A stretch of 64,000 bases of DNA from positions 62,001 through 126,000 of the forward strand of contig CAKSYT010000001.1 in NCBI GenBank assembly GCA_934524985.1, read 5' to 3'. The stretch's first letter is position 1. The number at the start of each line of letters is the position of its first letter. Positions 1-64,000 of the stretch are shown here, piece after piece. Both the position numbers and the translations under genes were made by a program. The notes beneath the pieces were generated by a model. The model saw nothing but the letters and a program-made list of their open reading frames with translations. It was not told the DNA's origin and made no database searches. The stretch is from an uncultured Faecalibacterium sp. (GTDB lineage: Bacteria > Bacillota > Clostridia > Oscillospirales > Ruminococcaceae).

Positions 1-615
1 ACGGAAAGCCGCTGCCGCTGCATTGCTACCTTTACCAGCGAGCAGGCGATCCGTGAACTGTACCTCAAGAGCTTTGAGATGGCAGTCACCGAGGGCGGCG
101 CCAAGTGCGTCATGAACTCCTTTGCACGCATCGGCGGTATCTGGTCCGGTGCACACAAGGGTCTGCAGACCAATATCCTGCGCGGCGAGTGGGGCCTGAC
201 CGGCTTCAACCTGACCGACTTCTCCGGCAACGCCATGTTTGCAAACTACGGCATCTACATGAAGAGCTTTGACGTTGCACAGGGCCTGCTGGCCGGTACC
301 AACAGCTGGGACTCCAGCGCCCAGCAGTGGACTGACGAGCTGCTGAAGCTGTATAAGGGCGATGCCGACATCACGCAGGCCATGCGTGAGTCCACCCACC
401 GCATCCTGTACACGGTGGTCAACTCCAACGCTATGAACGGCGTCACCGCAGATACCAAGATCGTATCCGTTACTCCTTGGTGGAAGACCGCACTGATCTG
501 CGTTGATGTGGTGCTGGGCATTCTGGTGGCTGTCAGCATCTTTATGCTGGTCAAGCGCATCAAGGCACGCAAGGCCGCAAAGGCTCTGACTGCCCCGGCG
601 GAAGATCAGGAATAA
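1..615 (+). CDS. glycoside hydrolase family 3 (beta-glucosidase-like), C-terminal part
   Basis: The frame is open from the first base of the window, so the 5' end is missing. The visible part contains the end of a GH3 TIM-barrel-type domain: MNSFARIGG, then AHKGLQTNILRGEWGLTGF, then LTDFSGNAMF. In that last stretch the Asp of LTD sits where GH3 enzymes carry their nucleophile. Only about 120 residues follow it, ending in one hydrophobic helix (ALICVDVVLGILVAVSIFML) and a basic KRIKARKAAKA tail, so the enzyme looks membrane-anchored at its C-terminus. In the usual GH3 order a large alpha/beta domain follows the nucleophile. Its absence suggests a permuted domain order with that domain upstream, outside the window. 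A transporter follows after a terminator. Substrate cannot be read from this fragment. Confidence 0.85.
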   Translation, partial: TESRCRCIATFTSEQAIRELYLKSFEMAVTEGGAKCVMNSFARIGGIWSGAHKGLQTNILRGEWGLTGFNLTDFSGNAMFANYGIYMKSFDVAQGLLAGTNSWDSSAQQWTDELLKLYKGDADITQAMRESTHRILYTVVNSNAMNGVTADTKIVSVTPWWKTALICVDVVLGILVAVSIFMLVKRIKARKAAKALTAPAEDQE

Positions 616-647
616 TCAGCCCTCCGAAAAATCGGATTTTCGCAAGC

Positions 648-689
648 GGCAGCCTGCCCCGAAGGCGGGGCAGGCTGCCCTTCTTTTTT
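648..689 (+). terminator. intrinsic terminator after the GH3 gene
   Basis: A perfect 13-bp stem (GGCAGCCTGCCCC / GGGGCAGGCTGCC) with a six-base loop is followed by a T-rich run. It ends the GH3 transcript 18 bases before the next start codon. Confidence 0.85.
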
Positions 690-706
690 CAAAAGGAGAG
701 ACCGCA

Positions 707-2272
707 ATGGGCGAACAAAAAACAACGGCGTCGAGTGTGAACCGCGCCAAAACCTACCAGCTGGTGCTGTTTCCGCTGAACAACGGCGCAACGAACGTGT
801 ACTATGTGCTGGTGCTTTCCTACATCGCGACCTTCGGCAGCAAGGTGCTGGCGCTGAGCATGCTGTTTGCTTCGGTGATGGTCACCGGTATGCGTCTGTT
901 TGACGCCATCACCGACCCCATCATCGGTGCTCTCATGGACCGCACCAACGGCAAGTTTGGCAAGTTCCGGCCTTTTATGGTCATCGGCAACCTCATCATG
1001 GCGGTCAGTGTACTGGTGCTGTACTGCCTTACCCCGCTCATCCCCGCCAGCGCCATGGGGCTGCGCTATGCCGCCTTTGTGGGTCTGTACGCCGTGTGGG
1101 TCATCGGCTACACCTTCCAGACCAGCTGCACCCGCTCCGGTCAGACCGTGCTGACCAGCGACCCCAAGCAGCGCCCGCTGTTTACCATCTTCAACACCGT
1201 GGGCAGCCTGCTGGGCATGGGCGCTATGCAGTTCTTTGCCCCCATCCTTGCCAAGAACTATGAGGGCGGCTACGCCTCTGTCGGGTTCTTCCGCACGCTG
1301 GCTCCGGTGGGCATCGTGATCTCCATCCTGCTCACCCTGCTGGCCGTTATCGGCATCTGGGAGAAGGATCAGCCCAAGTATTTCGGCATTGGCGGCGAAA
1401 AGACCGAGAAGGTCAAAGTCAGCGAGTATGTCCAGATCATCAAGAACAATAACCCCATGCAGCGGCTGATGGTGGCTGGTGCAGGCTGCAAGCTGGCACT
1501 TTCCATCGCCACCAACACCACCGTGCTGTGTATGCTGTACGGCTGCATGATGGGCAACTACGATGGCCTGTACCTGCCCATGATGGTGCTGGGCTATGTG
1601 TGCAGCGTGCCCTTCTTCCTGCTCACCGTCCGCACCAGCCAGAAAGAGGGCCAGAAGGCCAGCCTGATGAAGTATGTCAGCGTGGCGCTGGTGTGCTATG
1701 TGGGCGTGCTGGTGTTGCTGCTGCTCTGGGGCCGCGGCGATGCTTTCACCCTGTCCATTCTGGGCGAGAACGGCCTGTCTCTGAACCTGTACACCATCCT
1801 GTTCATCGCCTTCTTTGGCATTGGCTACGGCGCTTACTACGCTACCGCCGATATGCCCATCCCCATGGTTGCCGACTGCTCCGACTACGAGACCTACCGC
1901 AGCGGCAACTACATCCCCGGCATCATGGGCACCCTGTTCAGCCTGGTGGACAAGCTTGTGTCCAGCCTGTCCGCTACCGTTGTGGGCATTGCGGTCAGCT
2001 TTGTGGGCCTGCAGAGCCTGCCCACCCAGTATGACCCCTACACCCCGGGCATGAACTGGGTGGTCATCGTGCTGTTCTGCATCATCCCCATGGTGGCTTG
2101 GGCGGCTACCCTCATCGCTATGAAGGGCTACACCCTGACCGGTGCCAAGATGAAGGAAATTCAGGCTGTCAACGCCTGCCGCCGCGATGCAGTGGCCAAG
2201 GGCATGAAGCCGGAAGAAGCCATGGACAAGTGGCAGACCATGGAGCAGCTGCCGGCAGAATACCGGAGCTGA
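707..2272 (+). CDS. GPH-family sugar:cation symporter (MFS superfamily)
   Basis: A 521-residue polytopic membrane protein of the glycoside-pentoside-hexuronide:cation symporter family (MelB type). Features include the early DAITDPIIGALMDRTNGKFGKFRPF loop, characteristic of this family, and about twelve hydrophobic segments. A late YYATADMPIPMVADCSDYE segment resembles the conserved region between helices 9 and 11. The start is set by AAAGGAG eight bases upstream. Being directly downstream of a GH3 glucosidase suggests import or release of a glycoside, but the solute is unknown. The C-terminal 40 residues are hydrophilic and cytosolic. Confidence 0.88.
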   Translation: MGEQKTTASSVNRAKTYQLVLFPLNNGATNVYYVLVLSYIATFGSKVLALSMLFASVMVTGMRLFDAITDPIIGALMDRTNGKFGKFRPFMVIGNLIMAVSVLVLYCLTPLIPASAMGLRYAAFVGLYAVWVIGYTFQTSCTRSGQTVLTSDPKQRPLFTIFNTVGSLLGMGAMQFFAPILAKNYEGGYASVGFFRTLAPVGIVISILLTLLAVIGIWEKDQPKYFGIGGEKTEKVKVSEYVQIIKNNNPMQRLMVAGAGCKLALSIATNTTVLCMLYGCMMGNYDGLYLPMMVLGYVCSVPFFLLTVRTSQKEGQKASLMKYVSVALVCYVGVLVLLLLWGRGDAFTLSILGENGLSLNLYTILFIAFFGIGYGAYYATADMPIPMVADCSDYETYRSGNYIPGIMGTLFSLVDKLVSSLSATVVGIAVSFVGLQSLPTQYDPYTPGMNWVVIVLFCIIPMVAWAATLIAMKGYTLTGAKMKEIQAVNACRRDAVAKGMKPEEAMDKWQTMEQLPAEYRS

Positions 2273-2297
2273 GGCGCTGCCTGCGATAAACAAAACA

Positions 2298-2337
2298 GGG
2301 GCTGCTGCACAGGGGAGAAACCTTGTGCAGCAGCCCC
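2298..2337. terminator. bidirectional terminator between convergent transporter genes
   Basis: A 14-bp perfect stem (GGGGCTGCTGCACA with its complement) lies between the stop of the plus-strand symporter and the stop of the minus-strand BASS gene. It can serve both. Confidence 0.8.
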
Positions 2338-2354
2338 TTATTGATTGTACAAGA

Positions 2355-3299
2355 TCAGTCCTTCTTCTCTGCGGTGCGGGCAAAGAAGTTGGCGAGGACG
2401 GCACCGGAAATGTTATGCCACACCGAGAACACAGCGCCGGGGATGGTTGCCAGCGGATACTGTGCAAAGTGGGCAGCGGCCAGAGAGGTGGCCAGACCGG
2501 AGTTCTGCATACCGACCTCGATGGAGATCGCGCGGCACTTGGTAGAATCCAGCTTCAGCAGCTTGCCCACGCCAAAGCCGGTGAGGTAGCCCAGCAGGTT
2601 GTGCAGGATGACTACGGCAAGGATCAGCAGACCGCTGGTCATGATCTTGGCAGAGTTTGCGGACACAACAGCGCAGATGATGAGCACGATGGCGGTGGTG
2701 GAGATCAGCGGCAACACACGGACAGCATTCTGAGTGAAGGCATGGAAGAAGTGGTTGACCACAAAGCCCAGTGCGATGGGCACCAGCACTACCTTGACGA
2801 TGGACAGGAACATATTTACAGGGTTCACATCTACGCGCTGGCCTGCATACAGCAGGGTGAGCAGCGGGGTGAGGAAGGGAGCCAGCACGGTGGAAACGGC
2901 AGTCATGCCGACGGACAGCGCAACGTCGCCCTTGGACAGATAGGTCATCACATTAGAGGAGGTGCCGCCGGGGCAGGTACCCACAAGAATAACGCCGATG
3001 GCCAGCTCGGTGGGCAGGTGGAACAGCTGCGTCAGCGCCCATGCAAGGAAGGGCATCAGGGTGAACTGTGCAATGCAACCGATGATCACGTCTTTCGGGC
3101 GGCTGAACACCACCTTGAAGTCCTCCGGCTTCAGGGTAAGACCCATGCCGAACATAACGATGCCCAGCAGGGTGTTGACCCACGCGGTTTTTACCACGCT
3201 GAAGGTGCCGGGGAACAGCAGCGCCAGTGCCGCCACCACAATAACGATGGCGGCCATGTACTTGCCCACAAAGTCGCTTACTTTTTCCAATGTTTTCAT
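2355..3299 (-). CDS. BASS (bile acid:sodium symporter) family transporter
   Basis: A membrane protein of 314 residues of the SBF/BASS family (PF01758 type), with about nine to ten hydrophobic helices. Conserved features include GMGLTLKPEDF near residue 55, VGTCPGGTSSNVMTYLSKGD in the middle, and EVGMQNSGLATSLA towards the end. The ATG at 3299 is chosen because AAAGGAG lies seven bases upstream; a longer reading to 3380 would run through the T-box terminator. Bacterial members move organic anions, for example ketopantoate in PanS. Its T-box leader implies control by charging of a tRNA, so the substrate is probably linked to amino-acid metabolism. Confidence 0.88.
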   Translation of the reverse strand: MKTLEKVSDFVGKYMAAIVIVVAALALLFPGTFSVVKTAWVNTLLGIVMFGMGLTLKPEDFKVVFSRPKDVIIGCIAQFTLMPFLAWALTQLFHLPTELAIGVILVGTCPGGTSSNVMTYLSKGDVALSVGMTAVSTVLAPFLTPLLTLLYAGQRVDVNPVNMFLSIVKVVLVPIALGFVVNHFFHAFTQNAVRVLPLISTTAIVLIICAVVSANSAKIMTSGLLILAVVILHNLLGYLTGFGVGKLLKLDSTKCRAISIEVGMQNSGLATSLAAAHFAQYPLATIPGAVFSVWHNISGAVLANFFARTAEKKD

Positions 3300-3374
3300 G
3301 ATGATACTCCTTTTTTGAACACTTATTTTTGCGGATGTAAAGGCAATGAAACATCCGGGAAATGGCTTTCCCGC

Positions 3375-3672
3375 AAACAAAAACGCCTTTGCCCCTTACG
3401 GTTCGTAAGAGACAAAGGCGTATAAACTCCTCTGCGGTACCACTCTTATTGCCGGTGCAAAGCCCGGCCCCTCAGTGCGCATCCAACAATGCGCGGCCCG
3501 TGATAACGGGGGCCTGCCGTTCCCGCTTACTGGGGCGCATACACCGCCCATTCAGCCGGAAAGCTCGGAGAGGATCTTCCCGCGGACGCCCTGTACTGCC
3601 TTGCACCAACCGGCAGCTCTCTGTAACATTCTTTCCGGGTACTCTTTCTCGTCATAGCCGAATATTTCACTG
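3375..3672 (-). promoter_or_regulatory. T-box riboswitch leader of the BASS transporter gene
   Basis: Read on the minus strand, the leader has an AGAGAG...GGTTGGTGCAAGG distal stem I region and the antiterminator core AAGAGTGGTACCGCAG (at 3447-3432; family consensus AGGGTGGNACCGCG). It ends in a terminator with CGCCTTTG paired to CAAAGGCG and followed by TTTTTG (about 3425-3375). Between stem I and GAGC the sequence AAG-ATC-CTCTCC-GAGC would place an ATC (isoleucine) specifier at 3575-3573. The specifier call is from spacing only and is less sure than the T-box itself. Confidence 0.88.
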
Positions 3673-3678
3673 CCCCGG

Positions 3679-3707
3679 AGTATACTCCCCCGGGGGACTG
3701 AAGTCAA
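3679..3707 (-). promoter_or_regulatory. sigma-A promoter of the T-box/BASS transcript
   Basis: TTGACT (3707-3702), a 17-base spacer and TATACT (3684-3679) on the minus strand. Transcription would begin near 3672 and run straight into the T-box. Confidence 0.75.
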
Positions 3708-3805
3708 GGGATATGACCCGTCTGTTTTTTCATCTGGCTCATATCATGAGTGAAAGCAGCTCAGGTAAGGCCTGTCCGGCTGGCTTTGCCGGGCATGACT
3801 CCTAC

Positions 3806-3845
3806 AAAAAAGGTGAAGTGATCGCTGGTCACTTCACCTTTTTTG
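3806..3845. terminator. bidirectional terminator at the end of the cas operon
   Basis: A perfect palindrome AAAAAGGTGAAGTGA / TCACTTCACCTTTTT with a seven-base loop lies 21 bases beyond the cas6 stop codon. It ends the minus-strand cas transcript. Confidence 0.88.
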
Positions 3846-3866
3846 TTTGCTGTAAATTGGTGCTTT

Positions 3867-4619
3867 TTATGGCGCACCGGTGCGCCCGCTGGAAAAGGCT
3901 GTGCCGCCCATACCGAGGGTCGTTTTGATGCCGACCCCGCCGTAGGGCGCGAAAGAGAGCAGCGCGTTCCAAAGCTCCAAAAGCGGCGGTGCAAGGTGCG
4001 CTTCGACCGTTACGCTGCCCTGAAAGGACGGAATGCGCGTTTCCTTCAGCGGATAACGTGTGGTGCGCAGGTTGTAGTCCACAATATGCAGTCCCTGCTG
4101 CAAGGCCAGCAGCGCATCGTCATCCGTAAGGGCGTATTCCGGGAAAGCGGCGTTCCAATGCGCGGTCAGGCTTTGCAAAAGCAGGGTCTCCTGCGGAAAA
4201 ATAGCATAGCGGCCGGACTGCTTGAAGGCGCAGGGCGACAGAAAAACGAGCTTTGCGCGGTTTTCGCCGCAGGAACGGCCAAAGCGGATCAGCTCTGAGG
4301 CAGAGACTGCCGGGGAAACAAGAACTTCTGTAACCGGCAGGGTCAGTTCGTGCAGCGGGATCTCCTTCACGGACGTCAGAAGGGGAGAGATGCTCTGCCG
4401 GACTGCCTCGTTCAGCAGGTTGACCGTCCAGACCAGCGCCTGCTTTTCCGGCGAAAAATGCAGGAAATGCGCAATGGGGTGCTCCCCTTGCAGATGCAGG
4501 GCATCGCCAACGTCTGCAGGAAGCTGCGCCATCAGCCAGCCATACAGGCGGTAAGCCCATGCCTGCGGGATGCGTACCCCCGTGGGCGGCGCTAAAACAA
4601 GCTGAAACTGCTGGATCAT
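3867..4619 (-). CDS. cas6: Cas6 CRISPR pre-crRNA endoribonuclease
   Basis: A 250-residue RAMP protein. The C-terminal glycine-rich loop, GGVGIKTTLGMGG at residues 227-239, is the hallmark of Cas6. An N-terminal GEHPIAHFLHF stretch (residues 45-55) offers candidate catalytic histidines (H47, H51, H54). Cas6 cuts the repeat RNA at the 3' base of its small hairpin to give the 8-nt 5' tag; here that product would be ACGG(A/T)AAC. The gene overlaps csm5 by four bases (ATGA) and is the last of the operon. The residue assignment is by position only. Confidence 0.9.
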   Translation of the reverse strand: MIQQFQLVLAPPTGVRIPQAWAYRLYGWLMAQLPADVGDALHLQGEHPIAHFLHFSPEKQALVWTVNLLNEAVRQSISPLLTSVKEIPLHELTLPVTEVLVSPAVSASELIRFGRSCGENRAKLVFLSPCAFKQSGRYAIFPQETLLLQSLTAHWNAAFPEYALTDDDALLALQQGLHIVDYNLRTTRYPLKETRIPSFQGSVTVEAHLAPPLLELWNALLSFAPYGGVGIKTTLGMGGTAFSSGRTGAP

Positions 4620-5719
4620 AAGATACTCACCTCGCAGTACCCATAGGGATAGAACCGGCCGCGAAAACGGGCGTATTTCATGGTGTGCGGGGAGATGCCA
4701 TACTGCTTCACGTCATCCTGATGCTTGTGGTTGGAGAACATTTGCGTCATCTGTTTTGCCGTCCAGCGCAGCCCCTTTTCTTCGCCCAGATAGGGGTACG
4801 CCAGCGATTTGGCAAAAAAGCCGGAACCGCCGCCAAGGATCAGGTGCGGCTGCTGCGGCAGGTTGACTGCACCGCTCGGCGCGGTGAAGTGCCTGCTATA
4901 CGTCTGCTCGTAATAAGTATCAAACTGCTGGATGGCCTCCAGAAGGGACTCTTTGGTAATGCGGCCCTTCAGCACCGACTGATCCAGCGTCAGCTTAAAA
5001 CGAACCGCAGCGCCGGGGATCGCGCATTCCCGGAACAGGGGAAGGCCTTTCTTGCTGTTCTTTGAAAAGGAACCGTCCGGAAGTGCATCGAATTTTCCGC
5101 AAAGAGCCATCCGCTCATTCGGGATGGGCGTACTGTCGGAGACCTGAACCCCCCGGAACAGGCTGTTGACCGCATCGGAAGCGATGCTGCCATCCTCCTG
5201 AAGGCGCAGATGCAGCTGATCGACGTATTGTTCCTCCGGGAATGCGGCGTTATCGTCTGACGCAAGGCTGTGCCCGGTGCTCCGGTCGGCCCGAACAGCC
5301 TGTAAGAGCCATACGGTGCGCAGTGCACCCTTGAGGCTGCTGCCGGGAATGTACGCACTGCCATGGGCATCCCGCTGGAAGGTGTGAAGACAATTCACGC
5401 GGTCAAGATCCGCTGTATCCCCCACCTCGATCGCATAGCGGGTCAGCGTTGTCAGCTCAGTATTGGGAATGCCGCAGTCCTTGGTCAGAAACGCCCAGAG
5501 ATCGGACTGATCGCTGAGCATGAACTGGATGTACCGGTCTACCAGCCCGCGATCTGTCAGAAGGGTGAAAAATTTCTGTTCGTCCAGAAAGGAGGCTTTT
5601 CCGTTGCGGCGGTTGTACAGGTACTCTTTTTTAGTATATGTGCGGCCGTCACCGATGAACAGGGGCGACCGCACATTCAGGATCAGGTCGAATATTTGCA
5701 GATGGTCCTGCTGGATCAT
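4616..5719 (-). CDS. csm5: Csm5, type III-A effector backbone subunit
   Basis: A 367-residue RAMP (Cas7-like) protein. The N-terminal half has the Csm5 pattern: LILNVRSPLFIGDGRTYTKK at residues 12-31, then HGSAYIPGSSLKGALRTVWL near residue 120. The PGSSLKGALR segment is shared with Csm3 and is typical of the fold. Csm5 caps the Csm3 filament at the 3' end of the crRNA and takes part in crRNA maturation. Coupled by four-base overlaps to csm4 upstream and cas6 downstream. Confidence 0.92.
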   Translation of the reverse strand: MIQQDHLQIFDLILNVRSPLFIGDGRTYTKKEYLYNRRNGKASFLDEQKFFTLLTDRGLVDRYIQFMLSDQSDLWAFLTKDCGIPNTELTTLTRYAIEVGDTADLDRVNCLHTFQRDAHGSAYIPGSSLKGALRTVWLLQAVRADRSTGHSLASDDNAAFPEEQYVDQLHLRLQEDGSIASDAVNSLFRGVQVSDSTPIPNERMALCGKFDALPDGSFSKNSKKGLPLFRECAIPGAAVRFKLTLDQSVLKGRITKESLLEAIQQFDTYYEQTYSRHFTAPSGAVNLPQQPHLILGGGSGFFAKSLAYPYLGEEKGLRWTAKQMTQMFSNHKHQDDVKQYGISPHTMKYARFRGRFYPYGYCEVSIL

Positions 5720-6681
5720 AAGGTCACCCCCATCAGGATCGGTTTGGAATAACGGTATGCCGGGTGCGTGTCGGTCAGGCTGACATCGTACAGCGCCCCC
5801 TGATAGGAGTGCCGCAGCACAGAGCCGGCGGCAAGGGCATACTGCGTTTTTTTCTTCAGCGGCGTTTCCACGCAGTCCGAGGCCATAAAGCCGCTGCGGC
5901 GCACCAGCTGGAAAGAGGCGTCTTTCAGCGCGCTGTCCAGTTCATCCGCCTGCGGCAGACTGGTGGTCAGCAGCAGATAGGGCGCACGGTTGGCAGCAAG
6001 CGCACGGCGCAGCCACTTGGTCTGCGCGTCAGGGGGCGTATTCAGGCAGAGCTTTTGCACCACATGGAATTTGCCGTAACCGGTGCTGACCCTGCCGCCA
6101 ATCCCGGTGACGCCCAGCCCTTCCAGCAGGGCGTGCAGCTTTTTGTCCTGTCCGCTTTCCGAGACGCCGCAGATGAAATACAGCCCGCAGTCCGGTGCAA
6201 AGCGGAACAGCCCTACCTGATAAGGCTCGGTGTCTCCCTGCGCGGGGATATTTGCCTTGGTCTGCTCGTAATGCGTGCCGAAGCTTTCCGGCTGGTCATC
6301 AGGCGTAAAATGCCCTGCGTGCAGGCTTTTGGCATAGCGGTCGAAGGCCAGCACAGGGATCCACGCCATCTTTTTAACTTTTTTGCGCAGGGTGGTCTCC
6401 ACCTCCTCGGTGGATTCCGATGCAGCGATGGGCTTGGGCAGATAGAGCGTTTTGTCGTACCACGGCATCGTATCGCTGAACAGAAGCTTGCCCTGCCGGA
6501 CGCTTTCGCATAGCTGCTCCAGCGCGGCTTCTCCCTGCTGGACGAGCGTCTCGTGGCAAAGCGCGGAAAACAAGGTATCAGCCCGCAACGTCTCCTCGGA
6601 GGTGTAGAGCGACAAAGCGGAGTCCGAGCCGCCGAAATGCACGGCGGTGTCGAACTGAAGCTTAAACAGAAAATAGTTCAT
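5716..6681 (-). CDS. csm4: Csm4, type III-A effector subunit (Cas5-like)
   Basis: A protein of 321 residues beginning MNYFLFKLQFDTAVHFGG. This matches the Csm4 N-terminus, as do RADTLFSALCHE near residue 40 and the glycine-rich segment GVTGIGGRVSTGYGKF around residue 200. Csm4 holds the crRNA 5' tag next to Cas10. The start at 6681 is preferred over an upstream ATG at 6699 because GAGGTGG sits six bases before it. The start lies inside the end of csm3, so the two are translationally coupled. Confidence 0.92.
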   Translation of the reverse strand: MNYFLFKLQFDTAVHFGGSDSALSLYTSEETLRADTLFSALCHETLVQQGEAALEQLCESVRQGKLLFSDTMPWYDKTLYLPKPIAASESTEEVETTLRKKVKKMAWIPVLAFDRYAKSLHAGHFTPDDQPESFGTHYEQTKANIPAQGDTEPYQVGLFRFAPDCGLYFICGVSESGQDKKLHALLEGLGVTGIGGRVSTGYGKFHVVQKLCLNTPPDAQTKWLRRALAANRAPYLLLTTSLPQADELDSALKDASFQLVRRSGFMASDCVETPLKKKTQYALAAGSVLRHSYQGALYDVSLTDTHPAYRYSKPILMGVTL

Positions 6682-7336
6682 AGCTGTCCACCTCATCAAA
6701 GAGGGCTTTCAGGCTGTCAAGCTCCACCGGTGCGCCGTAGCTTTTCAGCGCAAAGTTTTTCAGGCTGACGCGGCCGCTGCCGCGGGAGCCGTGACCGCCC
6801 AGATAATCCATCTGCAGCAGCTTCATGCCCTTGGCCAGCAGGGCAAGATCTTCCTCCACCTGTGCCGGGTCGGTGACATCGTAAACGATGCTGACACCAA
6901 AGGCGGCACCGGCGATCACGCGCTCGATCTGGCGGGGATTGGCCACAGAGTTTGCACGGGAGATCGCGTTTTCGGTCTTGACCTCGGTCACGCCCACGTT
7001 GGAAAGCGCTTTTTCGTTGGTCAGGAAGGCGTCTGCAAATTGCAGGCGGGAACGGCGCACCGGCTCCGAGGCACCGAACAGGCGCAGGATCTGCTCGGGG
7101 TCCTTGTTGCAATTACCGGCTTTTGCCATGGCGTCTATATCCTGATATACGCTGCGGGCCAGCAGGGTGCGCAGCTTGCCCTTCAGGCTGCTGCCGGGCA
7201 CGATGGGCAGACCGGTATAGCAGTCGCGCACCACCGGGCTGTCCACAGCACCGATGGCAGAAAACGCAGAGGAACCGCCGATGTGCATGCCGGTGCGCAC
7301 GATCAGGTCGCACCGGATCAGAATTTTTCCATACAT
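6662..7336 (-). CDS. csm3: Csm3, type III-A backbone and target-RNA nuclease
   Basis: A 224-residue Cas7-like RAMP. The aspartate at position 32, in AIGAVDSPVV, corresponds to the catalytic Asp (D33 in Streptococcus thermophilus Csm3) that cuts target RNA every six bases, so the slicer activity should be intact. PGSSLKGKLRTLLA at about residues 47-60 and the glycine-rich GGHGSRGSGRV segment near residue 190 are family signatures. AAGGAGG seven bases upstream, inside the end of csm2, supports the start. Confidence 0.94.
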   Translation of the reverse strand: MYGKILIRCDLIVRTGMHIGGSSAFSAIGAVDSPVVRDCYTGLPIVPGSSLKGKLRTLLARSVYQDIDAMAKAGNCNKDPEQILRLFGASEPVRRSRLQFADAFLTNEKALSNVGVTEVKTENAISRANSVANPRQIERVIAGAAFGVSIVYDVTDPAQVEEDLALLAKGMKLLQMDYLGGHGSRGSGRVSLKNFALKSYGAPVELDSLKALFDEVDSYELFSV

Positions 7337-7338
7337 AA

Positions 7339-7809
7339 TTACCCCTCCTTGCCGCCATAGTAGCGGTGGAAAGCGACCAGCGCTTCCATGTAGTGTGCAA
7401 AACGGATCAGATCCGCACGGTCGGTGGAAATGCCCTTGAGATATTCCAGCAGATACGATTGAGAAATAAAATCTTTCATGGGATAAACTTTATCTTTGCC
7501 GACACTTTCTCCGGTATCTCGACCATATTCATAGGCTACCCGAACTCGCATCAGATTGATCTTTACAACACTTTCGGGCAAAAGTGCTTCTTCGGTGCGA
7601 AGGTTTTCAACGTTAAAAATCTCTGTTACAAGGCTCAGTAGGCCGCGGATCTTGCTAGTGGTCACTTTTTTTGGCTGATTCATCAGTTTGTACATGATGC
7701 GCTCGGCCTCGTCCACATAATCTTCCGGCACCTTTTTTGGTATGGTCTCCGGCGGGAGCTCCTTCTGCTGGTCTTTGCCGCCCCGGCTGTTGTTATTCTG
7801 TTCTGCCAT
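7339..7809 (-). CDS. csm2: Csm2, type III-A small subunit
   Basis: A 156-residue, mostly helical protein with an acidic/polar N-terminus (AEQNNNSRGGKDQQKE). The C-terminal part, LLEYLKGISTDRADLIRFAHYMEALVAFHRY, matches the Csm2 family. It forms the inner filament of the Csm complex. The ATG at 7809 is chosen over an upstream start at 7842; it overlaps the end of cas10 by 17 bases and has GGGTGG nearby. At 156 residues it is somewhat longer than many Csm2 proteins because of the extra N-terminal tail. Confidence 0.88.
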   Translation of the reverse strand: MAEQNNNSRGGKDQQKELPPETIPKKVPEDYVDEAERIMYKLMNQPKKVTTSKIRGLLSLVTEIFNVENLRTEEALLPESVVKINLMRVRVAYEYGRDTGESVGKDKVYPMKDFISQSYLLEYLKGISTDRADLIRFAHYMEALVAFHRYYGGKEG

Positions 7810-10201
7810 CTGTGTCGCCACCCTTTCTGTTCTGATACACATAAATGTAGATCGCGGTGATGAGCTGGTGACGCTGCACGGCGTCTAAAGCCCAGTCCAT
7901 CATGCTGTGAGAAAATTGCTCGTAGAGCGGATAGTCCGGCGCGCTCTTTTTGGGGGAGAGCCGCGCCAGCAGATAGGCATACCGCGCAAGATTGATGCGG
8001 TCGTTCTCCGCTTCCCGCAGCAGCGCCAGCAGATTGTAAAGCATGGAATTTCCGCGCGGGGTCTCGCCTTTGCCTGCGCAGCTGCGGTCATAGGCTTGGA
8101 AGAAGTGCTGCAAGCAGCCTGCCTTTTCTTCCAGCACCTTTGTGCGGAAGGTGTCCCACGCATAGGTATGCCCCTGCTCCGGCTGCACCAGCAGATTGCC
8201 CTTTGCATCCCGGACGGCTTTGCGCTCCGGCATAAACAGCGCCACGGCATTTTTGCCGGGCAGATGCTTGGCGGCTTCCTCCAGTGCGGCGGTCTCCTCG
8301 GCAGAAAGCCGGATGGGGTAATGGTCATCAAAGATGCCGATGCCTGCGCTGAGGGTCAGCGCCCCGCAGGAAAAGGCGGTCAGATTGCGCTGGATGCGCT
8401 GCGCGGCTTCCAGAACATCGTTCCATGCGCCCACAAGGAACACGTCATCGCCGCCGGCATAGACGATGCTTACCTGCAAACCCTCCAGAATGCCGTTGAT
8501 ATAGCCTTTGAAGAACAGGGACATTTGCCGGGAGAACGCCGAGGTGCGGGACAGGTTGACATAGCGCATCCGCCGCACCGGGTCTTTTTCGTTCTCCTGT
8601 TCAAAACCGGAGATGAAGGCATGGCCGAGGTTGTCCACATCCATGCGGCAGACTGCAATGCGGCGCACGCCCGCAGCCTGCTCGGCCAGTTCTTCCATAC
8701 TGTTGCTGGCGGCGTAATCGCCCACATACAGGTTGATGGCGGAGGGAAGGTCGCTGTACGGGGTGTTTTTGGTGTACACCCGCAGGATGGGCTCGCCGGA
8801 AGCAAGACGCTTTTGCGCCGCAGCCCGGTCAGTCGTGGTCAGGTAGGCACTGCCGCCGTCCAGCGTGGGCAGCGTGCAGTCATCGGCTGCCGAGGGCTGA
8901 CGGTTTACCACCAGAACACTCTTGTGCTGAATTTTGTAGGAAAACTCCACAAACAGCTTACACCACGGGCAAAGCTCGTCCGCAAGGGCGGCGCTGGTGC
9001 CGCACACCTTGCATTCCCGGCCGTCCGGGTAAGCGGCGGCATCGTTCAGCAGCCGCAGATCTTCGGCGGTGTAGCGATGGAATTTGTGCTGCTCCAGCAG
9101 CCGGTTCACCCGGCGGAACAGCTCCTTATAGGGGCTGCTCTGGGCGGGGGTGTTGGTCAGGTCGTTGCCGGAGCAGGGCGTCCATGCGTTTGCCAGAAAC
9201 AGCTGGGTGCCGAACTGCTGCTGCAGCCAGCGGTTGAACTGCCGGTTCCACCGGGTCAGGGTATCGGCCACGGCGGCGGTGTTGGGCAGCAGCACATAGC
9301 AGTGCCCGCCGCCGCTGTAAATCAGGTTGGCGCGGGACACGCCGCACCCGGACAGAAGCTCGTCCAGATAGTGCTCCATGAGCAGCTCCAGAAAGAACGA
9401 CCGGCTGCGCAGGGAGCGCAGGGCGTTTTCGGTGCGGACGGTATAAAGGAACTTCTGGATACGGGAAAAATCGGCGGTGTAAAGCAGAAAAACACCCTTC
9501 CGGCAAAAATCGTTCTTTTGCTCAAAAAGCGTTTTGCGCAGGTCGGTGATGTGGTTCGCCTGCACATATTCGCTAAGGCACGCCGCAATGGCTGCGGTGG
9601 TCTTGGCGTGGTCGAACAGGGAAATGTCCGCGCCGTCCCCGGGATAGATGCTGGACGGGAAACAGCCAAGCTGCGTTTCCAGCAGCCCCAGCAGCTTGCC
9701 GAGCTGCTCCGGCTGCGGCTGTAACTGCGGCAGCTGCGCTTCCAGCGTGCGCACGGCCTCGGCGTAGACGGCAGCGGAAAGCGGCTGGGACTTTTGCGGC
9801 AGTTTCAGGCTGCCATTCTGCGGCTGCGCGGGCATCGCCCAGCCGGGGTGGGAACCGTTCAGGTGGGTGAACACCGCATCCAGCGGAAGCTCCCGCCGGT
9901 AGGCATCGCTTTCGCCTTCGGTCTCCCGGCGGTCAGCCGCGCCGGAAAGCAGGTTGGCCAGATAGACCAGATACGCCGGGGAATCGGCTGGCAGTGTTTT
10001 TGCAGCACCGCGCAGCGCGGCGGCGTGGTGGTAACGCACACAGTCCAGAACCGGGGCCCAGTCTGCGCCGGACAAAACGCCGTGCAAAAACTGGCAGCCC
10101 TGTTCACTGTGGCTGCCGCGCTGCCCACCGGCACGGTACACCGCTTTGCCGGTGTCGTGCAGCAGCCCGCCATAGGTGGACTGCAGGGTGAGAACGTTCA
10201 A
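7793..10201 (-). CDS. cas10: Cas10/Csm1, cyclic oligoadenylate synthase and scaffold of the Csm complex
   Basis: An 802-residue protein starting at a TTG codon: AAAGGAG precedes it by eight bases, and no in-frame ATG fits. Domains: HD nuclease with LLHDTGK (H15-D16); zinc finger C397-x2-C400 and C411-x2-C414 (CKVC...CPWC); Palm cyclase motif AGGDD (G583 to D586). Both ssDNase (HD) and cOA synthase (GGDD) motifs look intact, so cyclic oligoadenylate signalling is expected. This matters for the CARF proteins encoded 1.4 kb away. It is the first gene of a tightly packed six-gene operon. Confidence 0.95.
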   Translation of the reverse strand: MNVLTLQSTYGGLLHDTGKAVYRAGGQRGSHSEQGCQFLHGVLSGADWAPVLDCVRYHHAAALRGAAKTLPADSPAYLVYLANLLSGAADRRETEGESDAYRRELPLDAVFTHLNGSHPGWAMPAQPQNGSLKLPQKSQPLSAAVYAEAVRTLEAQLPQLQPQPEQLGKLLGLLETQLGCFPSSIYPGDGADISLFDHAKTTAAIAACLSEYVQANHITDLRKTLFEQKNDFCRKGVFLLYTADFSRIQKFLYTVRTENALRSLRSRSFFLELLMEHYLDELLSGCGVSRANLIYSGGGHCYVLLPNTAAVADTLTRWNRQFNRWLQQQFGTQLFLANAWTPCSGNDLTNTPAQSSPYKELFRRVNRLLEQHKFHRYTAEDLRLLNDAAAYPDGRECKVCGTSAALADELCPWCKLFVEFSYKIQHKSVLVVNRQPSAADDCTLPTLDGGSAYLTTTDRAAAQKRLASGEPILRVYTKNTPYSDLPSAINLYVGDYAASNSMEELAEQAAGVRRIAVCRMDVDNLGHAFISGFEQENEKDPVRRMRYVNLSRTSAFSRQMSLFFKGYINGILEGLQVSIVYAGGDDVFLVGAWNDVLEAAQRIQRNLTAFSCGALTLSAGIGIFDDHYPIRLSAEETAALEEAAKHLPGKNAVALFMPERKAVRDAKGNLLVQPEQGHTYAWDTFRTKVLEEKAGCLQHFFQAYDRSCAGKGETPRGNSMLYNLLALLREAENDRINLARYAYLLARLSPKKSAPDYPLYEQFSHSMMDWALDAVQRHQLITAIYIYVYQNRKGGDTDGRTE

Positions 10202-10292
10202 AATACCATCTCCTTTACAAATTGTGGAAGAATTGCACAATAAATAAAAAATGTGCTTGTGTATTTTGTGAGAGATGCTTTGATTTGGCTCT

Positions 10293-10320
10293 ATTATAGC
10301 ACATTTTGTCGCAATACGAA
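10293..10320 (-). promoter_or_regulatory. probable promoter of the cas operon
   Basis: A perfect TATAAT (10298-10293, minus strand) lies about 90 bases before the cas10 start, with a weak TTCGTA 16 bases upstream. The rest of 10202-10402 is AT-rich non-coding DNA with no other recognisable signal. Confidence 0.55.
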
Positions 10321-10402
10321 AGCCATGGCAGAGAAAATGCCGCAGCAGCTCTGTTCATAGAGCAAAAGCCCACGGAAACCGAAAAGTTAAGGTTTGCAAA
10401 AG

Positions 10403-10436
10403 AAAAACTCCGCATCGTTTTTGATGCGGAGTTTTT
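10403..10436. terminator. terminator at the distal end of CRISPR array 1
   Basis: A 14-bp perfect stem (AAAAACTCCGCATC / GATGCGGAGTTTTT). It directly abuts the last repeat and would stop the minus-strand pre-crRNA before it reaches the cas promoter. Confidence 0.85.
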
Positions 10437-10437
10437 T

Positions 10438-10798
10438 GTCCCCTTGCGGGGATAAGTTGAAATTCGTCGTGTGTCGTCTGCAATTTCTCAGCCTCATCAG
10501 TTTCCGTCCCCTTGCGGGGATAAGTTGAAATATGGGACAACTTTAAATACTTCATGGGCGAAATGTTTCCGTCCCCTTGCGGGGATAGGTTGCAATGGTT
10601 GCAAGCCACGAGATGCCGAACGTGTTCGATTTGTTATCGTCCCCTTGCGGGGATAAGTTGAAATCAAGAAATTCATGAGAGACTATAAGGACCAATTCGA
10701 GTTACCGTCCCCTTGCGGGGATAAGTTGAAATTTACTATGTTTAAGCTGTTTAACAAGAAGTCCGTGTTCCCGTCCCCTTACGGGGCAACCCCATTAT
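10438..10798 (-). CRISPR. CRISPR array 1: six repeats (two degenerate at the ends), five spacers
   Basis: Plus-strand cores GTCCCCTTGCGGGGAT begin at 10438, 10506, 10571, 10639, 10707 and 10773 (the last with a TTAC loop). The full repeat is 32 bases and the spacers are 33-36. Read on the minus strand, the repeat is ATTTCAACTTATC, hairpin CCCC-GCAA-GGGG, then ACGG(A/T)AAC. That last octamer is a classic type III 5' tag (compare ACGAGAAC of Staphylococcus epidermidis Csm), which fixes the transcribed strand as minus. The right-most (first) repeat has lost its 5' half. The left-most (last) one has lost its final six tag bases. Confidence 0.95.
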
Positions 10799-10822
10799 AC
10801 CACGGCGGCGGAAAAATTGAAA
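10794..10822 (-). promoter_or_regulatory. probable promoter of CRISPR array 1, overlapping its first repeat
   Basis: On the minus strand TTTCAA (10822-10817), a 17-base spacer and a perfect TATAAT (10799-10794). The -10 box occupies the place where the first repeat would begin, so transcription should start inside the repeat, just before its hairpin. Confidence 0.5.
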
Positions 10823-10829
10823 TCCCTTT

Positions 10830-11198
10830 TCAGGGCGAGCCATAGCGGCGGAAGCCGGCAAAGGCGAAGATGCTGCGCTTCAGGGTGCTGCCGTCCGGGC
10901 AGGTGGTCTCCTGGCTCTTGCGGCGGGAGCAGGCGGCCAGCGTGGGGATGCCCGCGGCTTCCAGCCGCTGGACTACCCGGTACACAAAGGTGCACTCGCC
11001 CTGACAGAGCACGGCGTCCGGGTCAAGGTGCAGGATGTGGTCGGCGTATACCGTGGCAAGGGAGTCCAGCGCGGCCTCGTCGGCGGCGGGGTCAATGGCG
11101 GGAAAAGCCAGATCGACTACCGTGCCGTAGCGCTGCGCCGCCGCCTGCTGCTCGGCGCTCCACAGGGCATGGGGGTGGTTGGAAAAGTTGATGAACAT
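10830..11198 (-). CDS. small protein of unknown function in the CRISPR locus; possible CARF-like (Csx15/16/20-type) protein
   Basis: A 122-residue soluble protein with GGGAGG seven bases before the ATG at 11198. It begins MFINFSNHPHALWSAEQQAA, a hydrophobic beta strand followed by N-H-P and a W-S-x-E-Q helix start. A central DPDAVLCQGECTFVYRVVQ and AGIPTLAACSRR suggest an alternating beta/alpha (Rossmann-like) single domain. Length, opening pattern and position in a type III locus recall the small CARF-like cOA-binding or cOA-degrading proteins Csx15, Csx16 and Csx20, but I cannot prove membership by eye. It is on the array-1 strand, 30 bases upstream of the array promoter. Confidence 0.6.
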   Translation of the reverse strand: MFINFSNHPHALWSAEQQAAAQRYGTVVDLAFPAIDPAADEAALDSLATVYADHILHLDPDAVLCQGECTFVYRVVQRLEAAGIPTLAACSRRKSQETTCPDGSTLKRSIFAFAGFRRYGSP

Positions 11199-11269
11199 AG
11201 CGTGTACCTCCCGGTTGCTTATAAAAGGCTCCCGCCCGCACAAAACGGACGGGAGCGCTGGCGCGGGGC

Positions 11270-11464
11270 TCACCGCTTGTCGATGCGGTGGCCGACGTTG
11301 TTGCCGGCCAGAGCGCCGGTAACGCCGCCAACGATGGCGCAGGGGACGGTGCCGGCAATGGCACCGACAGGGCCGCCCACGGCGATGCCGATGGTGGCGC
11401 CCTTCACGGCGCCTGCGACGGCACCGGCAGCGGCGCAGCCCAGAGTAGAGATCAGCTCAAACAT
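11270..11464 (-). CDS. glycine-zipper membrane micro-protein
   Basis: A 64-residue protein (MFELISTLGCAAAG...NNVGHRIDKR). Almost its whole length is Gly/Ala-rich with small residues spaced every four positions, as in glycine-zipper domains that pack against membranes. There is a single basic tail (GHRIDKR). AAAGGAGG precedes the ATG at 11464 by eight to nine bases, a strong ribosome-binding site. Similar small proteins are common in clostridia and some resemble bacteriocin precursors. There is no direct evidence of a CRISPR function; it may simply share a transcript with the gene at 10830-11198. Confidence 0.65.
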   Translation of the reverse strand: MFELISTLGCAAAGAVAGAVKGATIGIAVGGPVGAIAGTVPCAIVGGVTGALAGNNVGHRIDKR

Positions 11465-11553
11465 GTTTTTCACCTCCTTTCACCTACCAAAAGCCCATGG
11501 CAAGGACGCAGTTAAGGCGGAAAAAAATAAATCTGCATAAATTTTTTAAACCA

Positions 11554-11582
11554 TTGTAGCTGCGGCCTTTTTATGGTATGAT
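11554..11582 (+). promoter_or_regulatory. promoter of the CARF/sigma/CARF-HEPN operon
   Basis: TTGTAG, a 17-base spacer and TATGAT on the plus strand, 36 bases before the GTG start of the first gene. It resembles a sigma-A promoter, so basal expression need not depend on the operon's own sigma-like protein. Confidence 0.6.
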
Positions 11583-11618
11583 GCAGATAATGAAGCTTAT
11601 AAAAAGGAGTGTTGCCCT

Positions 11619-12227
11619 GTGCTAAAGACTTATATCACCACCGTGCCTTTGCAGGGAAAGCTGGACCCCATGCTGTACCAGCGGGAGCGGGCAGAGGCCC
11701 CCACAGCCACCTGTTTTCCCATCGTGCAGGTGATACGGGATACCCTTGAACCCGGGGACACGGTGCGGCTGCTGGCCATCCGGCAGGAAAACGCCGATAC
11801 CGCCCGCAACTATCAGCGCCTGCTGGAAGAGCTGGCGCAGCTGGGCATTACGGAAGAACAGGTGGAGCCGGTGCCCCTGCCCGAGGATCAGCGCCCGGAA
11901 ACGCTGATCGGCCTGTGCCGGGAGCTGGTGGATGCCCTGCCGCAGGTCACCCGGGTGTATGCCTGCATCACCTACGGCTCCAAGAGCATCCCAGTGGTCA
12001 CGCTGACCGCGCTTACCTGCGCCGAAGCCACCCACACCGAGCTGGAGGTGGGCGGCGTCTATTATGGCGAGGTCAGGCGGGAGAACGGAAAGGTGGTGGG
12101 TGCACGGCTGTATGAGATGTCGGCGCTGTACCAGCTTGCCGGGCTGGTGGGCACCATGCGGGACAGCAAGACCGCAGAAGAGGTGTTCCGTCAGCTGATC
12201 TGGATGAGCCAGCACCGGGAGGACTGA
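11619..12227 (+). CDS. stand-alone CARF-like protein (candidate cyclic-oligoadenylate sensor or ring nuclease)
   Basis: A 202-residue protein starting at GTG with AAGGAG nine bases upstream. The middle segment VYACITYGSKSIPVVTLTAL (about residues 112-131) resembles the D-I-T-H/Y-G-x-(R/K)-x-x-P ligand-binding motif of CARF domains in the TM1812/Csx families. The C-terminus (YEMSALYQLAGLVGTMRD) looks like the closing helix of that fold. No HEPN, nuclease or DNA-binding domain is present, so it is a single-domain CARF candidate. The assignment is by motif only. It is followed after six bases by a sigma-like gene, which suggests that the two work together. Confidence 0.7.
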   Translation: MLKTYITTVPLQGKLDPMLYQRERAEAPTATCFPIVQVIRDTLEPGDTVRLLAIRQENADTARNYQRLLEELAQLGITEEQVEPVPLPEDQRPETLIGLCRELVDALPQVTRVYACITYGSKSIPVVTLTALTCAEATHTELEVGGVYYGEVRRENGKVVGARLYEMSALYQLAGLVGTMRDSKTAEEVFRQLIWMSQHRED

Positions 12228-12233
12228 ACCGCC

Positions 12234-13238
12234 ATGAAGAATGATAAAGTATGGGACAAGATCAATGCCTCGCCCCTGCTGCAGCTGCCGCCGGAGCAGC
12301 GCAAAACGCTGCACGAGGCGGGGGATGAAGGGTTCCGCACCCTCTGGGGCGATTGCTTTGCCGCTGCGCTGACCCTTGGGCAGCCGCTGGACGGCGGGGA
12401 CTTTTGCCGCATCTTCCTGAACGCGTTCGATTTCTGGGTGCCGAAGCCCGGGCAGACCTTCAGCGCCTATCTGTGCAGCGCCCTGAAGCACCAGAACGCC
12501 CATGACGCGCAGCAGGAACAAATGGCGGTGACCGGTTTTGGCCGGGAGACCAACCGCAAGATCAAAAAGGCCTTGGATTATATGGCGCAGCACCAGATCA
12601 CCGAGGAAAAGCTCTGCCACGACCCGGAAAAGGAGCAGCTGGTGGCCGATATTGCCGGGGTCGGGGTCAAGACCCTGCGGGAGGCGCTGCGCAACAAGCA
12701 GTCGATCCTCAGCTTGGACGGCACCGACGGCGAGGAGACGGCACTGGAAACGCGGGTCGCCGCACCGGCGCAAAGCGTGGAGGAGCAGGCGGAGCAGACC
12801 GGTGAGCTGCTGGCATGGCTGCACCGCGGCATCGGGCTGATGAACTTGCAGCAGAAGGAGCAGTACGGCAAGACTGCCGGGCCGCTTTGGAGCAGCGTAC
12901 TGCTGGGCTTTTTGCGCAACAGGGACGTGCTGCCACCGGCAGAGGATACCCCCGCGCGGCTGGCAAACTGCGACGACCTGCGCTTGCTGGAACAGGACAA
13001 CTGCCTGTGGGACATCCTGCTGCTGCATGGGTATGTGGCGTTTACCGTTCAGCCGCCCTATGCGCCCAAAGCGCTGGAATGCGCCGCGCTCCACGCCCTG
13101 CTGGACCCGGAGCGCAACCCGGCGCAGGATAAGACCGTGGCAGAATTTCTTGGTGTGAGCAGGGCGGCGATATCGCAGCGGCGCAAAACATGGCAGCAAA
13201 AACTGGTGCAGATGAAAACGGAACAGGAGGACGTATAA
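12234..13238 (+). CDS. sigma-70-like protein embedded in the CRISPR accessory operon
   Basis: A 334-residue protein. Residues 54-90 (FLNAFDFWVPKPGQTFSAYL) resemble sigma region 2.1-2.2 (A-x-x-K-F-D-P-x-x-G-x-x-F-S-T-Y). Residues 107-165 (NRKIKKALDYM...TEEKL...ADIAGVGVKTLREALRNKQSILSLDG) resemble region 3, including the SLD close. Residues 300-325 (KTVAEFLGVSRAAISQRRKTWQQKL) form a region-4-like helix-turn-helix. Between them an expanded helical segment (190-290) is not typical. GGGAGG precedes the start. It lies six bases after a CARF gene and one base before a CARF-HEPN gene. A sigma or sigma-derived DNA-binding role is inferred; no biochemical activity is shown by sequence. Confidence 0.72.
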   Translation: MKNDKVWDKINASPLLQLPPEQRKTLHEAGDEGFRTLWGDCFAAALTLGQPLDGGDFCRIFLNAFDFWVPKPGQTFSAYLCSALKHQNAHDAQQEQMAVTGFGRETNRKIKKALDYMAQHQITEEKLCHDPEKEQLVADIAGVGVKTLREALRNKQSILSLDGTDGEETALETRVAAPAQSVEEQAEQTGELLAWLHRGIGLMNLQQKEQYGKTAGPLWSSVLLGFLRNRDVLPPAEDTPARLANCDDLRLLEQDNCLWDILLLHGYVAFTVQPPYAPKALECAALHALLDPERNPAQDKTVAEFLGVSRAAISQRRKTWQQKLVQMKTEQEDV

Positions 13239-13239
13239 G

Positions 13240-14673
13240 ATGGGACGCGATGTTTTACTTTTATATATGAGCCCGAAAAACCCGAAGTACACGACCCAGA
13301 CCAACGAGGGCGCGGTGCGGTACCTGATAAAGGAAAAAGAGACCCCGGACTGCATTCTGGCACTGTGCAGCGAGACGGTGCGCAAAAAAGCTGTGGTGGA
13401 AATGCCGGACGGCAGCACCTGCACCACGCTGGAATATTTCCGCGATGCCTTGCGCAGGGTGGGCATCCCGGCAGAGCGGCTGGTGGTGATCGAAGTGCCG
13501 GACAGCATGGATGACGAAAAAAAGCAATTTCAGGCCATCTCGCAGCTGCTGGACAAGATCGAAAAGGAGGACACCCTTTCCATCGACCTTTCCGGCGGTA
13601 TGCGGGACACTGCCATGCTGCTGGTGACCGCTGCCCGCTGTATGCGGGACCTGCGCGATGTGCAGACCCGCCGGGTGATCTATGCAGAGCTGCGCGGGGA
13701 AGAGCCTGTTGCGCACGACCGCACCCAGCTGTATGATCTGTTCGACTTTGTTACCGCCATGGACGCGTTCTTCTCCACCGGCACCGCGCAGAAGCTGAAG
13801 AGCTATCTGTGGAGCGAGGGCGAAAAAGACCCGGTGCTGCACACGCTGCTGACCCGCATCAACCAGTTCTCGGAAGATCTGGCGCTGTGCCGGGTGCAGA
13901 AATTGAACGGCGATCTGAACCAGATCGCGCAGGCGCTGAAAGAAACGCCCAAGAAGAGCCAGAACCTGACCGACCTGTTCTTCCGGCTGCTGAAAGACCG
14001 TTTCAGCACCGAGTTTGCAGAGCTGCTTTCCTCCGGCGAAAAGGCGCTGCCTGCACTGGTGAGCTGGTGCGCCGACCACGGGATGTACCAGCAGGCGCTG
14101 ACCCTGCTGTGCGAGCAGATGCCGGAATATGTCTGCCAGCATCTCTTTGTGCAGCCCACCCCCAAAGGCTGGGAGTATCTGGCGGCGCAGATGCAGAACA
14201 GGGGCAAGCCGTGGGTGTACCCGCTGTTTCACTTCCATTTCTGCCGGTTGACGCTGTTGCAGAAGGAATATCCCTATACAACAGACCTGCGCCTGACCCT
14301 GAGCCGGGATGATGCAGAAGGCAATATGCTGTTCGGCGTAGCAAACGATGCAGAAATGCACGATTATCTGGATATGGCGCTTGCCGCCGACCAGCTGGTC
14401 ATCGACCCTGCCATTCGCCCGCAGCTGGAGCGGGCTGCCCTGCTCTACCAGCGTGTGATGCAGTACCGCAACCAGATCAATCACGCCAGCGCCAACGACC
14501 TAGGCTTGCAGAGCGAGCGCGTTCTGCCGCTGGATACCGAGAGCATTGAAGATGCCCTGCAAAAGATCGCCGTCTACCTGCATGAGATCCGCCCCATGAA
14601 GCGGAACGTCCCGCAGGGCATCAAGGCAATTCCCGTTGACGCGGCTATCCCTGCCGGAACGCCCGCCCGCTGA
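13240..14673 (+). CDS. CARF-HEPN ribonuclease (Csm6/Csx1/TM1812-like)
   Basis: A 477-residue protein. The N-terminal Rossmann-like part (MGRDVLLLYMSPKNPKYTTQ) and the motif IDLSGGMRDTAMLL (D116-L-S-G-G-M-R122) match the D-x-(T/S)-H/G-G-x-R cOA-binding motif of TM1812/Csx2-type CARF domains. Near the C-terminus YRNQINHAS gives R410-N-x3-H415, the R-x4-H HEPN ribonuclease signature (RNxxxH). Such proteins degrade RNA non-specifically when bound by cyclic oligoadenylate made by Cas10. AGGAGG nine bases upstream supports the start. Third gene of the accessory operon, followed by a terminator and array 2. It takes the place of csm6, which is absent from the cas operon. Confidence 0.85.
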   Translation: MGRDVLLLYMSPKNPKYTTQTNEGAVRYLIKEKETPDCILALCSETVRKKAVVEMPDGSTCTTLEYFRDALRRVGIPAERLVVIEVPDSMDDEKKQFQAISQLLDKIEKEDTLSIDLSGGMRDTAMLLVTAARCMRDLRDVQTRRVIYAELRGEEPVAHDRTQLYDLFDFVTAMDAFFSTGTAQKLKSYLWSEGEKDPVLHTLLTRINQFSEDLALCRVQKLNGDLNQIAQALKETPKKSQNLTDLFFRLLKDRFSTEFAELLSSGEKALPALVSWCADHGMYQQALTLLCEQMPEYVCQHLFVQPTPKGWEYLAAQMQNRGKPWVYPLFHFHFCRLTLLQKEYPYTTDLRLTLSRDDAEGNMLFGVANDAEMHDYLDMALAADQLVIDPAIRPQLERAALLYQRVMQYRNQINHASANDLGLQSERVLPLDTESIEDALQKIAVYLHEIRPMKRNVPQGIKAIPVDAAIPAGTPAR

Positions 14674-14701
14674 CCCTAAAACAGAAGAACCCCTGAAAAG
14701 C

Positions 14702-14746
14702 AAAGCCCCTCCGCACTGGTTCGTACCAGAGCGGAGGGGCTTTTTT
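14702..14746. terminator. terminator shared by the accessory operon and CRISPR array 2
   Basis: A long stem AAAGCCCCTCCGC / GCGGAGGGGCTTT with a further inner CTGGT/ACCAG pair and a TTTTTT tail. On the plus strand it ends the CARF-HEPN transcript. On the minus strand it ends the array-2 transcript immediately after the final repeat. Confidence 0.88.
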
Positions 14747-15241
14747 GTCCCCTTGCGGGGATAAGTTGTAATTCACTATCGTTGTACACTCTATCGAGCA
14801 TAAGATGTTTCCGTCCCCTTGCGGGGATAAGTTGTAATATTTCCAGATAAGTATCGTGGACTTTCTATCAAAAGGTTACCGTCCCCTTGCGGGGATGAGT
14901 TGCAATATCGAATCTCGGGCAAAGGTTATGTTTGTAGAGCAGTTACCGTCCCCTTACGGGGATAAGTTGTAATACTGAATACGATTCCCTAATTCTACAT
15001 GGATAGCAGTTACCGTCCCCTTGCGGGGATAAGTTGTAATGTTAAGACCGCTGTCCAGATGACCCCGGGTCAGAAGTTACCGTCCCCTTGCGGGGATAAG
15101 TTGTAATGGTGACAATTCCACTCTGTATATCGTTCAGTCCAAGGTTACCGTCCCCTTACGGGGATAAGTTGTAATTGTATATCGCGCATTCCAAGGCCGA
15201 TACCATGGAGTTTCCGTCCCCTTGCGGGGATAAGTTGTAAT
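14747..15241 (-). CRISPR. CRISPR array 2: eight repeats, seven spacers
   Basis: Plus-strand cores begin at 14747, 14813, 14881, 14948, 15015, 15082, 15150 and 15216, with a period of 66-68. The 32-base repeat on the transcribed (minus) strand is ATTACAACTTATC, hairpin CCCC-GCAA-GGGG, ACGG(A/T)AAC. It differs from array 1 at one fixed position (ATTACAAC against ATTTCAAC), so the arrays have evolved separately but can share Cas6. The distal repeat (14747) lacks the final tag bases. Most spacers are open in a frame on the plus strand, as expected if minus-strand crRNAs bind phage mRNA. Confidence 0.96.
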
Positions 15242-15307
15242 AGCAAACTTCACTGGAAAAGCGCGAAAAATATGCGCAAAACAGGGAAGAACGCATAATA
15301 CAAAGCT

Positions 15308-15336
15308 ATTATACCTCTTTTTGCCGCAAAAGAAAA
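15308..15336 (-). promoter_or_regulatory. probable leader promoter of CRISPR array 2
   Basis: A perfect TATAAT (15313-15308) on the minus strand, about 67 bases before the first repeat, with only a weak -35 (TTTTCT). The AT-rich 15242-15307 stretch would be the transcribed leader. Confidence 0.5.
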
Positions 15337-15414
15337 GAACGTTTTCAGGAAAAAAGGCCGGATTCCGGAGTGCGAAGCGGAAAGCCCGGCGGGCGCAAAA
15401 TGCCCGCAGCGCAC

Positions 15415-15463
15415 AAAACCCGCCCGGCGGGGCAGAAGGTGCTCCGGCAGGGCGGGTGTTTTT
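15415..15463. terminator. terminator downstream of serA
   Basis: ACCCGCCC pairs with GGGCGGGT across a GC-rich loop, with A and T runs on both sides. It ends the serCA transcript on the minus strand. Confidence 0.7.
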
Positions 15464-15481
15464 GGTGCTGCTTTGGGCGGC

Positions 15482-16642
15482 TTACAGGATGCGCACCCGG
15501 ATGACGGCGGGGATGCTGCTCAGCTTCTCGCTCAGGCGGGCATCCACGGCACCGGTGGCGTCCAGCATGGTGTAGGCCATGTTCTTTTTGCTCTTGTTCA
15601 CCATGTTTTCGATGTTCAGGCCCGCCTCGGTGGTCAGGGCGGTGATCTGGCTGATCATGCCCGGCTCGTTTTTGTGGATGATGCAGATGCGCTTGCCGCC
15701 GGCACGGGGCTGGTGCACCTCCGGCAGGTTGACCGAGTGGGTAATGTTGCCGTTGCGCAGGTAGTCGCTCAGCTCCTGCGCCGCCATGATGGCGCAGTTG
15801 TCCTCGGCTTCCGGGGTGGAAGCGCCAAGGTGCGGGGTGCACACGATGCCGGGACGGCCCAGAATGGCTTCGGAAGGAAAGTCGGTCATGTAGCCGGACA
15901 CCTTGCCGCTGTCCATGGCTTCCAGCAGGGCGGCGGTGTTTACCAGCTCGCCGCGGGCGTAGTTCAAAATTTTGACGCCGTCCTTGCACAGGGCAAGGGT
16001 CTGGGTGTTGATGGTGTCCTTGGTGGTGGGCAGGTAGGGCACATGGATGGTGATGTAGTCGCACAGGGGCAGCATATCGTTCAGGTTTACGCAGTGGTGC
16101 ACCTGACTGCTCAGGTTCCATGCTGCTTCAATGGAGATGTAGGGGTCGTAGCCGTAGACTTCCATGCCCAGCTCGATGGCGCAGTTTGCAACCCGGGAGC
16201 CGATGGCACCCAGACCGATGACGCCAAGGGTCTTGCCCTTGATCTCGTTGCCCACGAACTGCTTTTTGCCCTTTTCCACGCTCTTGGCCATGGCCGGGTC
16301 ACCGGCCAGTCCCTGACACCACTGGGCGGCGGCGGCCACGTTGCGGCTGCCTGCAATGAGCATGCCGATGACCAGCTCTGCCACGGCGTTGGCGTTGGCA
16401 CCCGGGGTGTTGAACACCACGATGCCCTGCTCGCTGCAGCGCTCCAGCGGGATGTTGTTCACACCCGCACCGGCGCGGGCGATGGCAAGCAGATTGTCGT
16501 TGAAGGTGGTGTTCAAAAGGTCGGCGCTGCGCACCAGAATGCCGTCCGGGGCGTCGGCATCCACCGTGACATCGAACTGGTTCTTGGGCAGCTTGGCCAG
16601 CCCCACCGGGCTGATGGCGTTAAGCGTTTTAATGGTGTACAT
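15482..16642 (-). CDS. serA: D-3-phosphoglycerate dehydrogenase
   Basis: A 386-residue enzyme that makes 3-phosphohydroxypyruvate from 3-phosphoglycerate with NAD, the first step of serine synthesis. The NAD-binding signature GLGAIGSRVANCAIELGMEV lies near residue 147. The 2-hydroxyacid dehydrogenase core continues with VPYLPTTKDTIN and CTPHLGASTPEAEDN (catalytic His region). A C-terminal ACT domain (RICIIHKNEPGMISQITAL onward) indicates possible allosteric control by serine. This is the short form without the extra intervening domain. It lies 15 bases downstream of serC in the same operon. Confidence 0.95.
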   Translation of the reverse strand: MYTIKTLNAISPVGLAKLPKNQFDVTVDADAPDGILVRSADLLNTTFNDNLLAIARAGAGVNNIPLERCSEQGIVVFNTPGANANAVAELVIGMLIAGSRNVAAAAQWCQGLAGDPAMAKSVEKGKKQFVGNEIKGKTLGVIGLGAIGSRVANCAIELGMEVYGYDPYISIEAAWNLSSQVHHCVNLNDMLPLCDYITIHVPYLPTTKDTINTQTLALCKDGVKILNYARGELVNTAALLEAMDSGKVSGYMTDFPSEAILGRPGIVCTPHLGASTPEAEDNCAIMAAQELSDYLRNGNITHSVNLPEVHQPRAGGKRICIIHKNEPGMISQITALTTEAGLNIENMVNKSKKNMAYTMLDATGAVDARLSEKLSSIPAVIRVRIL

Positions 16643-16657
16643 ATCTGAAACCCCTCT

Positions 16658-17740
16658 TTATGCATTCTCTTTGCGGAACTTCTCCATGAAGTCCACCAGC
16701 TTGTCCACACCCTCGGCAGGCATGGCGTTGTAGATGGAAGCGCGCATACCGCCTACCAGACGGTGCCCCTTCAGGTTCACAAAACCCGCTTCGGCGGCTT
16801 CGGCGCAGAACTTTTTGTCCATGTCCGCGTTGGGGCTGGTGAAGGTGACGTTCATGGTGCTGCGGTAGCGGTGCTCCACAGGGTTCGTAAAGAACTCCTG
16901 CCCGTCCAGATAGTCGTACAGCACCTTGGCCTTGGCTTCGTTGATCTTTTGCATATTGGCAAGTCCGCCGATATCGTTTTCCAGATACTTCAGCACCAGA
17001 CCGGTCATGTAGATGCACCAGCACGGCGGGGTGTTGTACATGCTGTCCTTCGCCAGCAGGGTGGTGTAGTTCATCATGGTGGGTACGTTGTCTGCGGCGT
17101 GACCCAGCAGGTCGTCCCGGATGATGGCAATGGCCATACCGGCGGGGGCTACGTTCTTCTGCACGCCAAAGTAGATGCAGCCGTACTTGTTGACATCCAC
17201 GGGCTTGGAAAGGATCATGGAGCTCATATCTGCCACCAGCGGCACGCCCTCCACCTGCGGCAGCTCCACATACTGGGTGCCGAAGATGGTGTTGTTCTGG
17301 CAGATATGGATATAGCTGGCGTCCTTGTCGTAGTCGATGGCGTTTACATCTGGGATATAAGTAAAGTTTTTATCCTTGCTGGATGCCACGATCTTGGCCT
17401 CGCCGAACTTGGCGGCCTCCTTGGCGGCCAGACCCGAGAAGTTGCCGGACACGATGTAGTCTGCCTTGCCGGTGGTCATAAAGTTCAGCGGCACCATGGC
17501 AAACTGCTGGGTAGCGCCGCCCTGAAAGAAGCCCACCTTGTAGTTATCGGGGATATTCATCACCCGGCGCAGCGAAGCCTCGGTGTCCTTGATGATGGCG
17601 TCGAACCACTTGCTGCGGTGGCTCATCTCCATCACGCTCTGACCGCTGTCGCCGTATTCCAGCAGCTCGGCCTGTGCCTGCCGCAGCACCTTTTCGGGCA
17701 GCATGCTGGGGCCTGCGCTGAAGTTATATACTCGTGCCAT
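16658..17740 (-). CDS. serC: phosphoserine aminotransferase
   Basis: A 360-residue PLP enzyme that converts 3-phosphohydroxypyruvate and glutamate to phosphoserine. The N-terminus ARVYNFSAGPSMLPEKVL and the segment YFGVQKNVAPAGMAI (K is the PLP Schiff-base lysine) are diagnostic, as is the C-terminal GHRLVGGMRASIYNA. The start at 17740 is fixed by AAGGAGAGG just upstream; a longer reading to 18037 runs through the promoter and is rejected. First gene of the serC-serA operon; serB is not next to it. Confidence 0.96.
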   Translation of the reverse strand: MARVYNFSAGPSMLPEKVLRQAQAELLEYGDSGQSVMEMSHRSKWFDAIIKDTEASLRRVMNIPDNYKVGFFQGGATQQFAMVPLNFMTTGKADYIVSGNFSGLAAKEAAKFGEAKIVASSKDKNFTYIPDVNAIDYDKDASYIHICQNNTIFGTQYVELPQVEGVPLVADMSSMILSKPVDVNKYGCIYFGVQKNVAPAGMAIAIIRDDLLGHAADNVPTMMNYTTLLAKDSMYNTPPCWCIYMTGLVLKYLENDIGGLANMQKINEAKAKVLYDYLDGQEFFTNPVEHRYRSTMNVTFTSPNADMDKKFCAEAAEAGFVNLKGHRLVGGMRASIYNAMPAEGVDKLVDFMEKFRKENA

Positions 17741-17822
17741 AATGAACCTCTCCTTTTCCTGTGATACACCTATCACGCAGCACCGCCGTTTTTGCGGTGC
17801 GTCTGTTACTTTCCGTAGCCGT

Positions 17823-17852
17823 AGTATACCGGTTTTTCCATGCCGAAAACAA
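17823..17852 (-). promoter_or_regulatory. promoter of serC-serA
   Basis: TTGTTT (17852-17847), an 18-base spacer and TATACT (17828-17823) on the minus strand, about 80 bases before the serC start. A hairpin CGCACCGC/GCGGTGCG lies within the leader. Confidence 0.6.
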
Positions 17853-17907
17853 GAGCATCTTTGCACAAAGATATGGCCCCTGCACCCCGCCTGAGGGCAC
17901 AAAGCAT

Positions 17908-18047
17908 ACAAATGTGCGCCGTGCAGGGACAAAATATAAGACAAATGTAAAAGATATGCACTATCCCCTGATTCCATGCGGATTTTCCACCCTTGCGCCT
18001 TTGGCAGAAATGCGGTATACTGGGAATACTGAGACAAATGTAAAAGA
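17908..18047. repeat. repeated ACAAATGT sites upstream of serC
   Basis: ACAAATGT occurs at 17908-17915. It recurs inside the 16-base direct repeat AGACAAATGTAAAAGA at 17939-17954 and 18032-18047. All three are upstream of the serC promoter. They could be binding sites for a regulator or a remnant of a duplication. Confidence 0.5.
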
Positions 18048-18137
18048 AAACTCCCTCAGTCAAAGCCTGACGGCTTTGGCGTGGTGGAAAGGTTTCTTAT
18101 TGCGTTTGATACTTTAGCGCTGAGGGTAACGGCGTGC

Positions 18138-18337
18138 GCCCTCTCAGTCACCTGCGGTGACAGATTCCCCCTTTTGTCGCTGCGCGACATCTTCCCCCGG
18201 AGCGGGGGAAGTCTTTCCTCAAAGGGAGAGCCAAGAGCACTGCCAGAAACTTTCTCATTGAATCTAATACTTTAGTGATGAACTTTACGGCTTGGCTCTC
18301 CCTTCGGGAGAGCTGGCGCGGGAGCGCCTGAGAGGGC
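18138..18337. mobile_element. MITE-like element, copy 1
   Basis: A 200-bp segment bounded by GCCCTCTCAG and CTGAGAGGGC. Internal modules are GTCACCTGCGGTGAC, a GGGAGAGCCAAGAGCAC stretch, a TAATACTTTAGTGAT linker and GGCTCTCCCTTCGGGAGAGC. The same order occurs at 50784-50933 and, inverted, at 57053-57258. Further palindromic fragments extend to about 18050 and 18425. No transposase is inside; 17856-18454 otherwise holds no gene. Confidence 0.7.
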
Positions 18338-18454
18338 GTGCAAGGCTAACGGGAGTTGCCCCTCATCCGGCGCTGCGCGCCACCTTCCCCCGGCGGGTGA
18401 AGGCTTCAGCAGAGGGCGAGCCCGCTAAAAATAATATTTACGGAGGTACAACAG

Positions 18455-18877
18455 ATGTACGGCTTACCGGATACCCTGCGGCCGCTTTCGGCGGCGGAAG
18501 AACAGGTGATGCTGGCGGTGTGGGCGTGCCCGGGCGCGGCGGCGCGGCGGGACATCAGCCAGAAACTCAAGGCCACCGGCTGGGCGGCAGCTACGGTGCT
18601 GAATTTTCTCTACCGGTTGGAGGAAAAAGGCTGGGTCCGGTCGGCAAAGCAGGGCAACTGCAACGTGTATGTGCCGCTGGTCACCCGGCGGGCTTACGGC
18701 GTGTACTGTATGCGGCAGCGGCTGGATACCCTGTTTGACGGCGACCTTGCCGCCGCCGTCCATGCGCTGGTAAGCGAGAGCGGCTGCTCTCAAAGCGCCT
18801 TGGAACAGGCCATCCGGGTGCTGGAAGAGAAGCATCAGGAGACCGAGGAGTACGATCTGTACGACCCCTACGGCTGA
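18455..18877 (+). CDS. BlaI/MecI/CopY-family transcriptional regulator
   Basis: A 140-residue winged-helix protein. The N-terminal half follows the BlaI/MecI pattern: LSAAEEQVMLAVWACPGAA, then RRDISQKLKATGWAAATVLNFLYRLEEKGWV, which is the recognition helix and wing. The C-terminal half is helical for dimerisation. The start is supported by GGAGGT seven bases upstream. No BlaR-type sensor protease or beta-lactamase gene is adjacent, so the target is unknown. Repeats precede the gene, and no clear promoter was found in the 100 bases upstream. Confidence 0.82.
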   Translation: MYGLPDTLRPLSAAEEQVMLAVWACPGAAARRDISQKLKATGWAAATVLNFLYRLEEKGWVRSAKQGNCNVYVPLVTRRAYGVYCMRQRLDTLFDGDLAAAVHALVSESGCSQSALEQAIRVLEEKHQETEEYDLYDPYG

Positions 18878-18907
18878 ATTGTTTCATATTTTTTTACAAA
18901 TGGTTGG

Positions 18908-18936
18908 TTGACACCGAAATATCCGTTCTGTAATAT
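18908..18936 (+). promoter_or_regulatory. promoter of the citrate synthase gene
   Basis: TTGACA, a 17-base spacer and TAATAT, 60 bases before the start codon. The -35 is a perfect match to consensus. Confidence 0.75.
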
Positions 18937-18995
18937 AAAAGCTATTGAAAAATGAGAAACTGATATGGACGAACAGGAAAGGAGCAGCCAGACAC

Positions 18996-20354
18996 ATGGA
19001 TCATTTGCAGAATGTATTAAGCTACTTCGACCAGCAGCAGCCCCTTTGTGCAGAGCACGACCGCATCCCCAAGGACCTCTACCGGGAGTTCGGGGTCAAG
19101 GCCGGCCTGCGCGATGAGACCGGCAAGGGCGTGCTGGCAGGTCTGACCAACATCTCGGACATCCGGGCGTTCCAGTATGTGGACGGGGTCAAGCACCCGG
19201 CAGACGGTCAGCTGCTGTACCGCGGCTATGACGTAAAGGACCTGATCAACGGCAGCCGCGGCAGCCGCTTTGCCTTTGAGGAGGCAGGCTATCTGCTGCT
19301 GTTTGGCCAGCTGCCCACCCCGGAGCAACTGGAGCAGTTCTGCGCGGTGCTGGGCGAGTGCCGCACCATGCCCACCAACTTTACCCGCGATGTCATTATG
19401 AAGGCACCCAGCCACGATATCATGAACAGCATGGCGCGCAGCGTGCTGACGCTGGCCTCCTACGACCCCAAGGCGGCAGATCTGGACACCGCCAACGTGC
19501 TGCGCCAGAGCATCCAGCTGGCGGGCATCTTCCCCATGCTGGCGGTGTACAGCTACCACGCCTATAACCACTACGAAAAAGATGCCAGTATGTATATCCA
19601 CCGCCCGGACCCCAGCCTTTCCACCGCAGAGAACTTTTTGCGGATGCTGCGCCCGGATATGCAGTACACCCCGCTGGAAGCCCGCGTGCTGGACGTGGCG
19701 CTGCTGCTGCACGCCGAGCACGGCGGCGGCAACAACTCCACTTTTACCACCCGCGTGGTCACCTCCTCCGGCACCGACACCTACTCGGCCATGGCGGCGG
19801 CGCTGTGCTCCCTCAAGGGCCCACGCCACGGCGGTGCAAACCTGATGGTCATGCACATGATGCAGAACATCCGGGACAACCTCCACGACATCGAGGACGA
19901 CGAGGAGCTGGAAGCCTACCTGAAAAAGCTGCTCCATGGCGAGGCCTTCGACCGCAAGGGTCTGATCTACGGCATGGGTCACGCCGTCTACTCCCTCAGC
20001 GACCCGCGCGAGGTGGTGTTCAAGGGCTATGTGGAGCAGCTGGCCCATGAAAAGGGCCGGGACAAGGAGCTTTCCCTCTACACCCGCATCGAGCGCATGG
20101 CACCGCAGCTGATCGCGCAGGAGCGCAAGATCTTCAAGGGCGTCAGCCCCAACGTGGACTTTTACAGCGGCTTTGTGTACGAGATGCTGGGCATCCCCAT
20201 GGAGCTGTACACCCCGCTGTTTGCCGTGGCGCGCGTCATGGGCTGGAGCGCCCACCGCATCGAGGAGCTGCTCAGCGCCAATAAGATCATCCGCCCGGCT
20301 TACAAGAGCCTTGGCGGCACCCACGATTATATCCCGCGCAGCCAGCGGGCATAA
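18996..20354 (+). CDS. gltA: citrate synthase
   Basis: A 452-residue enzyme condensing oxaloacetate and acetyl-CoA. Catalytic regions are present: LLLHAEHGGGNNSTF (His), GMGHAVYSLSDPR (His) and NVDFYSGFVY (Asp). GPRHGGANLMVMHMM is the usual conserved loop. The start at 18996 (MDHLQNVLSYFDQQQ) follows AAAGGAG by eleven bases, so an upstream in-frame ATG at 18945 is not used. At 452 residues it is of the longer, Gram-positive anaerobe type. It stands alone between a regulator and a terminator; no other TCA-cycle gene is in the window. Confidence 0.94.
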   Translation: MDHLQNVLSYFDQQQPLCAEHDRIPKDLYREFGVKAGLRDETGKGVLAGLTNISDIRAFQYVDGVKHPADGQLLYRGYDVKDLINGSRGSRFAFEEAGYLLLFGQLPTPEQLEQFCAVLGECRTMPTNFTRDVIMKAPSHDIMNSMARSVLTLASYDPKAADLDTANVLRQSIQLAGIFPMLAVYSYHAYNHYEKDASMYIHRPDPSLSTAENFLRMLRPDMQYTPLEARVLDVALLLHAEHGGGNNSTFTTRVVTSSGTDTYSAMAAALCSLKGPRHGGANLMVMHMMQNIRDNLHDIEDDEELEAYLKKLLHGEAFDRKGLIYGMGHAVYSLSDPREVVFKGYVEQLAHEKGRDKELSLYTRIERMAPQLIAQERKIFKGVSPNVDFYSGFVYEMLGIPMELYTPLFAVARVMGWSAHRIEELLSANKIIRPAYKSLGGTHDYIPRSQRA

Positions 20355-20386
20355 AAGGAACTCCCCGCTGCACAGTAACGATTATA

Positions 20387-20436
20387 AAAGAAAGACACCG
20401 GACAGCCTTGCAGGCCGCCCGGTGTCTTTCTTTTTA
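20387..20436. terminator. bidirectional terminator between citrate synthase and the MBL lipoprotein gene
   Basis: AAAGAAAGACACCGG pairs with CCGGTGTCTTTCTTT, with A and T tracts on either side. Confidence 0.85.
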
Positions 20437-20447
20437 TAAAAATATTT

Positions 20448-21563
20448 TTATTTGATGCAGCTTGCGCAGGGGGTATAGCCTGCGGCAATGGCTTCGTCAT
20501 AGCTGGAAAAGAGGATCTGGTTCTTTTCCGCAGGCAGGTTGGGACAGGTGGGCAGATGGAACTTTTTGCTGTTCACGTTGCCGATGTAGCCCTGCTGCGC
20601 CGTGCTGGAAGCCGACGGGTCGGTGGGGTTCAGCTGGCTGTCCGGCACAAAGTGCTCGGTGCCCACGGTGAAGTTCTGGCCGTCGCTGCCAATGGTGATG
20701 GTGCCCTGCAAATCGGTGCGGTAGACGTCCACCTTTGCGTCCCGCAGGATGCTCAAAGTTTCCTCATGCGGGTGGCCGTACTTGTTGCCCGTGCCGCAGG
20801 AGATGACGCCCATTTCCGGCAGAACAGCGTTCAAAAACAGGTATCCGGTGCTGGTGCTGGAGCCGTGGTGCCCCACCTGCAGCACATCAGCTTTCAGGTT
20901 GGCACCGCTGTTCACAAGGTCGGTCTCGGCGGTCTTTTCCATGTCGCCGGTCAGCAGGAAGCTGGTGTTGCCGTAGTCGATGCGCAGCACCAGTGAGGTG
21001 TTGTTGGTGTCGCTGTACCCGGTCACCGGGCCCAGCAGGGTAACGGTGGCGCTGCCCAGCGGCCAGACGGTGCCCACGGAGGGAACTTCCAATTGCAGCC
21101 CTTGCTGCTGCGTATACTTGACAAAATCGTTGAAGCATTTGGTGGAGGCTTCCGTCACCGGGCTGTAAGCGTGCCCCGCCGGGAACTTTGCCATTACAGC
21201 GGCAAGCCCGCCCACATGGTCCTCGTGGGCGTGGGAGCAGAACACATATTGCAGCTGCTCCACCCCCTGCTTTTGCAGATAGGATACCACCAGACTGCCG
21301 TCGTCCACGTTGCCGCCATCGTAGAGCATGAACTGTCCGTCACACTCCACCAGCACGCTCAGCGCCTGCCCTACGTCAATGAAGTGCATCTCAAAGGGCT
21401 GACTTGACCCGGTGGAGGGCTTGACGATGTGTTCGCCGTCGCCGGGCAGGCTGTCACAGGCGGTAAGCCCCAGCGCCAGCACAGCGGCCAGCGCCAGCGC
21501 AGCCAGCCGCAGGAACAGGCGGCGGGGAAATAAAGTTACTTTTTCTTCTTTCCGGTTTTCCAC
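20448..21563 (-). CDS. MBL-fold hydrolase lipoprotein, ComEC C-terminal-like
   Basis: A 371-residue exported protein. A basic N-terminus and hydrophobic helix end in the lipobox LGLTAC (cleavage before Cys). The metallo-beta-lactamase core follows: FIDVGQALSVLVE, MLYDGGN, CSHAHEDHVGGL (H-x-H-x-D-H metal motif), FLLTGDME and LQVGHHGSS. This is the arrangement of the ComEC/Rec2 nuclease-like domain. The last 45 residues (KKFHLPTCPNLP...YTPCASCIK) resemble the zinc-binding Cys motif of Ada-type domains. The gene overlaps the end of the upstream radical SAM gene by 28 bases. A surface nuclease or phosphodiesterase role is inferred; DNA uptake is possible but unproven. Confidence 0.82.
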   Translation of the reverse strand: MENRKEEKVTLFPRRLFLRLAALALAAVLALGLTACDSLPGDGEHIVKPSTGSSQPFEMHFIDVGQALSVLVECDGQFMLYDGGNVDDGSLVVSYLQKQGVEQLQYVFCSHAHEDHVGGLAAVMAKFPAGHAYSPVTEASTKCFNDFVKYTQQQGLQLEVPSVGTVWPLGSATVTLLGPVTGYSDTNNTSLVLRIDYGNTSFLLTGDMEKTAETDLVNSGANLKADVLQVGHHGSSTSTGYLFLNAVLPEMGVISCGTGNKYGHPHEETLSILRDAKVDVYRTDLQGTITIGSDGQNFTVGTEHFVPDSQLNPTDPSASSTAQQGYIGNVNSKKFHLPTCPNLPAEKNQILFSSYDEAIAAGYTPCASCIK

Positions 21564-23593
21564 GTTGCGTTCTCTTTCTGTTGATTATTTTTGGGTTTGT
21601 GGCCGGGCGCAGAGTTGGGCGCAAAACGTGCGCCCGGGCTGGGCTGACGGCCTGCCGGGGCGGCAGTACGGGTGTTTTTGCCGGTGCTGCGTCCTTTCTG
21701 GTTGGAGTGTACGGTATAGGTGCCATCGTTGTGGATGGTCACCTCGGCGCTTTCCGCCCGGCGGGCGGTGCGCTGTACGGCGCGGCGGCCTGCGGCGGGC
21801 ACCAGCAGGGGGATCAGGTCCTCCCGGTGGGTCAGCTGCAGGGCTTTGACCACCTTTTCGGCGTTGCGGGGCTCATAGTACTGCAGCAGTGCACGCTGCA
21901 GCGCCTTGCCCTCGGGGGTCTTTTCCACAAACACCGGCTTGAGGGTGTAGGGGTCAAGGCCGGTATAGAACATACAGGTGCTCACGGTGCCGGGGGTGGG
22001 GTAGAAGTCCTGCACCTGCTCCGGGCGCATGTGGTTCTTATAAAGGTACTCGGCCAGATAGACCGCATCCTTCAGGGTGCTGCCCGGGTGACTGGACATG
22101 AGGTAGGGCACCAGATACTGCTTTTTGCCCGCCTTCTTGCTCAGCTCGTAGAATTTATCCTTGAACCTGTTGAAGGTCTCGATGGGCGGCTTACCCATGT
22201 AGGCAAGGGTGTTGGGGGCGCAGTGCTCCGGGGCGACCTTCAGCTGGCCGGACACATGGTACTCCACCAGCTCCTTAAAGAAGGTATCGTCCGGGTCCGC
22301 CATCAGGTAGTCGAACCGGATGCCGCTGCGGATGAACACCTTTTTCACGCCCGGCAGCTCCCGCACCCGGCGCAGAATTTTAAGGTAGTCGCTGTGATCC
22401 ACGATCATGTGGGAGCAGGTGGTGGGGGCAAGGCAGTGCTTGCCGCCGGTGCACATGCCGCGCAGCATCTGCTCGCGGCAGGAGGGGAAGCGGAAGTTTG
22501 CGGTGGGGCCGCCCACATCGTGGATGTAGCCCTTGAAATCCGGCTCGTGGGTCATGCGCTCGGCTTCCTCCACGATGCTGTCGGCGCTGCGGCTGGTGAC
22601 CCGCCGCCCCTGATGCAGCTGGATGGCGCAGAAGTTGCAGCCGCCGAAGCAGCCGCGGTTCTGGATGATGGAGAACTGCACCTCGCGGATGGCGGGCACG
22701 CCGCCCATGCTCTCGTAGATGGGGTGGTAGCGGCGGGTGTAGGGCAGGGCATACACCTTGTCCAGCTCTCCGCGCACCAGCGGCTTTGCGGGGATGTTCT
22801 GCACCAGATACTTTTCGCTCTGCTTCTGCACAATGATCTGGCCGCTGACCACGTCCTGATTGTCCATCTGGATGCGGCAGGCCTTGGCGTAGGCGGTCTT
22901 GTCGGCGGCAACCTTTTTAAAACCGGCGCACTCCACATACCGCTGGGGCAGATGGTCGAAATCGGTCAGATAGCAGGTGCCGTTCACGTCCGTGATGCTC
23001 TCCACCGGCTCCCCGGCGGCCAGACGGCGGGCGATCTCCACGGTCTGGTGCTCGCCCATGCCAAAGCTGATGATATCCGCGCCGGAGTCCTCCGCGATGC
23101 TGGGCAGCACGGTGTCCAGCCAGTAATCATAGTGGGCAAACCGGCGCAGGCTGGCCTCCAGACCGCCTAAGATCACCGGCAGGTCGGGGTAAGCCTGCTT
23201 GGCAAGCTTGGTATACACGGTGGCGCTGCGGTCCGGGCGGGCACCGGCTTTGCCGCCGGGGGAGTATTCGTCCTCGGCGCGGGGAATCTTTGCCACGGAA
23301 TAGTGGCTGACCATGCTGTCCACGTTGCCGCCGCCGATGAAAAAGCCGTATTTCGGCTTGCCGAACCGCTTGAAGTCCTCGCAGTCGGTGTAGCGGGGCT
23401 GCGCCAGCACGCCCACCTTGTAGCCCTCGGCTTCCAGCAGGCGGCTGATGATGGCGGTGCCAAAGCTGGGGTGGTCCACATAGGCGTCACCGCCCACCAC
23501 CACAAAGTCCAGCTGCTCCCAGCCCCGGGCTTCCATGTCCGCCCGGCTGATGGGAAGAAATTCGGTGTAGATCTGGGGAGTAGAATGTTCCAT
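21536..23593 (-). CDS. YgiQ-family radical SAM protein
   Basis: A 685-residue protein. An N-terminal B12-binding-like/UPF0313 N-terminal part (LDFVVVGGDAYVDHPSFGTAII) precedes the radical SAM core with the cluster motif NRGCFGGCNFCAI (C-x3-C-x2-C) around residue 310. EHCAPNTLAYMGKP and YLMSSHPGSTLKDA follow. The C-terminal tail is Pro/Arg/Lys-rich and disordered. The reaction of YgiQ proteins is not known. The start at 23593 is supported by an AGGAGC just upstream. It lies downstream of ftsK in the same direction, with 12 bases between the genes. Confidence 0.92.
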   Translation of the reverse strand: MEHSTPQIYTEFLPISRADMEARGWEQLDFVVVGGDAYVDHPSFGTAIISRLLEAEGYKVGVLAQPRYTDCEDFKRFGKPKYGFFIGGGNVDSMVSHYSVAKIPRAEDEYSPGGKAGARPDRSATVYTKLAKQAYPDLPVILGGLEASLRRFAHYDYWLDTVLPSIAEDSGADIISFGMGEHQTVEIARRLAAGEPVESITDVNGTCYLTDFDHLPQRYVECAGFKKVAADKTAYAKACRIQMDNQDVVSGQIIVQKQSEKYLVQNIPAKPLVRGELDKVYALPYTRRYHPIYESMGGVPAIREVQFSIIQNRGCFGGCNFCAIQLHQGRRVTSRSADSIVEEAERMTHEPDFKGYIHDVGGPTANFRFPSCREQMLRGMCTGGKHCLAPTTCSHMIVDHSDYLKILRRVRELPGVKKVFIRSGIRFDYLMADPDDTFFKELVEYHVSGQLKVAPEHCAPNTLAYMGKPPIETFNRFKDKFYELSKKAGKKQYLVPYLMSSHPGSTLKDAVYLAEYLYKNHMRPEQVQDFYPTPGTVSTCMFYTGLDPYTLKPVFVEKTPEGKALQRALLQYYEPRNAEKVVKALQLTHREDLIPLLVPAAGRRAVQRTARRAESAEVTIHNDGTYTVHSNQKGRSTGKNTRTAAPAGRQPSPGARFAPNSAPGHKPKNNQQKENATWKTGKKKK

Positions 23594-23605
23594 AGTGCTC
23601 CTTTA

Positions 23606-26476
23606 TTATTCCTCCGGTTGGTTCATCTGCATTTCCAGCCACTGCTGGCGGCTGATGAGCACGGCGCGGGGTTTGGCGCCCTCGTAGGGGCCGATGATGC
23701 TCTTTTGCTCCATCTCGTCCATGATGCGGGCGGCGCGGGCGTAGCCCAGCTTGCAGCGGCGCTGCAACAGGCTGGTGGAGGCCTGACCGGCGTCGATGAC
23801 CACATCCACGGCCTGCTTGAACATGGGGTCAGAGCCTGCGTCCTCCTCGGCGTCGGCACCGCCGCCGCCCTTTTTGCCGTCCTGAATGGCGTGCTTTTCC
23901 ATGGCCTCGATCATGGCTTCGTCATACTGCACGGTGGCGCTGGACTTGATAAAGTCCAGCACACGGCTGATCTCCTCATCCCGCACAAAGGTGCCCTGGA
24001 TACGGGTGGGCTTGGGTGCGCCCACGGGCATAAAGAGCATATCGCCCTGACCCAGCAGCTTTTCTGCACCGGCACCGTCCAGAATGGTGCGGCTGTCCAC
24101 CTGACTGGACACCGCAAAGGCGATGCGGCTGGGGATGTTGGCCTTGATCAGGCCGGTGATCACGTCCACGCTGGGACGCTGGGTGGCGACGATCAGGTGC
24201 ATACCGGCGGCACGGGCTTTCTGGGCGATGCGGCAGATGGAATCCTCCACGTCCTTGCCCACCACCATCATCAGATCGGCCAGCTCGTCAATGATAATGG
24301 CGATGTAGGGCATCTTTTCCAGTTCCGGCTGCTCGGCAGCCAGCTTGTTGAAGGACTTGATGTCGCGCACATTGTTCTCCGCAAACAGGCGGTAGCGGCG
24401 CTCCATCTCCTGCACCGCGCTGCCCAGTGCACCGGCGGCCTTGCGGGGCTCGGTGACAACCGGCATCAGCAGGTGGGGGATGCCGTTATACTCGGCCAGC
24501 TCCACTACCTTGGGGTCGATGAGCAGCAGCTTGACGTCCTCCGGGCTGGAGCGGAACAACAGGCTCATGATGATACTGTTCACGCACACGGATTTACCGC
24601 TGCCGGTGCTGCCCGCGATGAGCAGATGGGGCATCTTGCACAGGTCGGTCACCTGTGCCACACCCGCAATGTCCTTGCCCAAGGCGATGCCCAGCGGCGA
24701 GGTCATGCGCAGAAAGCTCTGGCTCTCAAAGATGCTGCGGATGGAAACGGCGGTCTTTTTGTGGTTAGGCACCTCGATGCCCACGGCGGGCTTGCCGGGG
24801 ATGGGGGCTTCCATACGCACGTCTGCCACCGCGAGGTTCAGGGCGATATCGTCCGCCAGCGAGGTGATGCGGCTGATCTTCACGCCCGCCATGGGCTGTA
24901 ATTCGTACCGGGTAACGGAGGGCCCGCGGGAGATATCCAGCACCCGGGTGCGCACGCCGAAGCTTTCCAGCGTGTCCACCAGCTTCTGGGCGTTGGCCTT
25001 CAGCTCCTCCTGTGCGCCGGGGTCGCTCTCCTCCTGCGTTTTTTCAAATAGCTCGATGGGCGGGTACTGGTACTCGTAGCTGTCCGCCGGCTCGCTCTCC
25101 TCGGCGGGGGCGGTGGCGGCTGCCTGCTCGGAGACGGCGGGCTTTTCCATGGCCGCTGCCACCAGCGAGTTGATGTCCTTTTCCTCCACCGGCTCGGCGG
25201 TGATGCTGATCCAGCCGTCCTCGTCCGGTGCAGAGCGGAACGCCACGGCGTTCTCGGCGCTCACCCGGGGCACGGCGGGCTGGATGGGCGCAGCTTCCGG
25301 CTGCGTGGGCATCTGCGGCTGCACCACCGGCGCTGCCGGCTGGACGATGGGAGCATCAAAAGCAGGGGCAGGGGCAGGCTCTTCCGGCTGCGGGGCGTCC
25401 TTGGCAAAGAAATCTGCCGCAGCGGTGACCACCGGGTCTGCCACGATGGGCGGCGGCGTGGGTTTGGGCGCAGGGCGCAGCGGGTCCTGCCCGAAGGTGC
25501 CGCCCGGCCCGACGATCAGCGGCTCAATGGGCTCGCTGCCGCCCTCGGAAAGGGCGGTGTGGTCGGGGCCAAGGTCTACGTCAAAGGCGGCACGGGGACG
25601 CGCAACGCTGACCCGCACCGGGGTGATGGTCGGCGCAGTAGGTGCAGGCTCCGGCTGGGCAGGGGCGGCGGGTGCGGCTTCAGGGTCTGCCGCGTCTGCT
25701 TCCATCTCCTGCGTTACCTTGTGCCCCCAGCGCAGCACACCGGACATCCAGTCCGGCACCCCCAGATGCAGCCCGGCGGGCTCGTCCTCCTCGTCCAGCG
25801 GCTCATCCTCGGCTTCGTCGTATTCCTCGTCGATCTCCCGCTCGGCCTGTCGGATGGCGGCGCGCTCGGCGCGGCGGGCGGCGCTCTGCTCTGCAAAGGC
25901 AGAGCCGCGGGCGTGGATGCCGCCGGTGACGGCGCACAGCCAGACCCAAACCTCGGCGGGGGTGATATCAAAAATGTACAGGCTGCCGCACAGCAACAGC
26001 ACGATCATGATCAGGTTTGCCGCCGGGCGTCCGCACAGCAAAAGCAGCACGCCGCCCAGCACAAAGCCCATCGCGCCGCCGGAAAGCCATGCGCTGACGC
26101 CATTGGCATAGCAGGCGGAAAGCATTTGCAGCGCCGACAGCCCCTGCGGCTGGATATCGGAAAACACGATGACCGTGCCGCAGACAAAGACAAGCCCCAG
26201 CACCAGCTTGAGGATGCGGGACAGCAGCTCCTCGCCCCGGGTGTACAAAACGGCCAGACAGCACACGGCTGCACCCAGCACAAAGCTGCCGCAGCCGAAC
26301 AGCCCGAACAGCACATCGTGGAGTACCCGCCATGCGGAATCGCCCTGCACAAAGGCCAGCACCATCAGCAGCAGGCCGCCGAACAGGGTGCCAAGCCCTG
26401 CCGGGAGCCGCTGTTCTGCCTTTTTACGGCGGGCAGCAGTACGCCGTTTCGTTGATTTTCGTTTTTTCGTTGCCAT
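23606..26476 (-). CDS. ftsK: FtsK/SpoIIIE-type DNA translocase
   Basis: A 956-residue protein. It has a very basic N-terminus ([20 protein letters not shown]), about four transmembrane helices within the first 180 residues, and a long Pro/Ala/Glu-rich linker to about residue 480. The motor domain follows, with Walker [14 protein letters not shown] (K628), Walker [15 protein letters not shown] and the Fts[13 protein letters not shown] segment. The C-terminal gamma winged-helix ([22 protein letters not shown]) reads KOPS-like sites. It pumps chromosome through the division septum. The start at 26476 (MATKK) has only a weak SD. A ClpP-like TepA gene lies upstream, as in Bacillus next to spoIIIE. 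Confidence 0.95.
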
Positions 26477-26594
26477 TCTACTCTGTTCCCCAACTTCCCA
26501 TAGACACAATAATTGATTCTACTATTGTACCACGCAAGGGCAAAAATGGCAAACCATAATGTTGTTTTTATTGAGGAAAATGGAACGAACCCAG

Positions 26595-26711
26595 CCCCTT
26601 CCCGTGAAAATGCAATGCCGGAGCGTCCGCAGACGCTCCGGCATTGCTCTATAAAAAATAATTTTTCCGCTGTTCCTGCGCAGAGCAACGCGGAGCGCAG
26701 TTCAAATCGTC
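26595..26711. repeat. dispersed hairpin repeat, copy A
   Basis: A 117-bp unit containing the perfect hairpin GCAATGCCGGAGCGTC / GACGCTCCGGCATTGC and then AATAATTTTTCCGCT. It is repeated with few changes at 57367-57484. It follows the stop of the minus-strand TepA-like gene by 14 bases and can act as its terminator. Confidence 0.8.
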
Positions 26712-26725
26712 TGGCTGACAAAGCT

Positions 26726-27409
26726 TCACCCCTGCTCAATTTCTTTATACAGCCATGCCAGCGCGTCCGAAAGACCGCCCAGCTCGTCGATCAGCTTTTC
26801 CTTTACGGCGCGGCGTCCGTCCAGCACCGTGCCCATGTCCATGACCAACTCCCCGGTGTGGAGCATCAGCTGGGTGTAGCGCTTTTCCGGCATACCGCTG
26901 TGGGCGGCTACAAAGCCGGTGATGCGCTGCTGCATCTGCTCAAAGCAGTGCATGGTCTGCGGCACGCCCAAGATCAGCCCGGAGTGCCGCACCGGGTGCA
27001 CCGTCATGGTGGCAGTGGGCACAATAAAGCTGTGCCGCGCGCTGACCGCCAGCGGGATGCCGATGGAGTGCCCGCCGCCCAGCACCAGCGTGGCGCTGGG
27101 CTTGGAGATGCTGGCGATCAGCTCCGCCAGCGCAAGCCCGGTCTCCACATCGCCGCCCACCGTGTTCAGCAACACCAGCAGCCCTTCGATGCGGGGATCC
27201 TCCTGCACCGCCACCAGCTGGGGGATGACGTGCTCATATTTGGTGGTTTTTTGCCCCTGCGGCGCTTCGGTATGCCCTTCGATCTGGCCGATGACGGTCA
27301 GGCAGTGGATGACATGACCGCCCCGGCTCAGGGTGACCGTGCCCAGATCCTCGATGTCCTCTTTTTCCATCCGGTGCTGCTCTGCGGGGGTGTCTTTTGC
27401 CGTATCCAT
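26726..27409 (-). CDS. ClpP-fold serine protease, TepA-like
   Basis: A 227-residue ClpP-fold protein. It has the catalytic region GGGHSIGIPLAV (Ser115 in G-H-S-I-G) and VHPVRHSG with the likely His. The N-terminal segment VIGQIEGH and the glycine-rich NTVGGDVETGLALAELI match the translocation-enhancing protein TepA family of clostridia and bacilli. Bacillus tepA lies close to spoIIIE/ftsK, as here. No signal peptide, so a cytosolic or membrane-proximal peptidase is likely. The 120-base leader has no obvious promoter. Confidence 0.85.
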   Translation of the reverse strand: MDTAKDTPAEQHRMEKEDIEDLGTVTLSRGGHVIHCLTVIGQIEGHTEAPQGQKTTKYEHVIPQLVAVQEDPRIEGLLVLLNTVGGDVETGLALAELIASISKPSATLVLGGGHSIGIPLAVSARHSFIVPTATMTVHPVRHSGLILGVPQTMHCFEQMQQRITGFVAAHSGMPEKRYTQLMLHTGELVMDMGTVLDGRRAVKEKLIDELGGLSDALAWLYKEIEQG

Positions 27410-27530
27410 GTGCGTTCTCCTTCCGTAGCAGGGTCTTTGTGGGGTCAGTATCCCCCGGCGTCCGGGGAAGTATGCGGGAGAAAAGAAACAAAAAACTTTG
27501 TGAATTTTTTGCTTTTTTAAAAATAGGTAT

Positions 27531-27558
27531 TTGACATTCGCCTTTCATGCTGTATACT
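27531..27558 (+). promoter_or_regulatory. promoter of rex
   Basis: Perfect TTGACA, a 16-base spacer and TATACT. A TTGTGAA half-site of the Rex operator type lies at 27498-27504, just upstream, which would fit autoregulation but is not a full palindrome. Confidence 0.65.
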
Positions 27559-27664
27559 TTAAATAATATAACAGGATAAAACGGAACATCTCTCTGCGCG
27601 CAAAGAAAGCCCCTTGCATGGCGGCAGAAGCTGCAGCGCGTTGGGCAGAAAGGAGAATTTTCCT

Positions 27665-28306
27665 ATGAACACCCCCCAGAAAGCATCGATCCCCGTGATC
27701 AAGCGTCTCCCCAAATATTACCGGTACCTGCGCTCCTTGCAGGCCGATGGCATTACCAGCATCTCCTCCCGGGAACTGGCCTCTCAGATGGGCACTACCG
27801 CCTCACAGGTGCGGCAGGATTTCAACTGCATCGGCGATGTGAACGGTCGACAGGGCATCGGCTACTCGGTGGAGAATCTGCTTTCCATTCTGGAAAGCCT
27901 GCTGTTCGGCAACGGCGACCGTCTGCCCACTATCCTGATCGGCTGCGGCCGCTTGGGCAAGGCTGTGAGCCGCTTTATCACCACCGACACCAACGGCTAC
28001 AAGCTGATCGCGGCCTTTGACGTAGCAGAAAACGAGGTAGGCAAGGAGATCAGCGGCATCCGCATCCGGCACATTGACGAGCTGGAGGCCTTCTGTGAGG
28101 AAAACAAGCCCAAGGTGGCGGTGCTCTGCGTCCCCCGCGATGGTGCACAGCAGGTCAGCGGACGGCTGGTGGATCTGGGCATTGAGGGCTTCTGGAATTT
28201 CTCCCACTATGACCTGTCGGTGCCGTATCCCAACGTGGTGGTGGAAAACGTCCATCTGGGCGACAGCCTGATGAGCTTGGGCTACCGCTTGCGCAATCAG
28301 GAGTGA
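27665..28306 (+). CDS. rex: redox-sensing transcriptional repressor Rex
   Basis: A 213-residue NADH/NAD ratio sensor. The N-terminal winged helix (PVIKRLPKYYRYLRSLQADG, SSRELASQMGTTASQVRQDFN) precedes a Rossmann domain with LIGCGRLGKAVSRF and a C-terminal swapped helix (GDSLMSLGYRLRNQE). When NADH is high Rex leaves its operators, derepressing fermentation genes. The start at 27665 is set by AAAGGAG nine bases upstream. It is followed four bases later by tdk, which is probably co-transcribed. Confidence 0.95.
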   Translation: MNTPQKASIPVIKRLPKYYRYLRSLQADGITSISSRELASQMGTTASQVRQDFNCIGDVNGRQGIGYSVENLLSILESLLFGNGDRLPTILIGCGRLGKAVSRFITTDTNGYKLIAAFDVAENEVGKEISGIRIRHIDELEAFCEENKPKVAVLCVPRDGAQQVSGRLVDLGIEGFWNFSHYDLSVPYPNVVVENVHLGDSLMSLGYRLRNQE

Positions 28307-28310
28307 CGGC

Positions 28311-28916
28311 ATGGCAAAATTGTATTTCCGCTACGGTGCCATGAACAGCGGCAAGAGCACGGCGCTGATGCAGGTGGCACACAACTACGAAGAACAGGGC
28401 ATGAAGGTGCTCATTTTAAAGCCGCAGGTGGATACCAAGGGCGGCGGGGAGCTGGTGAGCCGTCTGGGCGTGCGCCGCAAGGCAGACCTGCTGATCCCGC
28501 CGGAGCTGGACGTGTTCGAAGCCGTGAAGGCGGCAAACGCTGCCGCCGGGCCGCTGGCCTGTGTGCTGTGCGATGAGAGCCAGTTCTTCACCCCGGAGCA
28601 GGCCGAGCAGCTGTTTATGGTCACGGTAGATCTGAATATCCCGGTGATCTGCTACGGTCTGCGGGCAGATTTTTCCCTCAAGGGCTTCCCGGGCTCTACC
28701 CGTCTGCTGGAGCTGGCGCACACCATCGAGGAGATGAAAACGATATGCACCTGCGGGCGCAAAGCCATCTGCAACTGCCGCAAGGTGAACGGACAGTTCG
28801 TTTTTGAGGGCGAGCAGGTAGCCATCGACCTTGAAAACGATGTGCAGTACGTCAGCATGTGCCCCCAGTGCTACTTTAAGGCACGGCGGGCGTTCTACGC
28901 TGCAAAGAAAAACTGA
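28311..28916 (+). CDS. tdk: thymidine kinase
   Basis: A 201-residue type II thymidine kinase. It has the P-loop YGAMNSGKSTALM at residues 8-20, the VLCDESQFF Walker B/catalytic region with the Glu base, and the lasso/zinc region CTCGRKAICNCRK and MCPQCYFKARR (four Cys). It salvages thymidine to dTMP. Downstream of rex with a four-base gap and ended by a terminator at 28937-28972. Confidence 0.96.
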   Translation: MAKLYFRYGAMNSGKSTALMQVAHNYEEQGMKVLILKPQVDTKGGGELVSRLGVRRKADLLIPPELDVFEAVKAANAAAGPLACVLCDESQFFTPEQAEQLFMVTVDLNIPVICYGLRADFSLKGFPGSTRLLELAHTIEEMKTICTCGRKAICNCRKVNGQFVFEGEQVAIDLENDVQYVSMCPQCYFKARRAFYAAKKN

Positions 28917-28936
28917 GATATTTTTATATTGTATAC

Positions 28937-28972
28937 AAGCCGCTGCACCATGCCGGGTGCGGCGGCTTTTTT
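28937..28972 (+). terminator. terminator of rex-tdk
   Basis: GCCGCTGCACC pairs with GGGTGCGGCGGC and is followed by TTTTTT. Confidence 0.8.
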
Positions 28973-28996
28973 GCGAGGAACAGGCTGTATACAGAC

Positions 28997-29083
28997 TGAT
29001 ATATCAATTTGTTGTGTTTGAGGGCGGCTACTGATATATCAACCGGGCGAAATACGCACGTTTTTTGCACTATTGATATATCA
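28997..29083. promoter_or_regulatory. three TGATATATCA palindromes
   Basis: Identical ten-base perfect palindromes at 28997-29006, 29032-29041 and 29074-29083, with centres 35 and 42 bases apart. They form a second operator family in the 559-base gap before the importer. No gene is seen between 28917 and 29475. Confidence 0.55.
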
Positions 29084-29475
29084 GTTGCGGCGGGACATTT
29101 GTCTGCCGAAGGGGAGAGCGGGTAAAAGAAGATGGGTACGGGTGGCAGCTGCAAAGCGCAAAATTTTACAGGCAGAACGGTAAATGTAACAGGAATTATT
29201 GAAAATTCCGATGTTATGCCCCTGTTGCATCCCAGATTTTTATGCAAGTCATTGAAGTATACAAGTTGCACAGTTTTTCAGCGCAAGTTTATTCATTTCG
29301 GCAAGGACGTCGAATCTGTTCTGAAAACAAGAGCAATATTTGTATGTTTTTATCCGGTATCACTGTAAATTGCATCTTTCTTTTTTTGGTGGCTTTTGTT
29401 ATCATAATTGTATACAAGGGGGTGTGCGTAGAACCCCCCTACATGAAGATGTTTTCTACTAGGAGGAGAACAAAA

Positions 29476-30867
29476 ATGAGCAAGGCAATTTCTCGTCGTA
29501 ACTTCCTGATGGCTACCGGCGCTGTCGGTGCTGCAGGTCTGCTGGCTGCTTGCGGCAGCAAGCCCGCTGCTTCTTCCACCGCTTCTTCCGCTGCTTCTCA
29601 GGCTCCCGCTGCTTCCGCAGATGAGAGCTTGGCTCTGTCTGACGGCCCCGTCAATCTGAGCATCAGCTGGTGGGGCGGCGACAGCCGTCACGCTGCTTAC
29701 CAGAGCGCTCTGGAGGCTTTCCAGGCTGAGCACTCCAACATCACCGTGGAGCCCACCTTCGCCGCATGGTCCGGCTGGGAAGAGAAGATGGCTGCTGCCT
29801 TCATCGCAGGCAACGCTCAGGATGTCTGCCAGGTGAACTGGAACTGGCTGTACAACTACTCTGCTGACGGCAGCAAGTTCGTGGACCTGAACACCACTTC
29901 CAAGTTCATCGACCTGACCCAGTGGGATGCCGCTGCTATGGACGCTTGCTATGTGGCCAACAGCCAGCAGTGCGTGCCCGTCTCCATGACCGGCCGTATC
30001 TTCTACTGGAACATGACCACCTTTAATAAGGCTGGCATCACCGAGGTTCCCAAGTCTCTGGACGATCTGATGGCTGCCGGTAAGGCTTTCCAGGAGAAGC
30101 TGGGCAACGATTACTACCCCATGCACCTGGGCGCATACGACCGTATGATCCTGATGGTGTTCTACCTCGAGTCCAAGTACGGCAAGGACTGGGCAGATCC
30201 CACCACCTCCACCCTGAACTACACCGAGGAGGAGATCGCTGAGGGTCTGGCCTTCATCAAGAGCCTGGTGGACAACCACGTCATGATGAACCTGAAGACC
30301 TACTACTCTGCAAACTCCGATACCGCTACCCACCAGTCCAACGAGTGGATCACCGGTAAGATCGCAGGCATCTTCGAGTGGGATTCCGCTGCAAGCAAGT
30401 ACTCCTCCGCTCTGGACGACAGCAACAAGGACGGCTTCACCGTCGGCGAGGAGATCAAGTTCGGCGACAACAACGGCGGCTTCTCCAAGGTGTCCATGGG
30501 TCTGGCTATCACCAAGACCTGCAAGAACGTTGCCGAGGCTGCTACCCTGATCAACTTCCTGCTGAACGAGGAGAAGGGCGCTTCCATCATGGGTTCTGAG
30601 TGCGGCATCCCCGCTTCCAAGGCTGGCCTGAAGTTCGCTCAGGACGCCGGCGCTGTCAAGGAACTGATCGCTGAGGCTAACGCCAAGGTCATGGCCTTCA
30701 CCACCAACAAGCTGGATCCCCTGTTTGAGAACAACGACCTGAAGGCTTCCGGCACCGGCATCTATCAGGAAGTGTTCGACAACATCGACTACGGCGATCA
30801 GACCCCTGAAGAGGCTGTCGAGACCCTGCTGGACGGCATGGAGTCTGTTGGCTACACCGTCGGCTAA
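29476..30867 (+). CDS. sugar ABC transporter substrate-binding lipoprotein
   Basis: A 463-residue extracellular solute-binding protein (family 1). The signal sequence has SRRNFLMATG, a twin-arginine-like motif, and ends in the lipobox LLAAC, so it is a lipoprotein anchored outside the membrane. An Ala/Ser-rich linker follows, then the binding domain with LSISWWGGDSRHAAYQSALE and VEPTFAAWSGWEEKM. AGGAGG precedes the ATG at 29476. It uses a narrow set of codons like a highly expressed gene. A hairpin after the stop separates it from two permease genes. The downstream GH28 and GH105 genes suggest that it binds pectin or rhamnogalacturonan oligomers. Confidence 0.93.
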   Translation: MSKAISRRNFLMATGAVGAAGLLAACGSKPAASSTASSAASQAPAASADESLALSDGPVNLSISWWGGDSRHAAYQSALEAFQAEHSNITVEPTFAAWSGWEEKMAAAFIAGNAQDVCQVNWNWLYNYSADGSKFVDLNTTSKFIDLTQWDAAAMDACYVANSQQCVPVSMTGRIFYWNMTTFNKAGITEVPKSLDDLMAAGKAFQEKLGNDYYPMHLGAYDRMILMVFYLESKYGKDWADPTTSTLNYTEEEIAEGLAFIKSLVDNHVMMNLKTYYSANSDTATHQSNEWITGKIAGIFEWDSAASKYSSALDDSNKDGFTVGEEIKFGDNNGGFSKVSMGLAITKTCKNVAEAATLINFLLNEEKGASIMGSECGIPASKAGLKFAQDAGAVKELIAEANAKVMAFTTNKLDPLFENNDLKASGTGIYQEVFDNIDYGDQTPEEAVETLLDGMESVGYTVG

Positions 30868-30919
30868 GCTTATCACACTGACAGCAGCCTGAACCGGGCA
30901 GCTGTTCTTTGAAATGAAT

Positions 30920-30960
30920 AAGGGCATCTGCCGCCCGTACGACAGATGCCCTTGTTTTAT
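30920..30960 (+). terminator. attenuating terminator after the binding-protein gene
   Basis: AAGGGCATCTG pairs with CAGATGCCCTT and is followed by GTTTTAT. Placed between the binding-protein and permease genes, it would make the first gene more abundant than the rest. Confidence 0.8.
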
Positions 30961-31052
30961 CGGAGAATGGTTATCAAACCTTGAAAGAATTGTTACCGGT
31001 CTGTGACCTGCTGCACTGTCTGCTTCAAAATCCTGTAAAAGGAGGACTTCGG

Positions 31053-31982
31053 ATGAAAAAAAGTAATGCGCCCGCAGGCGCACGAACTCCGTTCCAGAAA
31101 TGGGTCGATAAGTATCAGGGTCTGTTTTACCTGATCCCCTGGATCATCGGCTTTCTCGTCTTTAAGGCGTTCCCCTTCGGTCAGTCGCTGTATTACAGCT
31201 TTACCGATATGAACTTCTTCAAGGACGGCACCAGCTTTGTTGGTCTGGCTAACTACATTACCGCATTCCACACCAAAAAGATCACCAAGGCGCTGATCAT
31301 CACCTTCAAGTACGCCTTTATCACCGTGCCCCTGAAGCTGATCTTCGCGCTGTTCATCGCCTACATCCTGAACTTCAAGATCGCCTGCGTCAACCTGTTC
31401 CGCACCGTGTACTACATCCCCTCCATTCTGGGCGGCTCTGTGGCTATCGCCGTGCTGTGGAAGGCTGTGTTCAGCGTGGACGGTCTGCTGAACACCGTGG
31501 TCCGTGCTGTCACCTTTGGTGCGGTGCAGGGCCCCGAGTGGCTGTCTGACCCCAACTACGCACTGTGGATCATCTGCTTTTTGCGTATATGGCAGTTTGG
31601 TTCCGCCATGGTGCTGTTCCTTGCTGCACTGAAGGGCGTGCCCGCAGACCTGTACGAGGCTGCCACCATTGACGGCGCCGGCAAGTGGCGTCAGTTCTTC
31701 TCCATCACCGTTCCGATGATCACCCCCATCATCTTCTACAACCTGGTCACTCAGATCTGCCAGGCTTTCCAGGAGTTCAACGGCCCCTACATCATCACCA
31801 ACGGTGGTCCCCGTGGTTCCACTACCCTGATCTCCCTGCTGGTTTACAACTACGCATTCAAGTCTTACGACATGGGCATGGCTTCTGCTCTGGCATGGAT
31901 CATGTTCATCATCGTCTGCATCCTGACGATCATTGCGTTCACCAGCCAGAAGAAGTGGGTCTACTACTCGGATGAAAGGTAA
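31053..31982 (+). CDS. sugar ABC transporter permease (MalF/UgpA type)
   Basis: A 309-residue membrane protein with six hydrophobic helices and the EAA loop ADLYEAATIDGAGKWRQFFSITVP, which contacts the ATPase. FYLIPWIIGFLVFKAFPF is the first helix. AAAGGAGG seven bases upstream sets the ATG at 31053. Works with the permease encoded next and an ATPase (MsmK-like) that is not in this window. Confidence 0.93.
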   Translation: MKKSNAPAGARTPFQKWVDKYQGLFYLIPWIIGFLVFKAFPFGQSLYYSFTDMNFFKDGTSFVGLANYITAFHTKKITKALIITFKYAFITVPLKLIFALFIAYILNFKIACVNLFRTVYYIPSILGGSVAIAVLWKAVFSVDGLLNTVVRAVTFGAVQGPEWLSDPNYALWIICFLRIWQFGSAMVLFLAALKGVPADLYEAATIDGAGKWRQFFSITVPMITPIIFYNLVTQICQAFQEFNGPYIITNGGPRGSTTLISLLVYNYAFKSYDMGMASALAWIMFIIVCILTIIAFTSQKKWVYYSDER

Positions 31983-31992
31983 GGTGACCAAT

Positions 31993-32850
31993 ATGGGAAT
32001 GAAAGCATCGAATAAGATCGCAACCTTCTTTAAGTACTTCGTGCTGATCCTGGTTGGTGTCATCATGATCTATCCTCTGCTGTGGATGATCAGCGCTACC
32101 TTCAAGGATAACAGCGAGATCTTTGCAGGCATCAGCCTGTGGATCAAAAAGCCTACGCTGGATGGCTACCGCAACGCCCTGAACAACTTCGGCGGCTCCA
32201 TCAACATCCTGCAGGCCATGCTCAACACTTACAGCTACGTCATCCCCAAGGTGATCTGCACTGTGGTGTCTGCCTGTGTTGCCGCTTACGGCTTTGGCCG
32301 TTTCGACTTCCCCGGCCGCAAGCTGCTGTTCAACATCATGCTGGCCACCCTGTTCCTGCCCCAGGTCGTGCTGAACGTGCCGCAGTACCTGCTGTACAAC
32401 AAGTTCGGCTGGGTGGACAGCCCCTTCTATCTGGCCATCTGGGTGCACTGCGCATTTGCTACCGAGACCTACTTCGTGTATCAGCTGGTGCAGTTCATGC
32501 GCAACGTCCCGCGTGATCTGGACGAGGCTGCCGCCATTGACGGCTGCTCCTCCTTCCAGACCCTGTACAAGGTCATCGTGCCCATGCTGGGACCCGCTCT
32601 GGTGTCCTGCGCACTGTTCCAGTTCATGTGGAGTTGCAACGACTTTATGGGCCCGCTGCTTTACGTCAGCACCCCCGGCAAGTACCCCATGTCCCTGTTC
32701 GTCAAGCTGTCCATGGACGGTGATACCGGCTTTGCATGGAACAAGATCCTTGCTCTGTCCCTCATCTCCATCCTGCCGCAGCTGATCGTATTCTTCTGTG
32801 CACAGGATCAGTTCGTTGAAGGTATCTCCGCAGGTGCCGTCAAGGGCTAA
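31993..32850 (+). CDS. sugar ABC transporter permease (MalG/UgpE type)
   Basis: A 285-residue partner permease. Helix 1 is FVLILVGVIMIYPLLWMISA. The EAA motif is DLDEAAAIDGCSSFQTLYKVIVP around residue 175, and the end is QFVEGISAGAVKG, typical of MalG-type proteins. AAGGTG lies just upstream of the start at 31993, ten bases after the previous stop. Confidence 0.93.
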   Translation: MGMKASNKIATFFKYFVLILVGVIMIYPLLWMISATFKDNSEIFAGISLWIKKPTLDGYRNALNNFGGSINILQAMLNTYSYVIPKVICTVVSACVAAYGFGRFDFPGRKLLFNIMLATLFLPQVVLNVPQYLLYNKFGWVDSPFYLAIWVHCAFATETYFVYQLVQFMRNVPRDLDEAAAIDGCSSFQTLYKVIVPMLGPALVSCALFQFMWSCNDFMGPLLYVSTPGKYPMSLFVKLSMDGDTGFAWNKILALSLISILPQLIVFFCAQDQFVEGISAGAVKG

Positions 32851-32878
32851 TGCGCCATAAGAACATCTGACAAAGACC

Positions 32879-32921
32879 AACACCCCCTGTGCTGCTCCCA
32901 ACGGATGGCACAGGGGGTGTT
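32879..32921. terminator. bidirectional terminator between the importer and the AraC gene
   Basis: AACACCCCCTGTGC pairs with GCACAGGGGGTGTT, serving convergent genes. Confidence 0.88.
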
Positions 32922-32933
32922 TTGGTTGATACA

Positions 32934-33752
32934 TCATTTTGTCTGCTTCTTGCGGTACTGCAGGGGGCTGATATCCATCACCTCGCGGAACACGCGGCGG
33001 AAGTGGGCGGCGCTGGCAAAGCCGGTCTGCTCGGCAATAGCGCTGATGGACAGCTCGGTGGTCTCCAGCAGCTTCTGCGCGGCCTCGATGCGGCGGTTGT
33101 TCAGGTAGTCCACGATGGACTGCCCGGTCACCCGCCGGAACAGGCGGCTGAGATAGTAAGGAGAAAGGTAGAACCGCGCCGCCACCTCGGTAAGGGAGAA
33201 CTTCTGCCGGTAGTTGGCGGCAAGGTAGGCGCACACCTGCTCAATGGTCTCGTTGCGGGGGCGCGCTGCGGCGCTGCTCTCGGCAAGGCACTCCTGCTCG
33301 ACATAGTGCAGGATCAGCAGCAGGTACAGCCCGCCGGGGTAGTCCTGCTCCGGCATGGCAGAGCGCATCATCTCCAGCAGGGTGCGCAGGCGGCGGGTCC
33401 ACAGCACCGGGCCGTACAGCACCGTTGCCTCCCCGGGCACGAACAGCCGGACGAAATCCCGCTGGGCGGTGCTGCGCAGCTCGTGCAGGGCGCTGAGCGG
33501 GAACCGGCAGCCTACCAGTTCCGGTACGGCTGCACCGGCGGCGGTGAGCACCGCCTCCCCCGCACCCAGCAGCAGCGCGCTGCCGGGGTTTACCAGCAGA
33601 TTGTTTTCCCCCATTTGCAGGGTGCAGCTGCCCTCGCTTACCAGCAAAAAGGTGCACATCTCCTCGTCTGCCGTCAGCTCCAGCTTGCCGCCGGTCAGCC
33701 GCACGGTGTCCGCCTTTACCTTCGCGTTGATCTTTTCCCGTTCCGCTTTCAT
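32934..33752 (-). CDS. AraC-family transcriptional regulator
   Basis: A protein of about 272 residues. The N-terminal half is a cupin-like sensor (CTFLLVSEGSCTLQMGENNLL). The C-terminal 100 residues hold two AraC helix-turn-helix motifs: FSLTEVAARFYLSPYYLSRLFRRVTG, then IAEQTGFASAAHFRRVFREVMDISPLQYRK. Two ATGs are possible (33761 and 33752); the second has GGAAAGG at a better distance. It lies between the importer and the GH28 gene, divergent from the latter, and probably activates one or both in response to an oligosaccharide. Confidence 0.9.
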   Translation of the reverse strand: MKAEREKINAKVKADTVRLTGGKLELTADEEMCTFLLVSEGSCTLQMGENNLLVNPGSALLLGAGEAVLTAAGAAVPELVGCRFPLSALHELRSTAQRDFVRLFVPGEATVLYGPVLWTRRLRTLLEMMRSAMPEQDYPGGLYLLLILHYVEQECLAESSAAARPRNETIEQVCAYLAANYRQKFSLTEVAARFYLSPYYLSRLFRRVTGQSIVDYLNNRRIEAAQKLLETTELSISAIAEQTGFASAAHFRRVFREVMDISPLQYRKKQTK

Positions 33753-33863
33753 TTTGCGCATCCTTTCCGGAAACAGCCCTCCCGATCACCGGGAGAGCGC
33801 TTTTCCTCATGATACCACGTCTGCCCCGTGGGGGCAAGACAAACTCACAGGAGGTTATTTCGC

Positions 33864-35420
33864 ATGAATCTGACCCTGATCCGTTCCATGACCCGCAGCG
33901 CCGTTTTCGAGCTGGAAAACGAGTTGTGCTACCGTCCGGCGCACCCCTTTACCGTTGCCCTGAACGGCAAAACGGTATACGAGGCCTGCAACACCAACGT
34001 GTTCTCCCTGTTCTCCCTGCTGCCCGGCACCGCCTATACGGTGGAGGTGCAGGCCGAGGGCGAGACCCTGAAGCTGGATTTCACCACCGAGGCCGAGACC
34101 TTCTTTGTGGATGCTTCCCGCTACGGTCTGGTAGCTGACGGTGAGACCGACAACACTGTGCGGCTGCAGGCGGCGCTGTCCACCTGCCCCAAGGGCGGCA
34201 CGGTGTATGTGCCTGCCGGCCGTTACCGCACCGCCAGCCTGTTCATGAAGAGCAACACCACCCTGTATCTGGAAAAGGGCGCTGTGCTGCTGGGCGACAA
34301 CGACCGCACCCATTACCCCATCCTGCCCGGTGTGCTGCCCAGCGAGAACGAGGTGGACGAGTACTACCTGACCGGCTGGGAGGGCAACCCGCTGGACAGT
34401 TTTGCGGGCCTTTTGAACATCACGCAGGTGCATGACGTGGTGGTGACCGGCGAGGGCACGCTGGACTGTGACGCCGAGAACGGCGACTGGTGGGTGAACC
34501 CCAAGGTCAAGCGCATCGCATGGCGTCCCCGCGCCGTGGCTGCGGTGGACAGCGAGAACGTCTGCCTGCACGGCATCACGGTGCAGAATAGCTATTCGTG
34601 GACCATCCACCCCATCTTCGTCAAGCACCTCGACCTGCTCAACTTCAACATCAACAACCCCTACAACGCCCCCAACACGGACGGCATTGACCCCGAGAGC
34701 TGCGAGCATATCCGCATCATCGGCATGAACATCCATGTGGGCGACGACTGCATCGCCATGAAGGCCAGCAAGGTCTTTCTGGGCATGAAGCTGAAGCGCA
34801 GCTGTGAGCACACCATCATCCGCAACTGCCTGCTGGACAAGGGCCACGGCGGCATCGTCATCGGCAGCGAGATGAGCGGCGGCGTCAAGGATATGGTGGT
34901 GACCCAGTGCCTGATGGACCACACCGACCGCGGTCTGCGCGTCAAGACCCGCCGCGGCCGCGGCAACACCGCCGTCATCGACGGGCTGGTGTTCCGCAAC
35001 GTGGAGATGCGGGGCGTCAAGGCACCCTTTGTCATCAATATGTTCTACTTCTGCGACCCGGACGGTCACGGCCCCTATGTGCAGTGCCGCGAGCCGCTGC
35101 CGGTGGACGAGTACACCCCCAAGCTGGGCAGCCTGACTATGGAGAATATCGTGGCTACCGATGCCCAGTTCGCGGGCTGCTACTTTGACGGTCTGCCGGA
35201 GCAGCCCATCGAGCGGGTGACCATGCGGGATGTGAGCATCACCTTCGACCCCAACGCCAAGGAGGGACAGGCTGCCATGGCCGACAACCGTCCGCTGGTG
35301 AAAAAGCTGGCCATCTATGCCGAGAACGTCAAGGAGATCGACCTGCACAACGTAAAGATCGAGGGCTACGAGGGCGAGCGGCTGCACTTTGTCAACGTAG
35401 GACATTTTGAGGAGGACTGA
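33864..35420 (+). CDS. GH28 polygalacturonase / rhamnogalacturonan hydrolase-type enzyme
   Basis: A 518-residue right-handed beta-helix enzyme of glycoside hydrolase family 28. All four family motifs are present: N271-T-D, G-D294-D295, G327-H-G and R359-V-K361. The three Asp residues are the catalytic set. An N-terminal domain of about 85 residues precedes the helix. No signal peptide is seen, so it probably acts in the cytoplasm on imported oligogalacturonides, as in many gut Firmicutes. AGGAGG ten bases upstream sets the start. Followed after three bases by a GH105 gene. Confidence 0.92.
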   Translation: MNLTLIRSMTRSAVFELENELCYRPAHPFTVALNGKTVYEACNTNVFSLFSLLPGTAYTVEVQAEGETLKLDFTTEAETFFVDASRYGLVADGETDNTVRLQAALSTCPKGGTVYVPAGRYRTASLFMKSNTTLYLEKGAVLLGDNDRTHYPILPGVLPSENEVDEYYLTGWEGNPLDSFAGLLNITQVHDVVVTGEGTLDCDAENGDWWVNPKVKRIAWRPRAVAAVDSENVCLHGITVQNSYSWTIHPIFVKHLDLLNFNINNPYNAPNTDGIDPESCEHIRIIGMNIHVGDDCIAMKASKVFLGMKLKRSCEHTIIRNCLLDKGHGGIVIGSEMSGGVKDMVVTQCLMDHTDRGLRVKTRRGRGNTAVIDGLVFRNVEMRGVKAPFVINMFYFCDPDGHGPYVQCREPLPVDEYTPKLGSLTMENIVATDAQFAGCYFDGLPEQPIERVTMRDVSITFDPNAKEGQAAMADNRPLVKKLAIYAENVKEIDLHNVKIEGYEGERLHFVNVGHFEED

Positions 35421-35423
35421 CCC

Positions 35424-36569
35424 ATGACCCATGAAGAGATCCTGTCCATGCTGGGCGACTATGTGGACTACCTGATCGCCAATTCCAGCGCCGAGGCACC
35501 GATGTGGAACATCGAGAAGGTGCGCAGCGGCAAGCCCAACAAGTGGAACTACATCGACGGCTGCATGATCACCGCCTGCCTGAGCCTGTACAAGACCACC
35601 GGCGATGAGAAGTATCTGGAGTTCTCCAAGGAGTTCATCGACTACTTTGTGCAGCCGGACGGCGCCATCAAGACCTACGACCCTAAGGAGTACAATCTGG
35701 ACAACGTGAATCAGGGCAAGAACCTGTTCATCCTGTACGACATCTACGGGGACGAGAAGTACCGCAAGGCTATTGACACTATCCGCAGCCAGCTGCTCAC
35801 CCAGCCCCGCACCAAGGAGGGCAACTTCTGGCACAAGGACATTTATCCGTGGCAGGTGTGGCTGGACGGCACCTATATGGCGCAGCCCTTCTACATGGAG
35901 TACGAGACCCGCTTCAACAAGATGCAGGGCTGCATCGACAGCTACAAGCAGTTCATGAACATCAAAAAGCACATGCGGGACGAAAAGACCGGCCTGTACT
36001 ACCACGGCTACGACGAGAGCCGTCAGATGTACTGGGCAGACCCCGAGACCGGGTGCAGCCCCAACTTCTGGCTGCGCGCCATGGGCTGGTTCCTTGTGGC
36101 AATGGTGGACGTGCTGGAGCGCATGGACGAGCAGCTGTACAACGAGTACCGCGGCATTATGGCCATGCTCAAGCAGACCGTGGAGGATATGCACAAGTTC
36201 CAGGACGAGCAGAGCGGGATGTTCTGGCAGGTCATCGACCACCCGGAGGCCGAGGGCAACTATCTGGAGACCAGCGGCACCGCCCTGTTCACCTACGCAG
36301 TGCTCAAGGGCGTGCGTCTGGGCTACCTGCCCAAACGGATGGCTGCATGGGCGGAGAAGGCTTTCTACGGCACCTGCGACCGGTATCTGTCCAAGAACCC
36401 GGACGGCAGCCTGCAGCTGGACGGCATCTGCCTTGTGGCAGGTCTGGGCGGCAAGGATCACCGTGACGGCTCTCTGGCCTACTACTTCAGCGAGCCGGTG
36501 GTCTGCAATGACGCCAAGGGCGTAGGCCCGCTGGTGCTGGCCTATACCGAAATGATCGCACGCAAGTAA
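35424..36569 (+). CDS. GH105 unsaturated rhamnogalacturonyl hydrolase
   Basis: A 381-residue (alpha/alpha)6-barrel enzyme of glycoside hydrolase family 105 (YteR/RhiN type). It removes the unsaturated galacturonate left at the end of lyase products. The catalytic Asp is D148 in WLDGTYMAQPF, matching YteR D143. SPNFWLRAMGWFLVAMVDVLE is the other family hallmark. GAGGACTGACCC precedes the ATG. It lacks a signal peptide and is translationally close to the GH28 gene. The pair points to pectin-derived substrates for the importer upstream. Confidence 0.93.
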   Translation: MTHEEILSMLGDYVDYLIANSSAEAPMWNIEKVRSGKPNKWNYIDGCMITACLSLYKTTGDEKYLEFSKEFIDYFVQPDGAIKTYDPKEYNLDNVNQGKNLFILYDIYGDEKYRKAIDTIRSQLLTQPRTKEGNFWHKDIYPWQVWLDGTYMAQPFYMEYETRFNKMQGCIDSYKQFMNIKKHMRDEKTGLYYHGYDESRQMYWADPETGCSPNFWLRAMGWFLVAMVDVLERMDEQLYNEYRGIMAMLKQTVEDMHKFQDEQSGMFWQVIDHPEAEGNYLETSGTALFTYAVLKGVRLGYLPKRMAAWAEKAFYGTCDRYLSKNPDGSLQLDGICLVAGLGGKDHRDGSLAYYFSEPVVCNDAKGVGPLVLAYTEMIARK

Positions 36570-36589
36570 CCGAAAACAGGGTATAGCAG

Positions 36590-36630
36590 GGCTGAGCAGC
36601 TGCAAAAAAAGCGGCTGCTCAGCCTTTTTG
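36590..36630 (+). terminator. terminator of the GH28-GH105 operon
   Basis: GGCTGAGCAGCTGC pairs with GCGGCTGCTCAGCC around an A7 loop, followed by TTTTT. Confidence 0.85.
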
Positions 36631-36730
36631 CGTGTCTTTTTTTGCCCCTTGCATAAACCGCCCGCCGCTGTCCCACACTAAGCCCAGAAGATGATCCCGT
36701 ACACAAAACGGACAGATGGGAGTAACAAGC

Positions 36731-37495
36731 ATGGAGCAGATCAAAAAATTTCTGCACGGCAAGGGCTTTGCCCTGCTGCTGACCGCAAGCCTGCTGGCTG
36801 CGGCTGCGGCGGGGGTGTGGGCGGTGCGCGCCCTGCGGGCAGAACTGCAAAAAAGTCTGGATGGGCTGAACGCCCCCGGCACCACCCAACAGACCACCCC
36901 GGAAACAGAACCGGACTGGGACGCACAGGAGGATACCACATGGCAGCAGCCCGCGACCGACGTTGCAAACAGCAAGGCAGATGTGCCGCAGCAGACGCCC
37001 TCTGGGGCGTCCTCTGGTGCGCAGTCTGGCTCTGGTTCGCTGCACGAACCCTCGGCACTGCAAGGCGCATCCTCGCCTGCCAGCAGTTCGGCACAGCCTG
37101 CCGCCGCGCCCTCTATGCCGGGGCGCGTGCTCAACGCCTTCAGCGGCGATGAGCTGGTCTATAACAAAACGCTGGGCGACTGGCGCACCCACAACGGCGT
37201 GGACTACGCCTGCACGCAGGGCGCTGCGGTGGCGGCACCCGTGGCGGGCAAGGTGGTCTCTGCCGGGGCAGAGGGCAACTGGGGCACCGTGGTGGTGCTG
37301 GAGGATGCCGCCGGCCGCAGTTGGCGGCTGTGCGGCGTGGCTGACCCTGCTGTAAAGGCCGGGGATACCGTAGCCGCCGGGCAGAAGCTGGGCACGGTGG
37401 GCACTGTCGGCTGCGAGTGCGCCGAGGAGAGCCACATCCATGTGGAGGTAAAGCAGGGCGAAAGCTACCTCGACCCGGCAAAGCTGCCGGAATAA
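36731..37495 (+). CDS. membrane-anchored M23 peptidase (SpoIIQ-like)
   Basis: A 254-residue protein. A short cytosolic N-terminus and one transmembrane helix (ALLLTASLLAAAAAGVWAV) lead to a low-complexity Ser/Thr/Gln/Pro-rich linker of about 90 residues. The C-terminal LytM/M23 domain has HNGVDYACTQGAAVAAPVAG and SHIHVEV. H-x3-D and H-x-H supply metal ligands, so it may be active, unlike some degenerate SpoIIQ proteins. The start at 36731 follows GGGAG by eight bases. No sporulation genes are nearby; a cell-wall role is equally likely. Confidence 0.85.
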   Translation: MEQIKKFLHGKGFALLLTASLLAAAAAGVWAVRALRAELQKSLDGLNAPGTTQQTTPETEPDWDAQEDTTWQQPATDVANSKADVPQQTPSGASSGAQSGSGSLHEPSALQGASSPASSSAQPAAAPSMPGRVLNAFSGDELVYNKTLGDWRTHNGVDYACTQGAAVAAPVAGKVVSAGAEGNWGTVVVLEDAAGRSWRLCGVADPAVKAGDTVAAGQKLGTVGTVGCECAEESHIHVEVKQGESYLDPAKLPE

Positions 37496-37504
37496 ACAAA
37501 CCAT

Positions 37505-37534
37505 AAAAGGGGCTGCAATAGCGGCTCCTTTTTT
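37505..37534. terminator. weak bidirectional terminator
   Basis: AGGGGCTGC / GCGGCTCCT with an AATA loop and a T6 run, between the convergent M23 and MFS genes. Confidence 0.55.
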
Positions 37535-37540
37535 GCTGCG

Positions 37541-38734
37541 TCAGGCGGTACGGCGCGTTTGCAGCAGCCAGAGGACCAGCGCCGAAAGCACCCCGGCTGC
37601 CAGCAGGACATCTGCCGGGTGCGCAGCCCAGTGCTGGAAGGCACTGCCATAGGCTGCCTGCCCGATGGGCTGGGTCAGGCAGGCCAGCACGGAGAGGCAG
37701 GCGGTGGTTTTGCCCAGCTGTGCCTGCGGCACCAGCACTTGCAGCTGCGCAAAGAACCACACATTGAACAGCGCCGCTACGGCCATAAACAGGGCACCCA
37801 GCACCAGAATGCTGCCGAACTGGAGCGCTGGCACCCGGAGGGCAAGCCCCAGCGCGGCGCACACGCCGCTGAGCGCCAGCAAAAGATGTGTGCCGCTGCG
37901 GATGGGATGCCGGACAAAGACGGTTCCGGCCAGCACGCCGCCCAAAATGCCGCCCGCGCTCAGCACCGCCTGCACAAGGCCAAGGGAGGCATCACTTTTC
38001 TGCAAAGTCTGCACCACCAGCACCGGAACCCCCACGGTGAGGGCAGGGACCTCCAGCAGGTTTACAGCCGCCATGGCAGCAGCCAACTGCAGCACCGCAG
38101 CCTGCCCGGTGAGGAACTGCGCACTTTCCCGCAGGTCGGCCCACAGAGAACGGACCGAGAGCCTTGTGTCCGATGGGACATCCTGCGGAATGCGCAGGCA
38201 GAACTCCATCCCGGCGGAAAGCGCAAAGCAGCCGCCGCAGAGCGCCAGCAGACCCCGGATGCCGAGGTGCTCCAGCAGAACAGCACCCAGCAGGGGGCCG
38301 AGAAGCTCGTCCACGGTGTCCACCAGCTGGATGACCGCGTTGCCGCGCAGCAGCTGGGTGCCGTTCAGCAGCAGGGGCAGACAGGCGCGTACCACGGGCT
38401 GGTAAAGCCCCTGAATGGCGTACAGACTGCCCAGCACGGTCAGGATCAGCGGGAGCAGGGGCAGATGCGGCAGTCCGGCAGCGGCTGCCGCCGAAATACC
38501 GGCGGTCACCAGATCCAGCAGCGCCATCAGGCGGGCTTTACGGCAGCGGTCTGCCAGCGCGCCGCCGGGCAGCATTCCGGCCAGAGCGGGCAGCATGGCC
38601 AGCGCGGTGATGCCGCCGTACAGCGCAGCAGAACCAGTCTGCCGCAGCAGATACAGCGGCAGCGCAAACCGCAGGGCGGCATTGCCGAACAGGGAGATGA
38701 TCTGCCCGAGGACGATGAGGAAAAAAGTGTTCAT
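37541..38734 (-). CDS. MFS transporter, probable multidrug or small-molecule exporter
   Basis: A 397-residue protein with about twelve hydrophobic helices. The MFS loop 2-3 motif is seen as GGALADRCRKARLM near residue 60. LGQIISLFGNAALRFALPLYLL begins the first helix. AGGAGG precedes the ATG at 38734; an upstream frame extension to 39067 reads through the TetR gene and is discarded. Its promoter carries a palindrome that also occurs upstream of the adjacent TetR gene, so it is likely repressed by that protein. Confidence 0.87.
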   Translation of the reverse strand: MNTFFLIVLGQIISLFGNAALRFALPLYLLRQTGSAALYGGITALAMLPALAGMLPGGALADRCRKARLMALLDLVTAGISAAAAAGLPHLPLLPLILTVLGSLYAIQGLYQPVVRACLPLLLNGTQLLRGNAVIQLVDTVDELLGPLLGAVLLEHLGIRGLLALCGGCFALSAGMEFCLRIPQDVPSDTRLSVRSLWADLRESAQFLTGQAAVLQLAAAMAAVNLLEVPALTVGVPVLVVQTLQKSDASLGLVQAVLSAGGILGGVLAGTVFVRHPIRSGTHLLLALSGVCAALGLALRVPALQFGSILVLGALFMAVAALFNVWFFAQLQVLVPQAQLGKTTACLSVLACLTQPIGQAAYGSAFQHWAAHPADVLLAAGVLSALVLWLLQTRRTA

Positions 38735-38755
38735 GGGAACCTCCTGTTTTTTGCT

Positions 38756-38774
38756 TACAGACCGTTGGTCTGTA
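38756..38774. promoter_or_regulatory. TetR operator upstream of the MFS gene
   Basis: A 19-bp palindrome TACAGACC-GTT-GGTCTGTA, 22 bases before the MFS start codon. A near-identical site lies upstream of the tetR gene. Confidence 0.75.
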
Positions 38775-38814
38775 TATGTGTACAAAAAAGGGCGGAGCGT
38801 TCCGCCCGGAAAAT

Positions 38815-39459
38815 TCAGTCCTTGACCGGTGTGCACAGCTGCACCAGCTGTTCGGCCTGTGCATCCGTCAAAAGATCCAGCCCAAGCGCATGGGTCATCT
38901 GCTGAAACACGCAGTTCCGCGCCCGCTGCTGGGCTGGCGTGGTGGGGCGCGTCTGGGGGGAAAGCCAGATGTCTGCCAGCACGAACAGCGCCTCGGCCAG
39001 CGCATTGGCATCGGCGGCGTGGATGGAGCCGTCTGTCATGCCTTGCCGGATCATGGGTGCAATGCACTCCGGGGCCAGATGCGCTTCAATGTTGGTCAGC
39101 TCCATGGCAAGGAACTGCGGGTTGCTGCACAGGTGCGGCAAAGTCTGGGCGATCTGCTGCTGCCGCTGCCCGGCAAAGGAGGCTGCAAACACCGCCTGCA
39201 GCTTCTGCAGCCCGGTCAGAGACGGGTCGTCCCGGATACGGCGCAGCGGCTCCCACATCTGGTCGCCCAAACGGTCACCGACGCGCTGCGCGATCTCCTC
39301 CTTGGAGCGGAAGTGATGGTACACCGCCCCTTTGGAAAGCTTTGTGGCATCAATGATGTCCTGCAGGGTAGTATTTTGGTAGCCCTTCTGGATAAAGAGC
39401 AGGGCGGCGGCGTCCAGAATTTTTTCCACGGTCTGCTCCGGGTATTTGTTGCGCGGCAT
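38815..39459 (-). CDS. TetR-family transcriptional regulator
   Basis: A 214-residue repressor. The N-terminal helix-turn-helix is complete: EKILDAAALLFIQKGYQNTTL, IIDATKLSKGAVYHHFRSKEEIAQ. The rest is a helical ligand-binding and dimer domain. It is upstream of and in the same direction as the MFS exporter, and both have matching 19-bp palindromes in front, so autoregulation and control of export are likely. Confidence 0.93.
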   Translation of the reverse strand: MPRNKYPEQTVEKILDAAALLFIQKGYQNTTLQDIIDATKLSKGAVYHHFRSKEEIAQRVGDRLGDQMWEPLRRIRDDPSLTGLQKLQAVFAASFAGQRQQQIAQTLPHLCSNPQFLAMELTNIEAHLAPECIAPMIRQGMTDGSIHAADANALAEALFVLADIWLSPQTRPTTPAQQRARNCVFQQMTHALGLDLLTDAQAEQLVQLCTPVKD

Positions 39460-39475
39460 GGCAGATGCTCCTTTT

Positions 39476-39494
39476 TACAAACTAACGGTCTGTA
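39476..39494. promoter_or_regulatory. TetR operator upstream of tetR
   Basis: TACAAACT-AAC-GGTCTGTA, an imperfect version of the palindrome found before the MFS gene (it differs in the left half), 17 bases before the tetR start. Confidence 0.72.
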
Positions 39495-39570
39495 AAAAGA
39501 ATACCGCAGCCCGGCGGCTTTGTCAAGAGGGCGTGGAACCGAAAATCCATTCATTTCCGGCGGCGCTGCA

Positions 39571-39599
39571 TTGCTTTTGCGCTTTGTTTCTGGTATGAT
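39571..39599 (+). promoter_or_regulatory. promoter of the flavoprotein-cmk-plsC-ispH/rpsA region
   Basis: TTGCTT, a 17-base spacer and TATGAT, 37 bases before the start codon. Confidence 0.65.
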
Positions 39600-39636
39600 A
39601 CAATAGAATCAACAGGCGATTTTGGGAGGATGACAG

Positions 39637-40929
39637 ATGGCAAGGGTTTTGATCGTGGGAGCCGGGGCAGCCGGACTGATGGCGGCGGGTGCCGCCGTGC
39701 GGCAGGGACATCAGGTAACGGTGCTGGAGCATACCGAGAAGCCCGGGCAGAAGATCCTTGTTACCGGCAAGGGGCGCTGCAACGTGACCAACGACTGCCC
39801 GGCAGAGGAGTTTTTGCGCCATGTGCGCACAAACCCGCGCTTTTTGTACTCCTCGCTGGGGGCGTTCCCCCCGGCAAAGACCATGGAACTGTTTGAAGGC
39901 CTTGGCGTGGAGCTGAAGGTGGAGCGCGGTCGCCGGGTGTTCCCGGTGTCGGATAAGGCCGAGGAGATCCGGCAGGCGCTGCTGCGCTATGCGCAGGACG
40001 CGGATATTGTCTATGACGGCGCAAAAAAGCTGCTGCTGGAGGACATCGTGCCCGAGACAGAGCCTGCCCCGGCGGCACCGGAAAACCCGCGCCATCCCAA
40101 AAAGAAAAAGGCAGGCCCGGCGCTGCGCTGCGTGGGCGTGCGGGGCACTTCCGGCAGGGAGTACCGGGCGGATGCGGTGCTGGTGGCCACCGGCGGCGTG
40201 AGTTACCCCACCACCGGCTCTACCGGCGATGGCTACAAGCTGGCGCAGCAGGCGGGGCATACCCTTGTGGAGCCGGTGCCCAGTCTGGTCAGCCTTGTCA
40301 GCCGGGACCCGGACTGCAAAAAGATGATGGGTCTGGCGCTGAAAAATGTCACCTTGACCCTGCTGGAGGATGGCAAGGCCATCTTTGACGAGCAGGGCGA
40401 GATGCTGTTTACCCACTTTGGCATCAGCGGGCCGCTGACTTTGAGCGCGTCCAGCCATCTGGGGGACATGAAAAAGCACAGGTACATCGCGGAGATCGAT
40501 CTGAAGCCCGCCCTGAGCGAGGAGCAGCTGTACGACCGCATCACCCGGGACTTTGCCCTGCTGGCAAACCACGCGGCGCAGGGTGCGCTGGTCAAGCTGC
40601 TGCCGGCCAGCATGCAGCCGGTGATGGTGGCACGCTGGGGCATCGACCCCGCCACCAAGGCAAACCAGATCACCCGGGAGCAGAAGCGGGAGCTGGTGCA
40701 GCTGGTCAAGCACTGGCAGGTGTCCATTGACGCCCGTGGCGACCTTGCCCACGCAGTCATCACCAGCGGCGGCGTATCGGTGCGGGAGGTAGACCCCAAG
40801 ACCATGCAAAGCAAAAAGGCGCTGGGGCTGTACTTTGCGGGCGAGGTGCTGGATGTGGACGCCTACACCGGCGGCTACAATCTGCAAATTGCCTTCTGCA
40901 CCGCGCAGAGCTTTGCGAATAACCTGTAA
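39637..40929 (+). CDS. HI0933/BaiN-family flavoprotein, NAD(P)/FAD-dependent oxidoreductase
   Basis: A 430-residue flavoprotein. The N-terminal dinucleotide-binding motif is VLIVGAGAAGLMAAGAA, followed by GQKILVTGKGRCNVTN, diagnostic of the HI0933 (YhiN/BaiN-like) family. FTHFGISGPLTLSAS lies in the middle, and the end is LGLYFAGEVLDVDAYTGGYN with GG-Y-N binding FAD. The physiological substrate of most members is unknown. It is the first gene of a run ending in ispH-rpsA, a neighbourhood often seen in clostridia. Confidence 0.9.
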   Translation: MARVLIVGAGAAGLMAAGAAVRQGHQVTVLEHTEKPGQKILVTGKGRCNVTNDCPAEEFLRHVRTNPRFLYSSLGAFPPAKTMELFEGLGVELKVERGRRVFPVSDKAEEIRQALLRYAQDADIVYDGAKKLLLEDIVPETEPAPAAPENPRHPKKKKAGPALRCVGVRGTSGREYRADAVLVATGGVSYPTTGSTGDGYKLAQQAGHTLVEPVPSLVSLVSRDPDCKKMMGLALKNVTLTLLEDGKAIFDEQGEMLFTHFGISGPLTLSASSHLGDMKKHRYIAEIDLKPALSEEQLYDRITRDFALLANHAAQGALVKLLPASMQPVMVARWGIDPATKANQITREQKRELVQLVKHWQVSIDARGDLAHAVITSGGVSVREVDPKTMQSKKALGLYFAGEVLDVDAYTGGYNLQIAFCTAQSFANNL

Positions 40930-40983
40930 AAAACAGCACCGTCCATTCTGCTGTGTACTATATATAAATAAGGAGAACATATT

Positions 40984-41649
40984 ATGGTATCTGTTGCGAT
41001 CGATGGGCCTGCGGGTGCAGGCAAATCCACTCTGGCACGCCGTCTGGCGGCAGAACTGGGCTATATCTATGTGGACACCGGTGCAATGTACCGCGCCATC
41101 GGCCTGTACGCCCTGCGCGCGGGCAAGGACCCCAAGGACAACGCGGCGGTGGACGCTCTGCTGCCGGAAATTGAGCTGCGGCTGGCGTCCATTGCGGGCG
41201 AGCAGCACATCTACTTGAAGGACGAGGATGTGAGCACCGCCATCCGCACCGAACAGGCGGGCATGGCAGCCTCTGCCGTAGGTGCAAACCCCGCTGTGCG
41301 GGCATTTCTGCTGGACTTGCAGCGAAGCATGGCAAAAAAGCAGGATGTGCTGATGGACGGCCGGGATATCGGCACGGTGGTGCTGCCGGATGCGACGGTA
41401 AAAATTTTCCTGACCGCCAGCCCGGAGGCACGCGCCACCCGCCGCTGGAAGGAGTATCAGGCCAAGGGCATCGACACCCCCTACGAGGAGGTGCTGGCAG
41501 ACGTGAAGCAGCGGGACTATCAGGACACCCACCGCGCCGCCGCCCCGCTGAAGCAGGCAGAGGACGCCGTGCTGCTGGATACCTCGGCGCTGGATTTTGA
41601 GCAGAGCCTTGACGCCATGAAGCAGATCATTGCCAAAAAGATCGGCTGA
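40984..41649 (+). CDS. cmk: cytidylate kinase
   Basis: A 221-residue (d)CMP kinase. It has the P-loop DGPAGAGKSTLARRLA at residues 6-21, the substrate segment YVDTGAMYRAIGLYAL, and DGRDIGTVVLPDA. AAGGAG upstream fits the start. Part of the usual Firmicute cluster cmk-plsC-ispH-rpsA. Confidence 0.95.
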   Translation: MVSVAIDGPAGAGKSTLARRLAAELGYIYVDTGAMYRAIGLYALRAGKDPKDNAAVDALLPEIELRLASIAGEQHIYLKDEDVSTAIRTEQAGMAASAVGANPAVRAFLLDLQRSMAKKQDVLMDGRDIGTVVLPDATVKIFLTASPEARATRRWKEYQAKGIDTPYEEVLADVKQRDYQDTHRAAAPLKQAEDAVLLDTSALDFEQSLDAMKQIIAKKIG

Positions 41650-41676
41650 TACAACAAACAGGACAGGAATAGAAAA

Positions 41677-42288
41677 ATGGTACTATATTATATTCTGGTG
41701 CCCCTTGCGTGGCTTGTGTGGCACATCGGTTTCCGCATCCGGGTGGAGGGACGCGAAAACCTGAAAAAGGTGCAGACGAAGGGCTATATCCTTGCACCCA
41801 CCCATGTGTCGGCCATCGACCCGGTGTTCATCGTCGTCACCCGATGGGGCAGGCGGATGGTGGTGTTCGCCAAAAAGGAACTGTTCGAGATCAACGCCTT
41901 TCTGACCTGGTTCTTCCGCTGCTGCGGCGGTGTGTGCGTCCGCGGCACCAAGGACGAGATGGCGGTCATCTCCCAGACGGTGGAAGCCTGCAAGCAGGGC
42001 GAAACTCTGCTCATCTTCCCGGAGGGCACCCGCGAAAAGGAGGGCAAACTCCTGCCCCCCAAGAGCGGCCTTTTTGTCATTGCCGCCGAGGCCGGGGTGG
42101 ACGTTGTGCCCTGTCGCATCCTGTACGACACCCCGGACGGGAAGATGCACCTGTTCTGCAAAGTGCGGGTGATCTACGGCGAGCCGATGCCCGCAGCGCA
42201 GTTTGCCATGGAGGGCCGCCGGGACACCAAAAAACTCCGTGCCAACAAGCAGGCGCTGCTGGAAGCATGGGAAAAGATGGGAGCGTAA
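41677..42288 (+). CDS. plsC: 1-acyl-sn-glycerol-3-phosphate acyltransferase-like protein
   Basis: A 203-residue PlsC-family acyltransferase with an N-terminal hydrophobic helix. Motif I is present in the form T-H-V-S-A-I-D (usually H-x4-D), and the FPEGTREKEGKL segment is motif III. It transfers the second acyl chain in phosphatidic acid synthesis. It lies 27 bases after cmk and three bases before ispH-rpsA. Confidence 0.9.
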   Translation: MVLYYILVPLAWLVWHIGFRIRVEGRENLKKVQTKGYILAPTHVSAIDPVFIVVTRWGRRMVVFAKKELFEINAFLTWFFRCCGGVCVRGTKDEMAVISQTVEACKQGETLLIFPEGTREKEGKLLPPKSGLFVIAAEAGVDVVPCRILYDTPDGKMHLFCKVRVIYGEPMPAAQFAMEGRRDTKKLRANKQALLEAWEKMGA

Positions 42289-42291
42289 GAG

Positions 42292-44202
42292 ATGGAGATT
42301 CATCTGGCGAAAACGGCGGGGTTCTGCTTTGGCGTGAACCGCGCCGTGGAACTGACCTACGGTCTGCTGGCCGAGGGACATAAAGTGGCAACGCTGGGCC
42401 CGCTGATCCACAACCCGCAGGCGGTGGAGGATATGCGGCGCAAGGGCGCACAGGTGGTAAACACCGTGCAGGATGTGCCTGCCGGGTGCGAGGTGGTCAT
42501 CCGCAGCCACGGGGTGCCCCGCAGCGTTTACGATGAGCTGGCCGCCCGCGGCATCCCGTACCATGACGCCACCTGCCCCTTTGTGCAGAAGATCCAGCGC
42601 ATTGCCGCACAGGCCGAAAAAGAGGGCGCGGTGCTGCTGGTGGCGGGCGATAAGACCCACCCGGAGGTGCAGGGCATCGTGGGACACACCCGGGGCGAGG
42701 TGTTCGTTTTTGCCGATTTAGCCGAGTTAGAGGCGTGGAACGGCCCTTCTGACCCCCAAAAACCCCTTTTTGCAGTTGCACAGACCACATTTCAGGTAAC
42801 AAAATGGAAAGAAAGTTCGGAGTTTCTCAAAAAAGCCTATACAAACGCCCGAATTTTTGATACAATATGTAATGCGACGTGGGCGAGGCAACAGGAAGCG
42901 GAAGACCTCAGCCAACAATGCGACATCATTGTTGTCATTGGCGGTCATCATTCTTCCAATACCCAAAAGCTGGTGCAGGTCGCCGCAAAGCACACGCGAG
43001 CCGTGACGGTCGAGACAGCGAGCGAACTTCGGCCTGAGTGGTTTGCGAATGTAAAAACGGCGGGCGTGACAGCCGGGGCTTCAACGCCATCGTCTATTAT
43101 TGAGGAGGTACTTAACAGTATGAGCGCAGAAATCAATGACAGCATGAGCTTTGAGGAGATGCTGAACGCATCCGAGGAGAAGCGTGTTCATGCAGGCAGT
43201 ATTGTGAAAGGAATCGTGACCAGCATCTCTGCCAACGAGATCCAGGTGGATATCGGTGCGAAGCAGACCGGCTTTGTCAAGCTGAGCGAGCTGACCGATG
43301 ATTCCTCCGCCAAGGTCGAAGACCTGGTGAAGGTTGGCGATGAGCTGGACCTCATCGTCGAGAAGGTTATGGATCAGGATGGCGTCATCCAGCTCTCCCG
43401 CAAGAAGCTCGCATCTCGCAAGGGCATGGAAGAGATCGCCAAGGCAGCAGAATCCGGTGAAGTCGTCGAGGGCGATGTTACCGAGTTCAATAAGGGCGGC
43501 GTTGTCGTTAACGTCAAGGGCGTCAAGGTGTTCGTTCCCCGTTCTCAGGCCACTATGCGCCGCGACGAGGACTACACTGCTCTGGTTGGCCAGCACGTTC
43601 AGCTGGTCGTCACCGAGTGCTCCGGCCGCAAGATCGTGGGCAGCATCAACAAGGTGACCGCTGAGCAGAACAAGGCAAAGCGCGAGGAGTTCTGGGCAAA
43701 CGTTGAAGTGGGCAAGAGCTACACCGGCGTTGTCAAGAGCCTGACCTCTTATGGTGCATTCGTTGACATCGGTGGTGTCGACGGCCTGTGCCACATCAGC
43801 GAGCTGAGCTGGAACCGCATCAAGCACCCCTCCGAGGTCGTCTCCGTTGGTGACACCATCGAAGTGTATGTCAAGGACATCGACACCGAGAACCACAAGG
43901 TCTCTCTGGGCTACAAGAAGTCCGAGGACAACCCCTGGGAGCAGCTGAAGAACAACTACCCCATCGGCAGCACCTTCCATGCTCCGGTCGTTTCTCTGAC
44001 CAAGTTTGGTGCTTTCGTCCGCATCCTGCCGGGTGTTGACGGTCTGGTCCACATCAGCGAGATCAGCAATGACCGCGTTGAGAAGGTCTCCGACGCACTG
44101 AAGGTCGGCGATATGGTCGATGTGAAGCTGCTGGATGTTGACTTCGACAAGAAGCGCATCAGCCTGTCCATGAAGGCTCTGCTGAACGACGACGCTGAGT
44201 AA
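42292..44202 (+). CDS. ispH-rpsA: fused HMB-PP reductase (IspH) and ribosomal protein S1
   Basis: A 636-residue bifunctional protein. Residues 1-276 are IspH, the last enzyme of the MEP isoprenoid pathway, with the three cluster cysteines C12 ([10 protein letters not shown]), C95 (DATCPFVQK) and C193 ([10 protein letters not shown]). Residues 277-636 contain four S1 RNA-binding domains, for example [20 protein letters not shown] and [20 protein letters not shown]. This fusion is known in clostridia. Within the reading frame, AGGAGGT lies ten bases before an in-frame ATG at 43120, which could start a free S1 protein of 360 residues. The stretch 42770-43100 is more AT-rich than the rest. Confidence 0.95.
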
Positions 44203-44247
44203 TCAGCCCTTCGTGCAAAAGCATAGCTTCTGACACAATGCGATCTG

Positions 44248-44287
44248 CAGCCCCGTTGCCGGGAAAACGGCGGCGGGGCTGTTTTTG
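44248..44287 (+). terminator. terminator of the ispH-rpsA transcript
   Basis: CAGCCCCG pairs with CGGGGCTG and is followed by TTTTTG. Confidence 0.75.
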
Positions 44288-44298
44288 TTAATAAAGCC

Positions 44299-44871
44299 AT
44301 GATAAAATTCTTCAAAAAGCACTGGGAAGTGCTCAGTTACCTGATCTTTGGCGTGCTGACCACCCTGCTGAATATTGTGCTGTACGCGCTGTTCAGCCAG
44401 CTGTTCGGCTACACCGCCGCCAACAGCTGGGGCAATGTGCTGGATAATGCCCTGTGCATCCTGTTTGCCTATGCCACCAACCGCGCGTTCGTGTTCCGCA
44501 GCAAGACCACCGGCAAAGCTATGGCCAAGGAGTTCGGCACCTTTGTCACCTGCCGTCTGGGCACCATGGTGCTGGATGCCGTGATCATGATCGTGGGCGG
44601 CAACCTGCTGGCTGCGCAGGGCGCGGCGCTGATGGACGGTCTGATCGGACATTTTATCCCGTCCGGGGTAAGCTACACCGGTGCGGCGGCTTCGGCAGCA
44701 GCATCAGCAGCGGGTGTTGCCATCATTGGCGGCGCAGACGGCCCTACGGCGATTTTTGTCAGCTATAACGCGCAGGAGCTGTGGGGCCTGTGCGTCAAGG
44801 TGTTCTCCAATGTGGTGGTCGTGGTGCTGAACTATGTGTTCAGCAAGCTGATCATCTTTAAGAAAAAGTAA
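44299..44871 (+). CDS. GtrA-family membrane protein with an inserted GGADGPTAIF segment
   Basis: A 190-residue protein. Four GtrA helices are visible: VLSYLIFGVLTTLLNIVLYALF, LDNALCILFAYATNRAFVF (the conserved N-R-x-F-V-F), FVTCRLGTMVLDAVIMIVG, and the last helix NVVVVVLNYVFSKLIIFKKK. Between helices 3 and 4 is an extra segment of about 45 residues with VAIIGGADGPTAIFVS (G144 to S155). This resembles the IGGADGPT(S/A)I loop of Na+-translocating decarboxylase beta subunits and is not part of ordinary GtrA proteins. GtrA proteins are thought to flip polyprenyl-linked sugars. The start has no strong SD. Confidence 0.85.
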   Translation: MIKFFKKHWEVLSYLIFGVLTTLLNIVLYALFSQLFGYTAANSWGNVLDNALCILFAYATNRAFVFRSKTTGKAMAKEFGTFVTCRLGTMVLDAVIMIVGGNLLAAQGAALMDGLIGHFIPSGVSYTGAAASAAASAAGVAIIGGADGPTAIFVSYNAQELWGLCVKVFSNVVVVVLNYVFSKLIIFKKK

Positions 44872-44883
44872 TGGAAAAGTTAC

Positions 44884-45366
44884 CCCTCATCCGTCACCTG
44901 CGGTGACACCTTCCCCCCAAGGGGTGAAGGCTTAAGAAGAGCAGGCTTCGCCTGAATTTGAAATGAAGGACGTTAAAAACGGAAAGCTGACACCACTCTC
45001 TCAAACGCTGCGCCGGAATATGACGCGAGAAGAGAGACATCTGTGGTATGATTTTTTGAAAAGTCAGCCGGTCATTTTCAAACGGCAGAAGGTCATCGGG
45101 AATTATATCGTTGATTTTTTCTGTGCAGAAGCCAAGCTTGTAATAGAACTGGATGGCTCGCAGCATTATAATGATGCGGGTAAGGCGGCAGATATGGTAC
45201 GGGACCAATACCTGAAGGACAAGGGTCTTACGGTTTTGCGCTACTCTAATCTGGAGATTGCGGAAAATTTTGCAGGGGTTTGTACAGATATCCGAAACCA
45301 TATCGGCAGATGCACCTAAAGCCTTCCCCCGGTCGGGGGAAGGTGGCACGAAGTGCCGGATGAGGG
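44884..45366 (+). mobile_element. DUF559 cassette bounded by about 50-bp inverted repeats
   Basis: The left end CCCTCATCCG (44884-44893) continues through TCACCTGCGGTGACACCTTC to AAGGCTT at 44933. The right end starts AAGCCTTCCCCC at 45318 and finishes with CGGATGAGGG (45357-45366). They are imperfect inverted repeats of one another, and a single endonuclease gene fills the space between. The right repeat begins exactly at the gene's stop codon. Fragments of the same repeat occur alone at 18361-18405 and 50695-50725. No target duplication is clear. Confidence 0.65.
44963..45319 (+). CDS. DUF559 (Vsr-like) endonuclease-domain protein
   Basis: A 118-residue single-domain protein of the DUF559/PF04480 type, related in fold to very-short-patch-repair endonucleases. 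Conserved features: TLRRNMTREERHLWYDFL near the start, VIGNYIVDFFCAEAKLVIELDGSQHY (D, E and E-x-D-G-x-x-H of the nuclease core), and VLRYSNLEI. The catalytic-looking Asp/Glu/His set is intact. It is more AT-rich than its neighbours and lies inside inverted repeats. There is no good Shine-Dalgarno sequence before the ATG. Function of such stand-alone proteins is unknown; a role in moving or maintaining the repeats is inferred from position. Confidence 0.88.
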   Translation: MKDVKNGKLTPLSQTLRRNMTREERHLWYDFLKSQPVIFKRQKVIGNYIVDFFCAEAKLVIELDGSQHYNDAGKAADMVRDQYLKDKGLTVLRYSNLEIAENFAGVCTDIRNHIGRCT

Positions 45367-45405
45367 CGCTTTACAAGAAATAATCATCTTAGGAGGTACG
45401 GTATT

Positions 45406-45540
45406 ATGAAACGTGGTCTGAAAGGGTTCGCATTCCTGGTCTCTGGTCTTGTGCTGGGCATCATTGGTGCAACGGTCTCTGCAACTGCAATCGCACTCAG
45501 CGCTGTGGGCATGGCAAAGGTGCGCCGTGCCAGCAAGTAA
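45406..45540 (+). CDS. 44-residue single-helix membrane micro-protein
   Basis: A short reading frame with a strong AGGAGGT eight bases before the ATG. It encodes MKRGLKGFAFLVSGLVLGII... and ends MAKVRRASK. A basic N-terminus, one long hydrophobic helix rich in Gly/Ala/Ser, and a basic C-terminus. I do not recognise a family. The strong SD, the complete frame and the short gap (18 bases) to deoC support it as a real gene, probably co-transcribed with deoC. Confidence 0.7.
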   Translation: MKRGLKGFAFLVSGLVLGIIGATVSATAIALSAVGMAKVRRASK

Positions 45541-45558
45541 AACAACGGAGGAACGAGC

Positions 45559-46224
45559 ATGAACCGCGAAGAGATCCTGTCCCATGTCGATCATACCCTG
45601 CTGAAGCCGGAGGCCACCTGGCCCCAGATCCAGCAACTGTGTGACGAAGCCATTGCAAACCACACCGCATCCGTCTGCATCAACACCTGCTACGTCAAGC
45701 AGGCTGTGGAGTATATGGCAGGCCGCATCCCCGTATGCTGCGTGGTGGGCTTCCCTCTGGGTGCTATGGATACCGCCAGCAAGGCCTTTGAAGCCAAGAC
45801 TGCCATCGAGAACGGTGCAGCCGAGGTGGATATGGTCATCAACATCGGTCGCCTGAAGAACAAGGAGTACGATGCTGTCCGCGAGGACATCCGTGCCGTG
45901 AAGCAGGCTGTGGGCGATAAGATTTTGAAGGTCATCATCGAGACCTGTCTGCTGACCGAGGAAGAGAAGGAAAAGATGTGCGACATCGTCTGCGAGGCCG
46001 GTGCCGACTACATCAAGACCAGCACCGGCTTTTCCACCGCAGGCGCCAACTTCCACGATGTGGAGCTGATGGTCAAGGGCGTGCATGGCCGCTGCAAGGT
46101 CAAGGCTGCCGGCGGCATTTCCACCGTGGAGGATATGGAGACCTTCCTTGCACTGGGCGCTGACCGTCTGGGCACCTCCCGCGCTGTCAAGATTTTGAAC
46201 GGCGAGCAGGCGAAGGGCTACTAA
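45559..46224 (+). CDS. deoC: deoxyribose-phosphate aldolase
   Basis: A 221-residue class I aldolase that splits 2-deoxyribose 5-phosphate to glyceraldehyde 3-phosphate and acetaldehyde. DHTLLKPEATW at the N-terminus, CCVVGFPLG, VDMVINIG, KVIIETCLLTEEE and DYIKTSTGFSTAGA (Schiff-base Lys) are all present, as is VKAAGGIST. GGAGG seven to eight bases before the ATG. Part of nucleoside catabolism; no deo partner is adjacent. Confidence 0.96.
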   Translation: MNREEILSHVDHTLLKPEATWPQIQQLCDEAIANHTASVCINTCYVKQAVEYMAGRIPVCCVVGFPLGAMDTASKAFEAKTAIENGAAEVDMVINIGRLKNKEYDAVREDIRAVKQAVGDKILKVIIETCLLTEEEKEKMCDIVCEAGADYIKTSTGFSTAGANFHDVELMVKGVHGRCKVKAAGGISTVEDMETFLALGADRLGTSRAVKILNGEQAKGY

Positions 46225-46290
46225 GCTTTCTGCAAAAAGTATTTCGGCGAAGCTCCGGGCTTGGCTGAACTGCAAAGGATAATTTCCCCA

Positions 46291-46329
46291 AAGGCTGCTG
46301 CACAAATTGCTGTGCAGCGGCCTTTTTTT
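46291..46329 (+). terminator. terminator of deoC
   Basis: AAGGCTGCTGCACA pairs with TGTGCAGCGGCCTT and is followed by a T7 run. Confidence 0.85.
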
Positions 46330-46340
46330 GCGCCTAAGCC

Positions 46341-46370
46341 TTGCAAGCAGGGCGCGGCAGGGTGTATAAT
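46341..46370 (+). promoter_or_regulatory. promoter of the GGDEF gene
   Basis: TTGCAA, an 18-base spacer and a perfect TATAAT, 70 bases before the start. Confidence 0.7.
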
Positions 46371-46439
46371 ACAATCAGGTATTGTATAAAATAGGGGCTG
46401 TCTGCCTTATGGGGCAAGGCGGGCAGAGGAGGAAATGCA

Positions 46440-47609
46440 ATGAATATACCCGAGATCCTTGTGGCCAATGGCACAGGGGCGGTGCTGGTAAGCTTTCTGC
46501 TTTTACTGCGGGTGCGCGGCGAGAGTAAAAACAGCGTTGGAACAGCGCTGTTTTGCCGGATGCTGGTGGTGACCTTGCTGGCACAGGCCACAGAAACGCT
46601 CAGCTATCTGCTGGACGGCGTGCCCGGCGCGGCAAGCCGGTTCTGGCTGTACCTGACCAACACCGTCTGCACCGGCGCTACCGTGAGCGTGGGCTTTGCG
46701 TGGTGTTTGTATGTGGACTTCCGGGTCTACCGCAGCACCGGACGCCTGCGCAGAAAGCATCTGCTGCTGAGCGCACCGCTGCTGGTGGTTCTGCTGTTGC
46801 TGCTGGCAAACCTTTTCGGCATGGGATGGATCTTTACCATCTCCGCGGACAACGTTTACAGCCGCGGCCCGCTGAACATTTTGCTGTATCTGCTGCTGTT
46901 CAGCTATTATGTCGAGAGCGTGTGGCAGGTGCATAAGGCCAAGCGCGATGGCATTACGGTGGAGTTTTTCCCGGTGTACTACTTTGTCATCACCTGTGCG
47001 GTGGGCACGGTGCTGCAGGGCATGTTCTACGGCATGGCCTTCGGCTGGCTGTCGGTGGCCATCGCCTTTGTGTTTGTGGACAGCCAGACCCGCAGCCTGC
47101 GGGGCTATACCGACGAGCTGTCCGGCCTGTTCGGCCGCAAGTACATGAACTACTGCTTGGACCGCATCCACGCCACGCAGGAGAAGGACGTTTACGGCAT
47201 CATGATGGACGTGAACTGCTTCAAGGAAATCAACGACACCTACGGCCACGCCGAGGGCGACCGGGCCATTCAGGAGATCGGACACATCCTGTCCGGGGCG
47301 CTGGCGGCAAACTCGGTAGCCATCCGCATGAGCGGCGACGAGTTCATGGTGCTGATCCGGCACGGCTCGGAGGAGATACTGGATAAGACCTGCGCCGCCA
47401 TCGAGCAGCGGGTGCAGCACTATAACGCCACCGCCCCGGCGGGCAGCTTTCAGCTGTCCTTTTCCACCGGTGTGGCAAAGTACGAGGGCGGCAGCGTGGA
47501 AAAGTTTCTGGTAGAGCTGGATCAGCGGATGTATGCGGAAAAGCGCGCCTTCCACGCCGCCCGGGACGGCTATGCCGCACCGGAGCAGGGGAATGCTCCA
47601 TCAATTTAA
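46440..47609 (+). CDS. membrane-bound diguanylate cyclase (GGDEF domain)
   Basis: A 389-residue protein. The N-terminal 215 residues contain six or so hydrophobic helices, a 7TM-like sensor. The C-terminal GGDEF domain begins LSGLFGRKYMNYCLDR and has the active-site loop MSGDEFMVL (S298-G-D-E-F302). A Ser replaces the first Gly, a variant often still active. MDVNCFKEINDTYGHAEGD supplies the metal and substrate region. There is no RxxD inhibitory site five residues upstream of SGDEF, so product inhibition is unlikely. No EAL domain. Confidence 0.9.
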   Translation: MNIPEILVANGTGAVLVSFLLLLRVRGESKNSVGTALFCRMLVVTLLAQATETLSYLLDGVPGAASRFWLYLTNTVCTGATVSVGFAWCLYVDFRVYRSTGRLRRKHLLLSAPLLVVLLLLLANLFGMGWIFTISADNVYSRGPLNILLYLLLFSYYVESVWQVHKAKRDGITVEFFPVYYFVITCAVGTVLQGMFYGMAFGWLSVAIAFVFVDSQTRSLRGYTDELSGLFGRKYMNYCLDRIHATQEKDVYGIMMDVNCFKEINDTYGHAEGDRAIQEIGHILSGALAANSVAIRMSGDEFMVLIRHGSEEILDKTCAAIEQRVQHYNATAPAGSFQLSFSTGVAKYEGGSVEKFLVELDQRMYAEKRAFHAARDGYAAPEQGNAPSI

Positions 47610-47639
47610 AAGGAATGTCTAAAATAAGTGCGACTTATC

Positions 47640-47668
47640 TTGACAATCTGACGCTGCAATGATAGAAT
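47640..47668 (+). promoter_or_regulatory. promoter of the SAM riboswitch-metK transcript
   Basis: Perfect TTGACA, a 17-base spacer and TAGAAT, placing the start of transcription near the first helix of the riboswitch. Confidence 0.8.
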
Positions 47669-47691
47669 ATGGAGCGTACCAATTGAATACC

Positions 47692-47830
47692 GACTTATCA
47701 AGAGCGGCTGAGGGGACAGGCCCTGTGAAGCCCGACAACCTGCGCGAGAGCGTAAGGTGCCAAATCCTGCGGGAAACCGGAAGATAAGAGTGCAACGCTC
47801 AGAGCTTTCGGCTCTGGGCGCTTTTATTTT
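47692..47830 (+). promoter_or_regulatory. SAM-I riboswitch (S-box) with terminator
   Basis: The aptamer has CTTATCAAGAGCGGCTGAGG, then GGCCCTGTGAAGCCCGACAACC, then AAGGTGCCAAATCCTGC and a closing GATAAG, all in the S-box order. It is followed by CGCTCAGAGC-TTTC-GGCTCTGGGCG and TTTTATTTTT, an intrinsic terminator. High SAM should stop transcription before metK. Confidence 0.95.
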
Positions 47831-47890
47831 TCAGAACAAACTTGATGGAATGGTAAATACACGCAACTGCAACATTTAGGAGGCAAAAAA

Positions 47891-49045
47891 ATGGCTAGAC
47901 ACCTGTTTACTTCGGAGTCCGTCACCGAGGGACATCCCGACAAGATCTGCGACCAGATCTCTGATGCAATTCTGGACGAGATCCTGACCCACGACCCCGA
48001 TGCCCGCGTGGCCTGCGAGACCTGCGCATCCACCGGTCTTGTGCACATTATGGGCGAGATCACCACCAGCTGCTATGTGGACTTCCAGAAGGTCGTCCGC
48101 GAGGTGGTGGCCGATATCGGCTACACCCGCGCAAAGTACGGCTTTGATGCCGATACCTGCGCCGTCATCTCCAACATTGACGGCCAGAGCCCCGACATTG
48201 CACTGGGCACCAACGATCAGGTGGGCGGTGCAGGCGATCAGGGCATGATGTTCGGTTATGCCTGCGATGAGACCCCCGAGCTGATGCCCATGCCCATCAG
48301 CCTTGCCCACAAGCTGGCAAAGCGCCTGACTGCCGTGCGCAAGAGCGGCGAGATGGACTACCTGCGCCCGGACGGCAAGAGCCAGGTGACCGTGGAGTAC
48401 GACGAGAACAACAAGCCTGTGCGCGTGGACGCCGTGGTCATCTCCAGCCAGCACAGCGAGAGCGTGAGCATGGAGCAGCTGCGCGCAGACGTGATGGAAA
48501 AGGTCATCAAGGCCACCATCCCCGCCGAGCTGCTGGACGAGAACACCAAGTACTACATCAACCCCACCGGCCGCTTTGTTGTGGGCGGCCCGCAGGGCGA
48601 TACCGGTCTGACCGGCCGTAAGATCATCGTGGACACCTACGGCGGCTATGCACGCCACGGCGGCGGTGCCTTCTCCGGCAAGGACCCCAGCAAGGTGGAC
48701 CGCAGCGCAGCCTACGCGACCCGCTGGGTGGCCAAGAACATCGTGGCTGCGGGTCTGGCAAAGCAGTGCGAGGTGCAGGTGGCCTACGCCATCGGCGTGG
48801 CAAAGCCCGTGTCCATCATGGTGGATACCTTCGGCACCGGCACTGTGGCAGACGAGAAGATCGAGCAGGCTGTGGAGAAGGTGTTTGACCTGACCCCCGC
48901 CGCCATCATCCGTGAGCTGGATCTGCGCAAGCCCATCTACCGTCAGCTGGCTGCCTACGGCCACATGGGCCGCGAGGATCTGGGCGTGAAGTGGGAGAAC
49001 ACCGACCGCGTGGATGCTTTGAAGGCTGCCGTGGCTGCCCTGTAA
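47891..49045 (+). CDS. metK: S-adenosylmethionine synthetase
   Basis: A 384-residue enzyme that makes SAM from methionine and ATP. Signature segments: [20 protein letters not shown] at the N-terminus, [18 protein letters not shown], and [25 protein letters not shown] seven bases upstream sets the start. Feedback control is by the SAM-I riboswitch in its leader. Confidence 0.97.
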
Positions 49046-49080
49046 AAAGAAGTTCTGCCTGATAGAAGGTAAGTGAAGAG

Positions 49081-49115
49081 AGACCGCTGCACCTGACCGT
49101 GCAGCGGTCTTTTTG
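49081..49115 (+). terminator. terminator of metK
   Basis: AGACCGCTGCAC pairs with GTGCAGCGGTCT and is followed by TTTTT. The rest of 49116-49387 holds only an AT-rich stretch with a TAAAAT box at 49317-49322 that may serve the next gene. Confidence 0.85.
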
Positions 49116-49387
49116 CGTCACAGGGGAAAGAGAAGGGTACCGGTAAAAAGTCCTACTTTTCTTCAAAAATCAGAGGAACTTTGCGAAACGGTAAAGATTT
49201 GGTCGGGTTTTTGTAAGAAACTCACATTCTCTTGAAGGAAAAAGAAAAACAGCTGTGCAAGGCGCAGAAAATCCACACATGAAACAAATTGATATGGAAC
49301 AATCGACAAAATGTGATAAAATAAAACCAGATATGCGCACTTGTGTGCATGGTACGGATGGTAAACAGCAATAAGGAGTATGTGACT

Positions 49388-50530
49388 ATGTCTATTGAAA
49401 TTTCCCCTAAGTCCTTCTTTGAGCAGCCCAGTGTGGCGGATATGCGGCTGATCGCCTGCCCCGGTGCCGAGGAGCTGACCGGCCTGATCGACAAGCACCT
49501 TGTCCGTTGGGCAAAGGCTGCCGGAATTGAAAAAGACACCTTCATTATTTCCTGCGACTGCCCCCGCTTCCAGAGCGGCGACGCCAAGGGTCTGGTCAAG
49601 GAGTCTGTCCGCGGCGACGATATCTTTATCGTGGTGGACCCGGGCAATTACAGCGTCACCTACAAGCTGTTCAACTACGAGAACCACATGTCCCCGGACG
49701 ACCACTTTGCAAACCTGAAGCGTCTGATCCAGGCTGTGGCCGGTAAGGCACACCGCGTGTCCGTGATCATGCCCAGCCTGTACGGCGGCCGTCAGCACCG
49801 CCGCGTGGTGCGCGAGAGTCTGGACTGCGCTGTGGCGCTGCAGGAGCTGCAGACCATGGGCGTGCGCAACATCATCACCTTTGACGCACACGACCCCCGC
49901 GTGCAGAACGCAGTGCCCCTGATGAGCTTTGATAACGCCATGCCCACCTATCAGGTGCTGAAGAGCCTGCTGAAGAAAGACCCCAGCCTGTCCTTCGACA
50001 AGGAGAAGTTCACTGTGGTCAGCCCGGACGAGGGCGCTATGAACCGCAACATGTACTTCTCCAGCGTGCTGGGCTGCAACCTGGGTATGTTCTACAAGCG
50101 CCGCGACTACACCCGCGTGGTGAACGGCCGCAACCCCATCGTTGCCCATGAGTATCTGGGCGAGAGCGTGGAGGGCAAGACCGTCTTTATCGCGGACGAT
50201 ATCATTGCTTCCGGCGAGAGCATGTTGGAGGTCGCCAGCAACCTGAAGGAGCGCGGCGCTGCCAACATCATCGCCAACGCCACCTTCCCCCTGTTCACCA
50301 GCGGTCTGGAGAAGTTCGACAAGGCTGTGGCAGACGGCACCTTGACCTACGTTGTGGGCACCAACCTGACCTACCGTATGCCCGAGCTGCTGACCCGCGA
50401 CTGGTATGTGGACGTGGATGTTTCCAAGTACGCTGCCTACTTTGTGGTGGCACTGAACCACGATATGTCCGTTTCCAGCATCATCGACCCCCTGAAGAAG
50501 ATCGAGAACCTGCTGGCAAACCGCAAGTAA
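49388..50530 (+). CDS. prs: ribose-phosphate pyrophosphokinase (PRPP synthetase), long form
   Basis: A 380-residue enzyme, about 65 longer than the usual 315-residue PrsA. FDAHDPRVQNAVPL (the D-x-H-x-x-Q substrate motif) and VFIADDIIASGESMLEVA (the PRPP loop) are intact. VIMPSLYGGRQHRR replaces the usual PYFGYARQDRK flexible loop region. It supplies PRPP for nucleotide, His and Trp synthesis. AAGGAG nine bases upstream sets the start at 49388. The divergent, longer type is typical of some Clostridia and may differ in phosphate or ADP control. Confidence 0.9.
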   Translation: MSIEISPKSFFEQPSVADMRLIACPGAEELTGLIDKHLVRWAKAAGIEKDTFIISCDCPRFQSGDAKGLVKESVRGDDIFIVVDPGNYSVTYKLFNYENHMSPDDHFANLKRLIQAVAGKAHRVSVIMPSLYGGRQHRRVVRESLDCAVALQELQTMGVRNIITFDAHDPRVQNAVPLMSFDNAMPTYQVLKSLLKKDPSLSFDKEKFTVVSPDEGAMNRNMYFSSVLGCNLGMFYKRRDYTRVVNGRNPIVAHEYLGESVEGKTVFIADDIIASGESMLEVASNLKERGAANIIANATFPLFTSGLEKFDKAVADGTLTYVVGTNLTYRMPELLTRDWYVDVDVSKYAAYFVVALNHDMSVSSIIDPLKKIENLLANRK

Positions 50531-50543
50531 AAAGCTGTTCCAA

Positions 50544-50574
50544 AGCCCCTGCACCCTGTGTGCAGGGGCTTTTT
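50544..50574 (+). terminator. terminator of prs
   Basis: AGCCCCTGCAC pairs with GTGCAGGGGCT and is followed by TTTTG. Confidence 0.85.
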
Positions 50575-50589
50575 GTGTGGGACGGTTTA

Positions 50590-51050
50590 ACTCCCTCAGT
50601 CAAAGCCTGACGGCTTGGCCAGCTCCCTCTGGGAGGGAGCCTCTGGCGCGAACGGAAAGTTTGTGCTTTAGCCGGAAACTGTGCCGCCGCCGCAAAAGCC
50701 TTCCCCCCAAGGGGTGAAGGCTTTTGCACGCCCGGAAGCTTCCTCATTGCACCTAATGTTTAGCAATGGGGCTAACGGCGTGCGCCCTCTCAGTCACCTG
50801 CGGTGACAGCTCTCCCAAAGGGAGAGCCAAGAGCACGCCCGGAAACTTCCTCGTTATACCTAATACTTTAGCGATAAGCCTTAGACCTTGGCTCTCCCTT
50901 CGGGAGAGCTGGCGCGGGAGCGCCTGAGAGGGCGAAACTTGCGCGCCCGGAAGCTTTGCGCTTGAGCCGGAAACTGTGCCGCTATGCCAAGGGCCCCATC
51001 CTAGAGGGGGCTGGCATCGCGTAGCGATGACTGGGGGAGTTCCCTCCCGG
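50590..51050. repeat. cluster of palindromic repeats between prs and the ABC exporter
   Basis: A gene-free 460-base region built of palindromic modules. It opens with CTCCCTCAGTCAAAGCCTGACGG, also at 18051. The module CCTTCCCCCCAAGGGGTGAAGG is shared with the DUF559 cassette ends. GCCCGGAA(A/G)CTT recurs several times. A complete MITE-like copy lies inside at 50784-50933. Confidence 0.7.
50784..50933. mobile_element. MITE-like element, copy 2
   Basis: A 150-bp copy bounded by GCCCTCTCAG and CTGAGAGGGC, with the same internal order as copy 1 at 18138 (GTCACCTGCGGTGAC, AGGGAGAGCCAAGAGCAC, TAATACTTTAGCGAT, GGCTCTCCCTTCGGGAGAGC). It lacks the 45-bp GTCGCTGCGCGAC/CCCCCGGAGCGGGGG module of the other two copies. 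Confidence 0.7.
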
Positions 51051-51118
51051 CTGTTGCCGCCCTTTTTGCGTTTTTTAGGCGTTGTCTGTTAAGTTTTTGA
51101 AAATTCGTGCCGGGGGCT

Positions 51119-51148
51119 TTGCAAAACCCGATGGGTTTATGCTATATT
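51119..51148 (+). promoter_or_regulatory. promoter of the ABC exporter operon
   Basis: TTGCAA, an 18-base spacer and TATATT, about 45 bases before the start codon. Confidence 0.55.
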
Positions 51149-51190
51149 TAAGTTGAAATACTTTGCATTCTGACAGAAAGGAAAAACGCC

Positions 51191-51895
51191 ATGGAGCATT
51201 TTGTGGAGTTTGAAGATGTCTGTAAATATTACCAGACCGGCAGTGTGAAGATCGCTGCTGCCGACCATTTGAATTTCTATGTGGACAAGGGCGAGTTCTG
51301 CATCATCGTGGGGCCCTCCGGCGCGGGCAAGACCACCTTGCTGAACATTCTGGGCGGCATGGACAACTGCGACGAGGGCAATGTCTGGCTGGACGGCCGC
51401 AATGTGAGCCGCTTTTCTGCCCGGGAACTGACCACCTACCGCCGGTACGATGTGGGCTTTGTGTTCCAGTTCTACAACTTGGTGCAGAACCTGACCGCGC
51501 TGGAAAACGTGGAGCTTGCCAGCGAGATCTGCCGCGACCCGCTGGACCCCGCCGAGACTTTACGCAGTGTGGGGCTGGGCGAGCGGCTGAATAACTTCCC
51601 AGCGCAGCTTTCCGGCGGCGAGCAGCAGCGGGTGTCCATTGCCCGCGCACTGGCCAAAAACCCCAAGCTGCTGCTCTGTGACGAGCCCACCGGTGCGCTG
51701 GACTACCGCACCGGCAAGCAGGTGCTGGGTCTTTTGCAGGATACCTGCCGCAAGACCGGACGCACCGTCATTGTTATTACCCACAACACGGCACTGACCG
51801 GTATGGCTGACCGCATCATTCAGGTGCGCAGCGGCCGCATCGTGTCCAATCAGGTCAACGAGCACCCGGTGCCGGTGGAACAGATCGAGTGGTGA
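51191..51895 (+). CDS. ABC transporter ATP-binding protein (LolD/MacB type)
   Basis: A 234-residue ATPase. Walker A is [17 protein letters not shown] at about residues 39-55, signature [15 protein letters not shown] near 140, Walker [13 protein letters not shown], and the H-loop VIVITHNTA. This pattern is of the type that pairs with FtsX-like permeases for export of lipids, lipoproteins or antimicrobial peptides. It overlaps the start of the permease gene. Confidence 0.94.
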
Positions 51896-54800
51896 GTACT
51901 GTGCAGAAAAGTTACCGCAAAAATATCCTGCGCGAGATGAAAAGCAGCATCAGCCGGGTGGTGTCCCTGTTTGGCATCGTGGCGCTGGGGGTAATGATGC
52001 TCACCGGCCTGATGTGCATTGCCCCTGATATGCGCACCGCTGCCCAGAAGTACTATGTGCAGCAGAATGTGTTCGACCTGCGGGTGCTGTCCACCCTTGG
52101 CCTTAGTCAGAGCGATATCGACGCCATTGCCGCCGTGGACGGGGTGGACGCCGTGCAGGCGGTGAAGTATCAGGACGTGGAAGGCCACTGGACAGGGGAC
52201 GAGCAGACCACGGTGGCGCGGCTGTACCAGCTGCCTGCCGACCCGCAGGCCGATACGTCGGAGAACATGAACCGCCCGGTGCTGCTGTCCGGCCGGATGC
52301 CGGAAGCGGCCGGGGAGTGCGTGGTGCATGTGATGGGCCACGGCAGCCCGGTGGAGCTGGGCACCCAGCTGACTTTGCCGGAAGAGACCGAGGGGGTCAG
52401 CGGGCAGGTGTTCACGGTGGTGGGCACGGTGCAGGACCCGCTGCATTTTTCCACCGATTCCGAGAGCAGCACCGTGGGCGATGGCCAGCTGGACTGCATC
52501 CTGTTTGTGCCGGAGGGCACTTTGACCGCAGATTATTATACGGTGTGCTATATCAAGGTGAAAAACGCCGGGCTGTATGATAATTGTTCCGATGAATATC
52601 AGGCCGCAGTGGATGTCGTAGCCGAGAAGCTCAAGGCCATCCAGAGCGTGCAGTGCACCGCCCGGCGGGAAGAGCTGATGGACACCGCCAACGACAAGCT
52701 GACCGAGGCGCGCGCGGAGTACGACAGCCAGAAGGCAGAAGCAGAGCGCCAGTTCGCCGAAGCCGAGACAAAGTTGGCAGACGCGCAGCAGCAGCTGGAC
52801 GCCGCCAAGGCGCAGCTGGAAGCCGGGGAAAAGGAGCTTGCCGCCCAGAAGACCGCCCTGCCGGACACCATGCAGAGCGGTGCCGACAAGCTGGTGACCA
52901 GCGAGGAGCAGGTGCTGGAATTTGAGGAGCAGTTACAGCAAATTGAGCTGCTGGTCAACCTGAAAAAGGTGGCAGACCCCCTGCTGACCTACGCGGAAGC
53001 CGCCCTGCGCAACGCCGAAAAGGCGCTGGACGAAGCCGAGCCGGAGGACGAGGATTACATTGAACTGCGGGATGCGCTGGCAAAGGCGCAGGCCGCTTAC
53101 GACAACATCTATAACCAGCTGCAGGGCTATCAGCAGCAGCTGGACGCGGGCAAGCGGCAGATGTACAAGCAGGGGCTTATCTCCTCGCCCAGCCTCTCCA
53201 ACGACCAGCTGGTGACCGAGGCAAAGGCCGCGCTGCGCAAGATGAAATTGCAGCTTTTGCAGGGACAATTGCAGCTGACCACAGGCACCGCCAGCGCCTA
53301 CACCCAGTTCGATGCCGCACAAAAGCAGCTGGAAGAGGGCTGGGCAGAGTACAACGCCGGGCAGACCCAGCTGGAAGGATCCCGCACCGAGTACGAGAGC
53401 CAGAAAGCCGAGGCAGAGCAGAAACTGGCAGACGGCCTTGCCCAGCTGAACGATGCCGAGGAGCAGGTGAGCCAAATCAAAAAGGGCGAGTGGTATGTGC
53501 TGGACCGCACCTCCACCATGAGCTGCGTCACCTTTGCCCAGTACGCCGACCGCATGGACGCCATTGCCCGGGTGTTCCCGGTGTTCTTCTTCCTTGTGGC
53601 GGCGCTGGTGGCTACCACCACTATGACCCGCATGGTGGACGAGAACCGCCTGCAGATGGGCACCTTAAAGGCGCTGGGCTACTCCAATTTCAGCATCGCG
53701 GGCAAGTACCTGTTCTACGCCCTGCTTGCCACCATTCTGGGCAGCATCGTCGGCATGGTGGTGGGCTTTGTGGTATTCCCCATCATTATCTGGAACGCCT
53801 ATCAGATGGTGTTCAGCCTGCCCACCTTCACCCTGCACTTCTACCCGGGCATGGCAGCTGCCAGCGTGGGCATCAGCGCCGCCGTCATTGGCTTTGCCAC
53901 ATGGTACGCCTGCCGTTCCAGCCTTGCCGAAAAGACCGCAGCTTTGCTGCTGCCCCGGGCTCCGGTGGCGGGCAAGCGCATCCTGATGGAGCGCATCACC
54001 CCGCTGTGGCAGCGGATGTCCTTCTCCCAAAAGACCACCGCCCGCAACCTATTCCGGTATAAAAAGCGGTTCTTCATGACCGTGCTGGGCGTGGCGGGCT
54101 GCACCGCGCTGCTGCTTATCGGCTTCGGCATTCAGGATTCCCTGCTGCCCATCGTCACAAAGCAGTCTACCGAGCTGACCCACAACGATATGTCCATCAC
54201 CCTCAGCGACCCCAAGGCCCTGACCATGGAGCAGGGGCTGGCAGAGGAATTGAACAGCAACAGCGCCGTGCAGAACTGGGGCGCGGTGTATACCAAATCC
54301 ACTACCATCTACAATGCCGAAGGCGAAAGCGCAAGCGTGAGCATCGTGGCTGCCGCCAAGGACAGCGACCTGACCCGCTACGTTACCTTCCGCACTCGCA
54401 AGGGGCACAAGGCCATCAGCTTTGACAGCGGCAGCGCCATCCTGACCGAAAAGACCGCTGAGAATCTGGGTCTGCACACCGGCGACACCTTCTGGGTGGA
54501 AAATGCCGAGGGCGCACGGGTGGAGCTGACTTTGACCGGAATCACCGAAAACTATATGTTCACCCGGCTGTACCTCCCCCGCGCACAGCTGGAAAGCCTG
54601 CTGGGCACAGAGGATATCCCTTGGAACACGGTCTACGGCCAGACCACCTGCACCGATGCTGCCGGGTACAACGCCCTGCGCACCGACCTGCTGGACTGCA
54701 ACTACGTCAGCAGCATCAGCTTTACCGAGGACACCACCGAGCTGTTCGATAACCTCATCGTCAGTCTGGGTTATGTGGTGGTGCTGATCATCATCTGCGC

Positions 54801-55167
54801 GGCGGCACTGGCGGCTGTGGTGCTGTATAACCTGATCAGCGTCAACCTTGGGGAGCGCAAAAAGGAGCTGGCAACCATCAAGGTGCTGGGCTTCTACGAT
54901 CAGGAGGTGTACCGCTACATCTTCCGCGAGATCGAGCTGCTGGCGCTCATCGGCTCCGGTGTGGGTCTGGCGCTGGGTGTGCCGCTGCACAAGTTCATCG
55001 TGCTGACCGTGGAGATGGATCAGCTCATGTTTATCCGCACCATCGCCCCCCGCAGCTACCTGCTGGCGGTGGCGCTGACCATGGTGTTTACCGTGGTGGT
55101 CTGCTTTGTGATGCGGCGGCACGTCCGGCGCATCAGCATGGTGGAAAGCATGAAAGCCCCGGAGTAA
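51892..55167 (+). CDS. ABC exporter permease, FtsX-like with a long extracellular coiled coil
   Basis: A protein of about 1091 residues; GTG at 51892 overlaps the ATPase stop (GTGA), and neighbouring GTGs at 51889 or 51901 are also possible. One helix near the N-terminus is followed by an extracellular domain of about 500 residues. Residues 250-330, and again around 380-530, form Glu/Ala/Gln/Leu-rich coiled coil (EAETKLADAQQQLDAAKAQL). Two FtsX blocks follow: VFPVFFFLVAALVATTTMTRMVDEN with LGYSNFSIAGKYLFYALLATI, and LGYVVVLIIICAAALAAVVLYNL with ELATIKVLGFYDQEVYRYIF. Probably a mechanotransmission or peptide-resistance exporter; substrate unknown. Confidence 0.9.
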   Translation: MSTVQKSYRKNILREMKSSISRVVSLFGIVALGVMMLTGLMCIAPDMRTAAQKYYVQQNVFDLRVLSTLGLSQSDIDAIAAVDGVDAVQAVKYQDVEGHWTGDEQTTVARLYQLPADPQADTSENMNRPVLLSGRMPEAAGECVVHVMGHGSPVELGTQLTLPEETEGVSGQVFTVVGTVQDPLHFSTDSESSTVGDGQLDCILFVPEGTLTADYYTVCYIKVKNAGLYDNCSDEYQAAVDVVAEKLKAIQSVQCTARREELMDTANDKLTEARAEYDSQKAEAERQFAEAETKLADAQQQLDAAKAQLEAGEKELAAQKTALPDTMQSGADKLVTSEEQVLEFEEQLQQIELLVNLKKVADPLLTYAEAALRNAEKALDEAEPEDEDYIELRDALAKAQAAYDNIYNQLQGYQQQLDAGKRQMYKQGLISSPSLSNDQLVTEAKAALRKMKLQLLQGQLQLTTGTASAYTQFDAAQKQLEEGWAEYNAGQTQLEGSRTEYESQKAEAEQKLADGLAQLNDAEEQVSQIKKGEWYVLDRTSTMSCVTFAQYADRMDAIARVFPVFFFLVAALVATTTMTRMVDENRLQMGTLKALGYSNFSIAGKYLFYALLATILGSIVGMVVGFVVFPIIIWNAYQMVFSLPTFTLHFYPGMAAASVGISAAVIGFATWYACRSSLAEKTAALLLPRAPVAGKRILMERITPLWQRMSFSQKTTARNLFRYKKRFFMTVLGVAGCTALLLIGFGIQDSLLPIVTKQSTELTHNDMSITLSDPKALTMEQGLAEELNSNSAVQNWGAVYTKSTTIYNAEGESASVSIVAAAKDSDLTRYVTFRTRKGHKAISFDSGSAILTEKTAENLGLHTGDTFWVENAEGARVELTLTGITENYMFTRLYLPRAQLESLLGTEDIPWNTVYGQTTCTDAAGYNALRTDLLDCNYVSSISFTEDTTELFDNLIVSLGYVVVLIIICAAALAAVVLYNLISVNLGERKKELATIKVLGFYDQEVYRYIFREIELLALIGSGVGLALGVPLHKFIVLTVEMDQLMFIRTIAPRSYLLAVALTMVFTVVVCFVMRRHVRRISMVESMKAPE

Positions 55168-55304
55168 TGTTTACAGCTCATTCATAAAATAAGCATAATT
55201 TCGTAGGATTTTTCGGATATCATAAAATCACCGGGAGGGGGAGAGCCGCAAGCCCCCTCTCAGGGACATGATTCCTCCTATACCCCAAACCAAATACCGC
55301 AAAA

Positions 55305-55349
55305 GGCCGCGCCTCGTCTGAACCAGCAGATGAGGCGCGGCTGTTTTTG
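55305..55349 (+). terminator. terminator of the ABC exporter operon
   Basis: GCCGCGCCTCGTCTG pairs with CAGATGAGGCGCGGC and is followed by TGTTTTTG. The bases before it (55168-55304) contain no gene. Confidence 0.82.
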
Positions 55350-55382
55350 TAAATGCTGCGGCCTTTTCTCAACTGCACAAAA

Positions 55383-55426
55383 AAGCACCCCCTGCGGCCT
55401 GTACGGGCAGACCGCAGGGGGTGCTT
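55383..55426. terminator. terminator of the purine permease gene
   Basis: AAGCACCCCCTGCGG pairs with CCGCAGGGGGTGCTT, 23 bases beyond the permease stop on the minus strand. Confidence 0.85.
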
Positions 55427-55448
55427 AACTTTTTAGATGCGCAGGGAA

Positions 55449-56819
55449 TCAGAGGAACACATACTTGAGGATGAACAGCACGGTGAGCACATACATCAGC
55501 GGGCTGATCTTCTTCTCCTTGGCCTTGCCGGTGATCACGTTGATGATGGTCCAGGAGATGATGCCAATGGCGATACCCTCGGAGATGCTGTAAGCGGTGG
55601 GCATAGCCAGAATGGTCAGGAAGGCGGGGATGCCCTCGCTGGGATCATTGAAGTCGATCTTGACGGCAGAGCCCATCATGTAGAAGCCCACGATGATCAG
55701 AGCCGGAGCGGTAGCAAAGCTGGGGATGGTGAGGAACAGCGGGCTGAAGACGGTAGCCAGCAGGAACAGCACACCGGTGGTCATAGCGGTCAGACCGGTG
55801 CGGCCGCCCTCGGTAACGCCGGAGGCGCTCTCCACGAAGGTGGTGGTGGTGGAAGTGCCCAGCACAGCGCCCACGCAGGTGCCGATGGAGTCTGCCATCA
55901 GTGCACCCTTGATGTTGGGCAGACGGCCGTTCTCGTCCAGCATATCAGCCTTGGAGGCAACGCCGATCAGGGTGCCCAGCGTGTCGAACAGATCCACGAA
56001 CAGGAAGGAGAACATCACGGCGAAGAAGTTCAGCGGGCCGACACCGGAGAAGTCGGTCTTGAACACCTGACCAAAGGTCTCGCCCAGTGCGGAGAAGTCG
56101 AAGCTGACAAAAGAGGTGGGGATCACGGAGTACATACCGGCTTCTACATCGGGGACGTAGATGCCGGTCAGCTCGCACACGATGCCCAGCAGCCAAGTGA
56201 TCAGGATGCCGTACAGGATGCCGCCCTTGACCTTTTTGACCAGCAGAATGGCGGTGATGACCACGCCCAGCAGAGCCAGAATAGCGCCCACACCCACGCT
56301 GTGGAAGGTTGCGCCCTTGAAGTGCTGGTAGGTGACCAGCGTGGAATCGCTGTTGACGATCAGCTTGGCGTTCTGCAGGCCGACAAAGGCCACGAACAGG
56401 CCGATGCCCACGCTGACGGCGCTCTTCAGGGTCATGGGAATGGCGTTGAAGATGCCCTCGCGCACATTGGTCAGGGACAGTGCAATGAAGATGATGCCCT
56501 CAACAAAGACGGCCATCAGAGCCAGCTGCCAGCTGTAACCCATGGTCAGCACGACCGTGTAGGCAAAGTAGGCGTTCAGGCCCATGCCGGGAGCAAGTGC
56601 AAAGGGGTAGTTGGCCAGCACAGCCATCAGTGCGGTGGCAATAAAGGATGCCAGCGCGGTGGCGATCAGCACAGCCTTGGAATCCATGCCCGCTGCGGAC
56701 AGGATGTTGGGGTTGACGGCAAGGATGTAAGCCATGGTCATGAAGGTGGTGATACCGGCCATGATCTCGGTCTTTACATCGGTGTGGTTTTCTTTCAGGT
56801 GAAAGAACTTTTCTAACAT
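55449..56819 (-). CDS. AzgA/GhxP-type purine permease (NCS2 superfamily)
   Basis: A 456-residue membrane protein with about 12-14 helices. MAGITTFMTMAYILAVNPNILS at residues 20-41 and LAPGMGLNAYFAYTVV (the conserved G-M-G-L-N-A-Y-F) are diagnostic of hypoxanthine/guanine/adenine permeases. VDLFDTLGTLIGVASKADML and STTTTFVESASGVTEGGRTGLTA are the helix 8-10 region. AGGAGG upstream fixes the ATG at 56819. The leader has a hairpin but no purine-riboswitch consensus. Confidence 0.92.
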   Translation of the reverse strand: MLEKFFHLKENHTDVKTEIMAGITTFMTMAYILAVNPNILSAAGMDSKAVLIATALASFIATALMAVLANYPFALAPGMGLNAYFAYTVVLTMGYSWQLALMAVFVEGIIFIALSLTNVREGIFNAIPMTLKSAVSVGIGLFVAFVGLQNAKLIVNSDSTLVTYQHFKGATFHSVGVGAILALLGVVITAILLVKKVKGGILYGILITWLLGIVCELTGIYVPDVEAGMYSVIPTSFVSFDFSALGETFGQVFKTDFSGVGPLNFFAVMFSFLFVDLFDTLGTLIGVASKADMLDENGRLPNIKGALMADSIGTCVGAVLGTSTTTTFVESASGVTEGGRTGLTAMTTGVLFLLATVFSPLFLTIPSFATAPALIIVGFYMMGSAVKIDFNDPSEGIPAFLTILAMPTAYSISEGIAIGIISWTIINVITGKAKEKKISPLMYVLTVLFILKYVFL

Positions 56820-56847
56820 GAGAAACCTCCTGCTTCCAATAAAACAC

Positions 56848-56913
56848 TCCGCCGGTTGCGGACGGCGGAGAAAGAACAATTTCCATTTTATCAGCCGAAA
56901 ACGTTTTTGTCCA
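56848..56913 (-). promoter_or_regulatory. promoter and leader hairpin of the purine permease gene
   Basis: TGGACA (56913-56908), a 17-base spacer and TAAAAT (56890-56885) on the minus strand. Downstream in the transcript, CTCCGCCG pairs with CGGCGGAG at about 56871-56848, followed by TGTTTTATT, a possible attenuator. Confidence 0.6.
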
Positions 56914-57052
56914 CACCGGAAACACATAAATTTCGCAATTTGTTCAAATTTTCTTAAATAAGTATGACTTATCTGACAAAAAATCTGGCATTTTTTAGTG
57001 ATTTGGACGGAATGCAGGCGATATGTGCAGAAAAAATGTTTGCAAAAAACTC

Positions 57053-57258
57053 GCCCTCTCAGGCGCTCCCGCGCCAGCTCCCCCGAAGGGGGAGCCAAGC
57101 CATTACCCTCGATGCTAAAGTATTGAGTGCAATGAGAAAGATTCCGGCAGTGCTCTTGGCTCTCCCTTTGAGGAAAGACTTCCCCCGTTCCGGGGGAAGA
57201 TGTTGCGTAGCGACAAAAGGGGGAATCTGGCAAAGCCAGAGGCTTTGACTGAGAGGGC
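57053..57258. mobile_element. MITE-like element, copy 3 (inverted)
   Basis: A 206-bp copy in the opposite orientation to copies 1 and 2, bounded by GCCCTCTCAG and CTGAGAGGGC. It includes GAAGACTTCCCCCG-type and GCGTAGCGAC modules like copy 1. The gene-free stretch 56914-57503 is otherwise made of this element and the hairpin repeat at 57367. Confidence 0.7.
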
Positions 57259-57366
57259 GTACGCCGTTGCCCTTAATGCTAAAGTATCAAGTGCAACAAG
57301 AAGCTTTCCCACCGCGCCGCCACTTCCGCAGGAAGCAGGCGCGGCAGCTGCCGTTTGCCGTTACGA

Positions 57367-57484
57367 CCCCTTCCCGTGAAAATGCAATGCCGGAGCGTCC
57401 GCAGACGCTCCGGCATTGCTCTACTAAAAATAATTTTTCCGCTGAATATGCGCAAAGCGAACGCGGAGCGCATTCAAAATCGTC
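57367..57484. repeat. dispersed hairpin repeat, copy B
   Basis: A 118-bp near-copy of 26595-26711: the first 75 bases are almost identical, including the perfect GCAATGCCGGAGCGTC hairpin, and the rest is about 80% alike by eye. It also lies just past the stop of a minus-strand gene, the M16 peptidase. Confidence 0.8.
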
Positions 57485-57503
57485 CCGCCCGCAGCGCAAA
57501 CGC

Positions 57504-60257
57504 TTACAGCGTCTCTACCCGGTCGAACAGATCCTTCGCGGCTTCCACGGCGTCCTTGCTGCCAAAGGCCACCCGCACGCCGCCGGATAGCACGTCGGAC
57601 AGGGCGGCGGCCTGTGCTTTGAGCAGGGCGGCGTCCACGCTGCACAGCGCCTTGCGGTCGGCGGCGCGCATCTCGTCCGTGATGCCGCAGAAGTACCGGT
57701 GGTCCAGCTCCCGGGCAGCGGCACGCGCCTTGCGGGGCGTGTCCAGCTTGGCGGCGGTGCCCACGATGAACTCGTCCAGATCCCGGGCGGTGTAGTCCCG
57801 GGCGGCAAGGGCGGCAGGGGCAGCTGCAAAGGTATCGTAGCTTTCCCGCAGGTGGGGGTCCCGGTAGGTGTACAAAAACTCGACGCCGTCTGCACAGAGC
57901 ATTCCGGTGCCGTAGGCACCGCCCACCTCCCGGATGGTGTGCCACAGGTACTCGTAGCTCATCACCCGCGCCAGCACCCGGCGGCGGCTGTCCCGGGGCA
58001 TGGGCCAAGCCAGCACATCGTAGTTCACGCCGCCGTCAATGATAAAGGCTTCGTTCACCGGGGGCGTCAGGGGCTGGGTGTAGGGCTGCGCCGGGGTGCG
58101 CCGGGCAGCGGCAAAGCGGCTTTCCGGCAGCAGGGTGCGCAGCTTTTCCAGTGCGTCCTCGGTGCCGTGCAGGCTGACGGTCAGGGCGGCGTTTTGCAGC
58201 ACCCGGCGGCGCACAGCATCCAGCTTTGCGCCCAGTGCCGCCCAGTCGGCCTTTTCCAGCAGACCGCACAGGAAGTGGTAATAGCTCACGCCGGTGCAGG
58301 CTTCGTCCGCAGCGCCCTCTACATAATAATGGGCGCGGGCGCGGGTGGAGGCGAATTCGTTGCCCTGCTGGATAAACAGCTGCTCCATACGCAGTTTCAG
58401 CTGGCTGACCACCCGGGCATAGGCCGCTTCGGCGGCAGCGCCGGTAAGGACGGTATCGTACAGCCACTCGCCGCCGATCTCCACCGCCTTTTCCAAGCTG
58501 CGCTCCAGCAGGCTCAGGCAGAGGGAAAGCTTTGCGTGGCAGGGAGAACCCTCCTGCCGCCCGGTCCAGATGTCCAGCTGGGCGCGGCTGTCGCCCAGCC
58601 ATGTGCTGCGCAGGGTGTTCAGCTGCTGGGCGGTGTGGGCGGAGGTGTCCAGCTCATCCAGCACATCGGTGAGCAGGTTCAGGTATTGCAGCTCCTCCGG
58701 GGCAACGGTGCCCAGATCATAGTAGAAATTCAGGTACAGGCTCCCGGCAGAGGGGTGGCGCAGCAGGGTGGCACCGGCCAGCTGCTCGGCGCTGCCCTGC
58801 GGGGCGGCATCGCCCGCGCCAAGGTCGGCGGCGGTAAGGGGGTGCTCCAGCACCAGCTTGCCATCGGTGCGCACCGGGACGGCGGTGTCCTCGGTCTTGG
58901 GTGCGGTGGGAATTTGCACCACCTGCACCGGGGCGGGGGCAAACAGCTCCCGCAGCAGGGTGTCGAACCAACCCTCTTCCAGCTTGCTGCGCAGGCCGGC
59001 AAAGAGCTTGTCGGTGTGCAGCAGCAGGGCGGCATCGCCGGTATGCAGCCAGCCGGTGGCGGCGTTGATGGCGTCCAGCACGCCGTCCGGCAGACTGCCC
59101 GGACGCTCCAGCGAGGCAAACTCGGCCTCGTTCAAAGCGGCCAGCAGCAGGTCGTGGGGGATGCCGGTCTTTAGCAGCTCGTCCACAGCCTTGCGCACGG
59201 CGGGGGCAAACTTGCGGGCAGAATCTGCCGTAGCACCGCGCAGCAGCAGCTCCAAGGTGGGCTGCAGGGTGCTGTCGTCAAAGCCGATGTCGATATCTGC
59301 GCCCAGCTGCTCGGCCAGCAGCGCGGCCTTGAGGGGGGAGCTGTTGGTGCTCAGCAGTGCACCCAGCAGGATCTCCACGCCCAGCTGCCGCTCCCGGTCG
59401 GCAAATGCGCCGGTGTACCATGCCAGTGCGCACTGCACCTCGTCCGGCTTGGGCTGGTCGGTGTAGTAGGGCAGCTCCACGAACGCGCCGGGCTGCTCGT
59501 CCTGCATGGTCAGACGGGGACGGCCAGCGGCCTTGGGCATTTTGGACAGGTAGTCCTGATCCAGCCGCGCCAGCTTGTCGGCCATGTCCATCTTACCGTA
59601 CAGGGTGATGCAGCAGTTGTCGGCGCTGTAATGGCGGCGGTACACCCGCTGGTATTTCTCATAGGTCAGGGCGGGGATGGACGCCGGGTCGCCGCCGGAC
59701 ACAAAGCCGTAGGCAGTATCCGGGAACATCGTGCGCTGCAGGGCGTTTTGCAGCTGGGCATCCGGGGAAGCCAGCGCGCCCTGCATCTCGTTGTAGACCA
59801 CGCCGCTGACCGTGCCGTCCGCATCCCGGTGCCAGCCCTCCTGCTCGAACACGGCAGAGTCCACCATGGCCAGCGGGCAGAACACCGCGTTCAGATAGAC
59901 GTCCATCAGGTTGCAGAAATCGGTCTCGTTGGGGGTGGCAAAGGGGTAGACCGTCTTGTCCGGGAAGGTCATTGCGTTGAGGAAGGAGGCCATGCTGCTT
60001 TTGAGCAGCTGCACGAAGGGGGAACTGACCGGGTATTTTTCGCTGCCTGCCAGCACGGAGTGCTCCAGAATGTGGAACACGCCGGTGTCATCGGAGGGGA
60101 AGGTGCCGAAGCCGATGCCGAAGGCCTTGTTGACGTCCTCATTTTCCACCAGCAGCACGGCTGCGCCGCTGACGTCATGGGTGAGCAGGGTCAAAGTACC
60201 GTGCTGCTCGGGGCAGTCCTCGGTGCGCAGGACGGTATAACCGGGATAGTGTGCCAT
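57504..60257 (-). CDS. M16-family zinc metallopeptidase (presequence protease/insulinase type)
   Basis: A 917-residue enzyme of the M16C (PreP/CymI-like) group. The inverted zinc motif is H62-I-L-E65-H66 in GVFHILEHSVLAGS, with the downstream Glu expected in the VYNEMQGAL segment near residue 157. N-terminal PGYTVLRTEDCPEQHG and FASVDYPFATPNETDF-like segments match the family. No signal peptide, so a cytosolic peptide-degrading role is likely. The start has AGGAG ten bases upstream. Confidence 0.9.
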   Translation of the reverse strand: MAHYPGYTVLRTEDCPEQHGTLTLLTHDVSGAAVLLVENEDVNKAFGIGFGTFPSDDTGVFHILEHSVLAGSEKYPVSSPFVQLLKSSMASFLNAMTFPDKTVYPFATPNETDFCNLMDVYLNAVFCPLAMVDSAVFEQEGWHRDADGTVSGVVYNEMQGALASPDAQLQNALQRTMFPDTAYGFVSGGDPASIPALTYEKYQRVYRRHYSADNCCITLYGKMDMADKLARLDQDYLSKMPKAAGRPRLTMQDEQPGAFVELPYYTDQPKPDEVQCALAWYTGAFADRERQLGVEILLGALLSTNSSPLKAALLAEQLGADIDIGFDDSTLQPTLELLLRGATADSARKFAPAVRKAVDELLKTGIPHDLLLAALNEAEFASLERPGSLPDGVLDAINAATGWLHTGDAALLLHTDKLFAGLRSKLEEGWFDTLLRELFAPAPVQVVQIPTAPKTEDTAVPVRTDGKLVLEHPLTAADLGAGDAAPQGSAEQLAGATLLRHPSAGSLYLNFYYDLGTVAPEELQYLNLLTDVLDELDTSAHTAQQLNTLRSTWLGDSRAQLDIWTGRQEGSPCHAKLSLCLSLLERSLEKAVEIGGEWLYDTVLTGAAAEAAYARVVSQLKLRMEQLFIQQGNEFASTRARAHYYVEGAADEACTGVSYYHFLCGLLEKADWAALGAKLDAVRRRVLQNAALTVSLHGTEDALEKLRTLLPESRFAAARRTPAQPYTQPLTPPVNEAFIIDGGVNYDVLAWPMPRDSRRRVLARVMSYEYLWHTIREVGGAYGTGMLCADGVEFLYTYRDPHLRESYDTFAAAPAALAARDYTARDLDEFIVGTAAKLDTPRKARAAARELDHRYFCGITDEMRAADRKALCSVDAALLKAQAAALSDVLSGGVRVAFGSKDAVEAAKDLFDRVETL

Positions 60258-60305
60258 TTTTATTCTCCTTTACGGGATGTTTTTCACAGAGGATGCGCCT
60301 GCGGC

Positions 60306-60617
60306 TCAGCCGCCGAACAGGCCGAAAAAGCTGGTGTGGGTCACGCCCAGCACAAGGAAAAGGGCGATGAGGGCGAACAGCACGCCGATGATGATATCCA
60401 TCTGGTGCACCGTGAGCGGGAATTTATCGTAAAGCTTTTCCTTGGGGTTTACAAAGTCCTTGTTGCCGTTGTTCAGCAGGCGCTTTTTGCCCTGCTCAAA
60501 ATCGGCCTTCTGCGCCTGCAATTCTGCCTGCTGGCGGGCAAGTTCTGCCTCGCGGGCGGCCAGTGCGGCCTCGCGGCGTTCAAGCTCGGTCTGGGTATCC
60601 GGGGTGGGCTGTGCCAT
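60306..60617 (-). CDS. small coiled-coil protein with one C-terminal membrane helix
   Basis: A 103-residue protein. Residues 8-50 are a charged coiled coil (ELERREAALAAREAELARQQ). Then comes a basic stretch and one hydrophobic helix (MDIIIGVLFALIALFLVLGV) close to the C-terminus, ending SFFGLFGG. GGAGG nine bases before the ATG at 60617. No family recognised. It is 48 bases downstream of the M16 gene's start on the same strand, so they probably form one transcript. Confidence 0.75.
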   Translation of the reverse strand: MAQPTPDTQTELERREAALAAREAELARQQAELQAQKADFEQGKKRLLNNGNKDFVNPKEKLYDKFPLTVHQMDIIIGVLFALIALFLVLGVTHTSFFGLFGG

Positions 60618-60675
60618 GGAAAGTCCCTCCTGTAAGCATAAGATATTTTCCTTATGATACCACAAAAATGTGGAC

Positions 60676-60711
60676 AAAAAAAGCACCCGCAGTGCAAAGA
60701 CTGCGGGTGCA
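60676..60711 (-). terminator. terminator of the mgl operon
   Basis: GCACCCGCAGT pairs with ACTGCGGGTGC and is followed by TTTTTTT on the minus strand, 20 bases past the mglC stop. Confidence 0.85.
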
Positions 60712-60730
60712 AAGGGGGATGATGAGGAGA

Positions 60731-61729
60731 TTACTTCTTAGCCAGATACTTGCGGATATCAATGGCGACAGCCACGATAATGACAAGGCCCTGAACAATG
60801 TAGGTGTAGGAGGAGTTGACGTTCATGAACTGCAGAGCGACCTTCATCAGCTCAAAGACCAGAACGCCGACCAGAACGCCGGGCACGGTACCAACGCCGC
60901 CGGTGGTGGAAACACCGCCGATGGTGCAGGCTGCGATGGCGTCCAGCTCATAGCCCATTGCAGTGTTGACGGATGCGCCGCCGGACTTTGCAGCCAGCAG
61001 GCAGCCTGCCAGACCGAACATGCAGGAGGCCAGGATGTAGATGCGGATCTTGGTGGCGTAAACGTTGACACCGGCCACCTCGGCAGCAGCCTCGTTGCCG
61101 CCGATGGCGTACATGTACTTGCCGTGGCGGGTCTTGTTGTACAGGAACCAGAAGCAGACAGCCACGATCAGTGCGATCCAGATCAGCACGGGAACGGCAA
61201 GGATGGTATTGGAGGCCAGAGAGGTGAAGTTTTTGTTCAAAGAGCCGATGGGGGTACCGCCGGTGTACACAAGGCAGATACCGTAGACCACCTGCTGCAT
61301 ACCCAAGGTAGCAATGAAGGGCTGCACCTTCAGGTAGCTGACCACCAGACCGTTGCACAGACCCACGATGGCGCAGATGGCAATGACCAGAATGAACACC
61401 ACGGGGGTGGGCAGGGTGGGCATATTGGGGTAGAACTTGCCGGAAGCGCCTTCGGTCTGCGCAAAAATGCAGGCAAGGCAGGCGGCAAAACCAGCCAGAC
61501 GGCCAGCGGACAGGTCGTTACCGGTGGTGATCAGGCAGCCGGAAATGCCCAGCGCGATGATGTAGCGGATGGACACGTTCTTGAACAGGTTGATCATGTT
61601 GGTGCCGGAGAAGAAGTTGGGGTGCATGATGCCAACGACCAGAGTGACGGCCAGCATCATCATGATAATGGCGTTGTTGCTGAGCCACTTGCCCACAGCC
61701 TTGCCATTCAATTTTTTGGTAGCTTCCAC
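60731..61729 (-). CDS. mglC: galactose/methyl-galactoside ABC transporter permease MglC
   Basis: A 332-residue permease of the ribose/galactose (BPD_transp_2) type, with eight to ten helices. ISGCLITTGNDLSAGRLAGFAA and the loop YAIGGNEAAAEVAGVNV, which contacts the ATPase, are typical of MglC/RbsC. It follows mglA by 18 bases and is the last gene of the operon. Confidence 0.93.
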   Translation of the reverse strand: MEATKKLNGKAVGKWLSNNAIIMMMLAVTLVVGIMHPNFFSGTNMINLFKNVSIRYIIALGISGCLITTGNDLSAGRLAGFAACLACIFAQTEGASGKFYPNMPTLPTPVVFILVIAICAIVGLCNGLVVSYLKVQPFIATLGMQQVVYGICLVYTGGTPIGSLNKNFTSLASNTILAVPVLIWIALIVAVCFWFLYNKTRHGKYMYAIGGNEAAAEVAGVNVYATKIRIYILASCMFGLAGCLLAAKSGGASVNTAMGYELDAIAACTIGGVSTTGGVGTVPGVLVGVLVFELMKVALQFMNVNSSYTYIVQGLVIIVAVAIDIRKYLAKK

Positions 61730-61747
61730 GATAGACAGCCTCCTTAA

Positions 61748-63289
61748 TTACTGATTTGCCGCAGCTGCGTCAGGTGCGGTCTCGAACTGGGTGGCCAGCG
61801 CCATGATGTTCTCCTGCGTGGCATCCTTACCGTTGATAAAGCCGGTGATACGGCCATCGCACATGACCATGACACGGTTGGACATACCGATGATCTCGCT
61901 CATTTCAGAGGAGATCATGATAATGCTCTTGCCCTGCTTGGCCAGATCGGCGATGATGCAGTAAATTTCATACTTTGCACCGACGTCGATGCCGCGGGTA
62001 GGCTCGTCCAGAATGAGCACATCGGGGTTGTTGGCGAGCCAGCGGGCGATCAGCACCTTCTGCTGGTTGCCGCCGGAAAGGCTCTTGATCTGGGTCTTGG
62101 GGCTGGGCACCTTGATGGCCATCTTTTCCTTGTTGGTAGCCACCAGATCCAGGATCTTCTGGTTGTCCAGCATGATGGGACCCTTGCGCAGGGCGTCCAG
62201 AGAAGCGATGGAGATGTTATCGGCAACGCTCAGCACGCCCAGAATGCCGGTAGCACGGCGGTCCTCAGTCAGCAGAGCAACGCTCTTTTGGATGGCATCG
62301 CGGGGCTGCTTGATGTTGACCTCTTCGCCCTTGATCCACACCTTACCAGAGGTATGGGCACGCAGGCCGAAGATGCCTTCCATCAGCTCGGTACGCTGTG
62401 CGCCCACCAGACCGGCAACGCCCAGAATTTCGCCCTTTTTCAGCTCAAAGCTGCAATGGCGGAAGGAGCGGGGATGGATGGAGGTGAAGTCCTCCACCTT
62501 CATCATGACCTCGTCCGAGGGCACGTTCTCCAGCGGGGGGAACAGGTTGGACAGCTCACGGCCGACCATCTTTGCAATGATCTCTTCCTTGGTCATGTTG
62601 GCAACGTCCCACTTGCCGATGTACTGGCCATCGCGCATGATGGTGACTTCGTCCGCGATCACCTTGATCTCGTCCATCTTGTGGCTGATGTAGACCAGAG
62701 CAACGCCCTGCTCCTTCAGATCTCGCATGATGCGGAACAGGCTCTCGACCTCGTTCGCGGTCAGAGAAGAGGTGGGCTCGTCCAAAATCAGCACCTTACA
62801 GTTGGCGGAAACGGCCTTGGCGATTTCCACCATCTGCATCTGGGCGATGCTCAAAGAGCCCAGCTTTGCATGGGGGTCGATGTCCAGCTTCAGTTTCTTC
62901 AGCAGTTCATCGGTATCTTTGTACATTTTGGCATGGTCCACAACAGTGACGATGCCGTATTTCTTGGTGGGGTAGCGTCCCAGCCAGATATTCTCGGCCA
63001 CGGTACGGGCCGGAATGGGCTGCAGTTCCTGATGCACCATGGCGATGCCGCGGTCCAGTGCATCCAGCGGGGTGGGGATGGTTACCTTCTGCCCCTCGTA
63101 TTCGATCTCGCCCTCGTCCATCTTGTAAATGCCGAACATACATTTCATCAGAGTGGACTTACCGGCGCCGTTTTCGCCCATCAGAGCCATGACTTTGCCG
63201 GGACGGAGCTCCAGCTGTGCATGATCCAGGGCTTTGACACCGGGGAAGGTCTTGACCACGCCTTTCATTACCAGACGGTATTCTGACAT
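61748..63289 (-). CDS. mglA: galactose/methyl-galactoside ABC transporter ATP-binding protein MglA
   Basis: A 513-residue fused double ATPase. The first half has Walker A GENGAGKSTLMKCMFG, signature LSIAQMQMVEIAKA and Walker B LILDEPTSSL. The second half has the degenerate P-loop VAGLVGAQRTELMEGIFG, signature LSGGNQQKVLIARWL and LILDEPTRGIDVG. The ATG at 63289 is chosen for AAGGAGG ten bases upstream; an upstream start at 63373 lies in the intergenic hairpin. Confidence 0.95.
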   Translation of the reverse strand: MSEYRLVMKGVVKTFPGVKALDHAQLELRPGKVMALMGENGAGKSTLMKCMFGIYKMDEGEIEYEGQKVTIPTPLDALDRGIAMVHQELQPIPARTVAENIWLGRYPTKKYGIVTVVDHAKMYKDTDELLKKLKLDIDPHAKLGSLSIAQMQMVEIAKAVSANCKVLILDEPTSSLTANEVESLFRIMRDLKEQGVALVYISHKMDEIKVIADEVTIMRDGQYIGKWDVANMTKEEIIAKMVGRELSNLFPPLENVPSDEVMMKVEDFTSIHPRSFRHCSFELKKGEILGVAGLVGAQRTELMEGIFGLRAHTSGKVWIKGEEVNIKQPRDAIQKSVALLTEDRRATGILGVLSVADNISIASLDALRKGPIMLDNQKILDLVATNKEKMAIKVPSPKTQIKSLSGGNQQKVLIARWLANNPDVLILDEPTRGIDVGAKYEIYCIIADLAKQGKSIIMISSEMSEIIGMSNRVMVMCDGRITGFINGKDATQENIMALATQFETAPDAAAANQ

Positions 63290-63345
63290 TCCGCAAAAGC
63301 CTCCTTTTTGGTTGTTTAAAGGCGGCAGTTTTTTTCTAAAATAAG

Positions 63346-63387
63346 GCGCGTGCGTGGAGATGTTTTCTCGCACGCACGCGCTTTTTA
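63346..63387 (-). terminator. attenuating hairpin between mglB and mglA
   Basis: GCGCGTGCGTG pairs with CACGCACGCGC in a long stem with flanking A/T tracts. It would make the binding protein more abundant than the membrane components. Confidence 0.78.
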
Positions 63388-63449
63388 GCTTACATTCAAG
63401 CCGTTAAGGCCTGCTGCGCACCTTGCATTGGTTCCGGGAAACTTTGGTC

Positions 63450-64000
63450 TTACTTCAGGTACTGAGAGGCGTTGTCCTTGGTGACCTTGACGTAGTCGAC
63501 CCAGTAGTACTTCTCGACATCCTTGCCATCGACGAACAGCTTGGTAGCCTCGGCAGCCTTGGTAGCCTGACCAACGTCGTCGTTCAGAACGGTACCGGTC
63601 ATGTTGCCATCGACAACGTTCTGCACAGCCTCTACCAGAGCATCGACGCCGACCAGGTAGACGTCCTTGCCAACGGTGCGGCCAGCCTGCTGGATGGACT
63701 GCAGAGCGCCCAGTGCCATTGCGTCGTTGTTGCAGAACACAACTTCGATCTTATCGCCGTACTGAGACAGAGCGTTTGCAACGTCCTGCTGAGCGGTGGT
63801 CTGATCCCAGTTGTCCAGGTACTCGTACAGGCACTCAACTTCCTTGCCGGCATCGGTCAGAGCCTTGATGGAGAACTCGGTGCGGTACTGAGCATCGATG
63901 TTCTCGGGGTCGCCCTTGCACATGATGTAGGTGACCTTGCCGTCGCCGTTGATGTCGCCCTGAGTCTCGGTCTCGAGGATCAGCTCGCCCTGATAAGTAC
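63450..64000 (-). CDS. mglB: galactose-binding protein MglB, C-terminal part
   Basis: The frame is open to the right edge, so the 5' end lies outside the window; 183 complete codons are visible. The segment GDINGDGKV is an EF-hand-like calcium loop (D-x-N-x-D-G), found in galactose/glucose-binding proteins between the two lobes. FCNNDAMALGAL and VYLVGVDALVEAV are periplasmic-binding-protein-like signatures of the LacI/GGBP fold. First gene of the mglBAC operon. Confidence 0.93.
   Translation of the reverse strand, partial: TYQGELILETETQGDINGDGKVTYIMCKGDPENIDAQYRTEFSIKALTDAGKEVECLYEYLDNWDQTTAQQDVANALSQYGDKIEVVFCNNDAMALGALQSIQQAGRTVGKDVYLVGVDALVEAVQNVVDGNMTGTVLNDDVGQATKAAEATKLFVDGKDVEKYYWVDYVKVTKDNASQYLK

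Follow-up and report, generated by a model that had tools for sequence, protein, structure and literature searches.

The stretch of Faecalibacterium DNA analyzed here (the window, 64,000 nucleotides) carries an intact type III-A CRISPR system adjoining genes for a CARF protein, a sigma-70-like protein and a HEPN RNase. The minus strand presents the gene order cas6-csm5-csm4-csm3-csm2-cas10 between positions 3867 and 10240, with csm2, csm3, csm4, csm5 and cas6 (3867–7842) assigned from profile matches and cas10/csm1 (7793–10240) from a profile match (E 1.5e-208) combined with motif inspection, which places an HD motif at residue 28 and, as a sequence-only reading of this DNA had claimed, a preserved GGDD cyclase motif at residue 596. 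Two plus-strand CRISPR arrays, located by repeat search and from the sequence at about 10438–10787 and 14747–15241, contain repeats that are almost but not fully alike (mostly ...GTTGAAAT in array 1 and ...GTTGTAAT in array 2). Between them lie three plus-strand open reading frames, whose positions and intergenic gaps of 6 and 1 nt agree with that earlier reading. A sigma-A-like promoter of these three genes (TTGTAG-N17-TATGAT, 11554–11582, plus strand) was assigned by eye and is conserved in five loci; its −35 box is weak, with three of six consensus bases, and it is absent from the output of a consensus promoter scan that was uninformative overall (2 promoters found against 1.8 expected). 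As that reading had stated, no protease turned up in the locus: of the eleven proteins with genes between 3867 and 14673, none matches Lon or SAVED, the Pfam comparison covering all but the csx20 product and a 64-aa reading frame. The only match to mCpol was a sub-cut-off one inside Cas10 itself in genome G001, with none in G032, G222, G276 or G285.

The first of the three genes (11619–12227, plus strand) encodes a stand-alone CARF protein of 202 aa, recognized through PADLOC and NCBIfam profiles. Its match to the PADLOC CARF2--CARF family PDLC01822 (E 9e-100) spans residues 1–202 and fills the whole protein, in line with the proposed lack of an effector domain, and the match to NCBIfam cas_TM1812 (E 3e-4) falls under the cut-off. 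The predicted CARF segment is present as T118-Y-G-x-K122-x-x-P125, and residues G120, K122 and Y149 are invariant across 21 aligned CARF proteins. Cyclic oligoadenylate binding by this protein is plausible because the GGDD motif is present in Cas10, and the protein is likely a cyclic-oligoadenylate sensor, as judged from its sequence. The stand-alone CARF2--CARF families (PADLOC PDLC01820–01823), of which it is a member by profile, presumably go back to Makarova 2020; the library entry names no partner, and the sigma-like partner is added here.

The third gene (13240–14673, plus strand) encodes a CARF-HEPN RNase of the Csx1/Csm6 type (PADLOC E 1e-50) with the anticipated HEPN motif, R410-N-Q-I-N-H415. 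It sits beside the CARF and sigma-like genes in each of the five Faecalibacterium loci inspected, and tblastn found no match for it in seven loci elsewhere (L012–L016, L102 and L103), so that a fixed CARF-sigma-HEPN trio was rejected. The HEPN gene is co-operonic here yet lies outside the conserved CARF-sigma unit. Homologues standing apart and away from type III loci, which the sequence-only reading had named as evidence against itself, were thus found in part for the trio, while the pair stays together.

The middle gene (12234–13238, plus strand) encodes a protein of 334 aa that was assigned to the sigma-70 family from hhalign comparisons, AF2 models, Foldseek and VIA. Its family profile aligns with RpoD over residues ~7–210 (hhalign 96.9%, score 80.3), against scores of at most 21.4 in 100 column shuffles and of 20.2 for the reversed control, and the family profile A2 retrieves RpoD-type proteins from the family genomes. 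Single-sequence Pfam matches are weak (Sigma70_r3, E 0.28; HTH_23, E 0.1), so it takes family profiles to bring out the sigma relation, which they do clearly for regions 2 to 3.2. Foldseek and VIA returned mostly sigma factors in their top rows, all weak; Foldseek with the C-terminal model gave a best E of 4.2, and a PDB sequence search placed RpoS (E 0.19) after a protein named OT3 (0.023). On profile grounds, the protein is a divergent sigma-70-family relative in regions 2–3.2. Of the sigma regions 2, 3 and 4 originally claimed, regions 2–3.2 (residues ~55–187) hence stand as homologous under shuffle control, whereas region 4 escapes detection at the sequence level and is covered via relatives, the Sigma70_r4 match of a distant partner at locus L105 reaching 24.5 bits against a Pfam cut-off of 24.1. 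Helices at residues ~189–216 are perhaps 4.1-like, and a helical insert does exist, although in our reading of the alignment and the AF2 models it is better placed at residues ~217–290, ahead of a C-terminal HTH at 299–333, than at the 190–290 first proposed. Region 2.3 is divergent. Among remoter partners, the one at locus L131 shows only a weak relation by itself (10.5%; score 29.9, with 50 shuffles giving no more than 19.6), and for a group of seven (g2) a direct relation to RpoD is unconvincing (3.9%; score 26.5, the highest of 50 shuffles being 20.5).

The CARF and sigma-like genes are adjacent in all six copies detected among 297 family genomes. The same holds for 13 of the 15 more distant loci retrieved, five of which were assigned chiefly from gene position; the CARF genes of L100 and L110 have no sigma-like neighbour. 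One search for remote CARF matches contributed eight of its eleven matches (left out were G255:C261, at a contig end, G112:C21, and G020:C21, in a 611-aa frame) and a second all six of its new ones; from a search with 18 rows, G954 alone was fetched, two rows being G001 itself and the other 15 matches inside frames of 229–670 aa. The pairwise distances of the CARF and sigma-like proteins are congruent (Mantel r 0.96, with none of 2000 permutations as high). In Faecalibacterium, the intact pair occurs in four of five Csm1-positive species genomes and in none of the 26 others, and among the genomes searched in this genus it is found only with Csm1; G304 has lost the CARF gene and retains a remnant of the sigma-like one. 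Restriction of the unit to type III systems was not borne out, the pair being present without detected Cas10 in four genomes of three other genera. Of the five pair copies for which no Cas10 was found, four adjoin genes resembling the TerY-P triad, which consists of VWA, PP2C and kinase proteins. The likeness lies in the VWA and PP2C neighbours of these sister pairs, accompanied by a kinase in L102 and by large, weakly kinase-like proteins in L012–L015; the four other Faecalibacterium loci that were tested yielded no TerY-P-like genes. Of the Cas10-palm matches in G168, G003, G255:C69 and G078 (two), the one in G168 was inspected and, its motif being GGDEF, rejected as a minimal Cas10. A wide spread of the pair on phages or plasmids was likewise rejected, since tblastn with the sigma-like protein returned no match in either collection; eight stretches of the viral_contigs set fit the pattern, none of them a relative.

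A promoter-like element, CCTTAACT-N12-TGGGCT, occurs as an exact match at two minus-strand sites of the locus, one 5' of a glycine-zipper/Csx20 operon (11492–11517) and the other ~127 nt upstream of cas10 (10367–10392). Its two boxes stand 16 nt apart, with a T-rich or A/T tract lying upstream of them. Allowing up to two mismatches, the window contains 2 matches against 0.29 expected, a number reached by 3 of 100 shuffles, and in the 2.0 Mb scanned of the 3.23 Mb of G001 the element appears only at the two locus sites. All 10 sites of this kind in five loci, before cas10 and before the csx20 operon, have it without mismatch, and both sites of G304, where the pair has been lost, have it with two mismatches. 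A similar element is present at four of five sister loci, and a related one precedes the TerY-P-like system's own genes at three loci. The first gene after the element is the 64-aa reading frame (11270–11464, minus strand), which has an AGGAGG Shine-Dalgarno sequence, is 95–98% identical in four other loci and weakly matches a model of glycine-zipper lipoproteins (at E 5e-5, far under the cut-off). It is followed by a gene for a Csx20 ring nuclease (10830–11198, minus strand; PADLOC Csx20 E 6e-32; NCBIfam CAS_Csx20 E 6e-9, under the cut-off). Csx20, the 64-aa frame and both element copies seem to belong to the CARF-sigma unit. The transcription switch envisaged by the sequence-only reading is backed by these elements before the cas10 and csx20 operons, a line of evidence new to the present analysis.

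Taken as they stand, these sequence features make it probable that the CARF and sigma-like genes form a two-protein, ligand-controlled transcription-initiation module that feeds back on the CRISPR operon. In the proposed mechanism, Csm complexes would bind phage RNA and Cas10 would then make cyclic oligoadenylate, most likely cA4, because in published work cA4 is the main substrate of the ring nuclease Csx20. The CARF protein would bind this messenger and switch the sigma-like protein through direct contact, without a protease, and the sigma-like protein would recruit RNA polymerase to CCTTAACT-N12-TGGGCT promoters. Transcription from the element before cas10 would yield more Csm complex, a positive feedback, and the same response would raise Csx20, as a negative feedback, together with a small protein of membrane type. 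In parallel, the HEPN RNase would act as an effector of the same messenger, and in other genera the CARF-sigma module may be coupled to phospho-signalling of the TerY-P-like kind. We lean slightly, and solely by analogy with Csx30 and CalpT, toward the CARF protein acting as a ligand-released anti-sigma rather than as a ligand-needing co-activator.

Other explanations of the pair deserve consideration. The CARF protein might be a ring nuclease or messenger sponge of the Crn1 type that makes no contact with the neighbouring regulator. Crn1 is a CARF protein known to serve as a ring nuclease in type III loci (PMC12409355), and K122 is an invariant lysine in 21 CARF proteins; yet the locus already has Csx20, PMC12409355 gives more than one ring nuclease in just 10 of 242 ring-nuclease-positive loci, and the pair stays adjacent in genomes where Cas10 was not found, which makes this explanation quite improbable. 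Somewhat less improbable, though still unlikely, is that the middle protein is a sigma-derived DNA-binding transcription factor, an activator or repressor that places its C-terminal HTH on the element and is not an RNA polymerase subunit. This would sit poorly with homology that is strongest in sigma regions 2–3.2, the core-binding and −10 part, and with an element whose box spacing and upstream tract are promoter-like. The divergent region 2.3 and the inserted C-terminal part would instead suit a sigma decoy, an effector which, on arrival of the messenger, ties up the RNA polymerase of host or phage and halts transcription, but promoter-like elements at the locus that are mismatched where the sigma-like gene has been lost speak against such a decoy, and we regard it as very unlikely.

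The ligand-controlled initiation module has partial counterparts in known systems. CASP-sigma of type III-E (PMC10028731) is likewise a sigma factor encoded in a type III locus and predicted to act on targets inside that locus, including the cas1 promoter, but it is of the ECF type and is inhibited by Csx30, which the Cas7-11-Csx29 protease cleaves, whereas the sigma-like protein described here is larger, has an insert, is partnered by a CARF protein and has no protease among the eleven locus proteins scanned. The type III-E signature (Cas7-11/gRAMP, Csx29, Csx30) is not that of this locus, which is III-A with Cas10, Csm2-5 and Cas6. CalpL/CalpT/CalpS shares a messenger-controlled sigma response of type III CRISPR, with a SAVED-Lon protease as the sensor that cuts the anti-sigma (PMC11229360), in contrast with the presumed sensor here, a stand-alone CARF protein encoded directly next to the sigma-like gene. 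Csa3, also a CARF protein linked to transcription control, is a single protein fused to an HTH (PMC9704534), against two proteins here, one of them a sigma-70 homologue. The literature searched contained no assigned output for stand-alone CARF families, no CARF-sigma pair attached to TerY-P and no CARF-sigma pair at all, although Makarova 2020 may already mention one.

On balance, we give slightly better than even credence to an undescribed module in which a second-messenger receptor of the CARF type directly gates a sigma-70 factor, and which would be portable between type III CRISPR and TerY-P-like phospho-signalling, each with its own promoter class. In Faecalibacterium, this module would combine a positive loop, through the cas10 operon, with a negative one, through Csx20, making CRISPR interference an inducible and self-limiting transcriptional response. 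With candidate promoters named for the sigma-like partner, one can test directly whether an alarm molecule switches RNA polymerase specificity without proteolysis. If true, the module would add a third way in which type III CRISPR reaches sigma-dependent transcription, and would explain how a Csm operon could be switched on and later damped by its own Csx20; pairs found without Cas10 also prompt the question which other signals CARF domains perceive.

The three open reading frames of the operon, a stand-alone CARF protein (11619-12227, + strand), a sigma-70-like protein (12234-13238, +) and a CARF-HEPN RNase (13240-14673, +), match the sequence-only reading in their gaps and motifs. The window holds a complete type III-A set on the minus strand (cas6-csm5-csm4-csm3-csm2-cas10) and two CRISPR arrays with nearly the same repeats. 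Two minus-strand genes absent from that reading lie between array 1 and the CARF gene: a Csx20 ring nuclease (11198-10830) and a 64-aa glycine-zipper ORF with a strong Shine-Dalgarno sequence (11464-11270). The latter, which is under a candidate promoter and possibly encodes a membrane-active effector or bacteriocin-like protein, has counterparts with 95-98% identity in four more III-A loci of the genus; a search of the G304 locus did not find it. By eye, terminator-like hairpins with T runs (10403-10437, 14701-14746) immediately precede both arrays, an unusual leader position.

The CARF and sigma-like genes behave as a pair. The CARF profile found six strong copies in the 297 genomes of the family set, at the same six loci as the sigma-like gene, each immediately 5' of it on the same strand (6/6). 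Among more distant stand-alone CARFs, whose 3' regions were inspected at 14 of 17 loci, the next same-strand gene encodes a 273-347-aa protein in 12 of the 14; seven of these match the sigma-like profile (E <1e-3 against a small ORF set), an eighth (L105) has a Pfam Sigma70_r4 match above cut-off, and the remaining four (L098, L103, L106, L109) were assigned by position and group profiles. At class level, a further pair with genes overlapping by 4 nt lies between Cas1 and Cas10 (L131), its sigma-like protein being only weakly related when compared on its own. CARF and sigma-like distances correlate across 23 pairs (r 0.96; as high in 0/2000 permutations), a figure that still includes any effect of shared organism history. 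Proteins without a Pfam match start 3 nt (526 aa; L107, 6563-9022) and 17 nt (935 aa; L108, 5506-9179) after the sigma-like gene; a Cas10-palm match in the L107 genome, G168, was ruled out as Cas10, being GGDEF, and G078, the L108 genome, also has a Cas10-palm match.

The expected co-occurrence with cas10 held within Faecalibacterium, where full Csm1 occurs in 5 of 31 genomes and an intact sigma-like gene with its CARF in four of those five and in 0/26 others. Outside the genus, five pair copies reside in four genomes (G032, G222, G276, G285; one 99% complete, the others 86-91%) in which no Cas10 was found. The fifth Csm1 genome, G304, keeps III-A, HEPN and Csx20, but a search found no CARF, and the sigma-like gene is reduced to a C-terminal remnant; its locus (L095, 7560-9330) represents a natural loss of the CARF and most of the sigma-like gene from an otherwise intact III-A locus.

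Four of the five copies without a Cas10 match adjoin VWA, PP2C (cut by the sequence edge at L012) and a weakly kinase-like protein of ~1130-1250 aa, and in G032 PP2C overlaps CARF by 4 nt. At L012, L013, L015 and L014 (3591-8728), this TerY-P-like neighbourhood includes the large protein as a zinc-ribbon protein, mostly unannotated, and nearby Sel1-NPCBM and Big_2 genes, some preceded by the promoter-like element of this sister clade, which may form a surface-protein regulon. L102 carries CARF-sigma-VWA-PP2C-kinase in a row, and L103 has VWA and PP2C close by. By our own labels, the 23 pairs comprise 12 type III (L098 from its HEPN neighbour alone), six TerY-P and five other contexts; the trees require several context changes, two to three of them forced by well-supported branches.

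A promoter-like element occurs at loci of Faecalibacterium and of the sister clade. In Faecalibacterium it reads CCTTAACT-N12-TGGGCT, i.e., CTTAACT-N16-CT. Allowing up to two mismatches, the window contains two matches, both exact (0.29 expected; two reached in 3/100 shuffles), oriented into the genes they precede: one ~127 nt upstream of cas10, the other just upstream of the glycine-zipper/Csx20 operon. Both sites are also exact in L001, L002, L111 and L112, giving 10/10 over five loci that are close relatives, although the spacers differ between sites. In Faecalibacterium sp. I4-1-79 (G001), the element occurs only at the two locus sites in 2.0 of 3.23 Mb scanned; the reversed pattern gave five matches in the first 1.6 Mb. 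In G304, which has lost the pair, both sites remain recognisable, with two mismatches each. A third copy in F. longum (L002, 12882-14115, - strand; one mismatch) precedes an ORF of 394 aa whose product resembles the C-terminal region of PADLOC C3a193, a possible alternative Cas3 (E 2e-15).

The sister-clade element, noticed by eye, consists of an A/T tract, TTTAAYY, 16 nt and CNATA, and has TTAACT and the 16-nt spacing in common with that of Faecalibacterium. Its strict form (TTTAAYT-N15-CCTATA), scanned in 20 genomes, matched four times in G222, once in G276, at its locus, and not at all in G032 or G285; among the remaining 16 genomes, three contain a single match, in each case lacking the AAAA-TTTT tract. 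Since the reversed pattern also matches (10 times in 7/20 genomes), these raw counts are uninformative and the informative part is clustering: three G222 matches fall inside the locus, two as a divergent pair with one common AAAAAATTTTTT and one before a Big_2-domain lipoprotein gene, and the fourth precedes a lipoprotein-like ORF elsewhere. The composite form, including the tract, occurs in 4/4 sister-clade genomes (4, 1, 3 and 1 distinct sites) and 1/76 others (reversed control, 1/80), although most of these sites went into the pattern itself, the sole independent one being G032:C5:79189, which lies ahead of a 169-aa ORF. Four loci of the clade carry the composite form (L012, L013, L014 and L016) and L015 lacks it; at L016 its position before the Big_2 gene depends on the use of a later start codon.

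Sigma factors working with type III CRISPR have two precedents, also named in the sequence-only reading, Calp (PMC11229360) and CASP-sigma (PMC10028731), both acting through a protease. CARF domains are tied to transcription in Csa3 (PMC9704534) and in RtcR. The literature searched, which did not extend to the most relevant paper, Makarova 2020 (PMC7498327), showed no pairing of a stand-alone CARF with a sigma-70 homologue.

By tblastn, Faecalibacterium and sister-clade loci have nothing in common beyond the CARF and sigma-like genes, which makes the sigma-like protein the probable owner of the element. For the CARF operon, the promoter present is sigma-A-like with a weak -35, which would mean constitutive production of the switch. 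Csx20 is described as a cA4 ring nuclease that cuts cA3 at higher enzyme concentration (PMC12409355), which points to cA4 as the messenger at this locus. The messenger would act on the activity of the sigma-like protein and, with the Csx20 ring nuclease and the cas operon under one element, the response would form a self-limiting loop.
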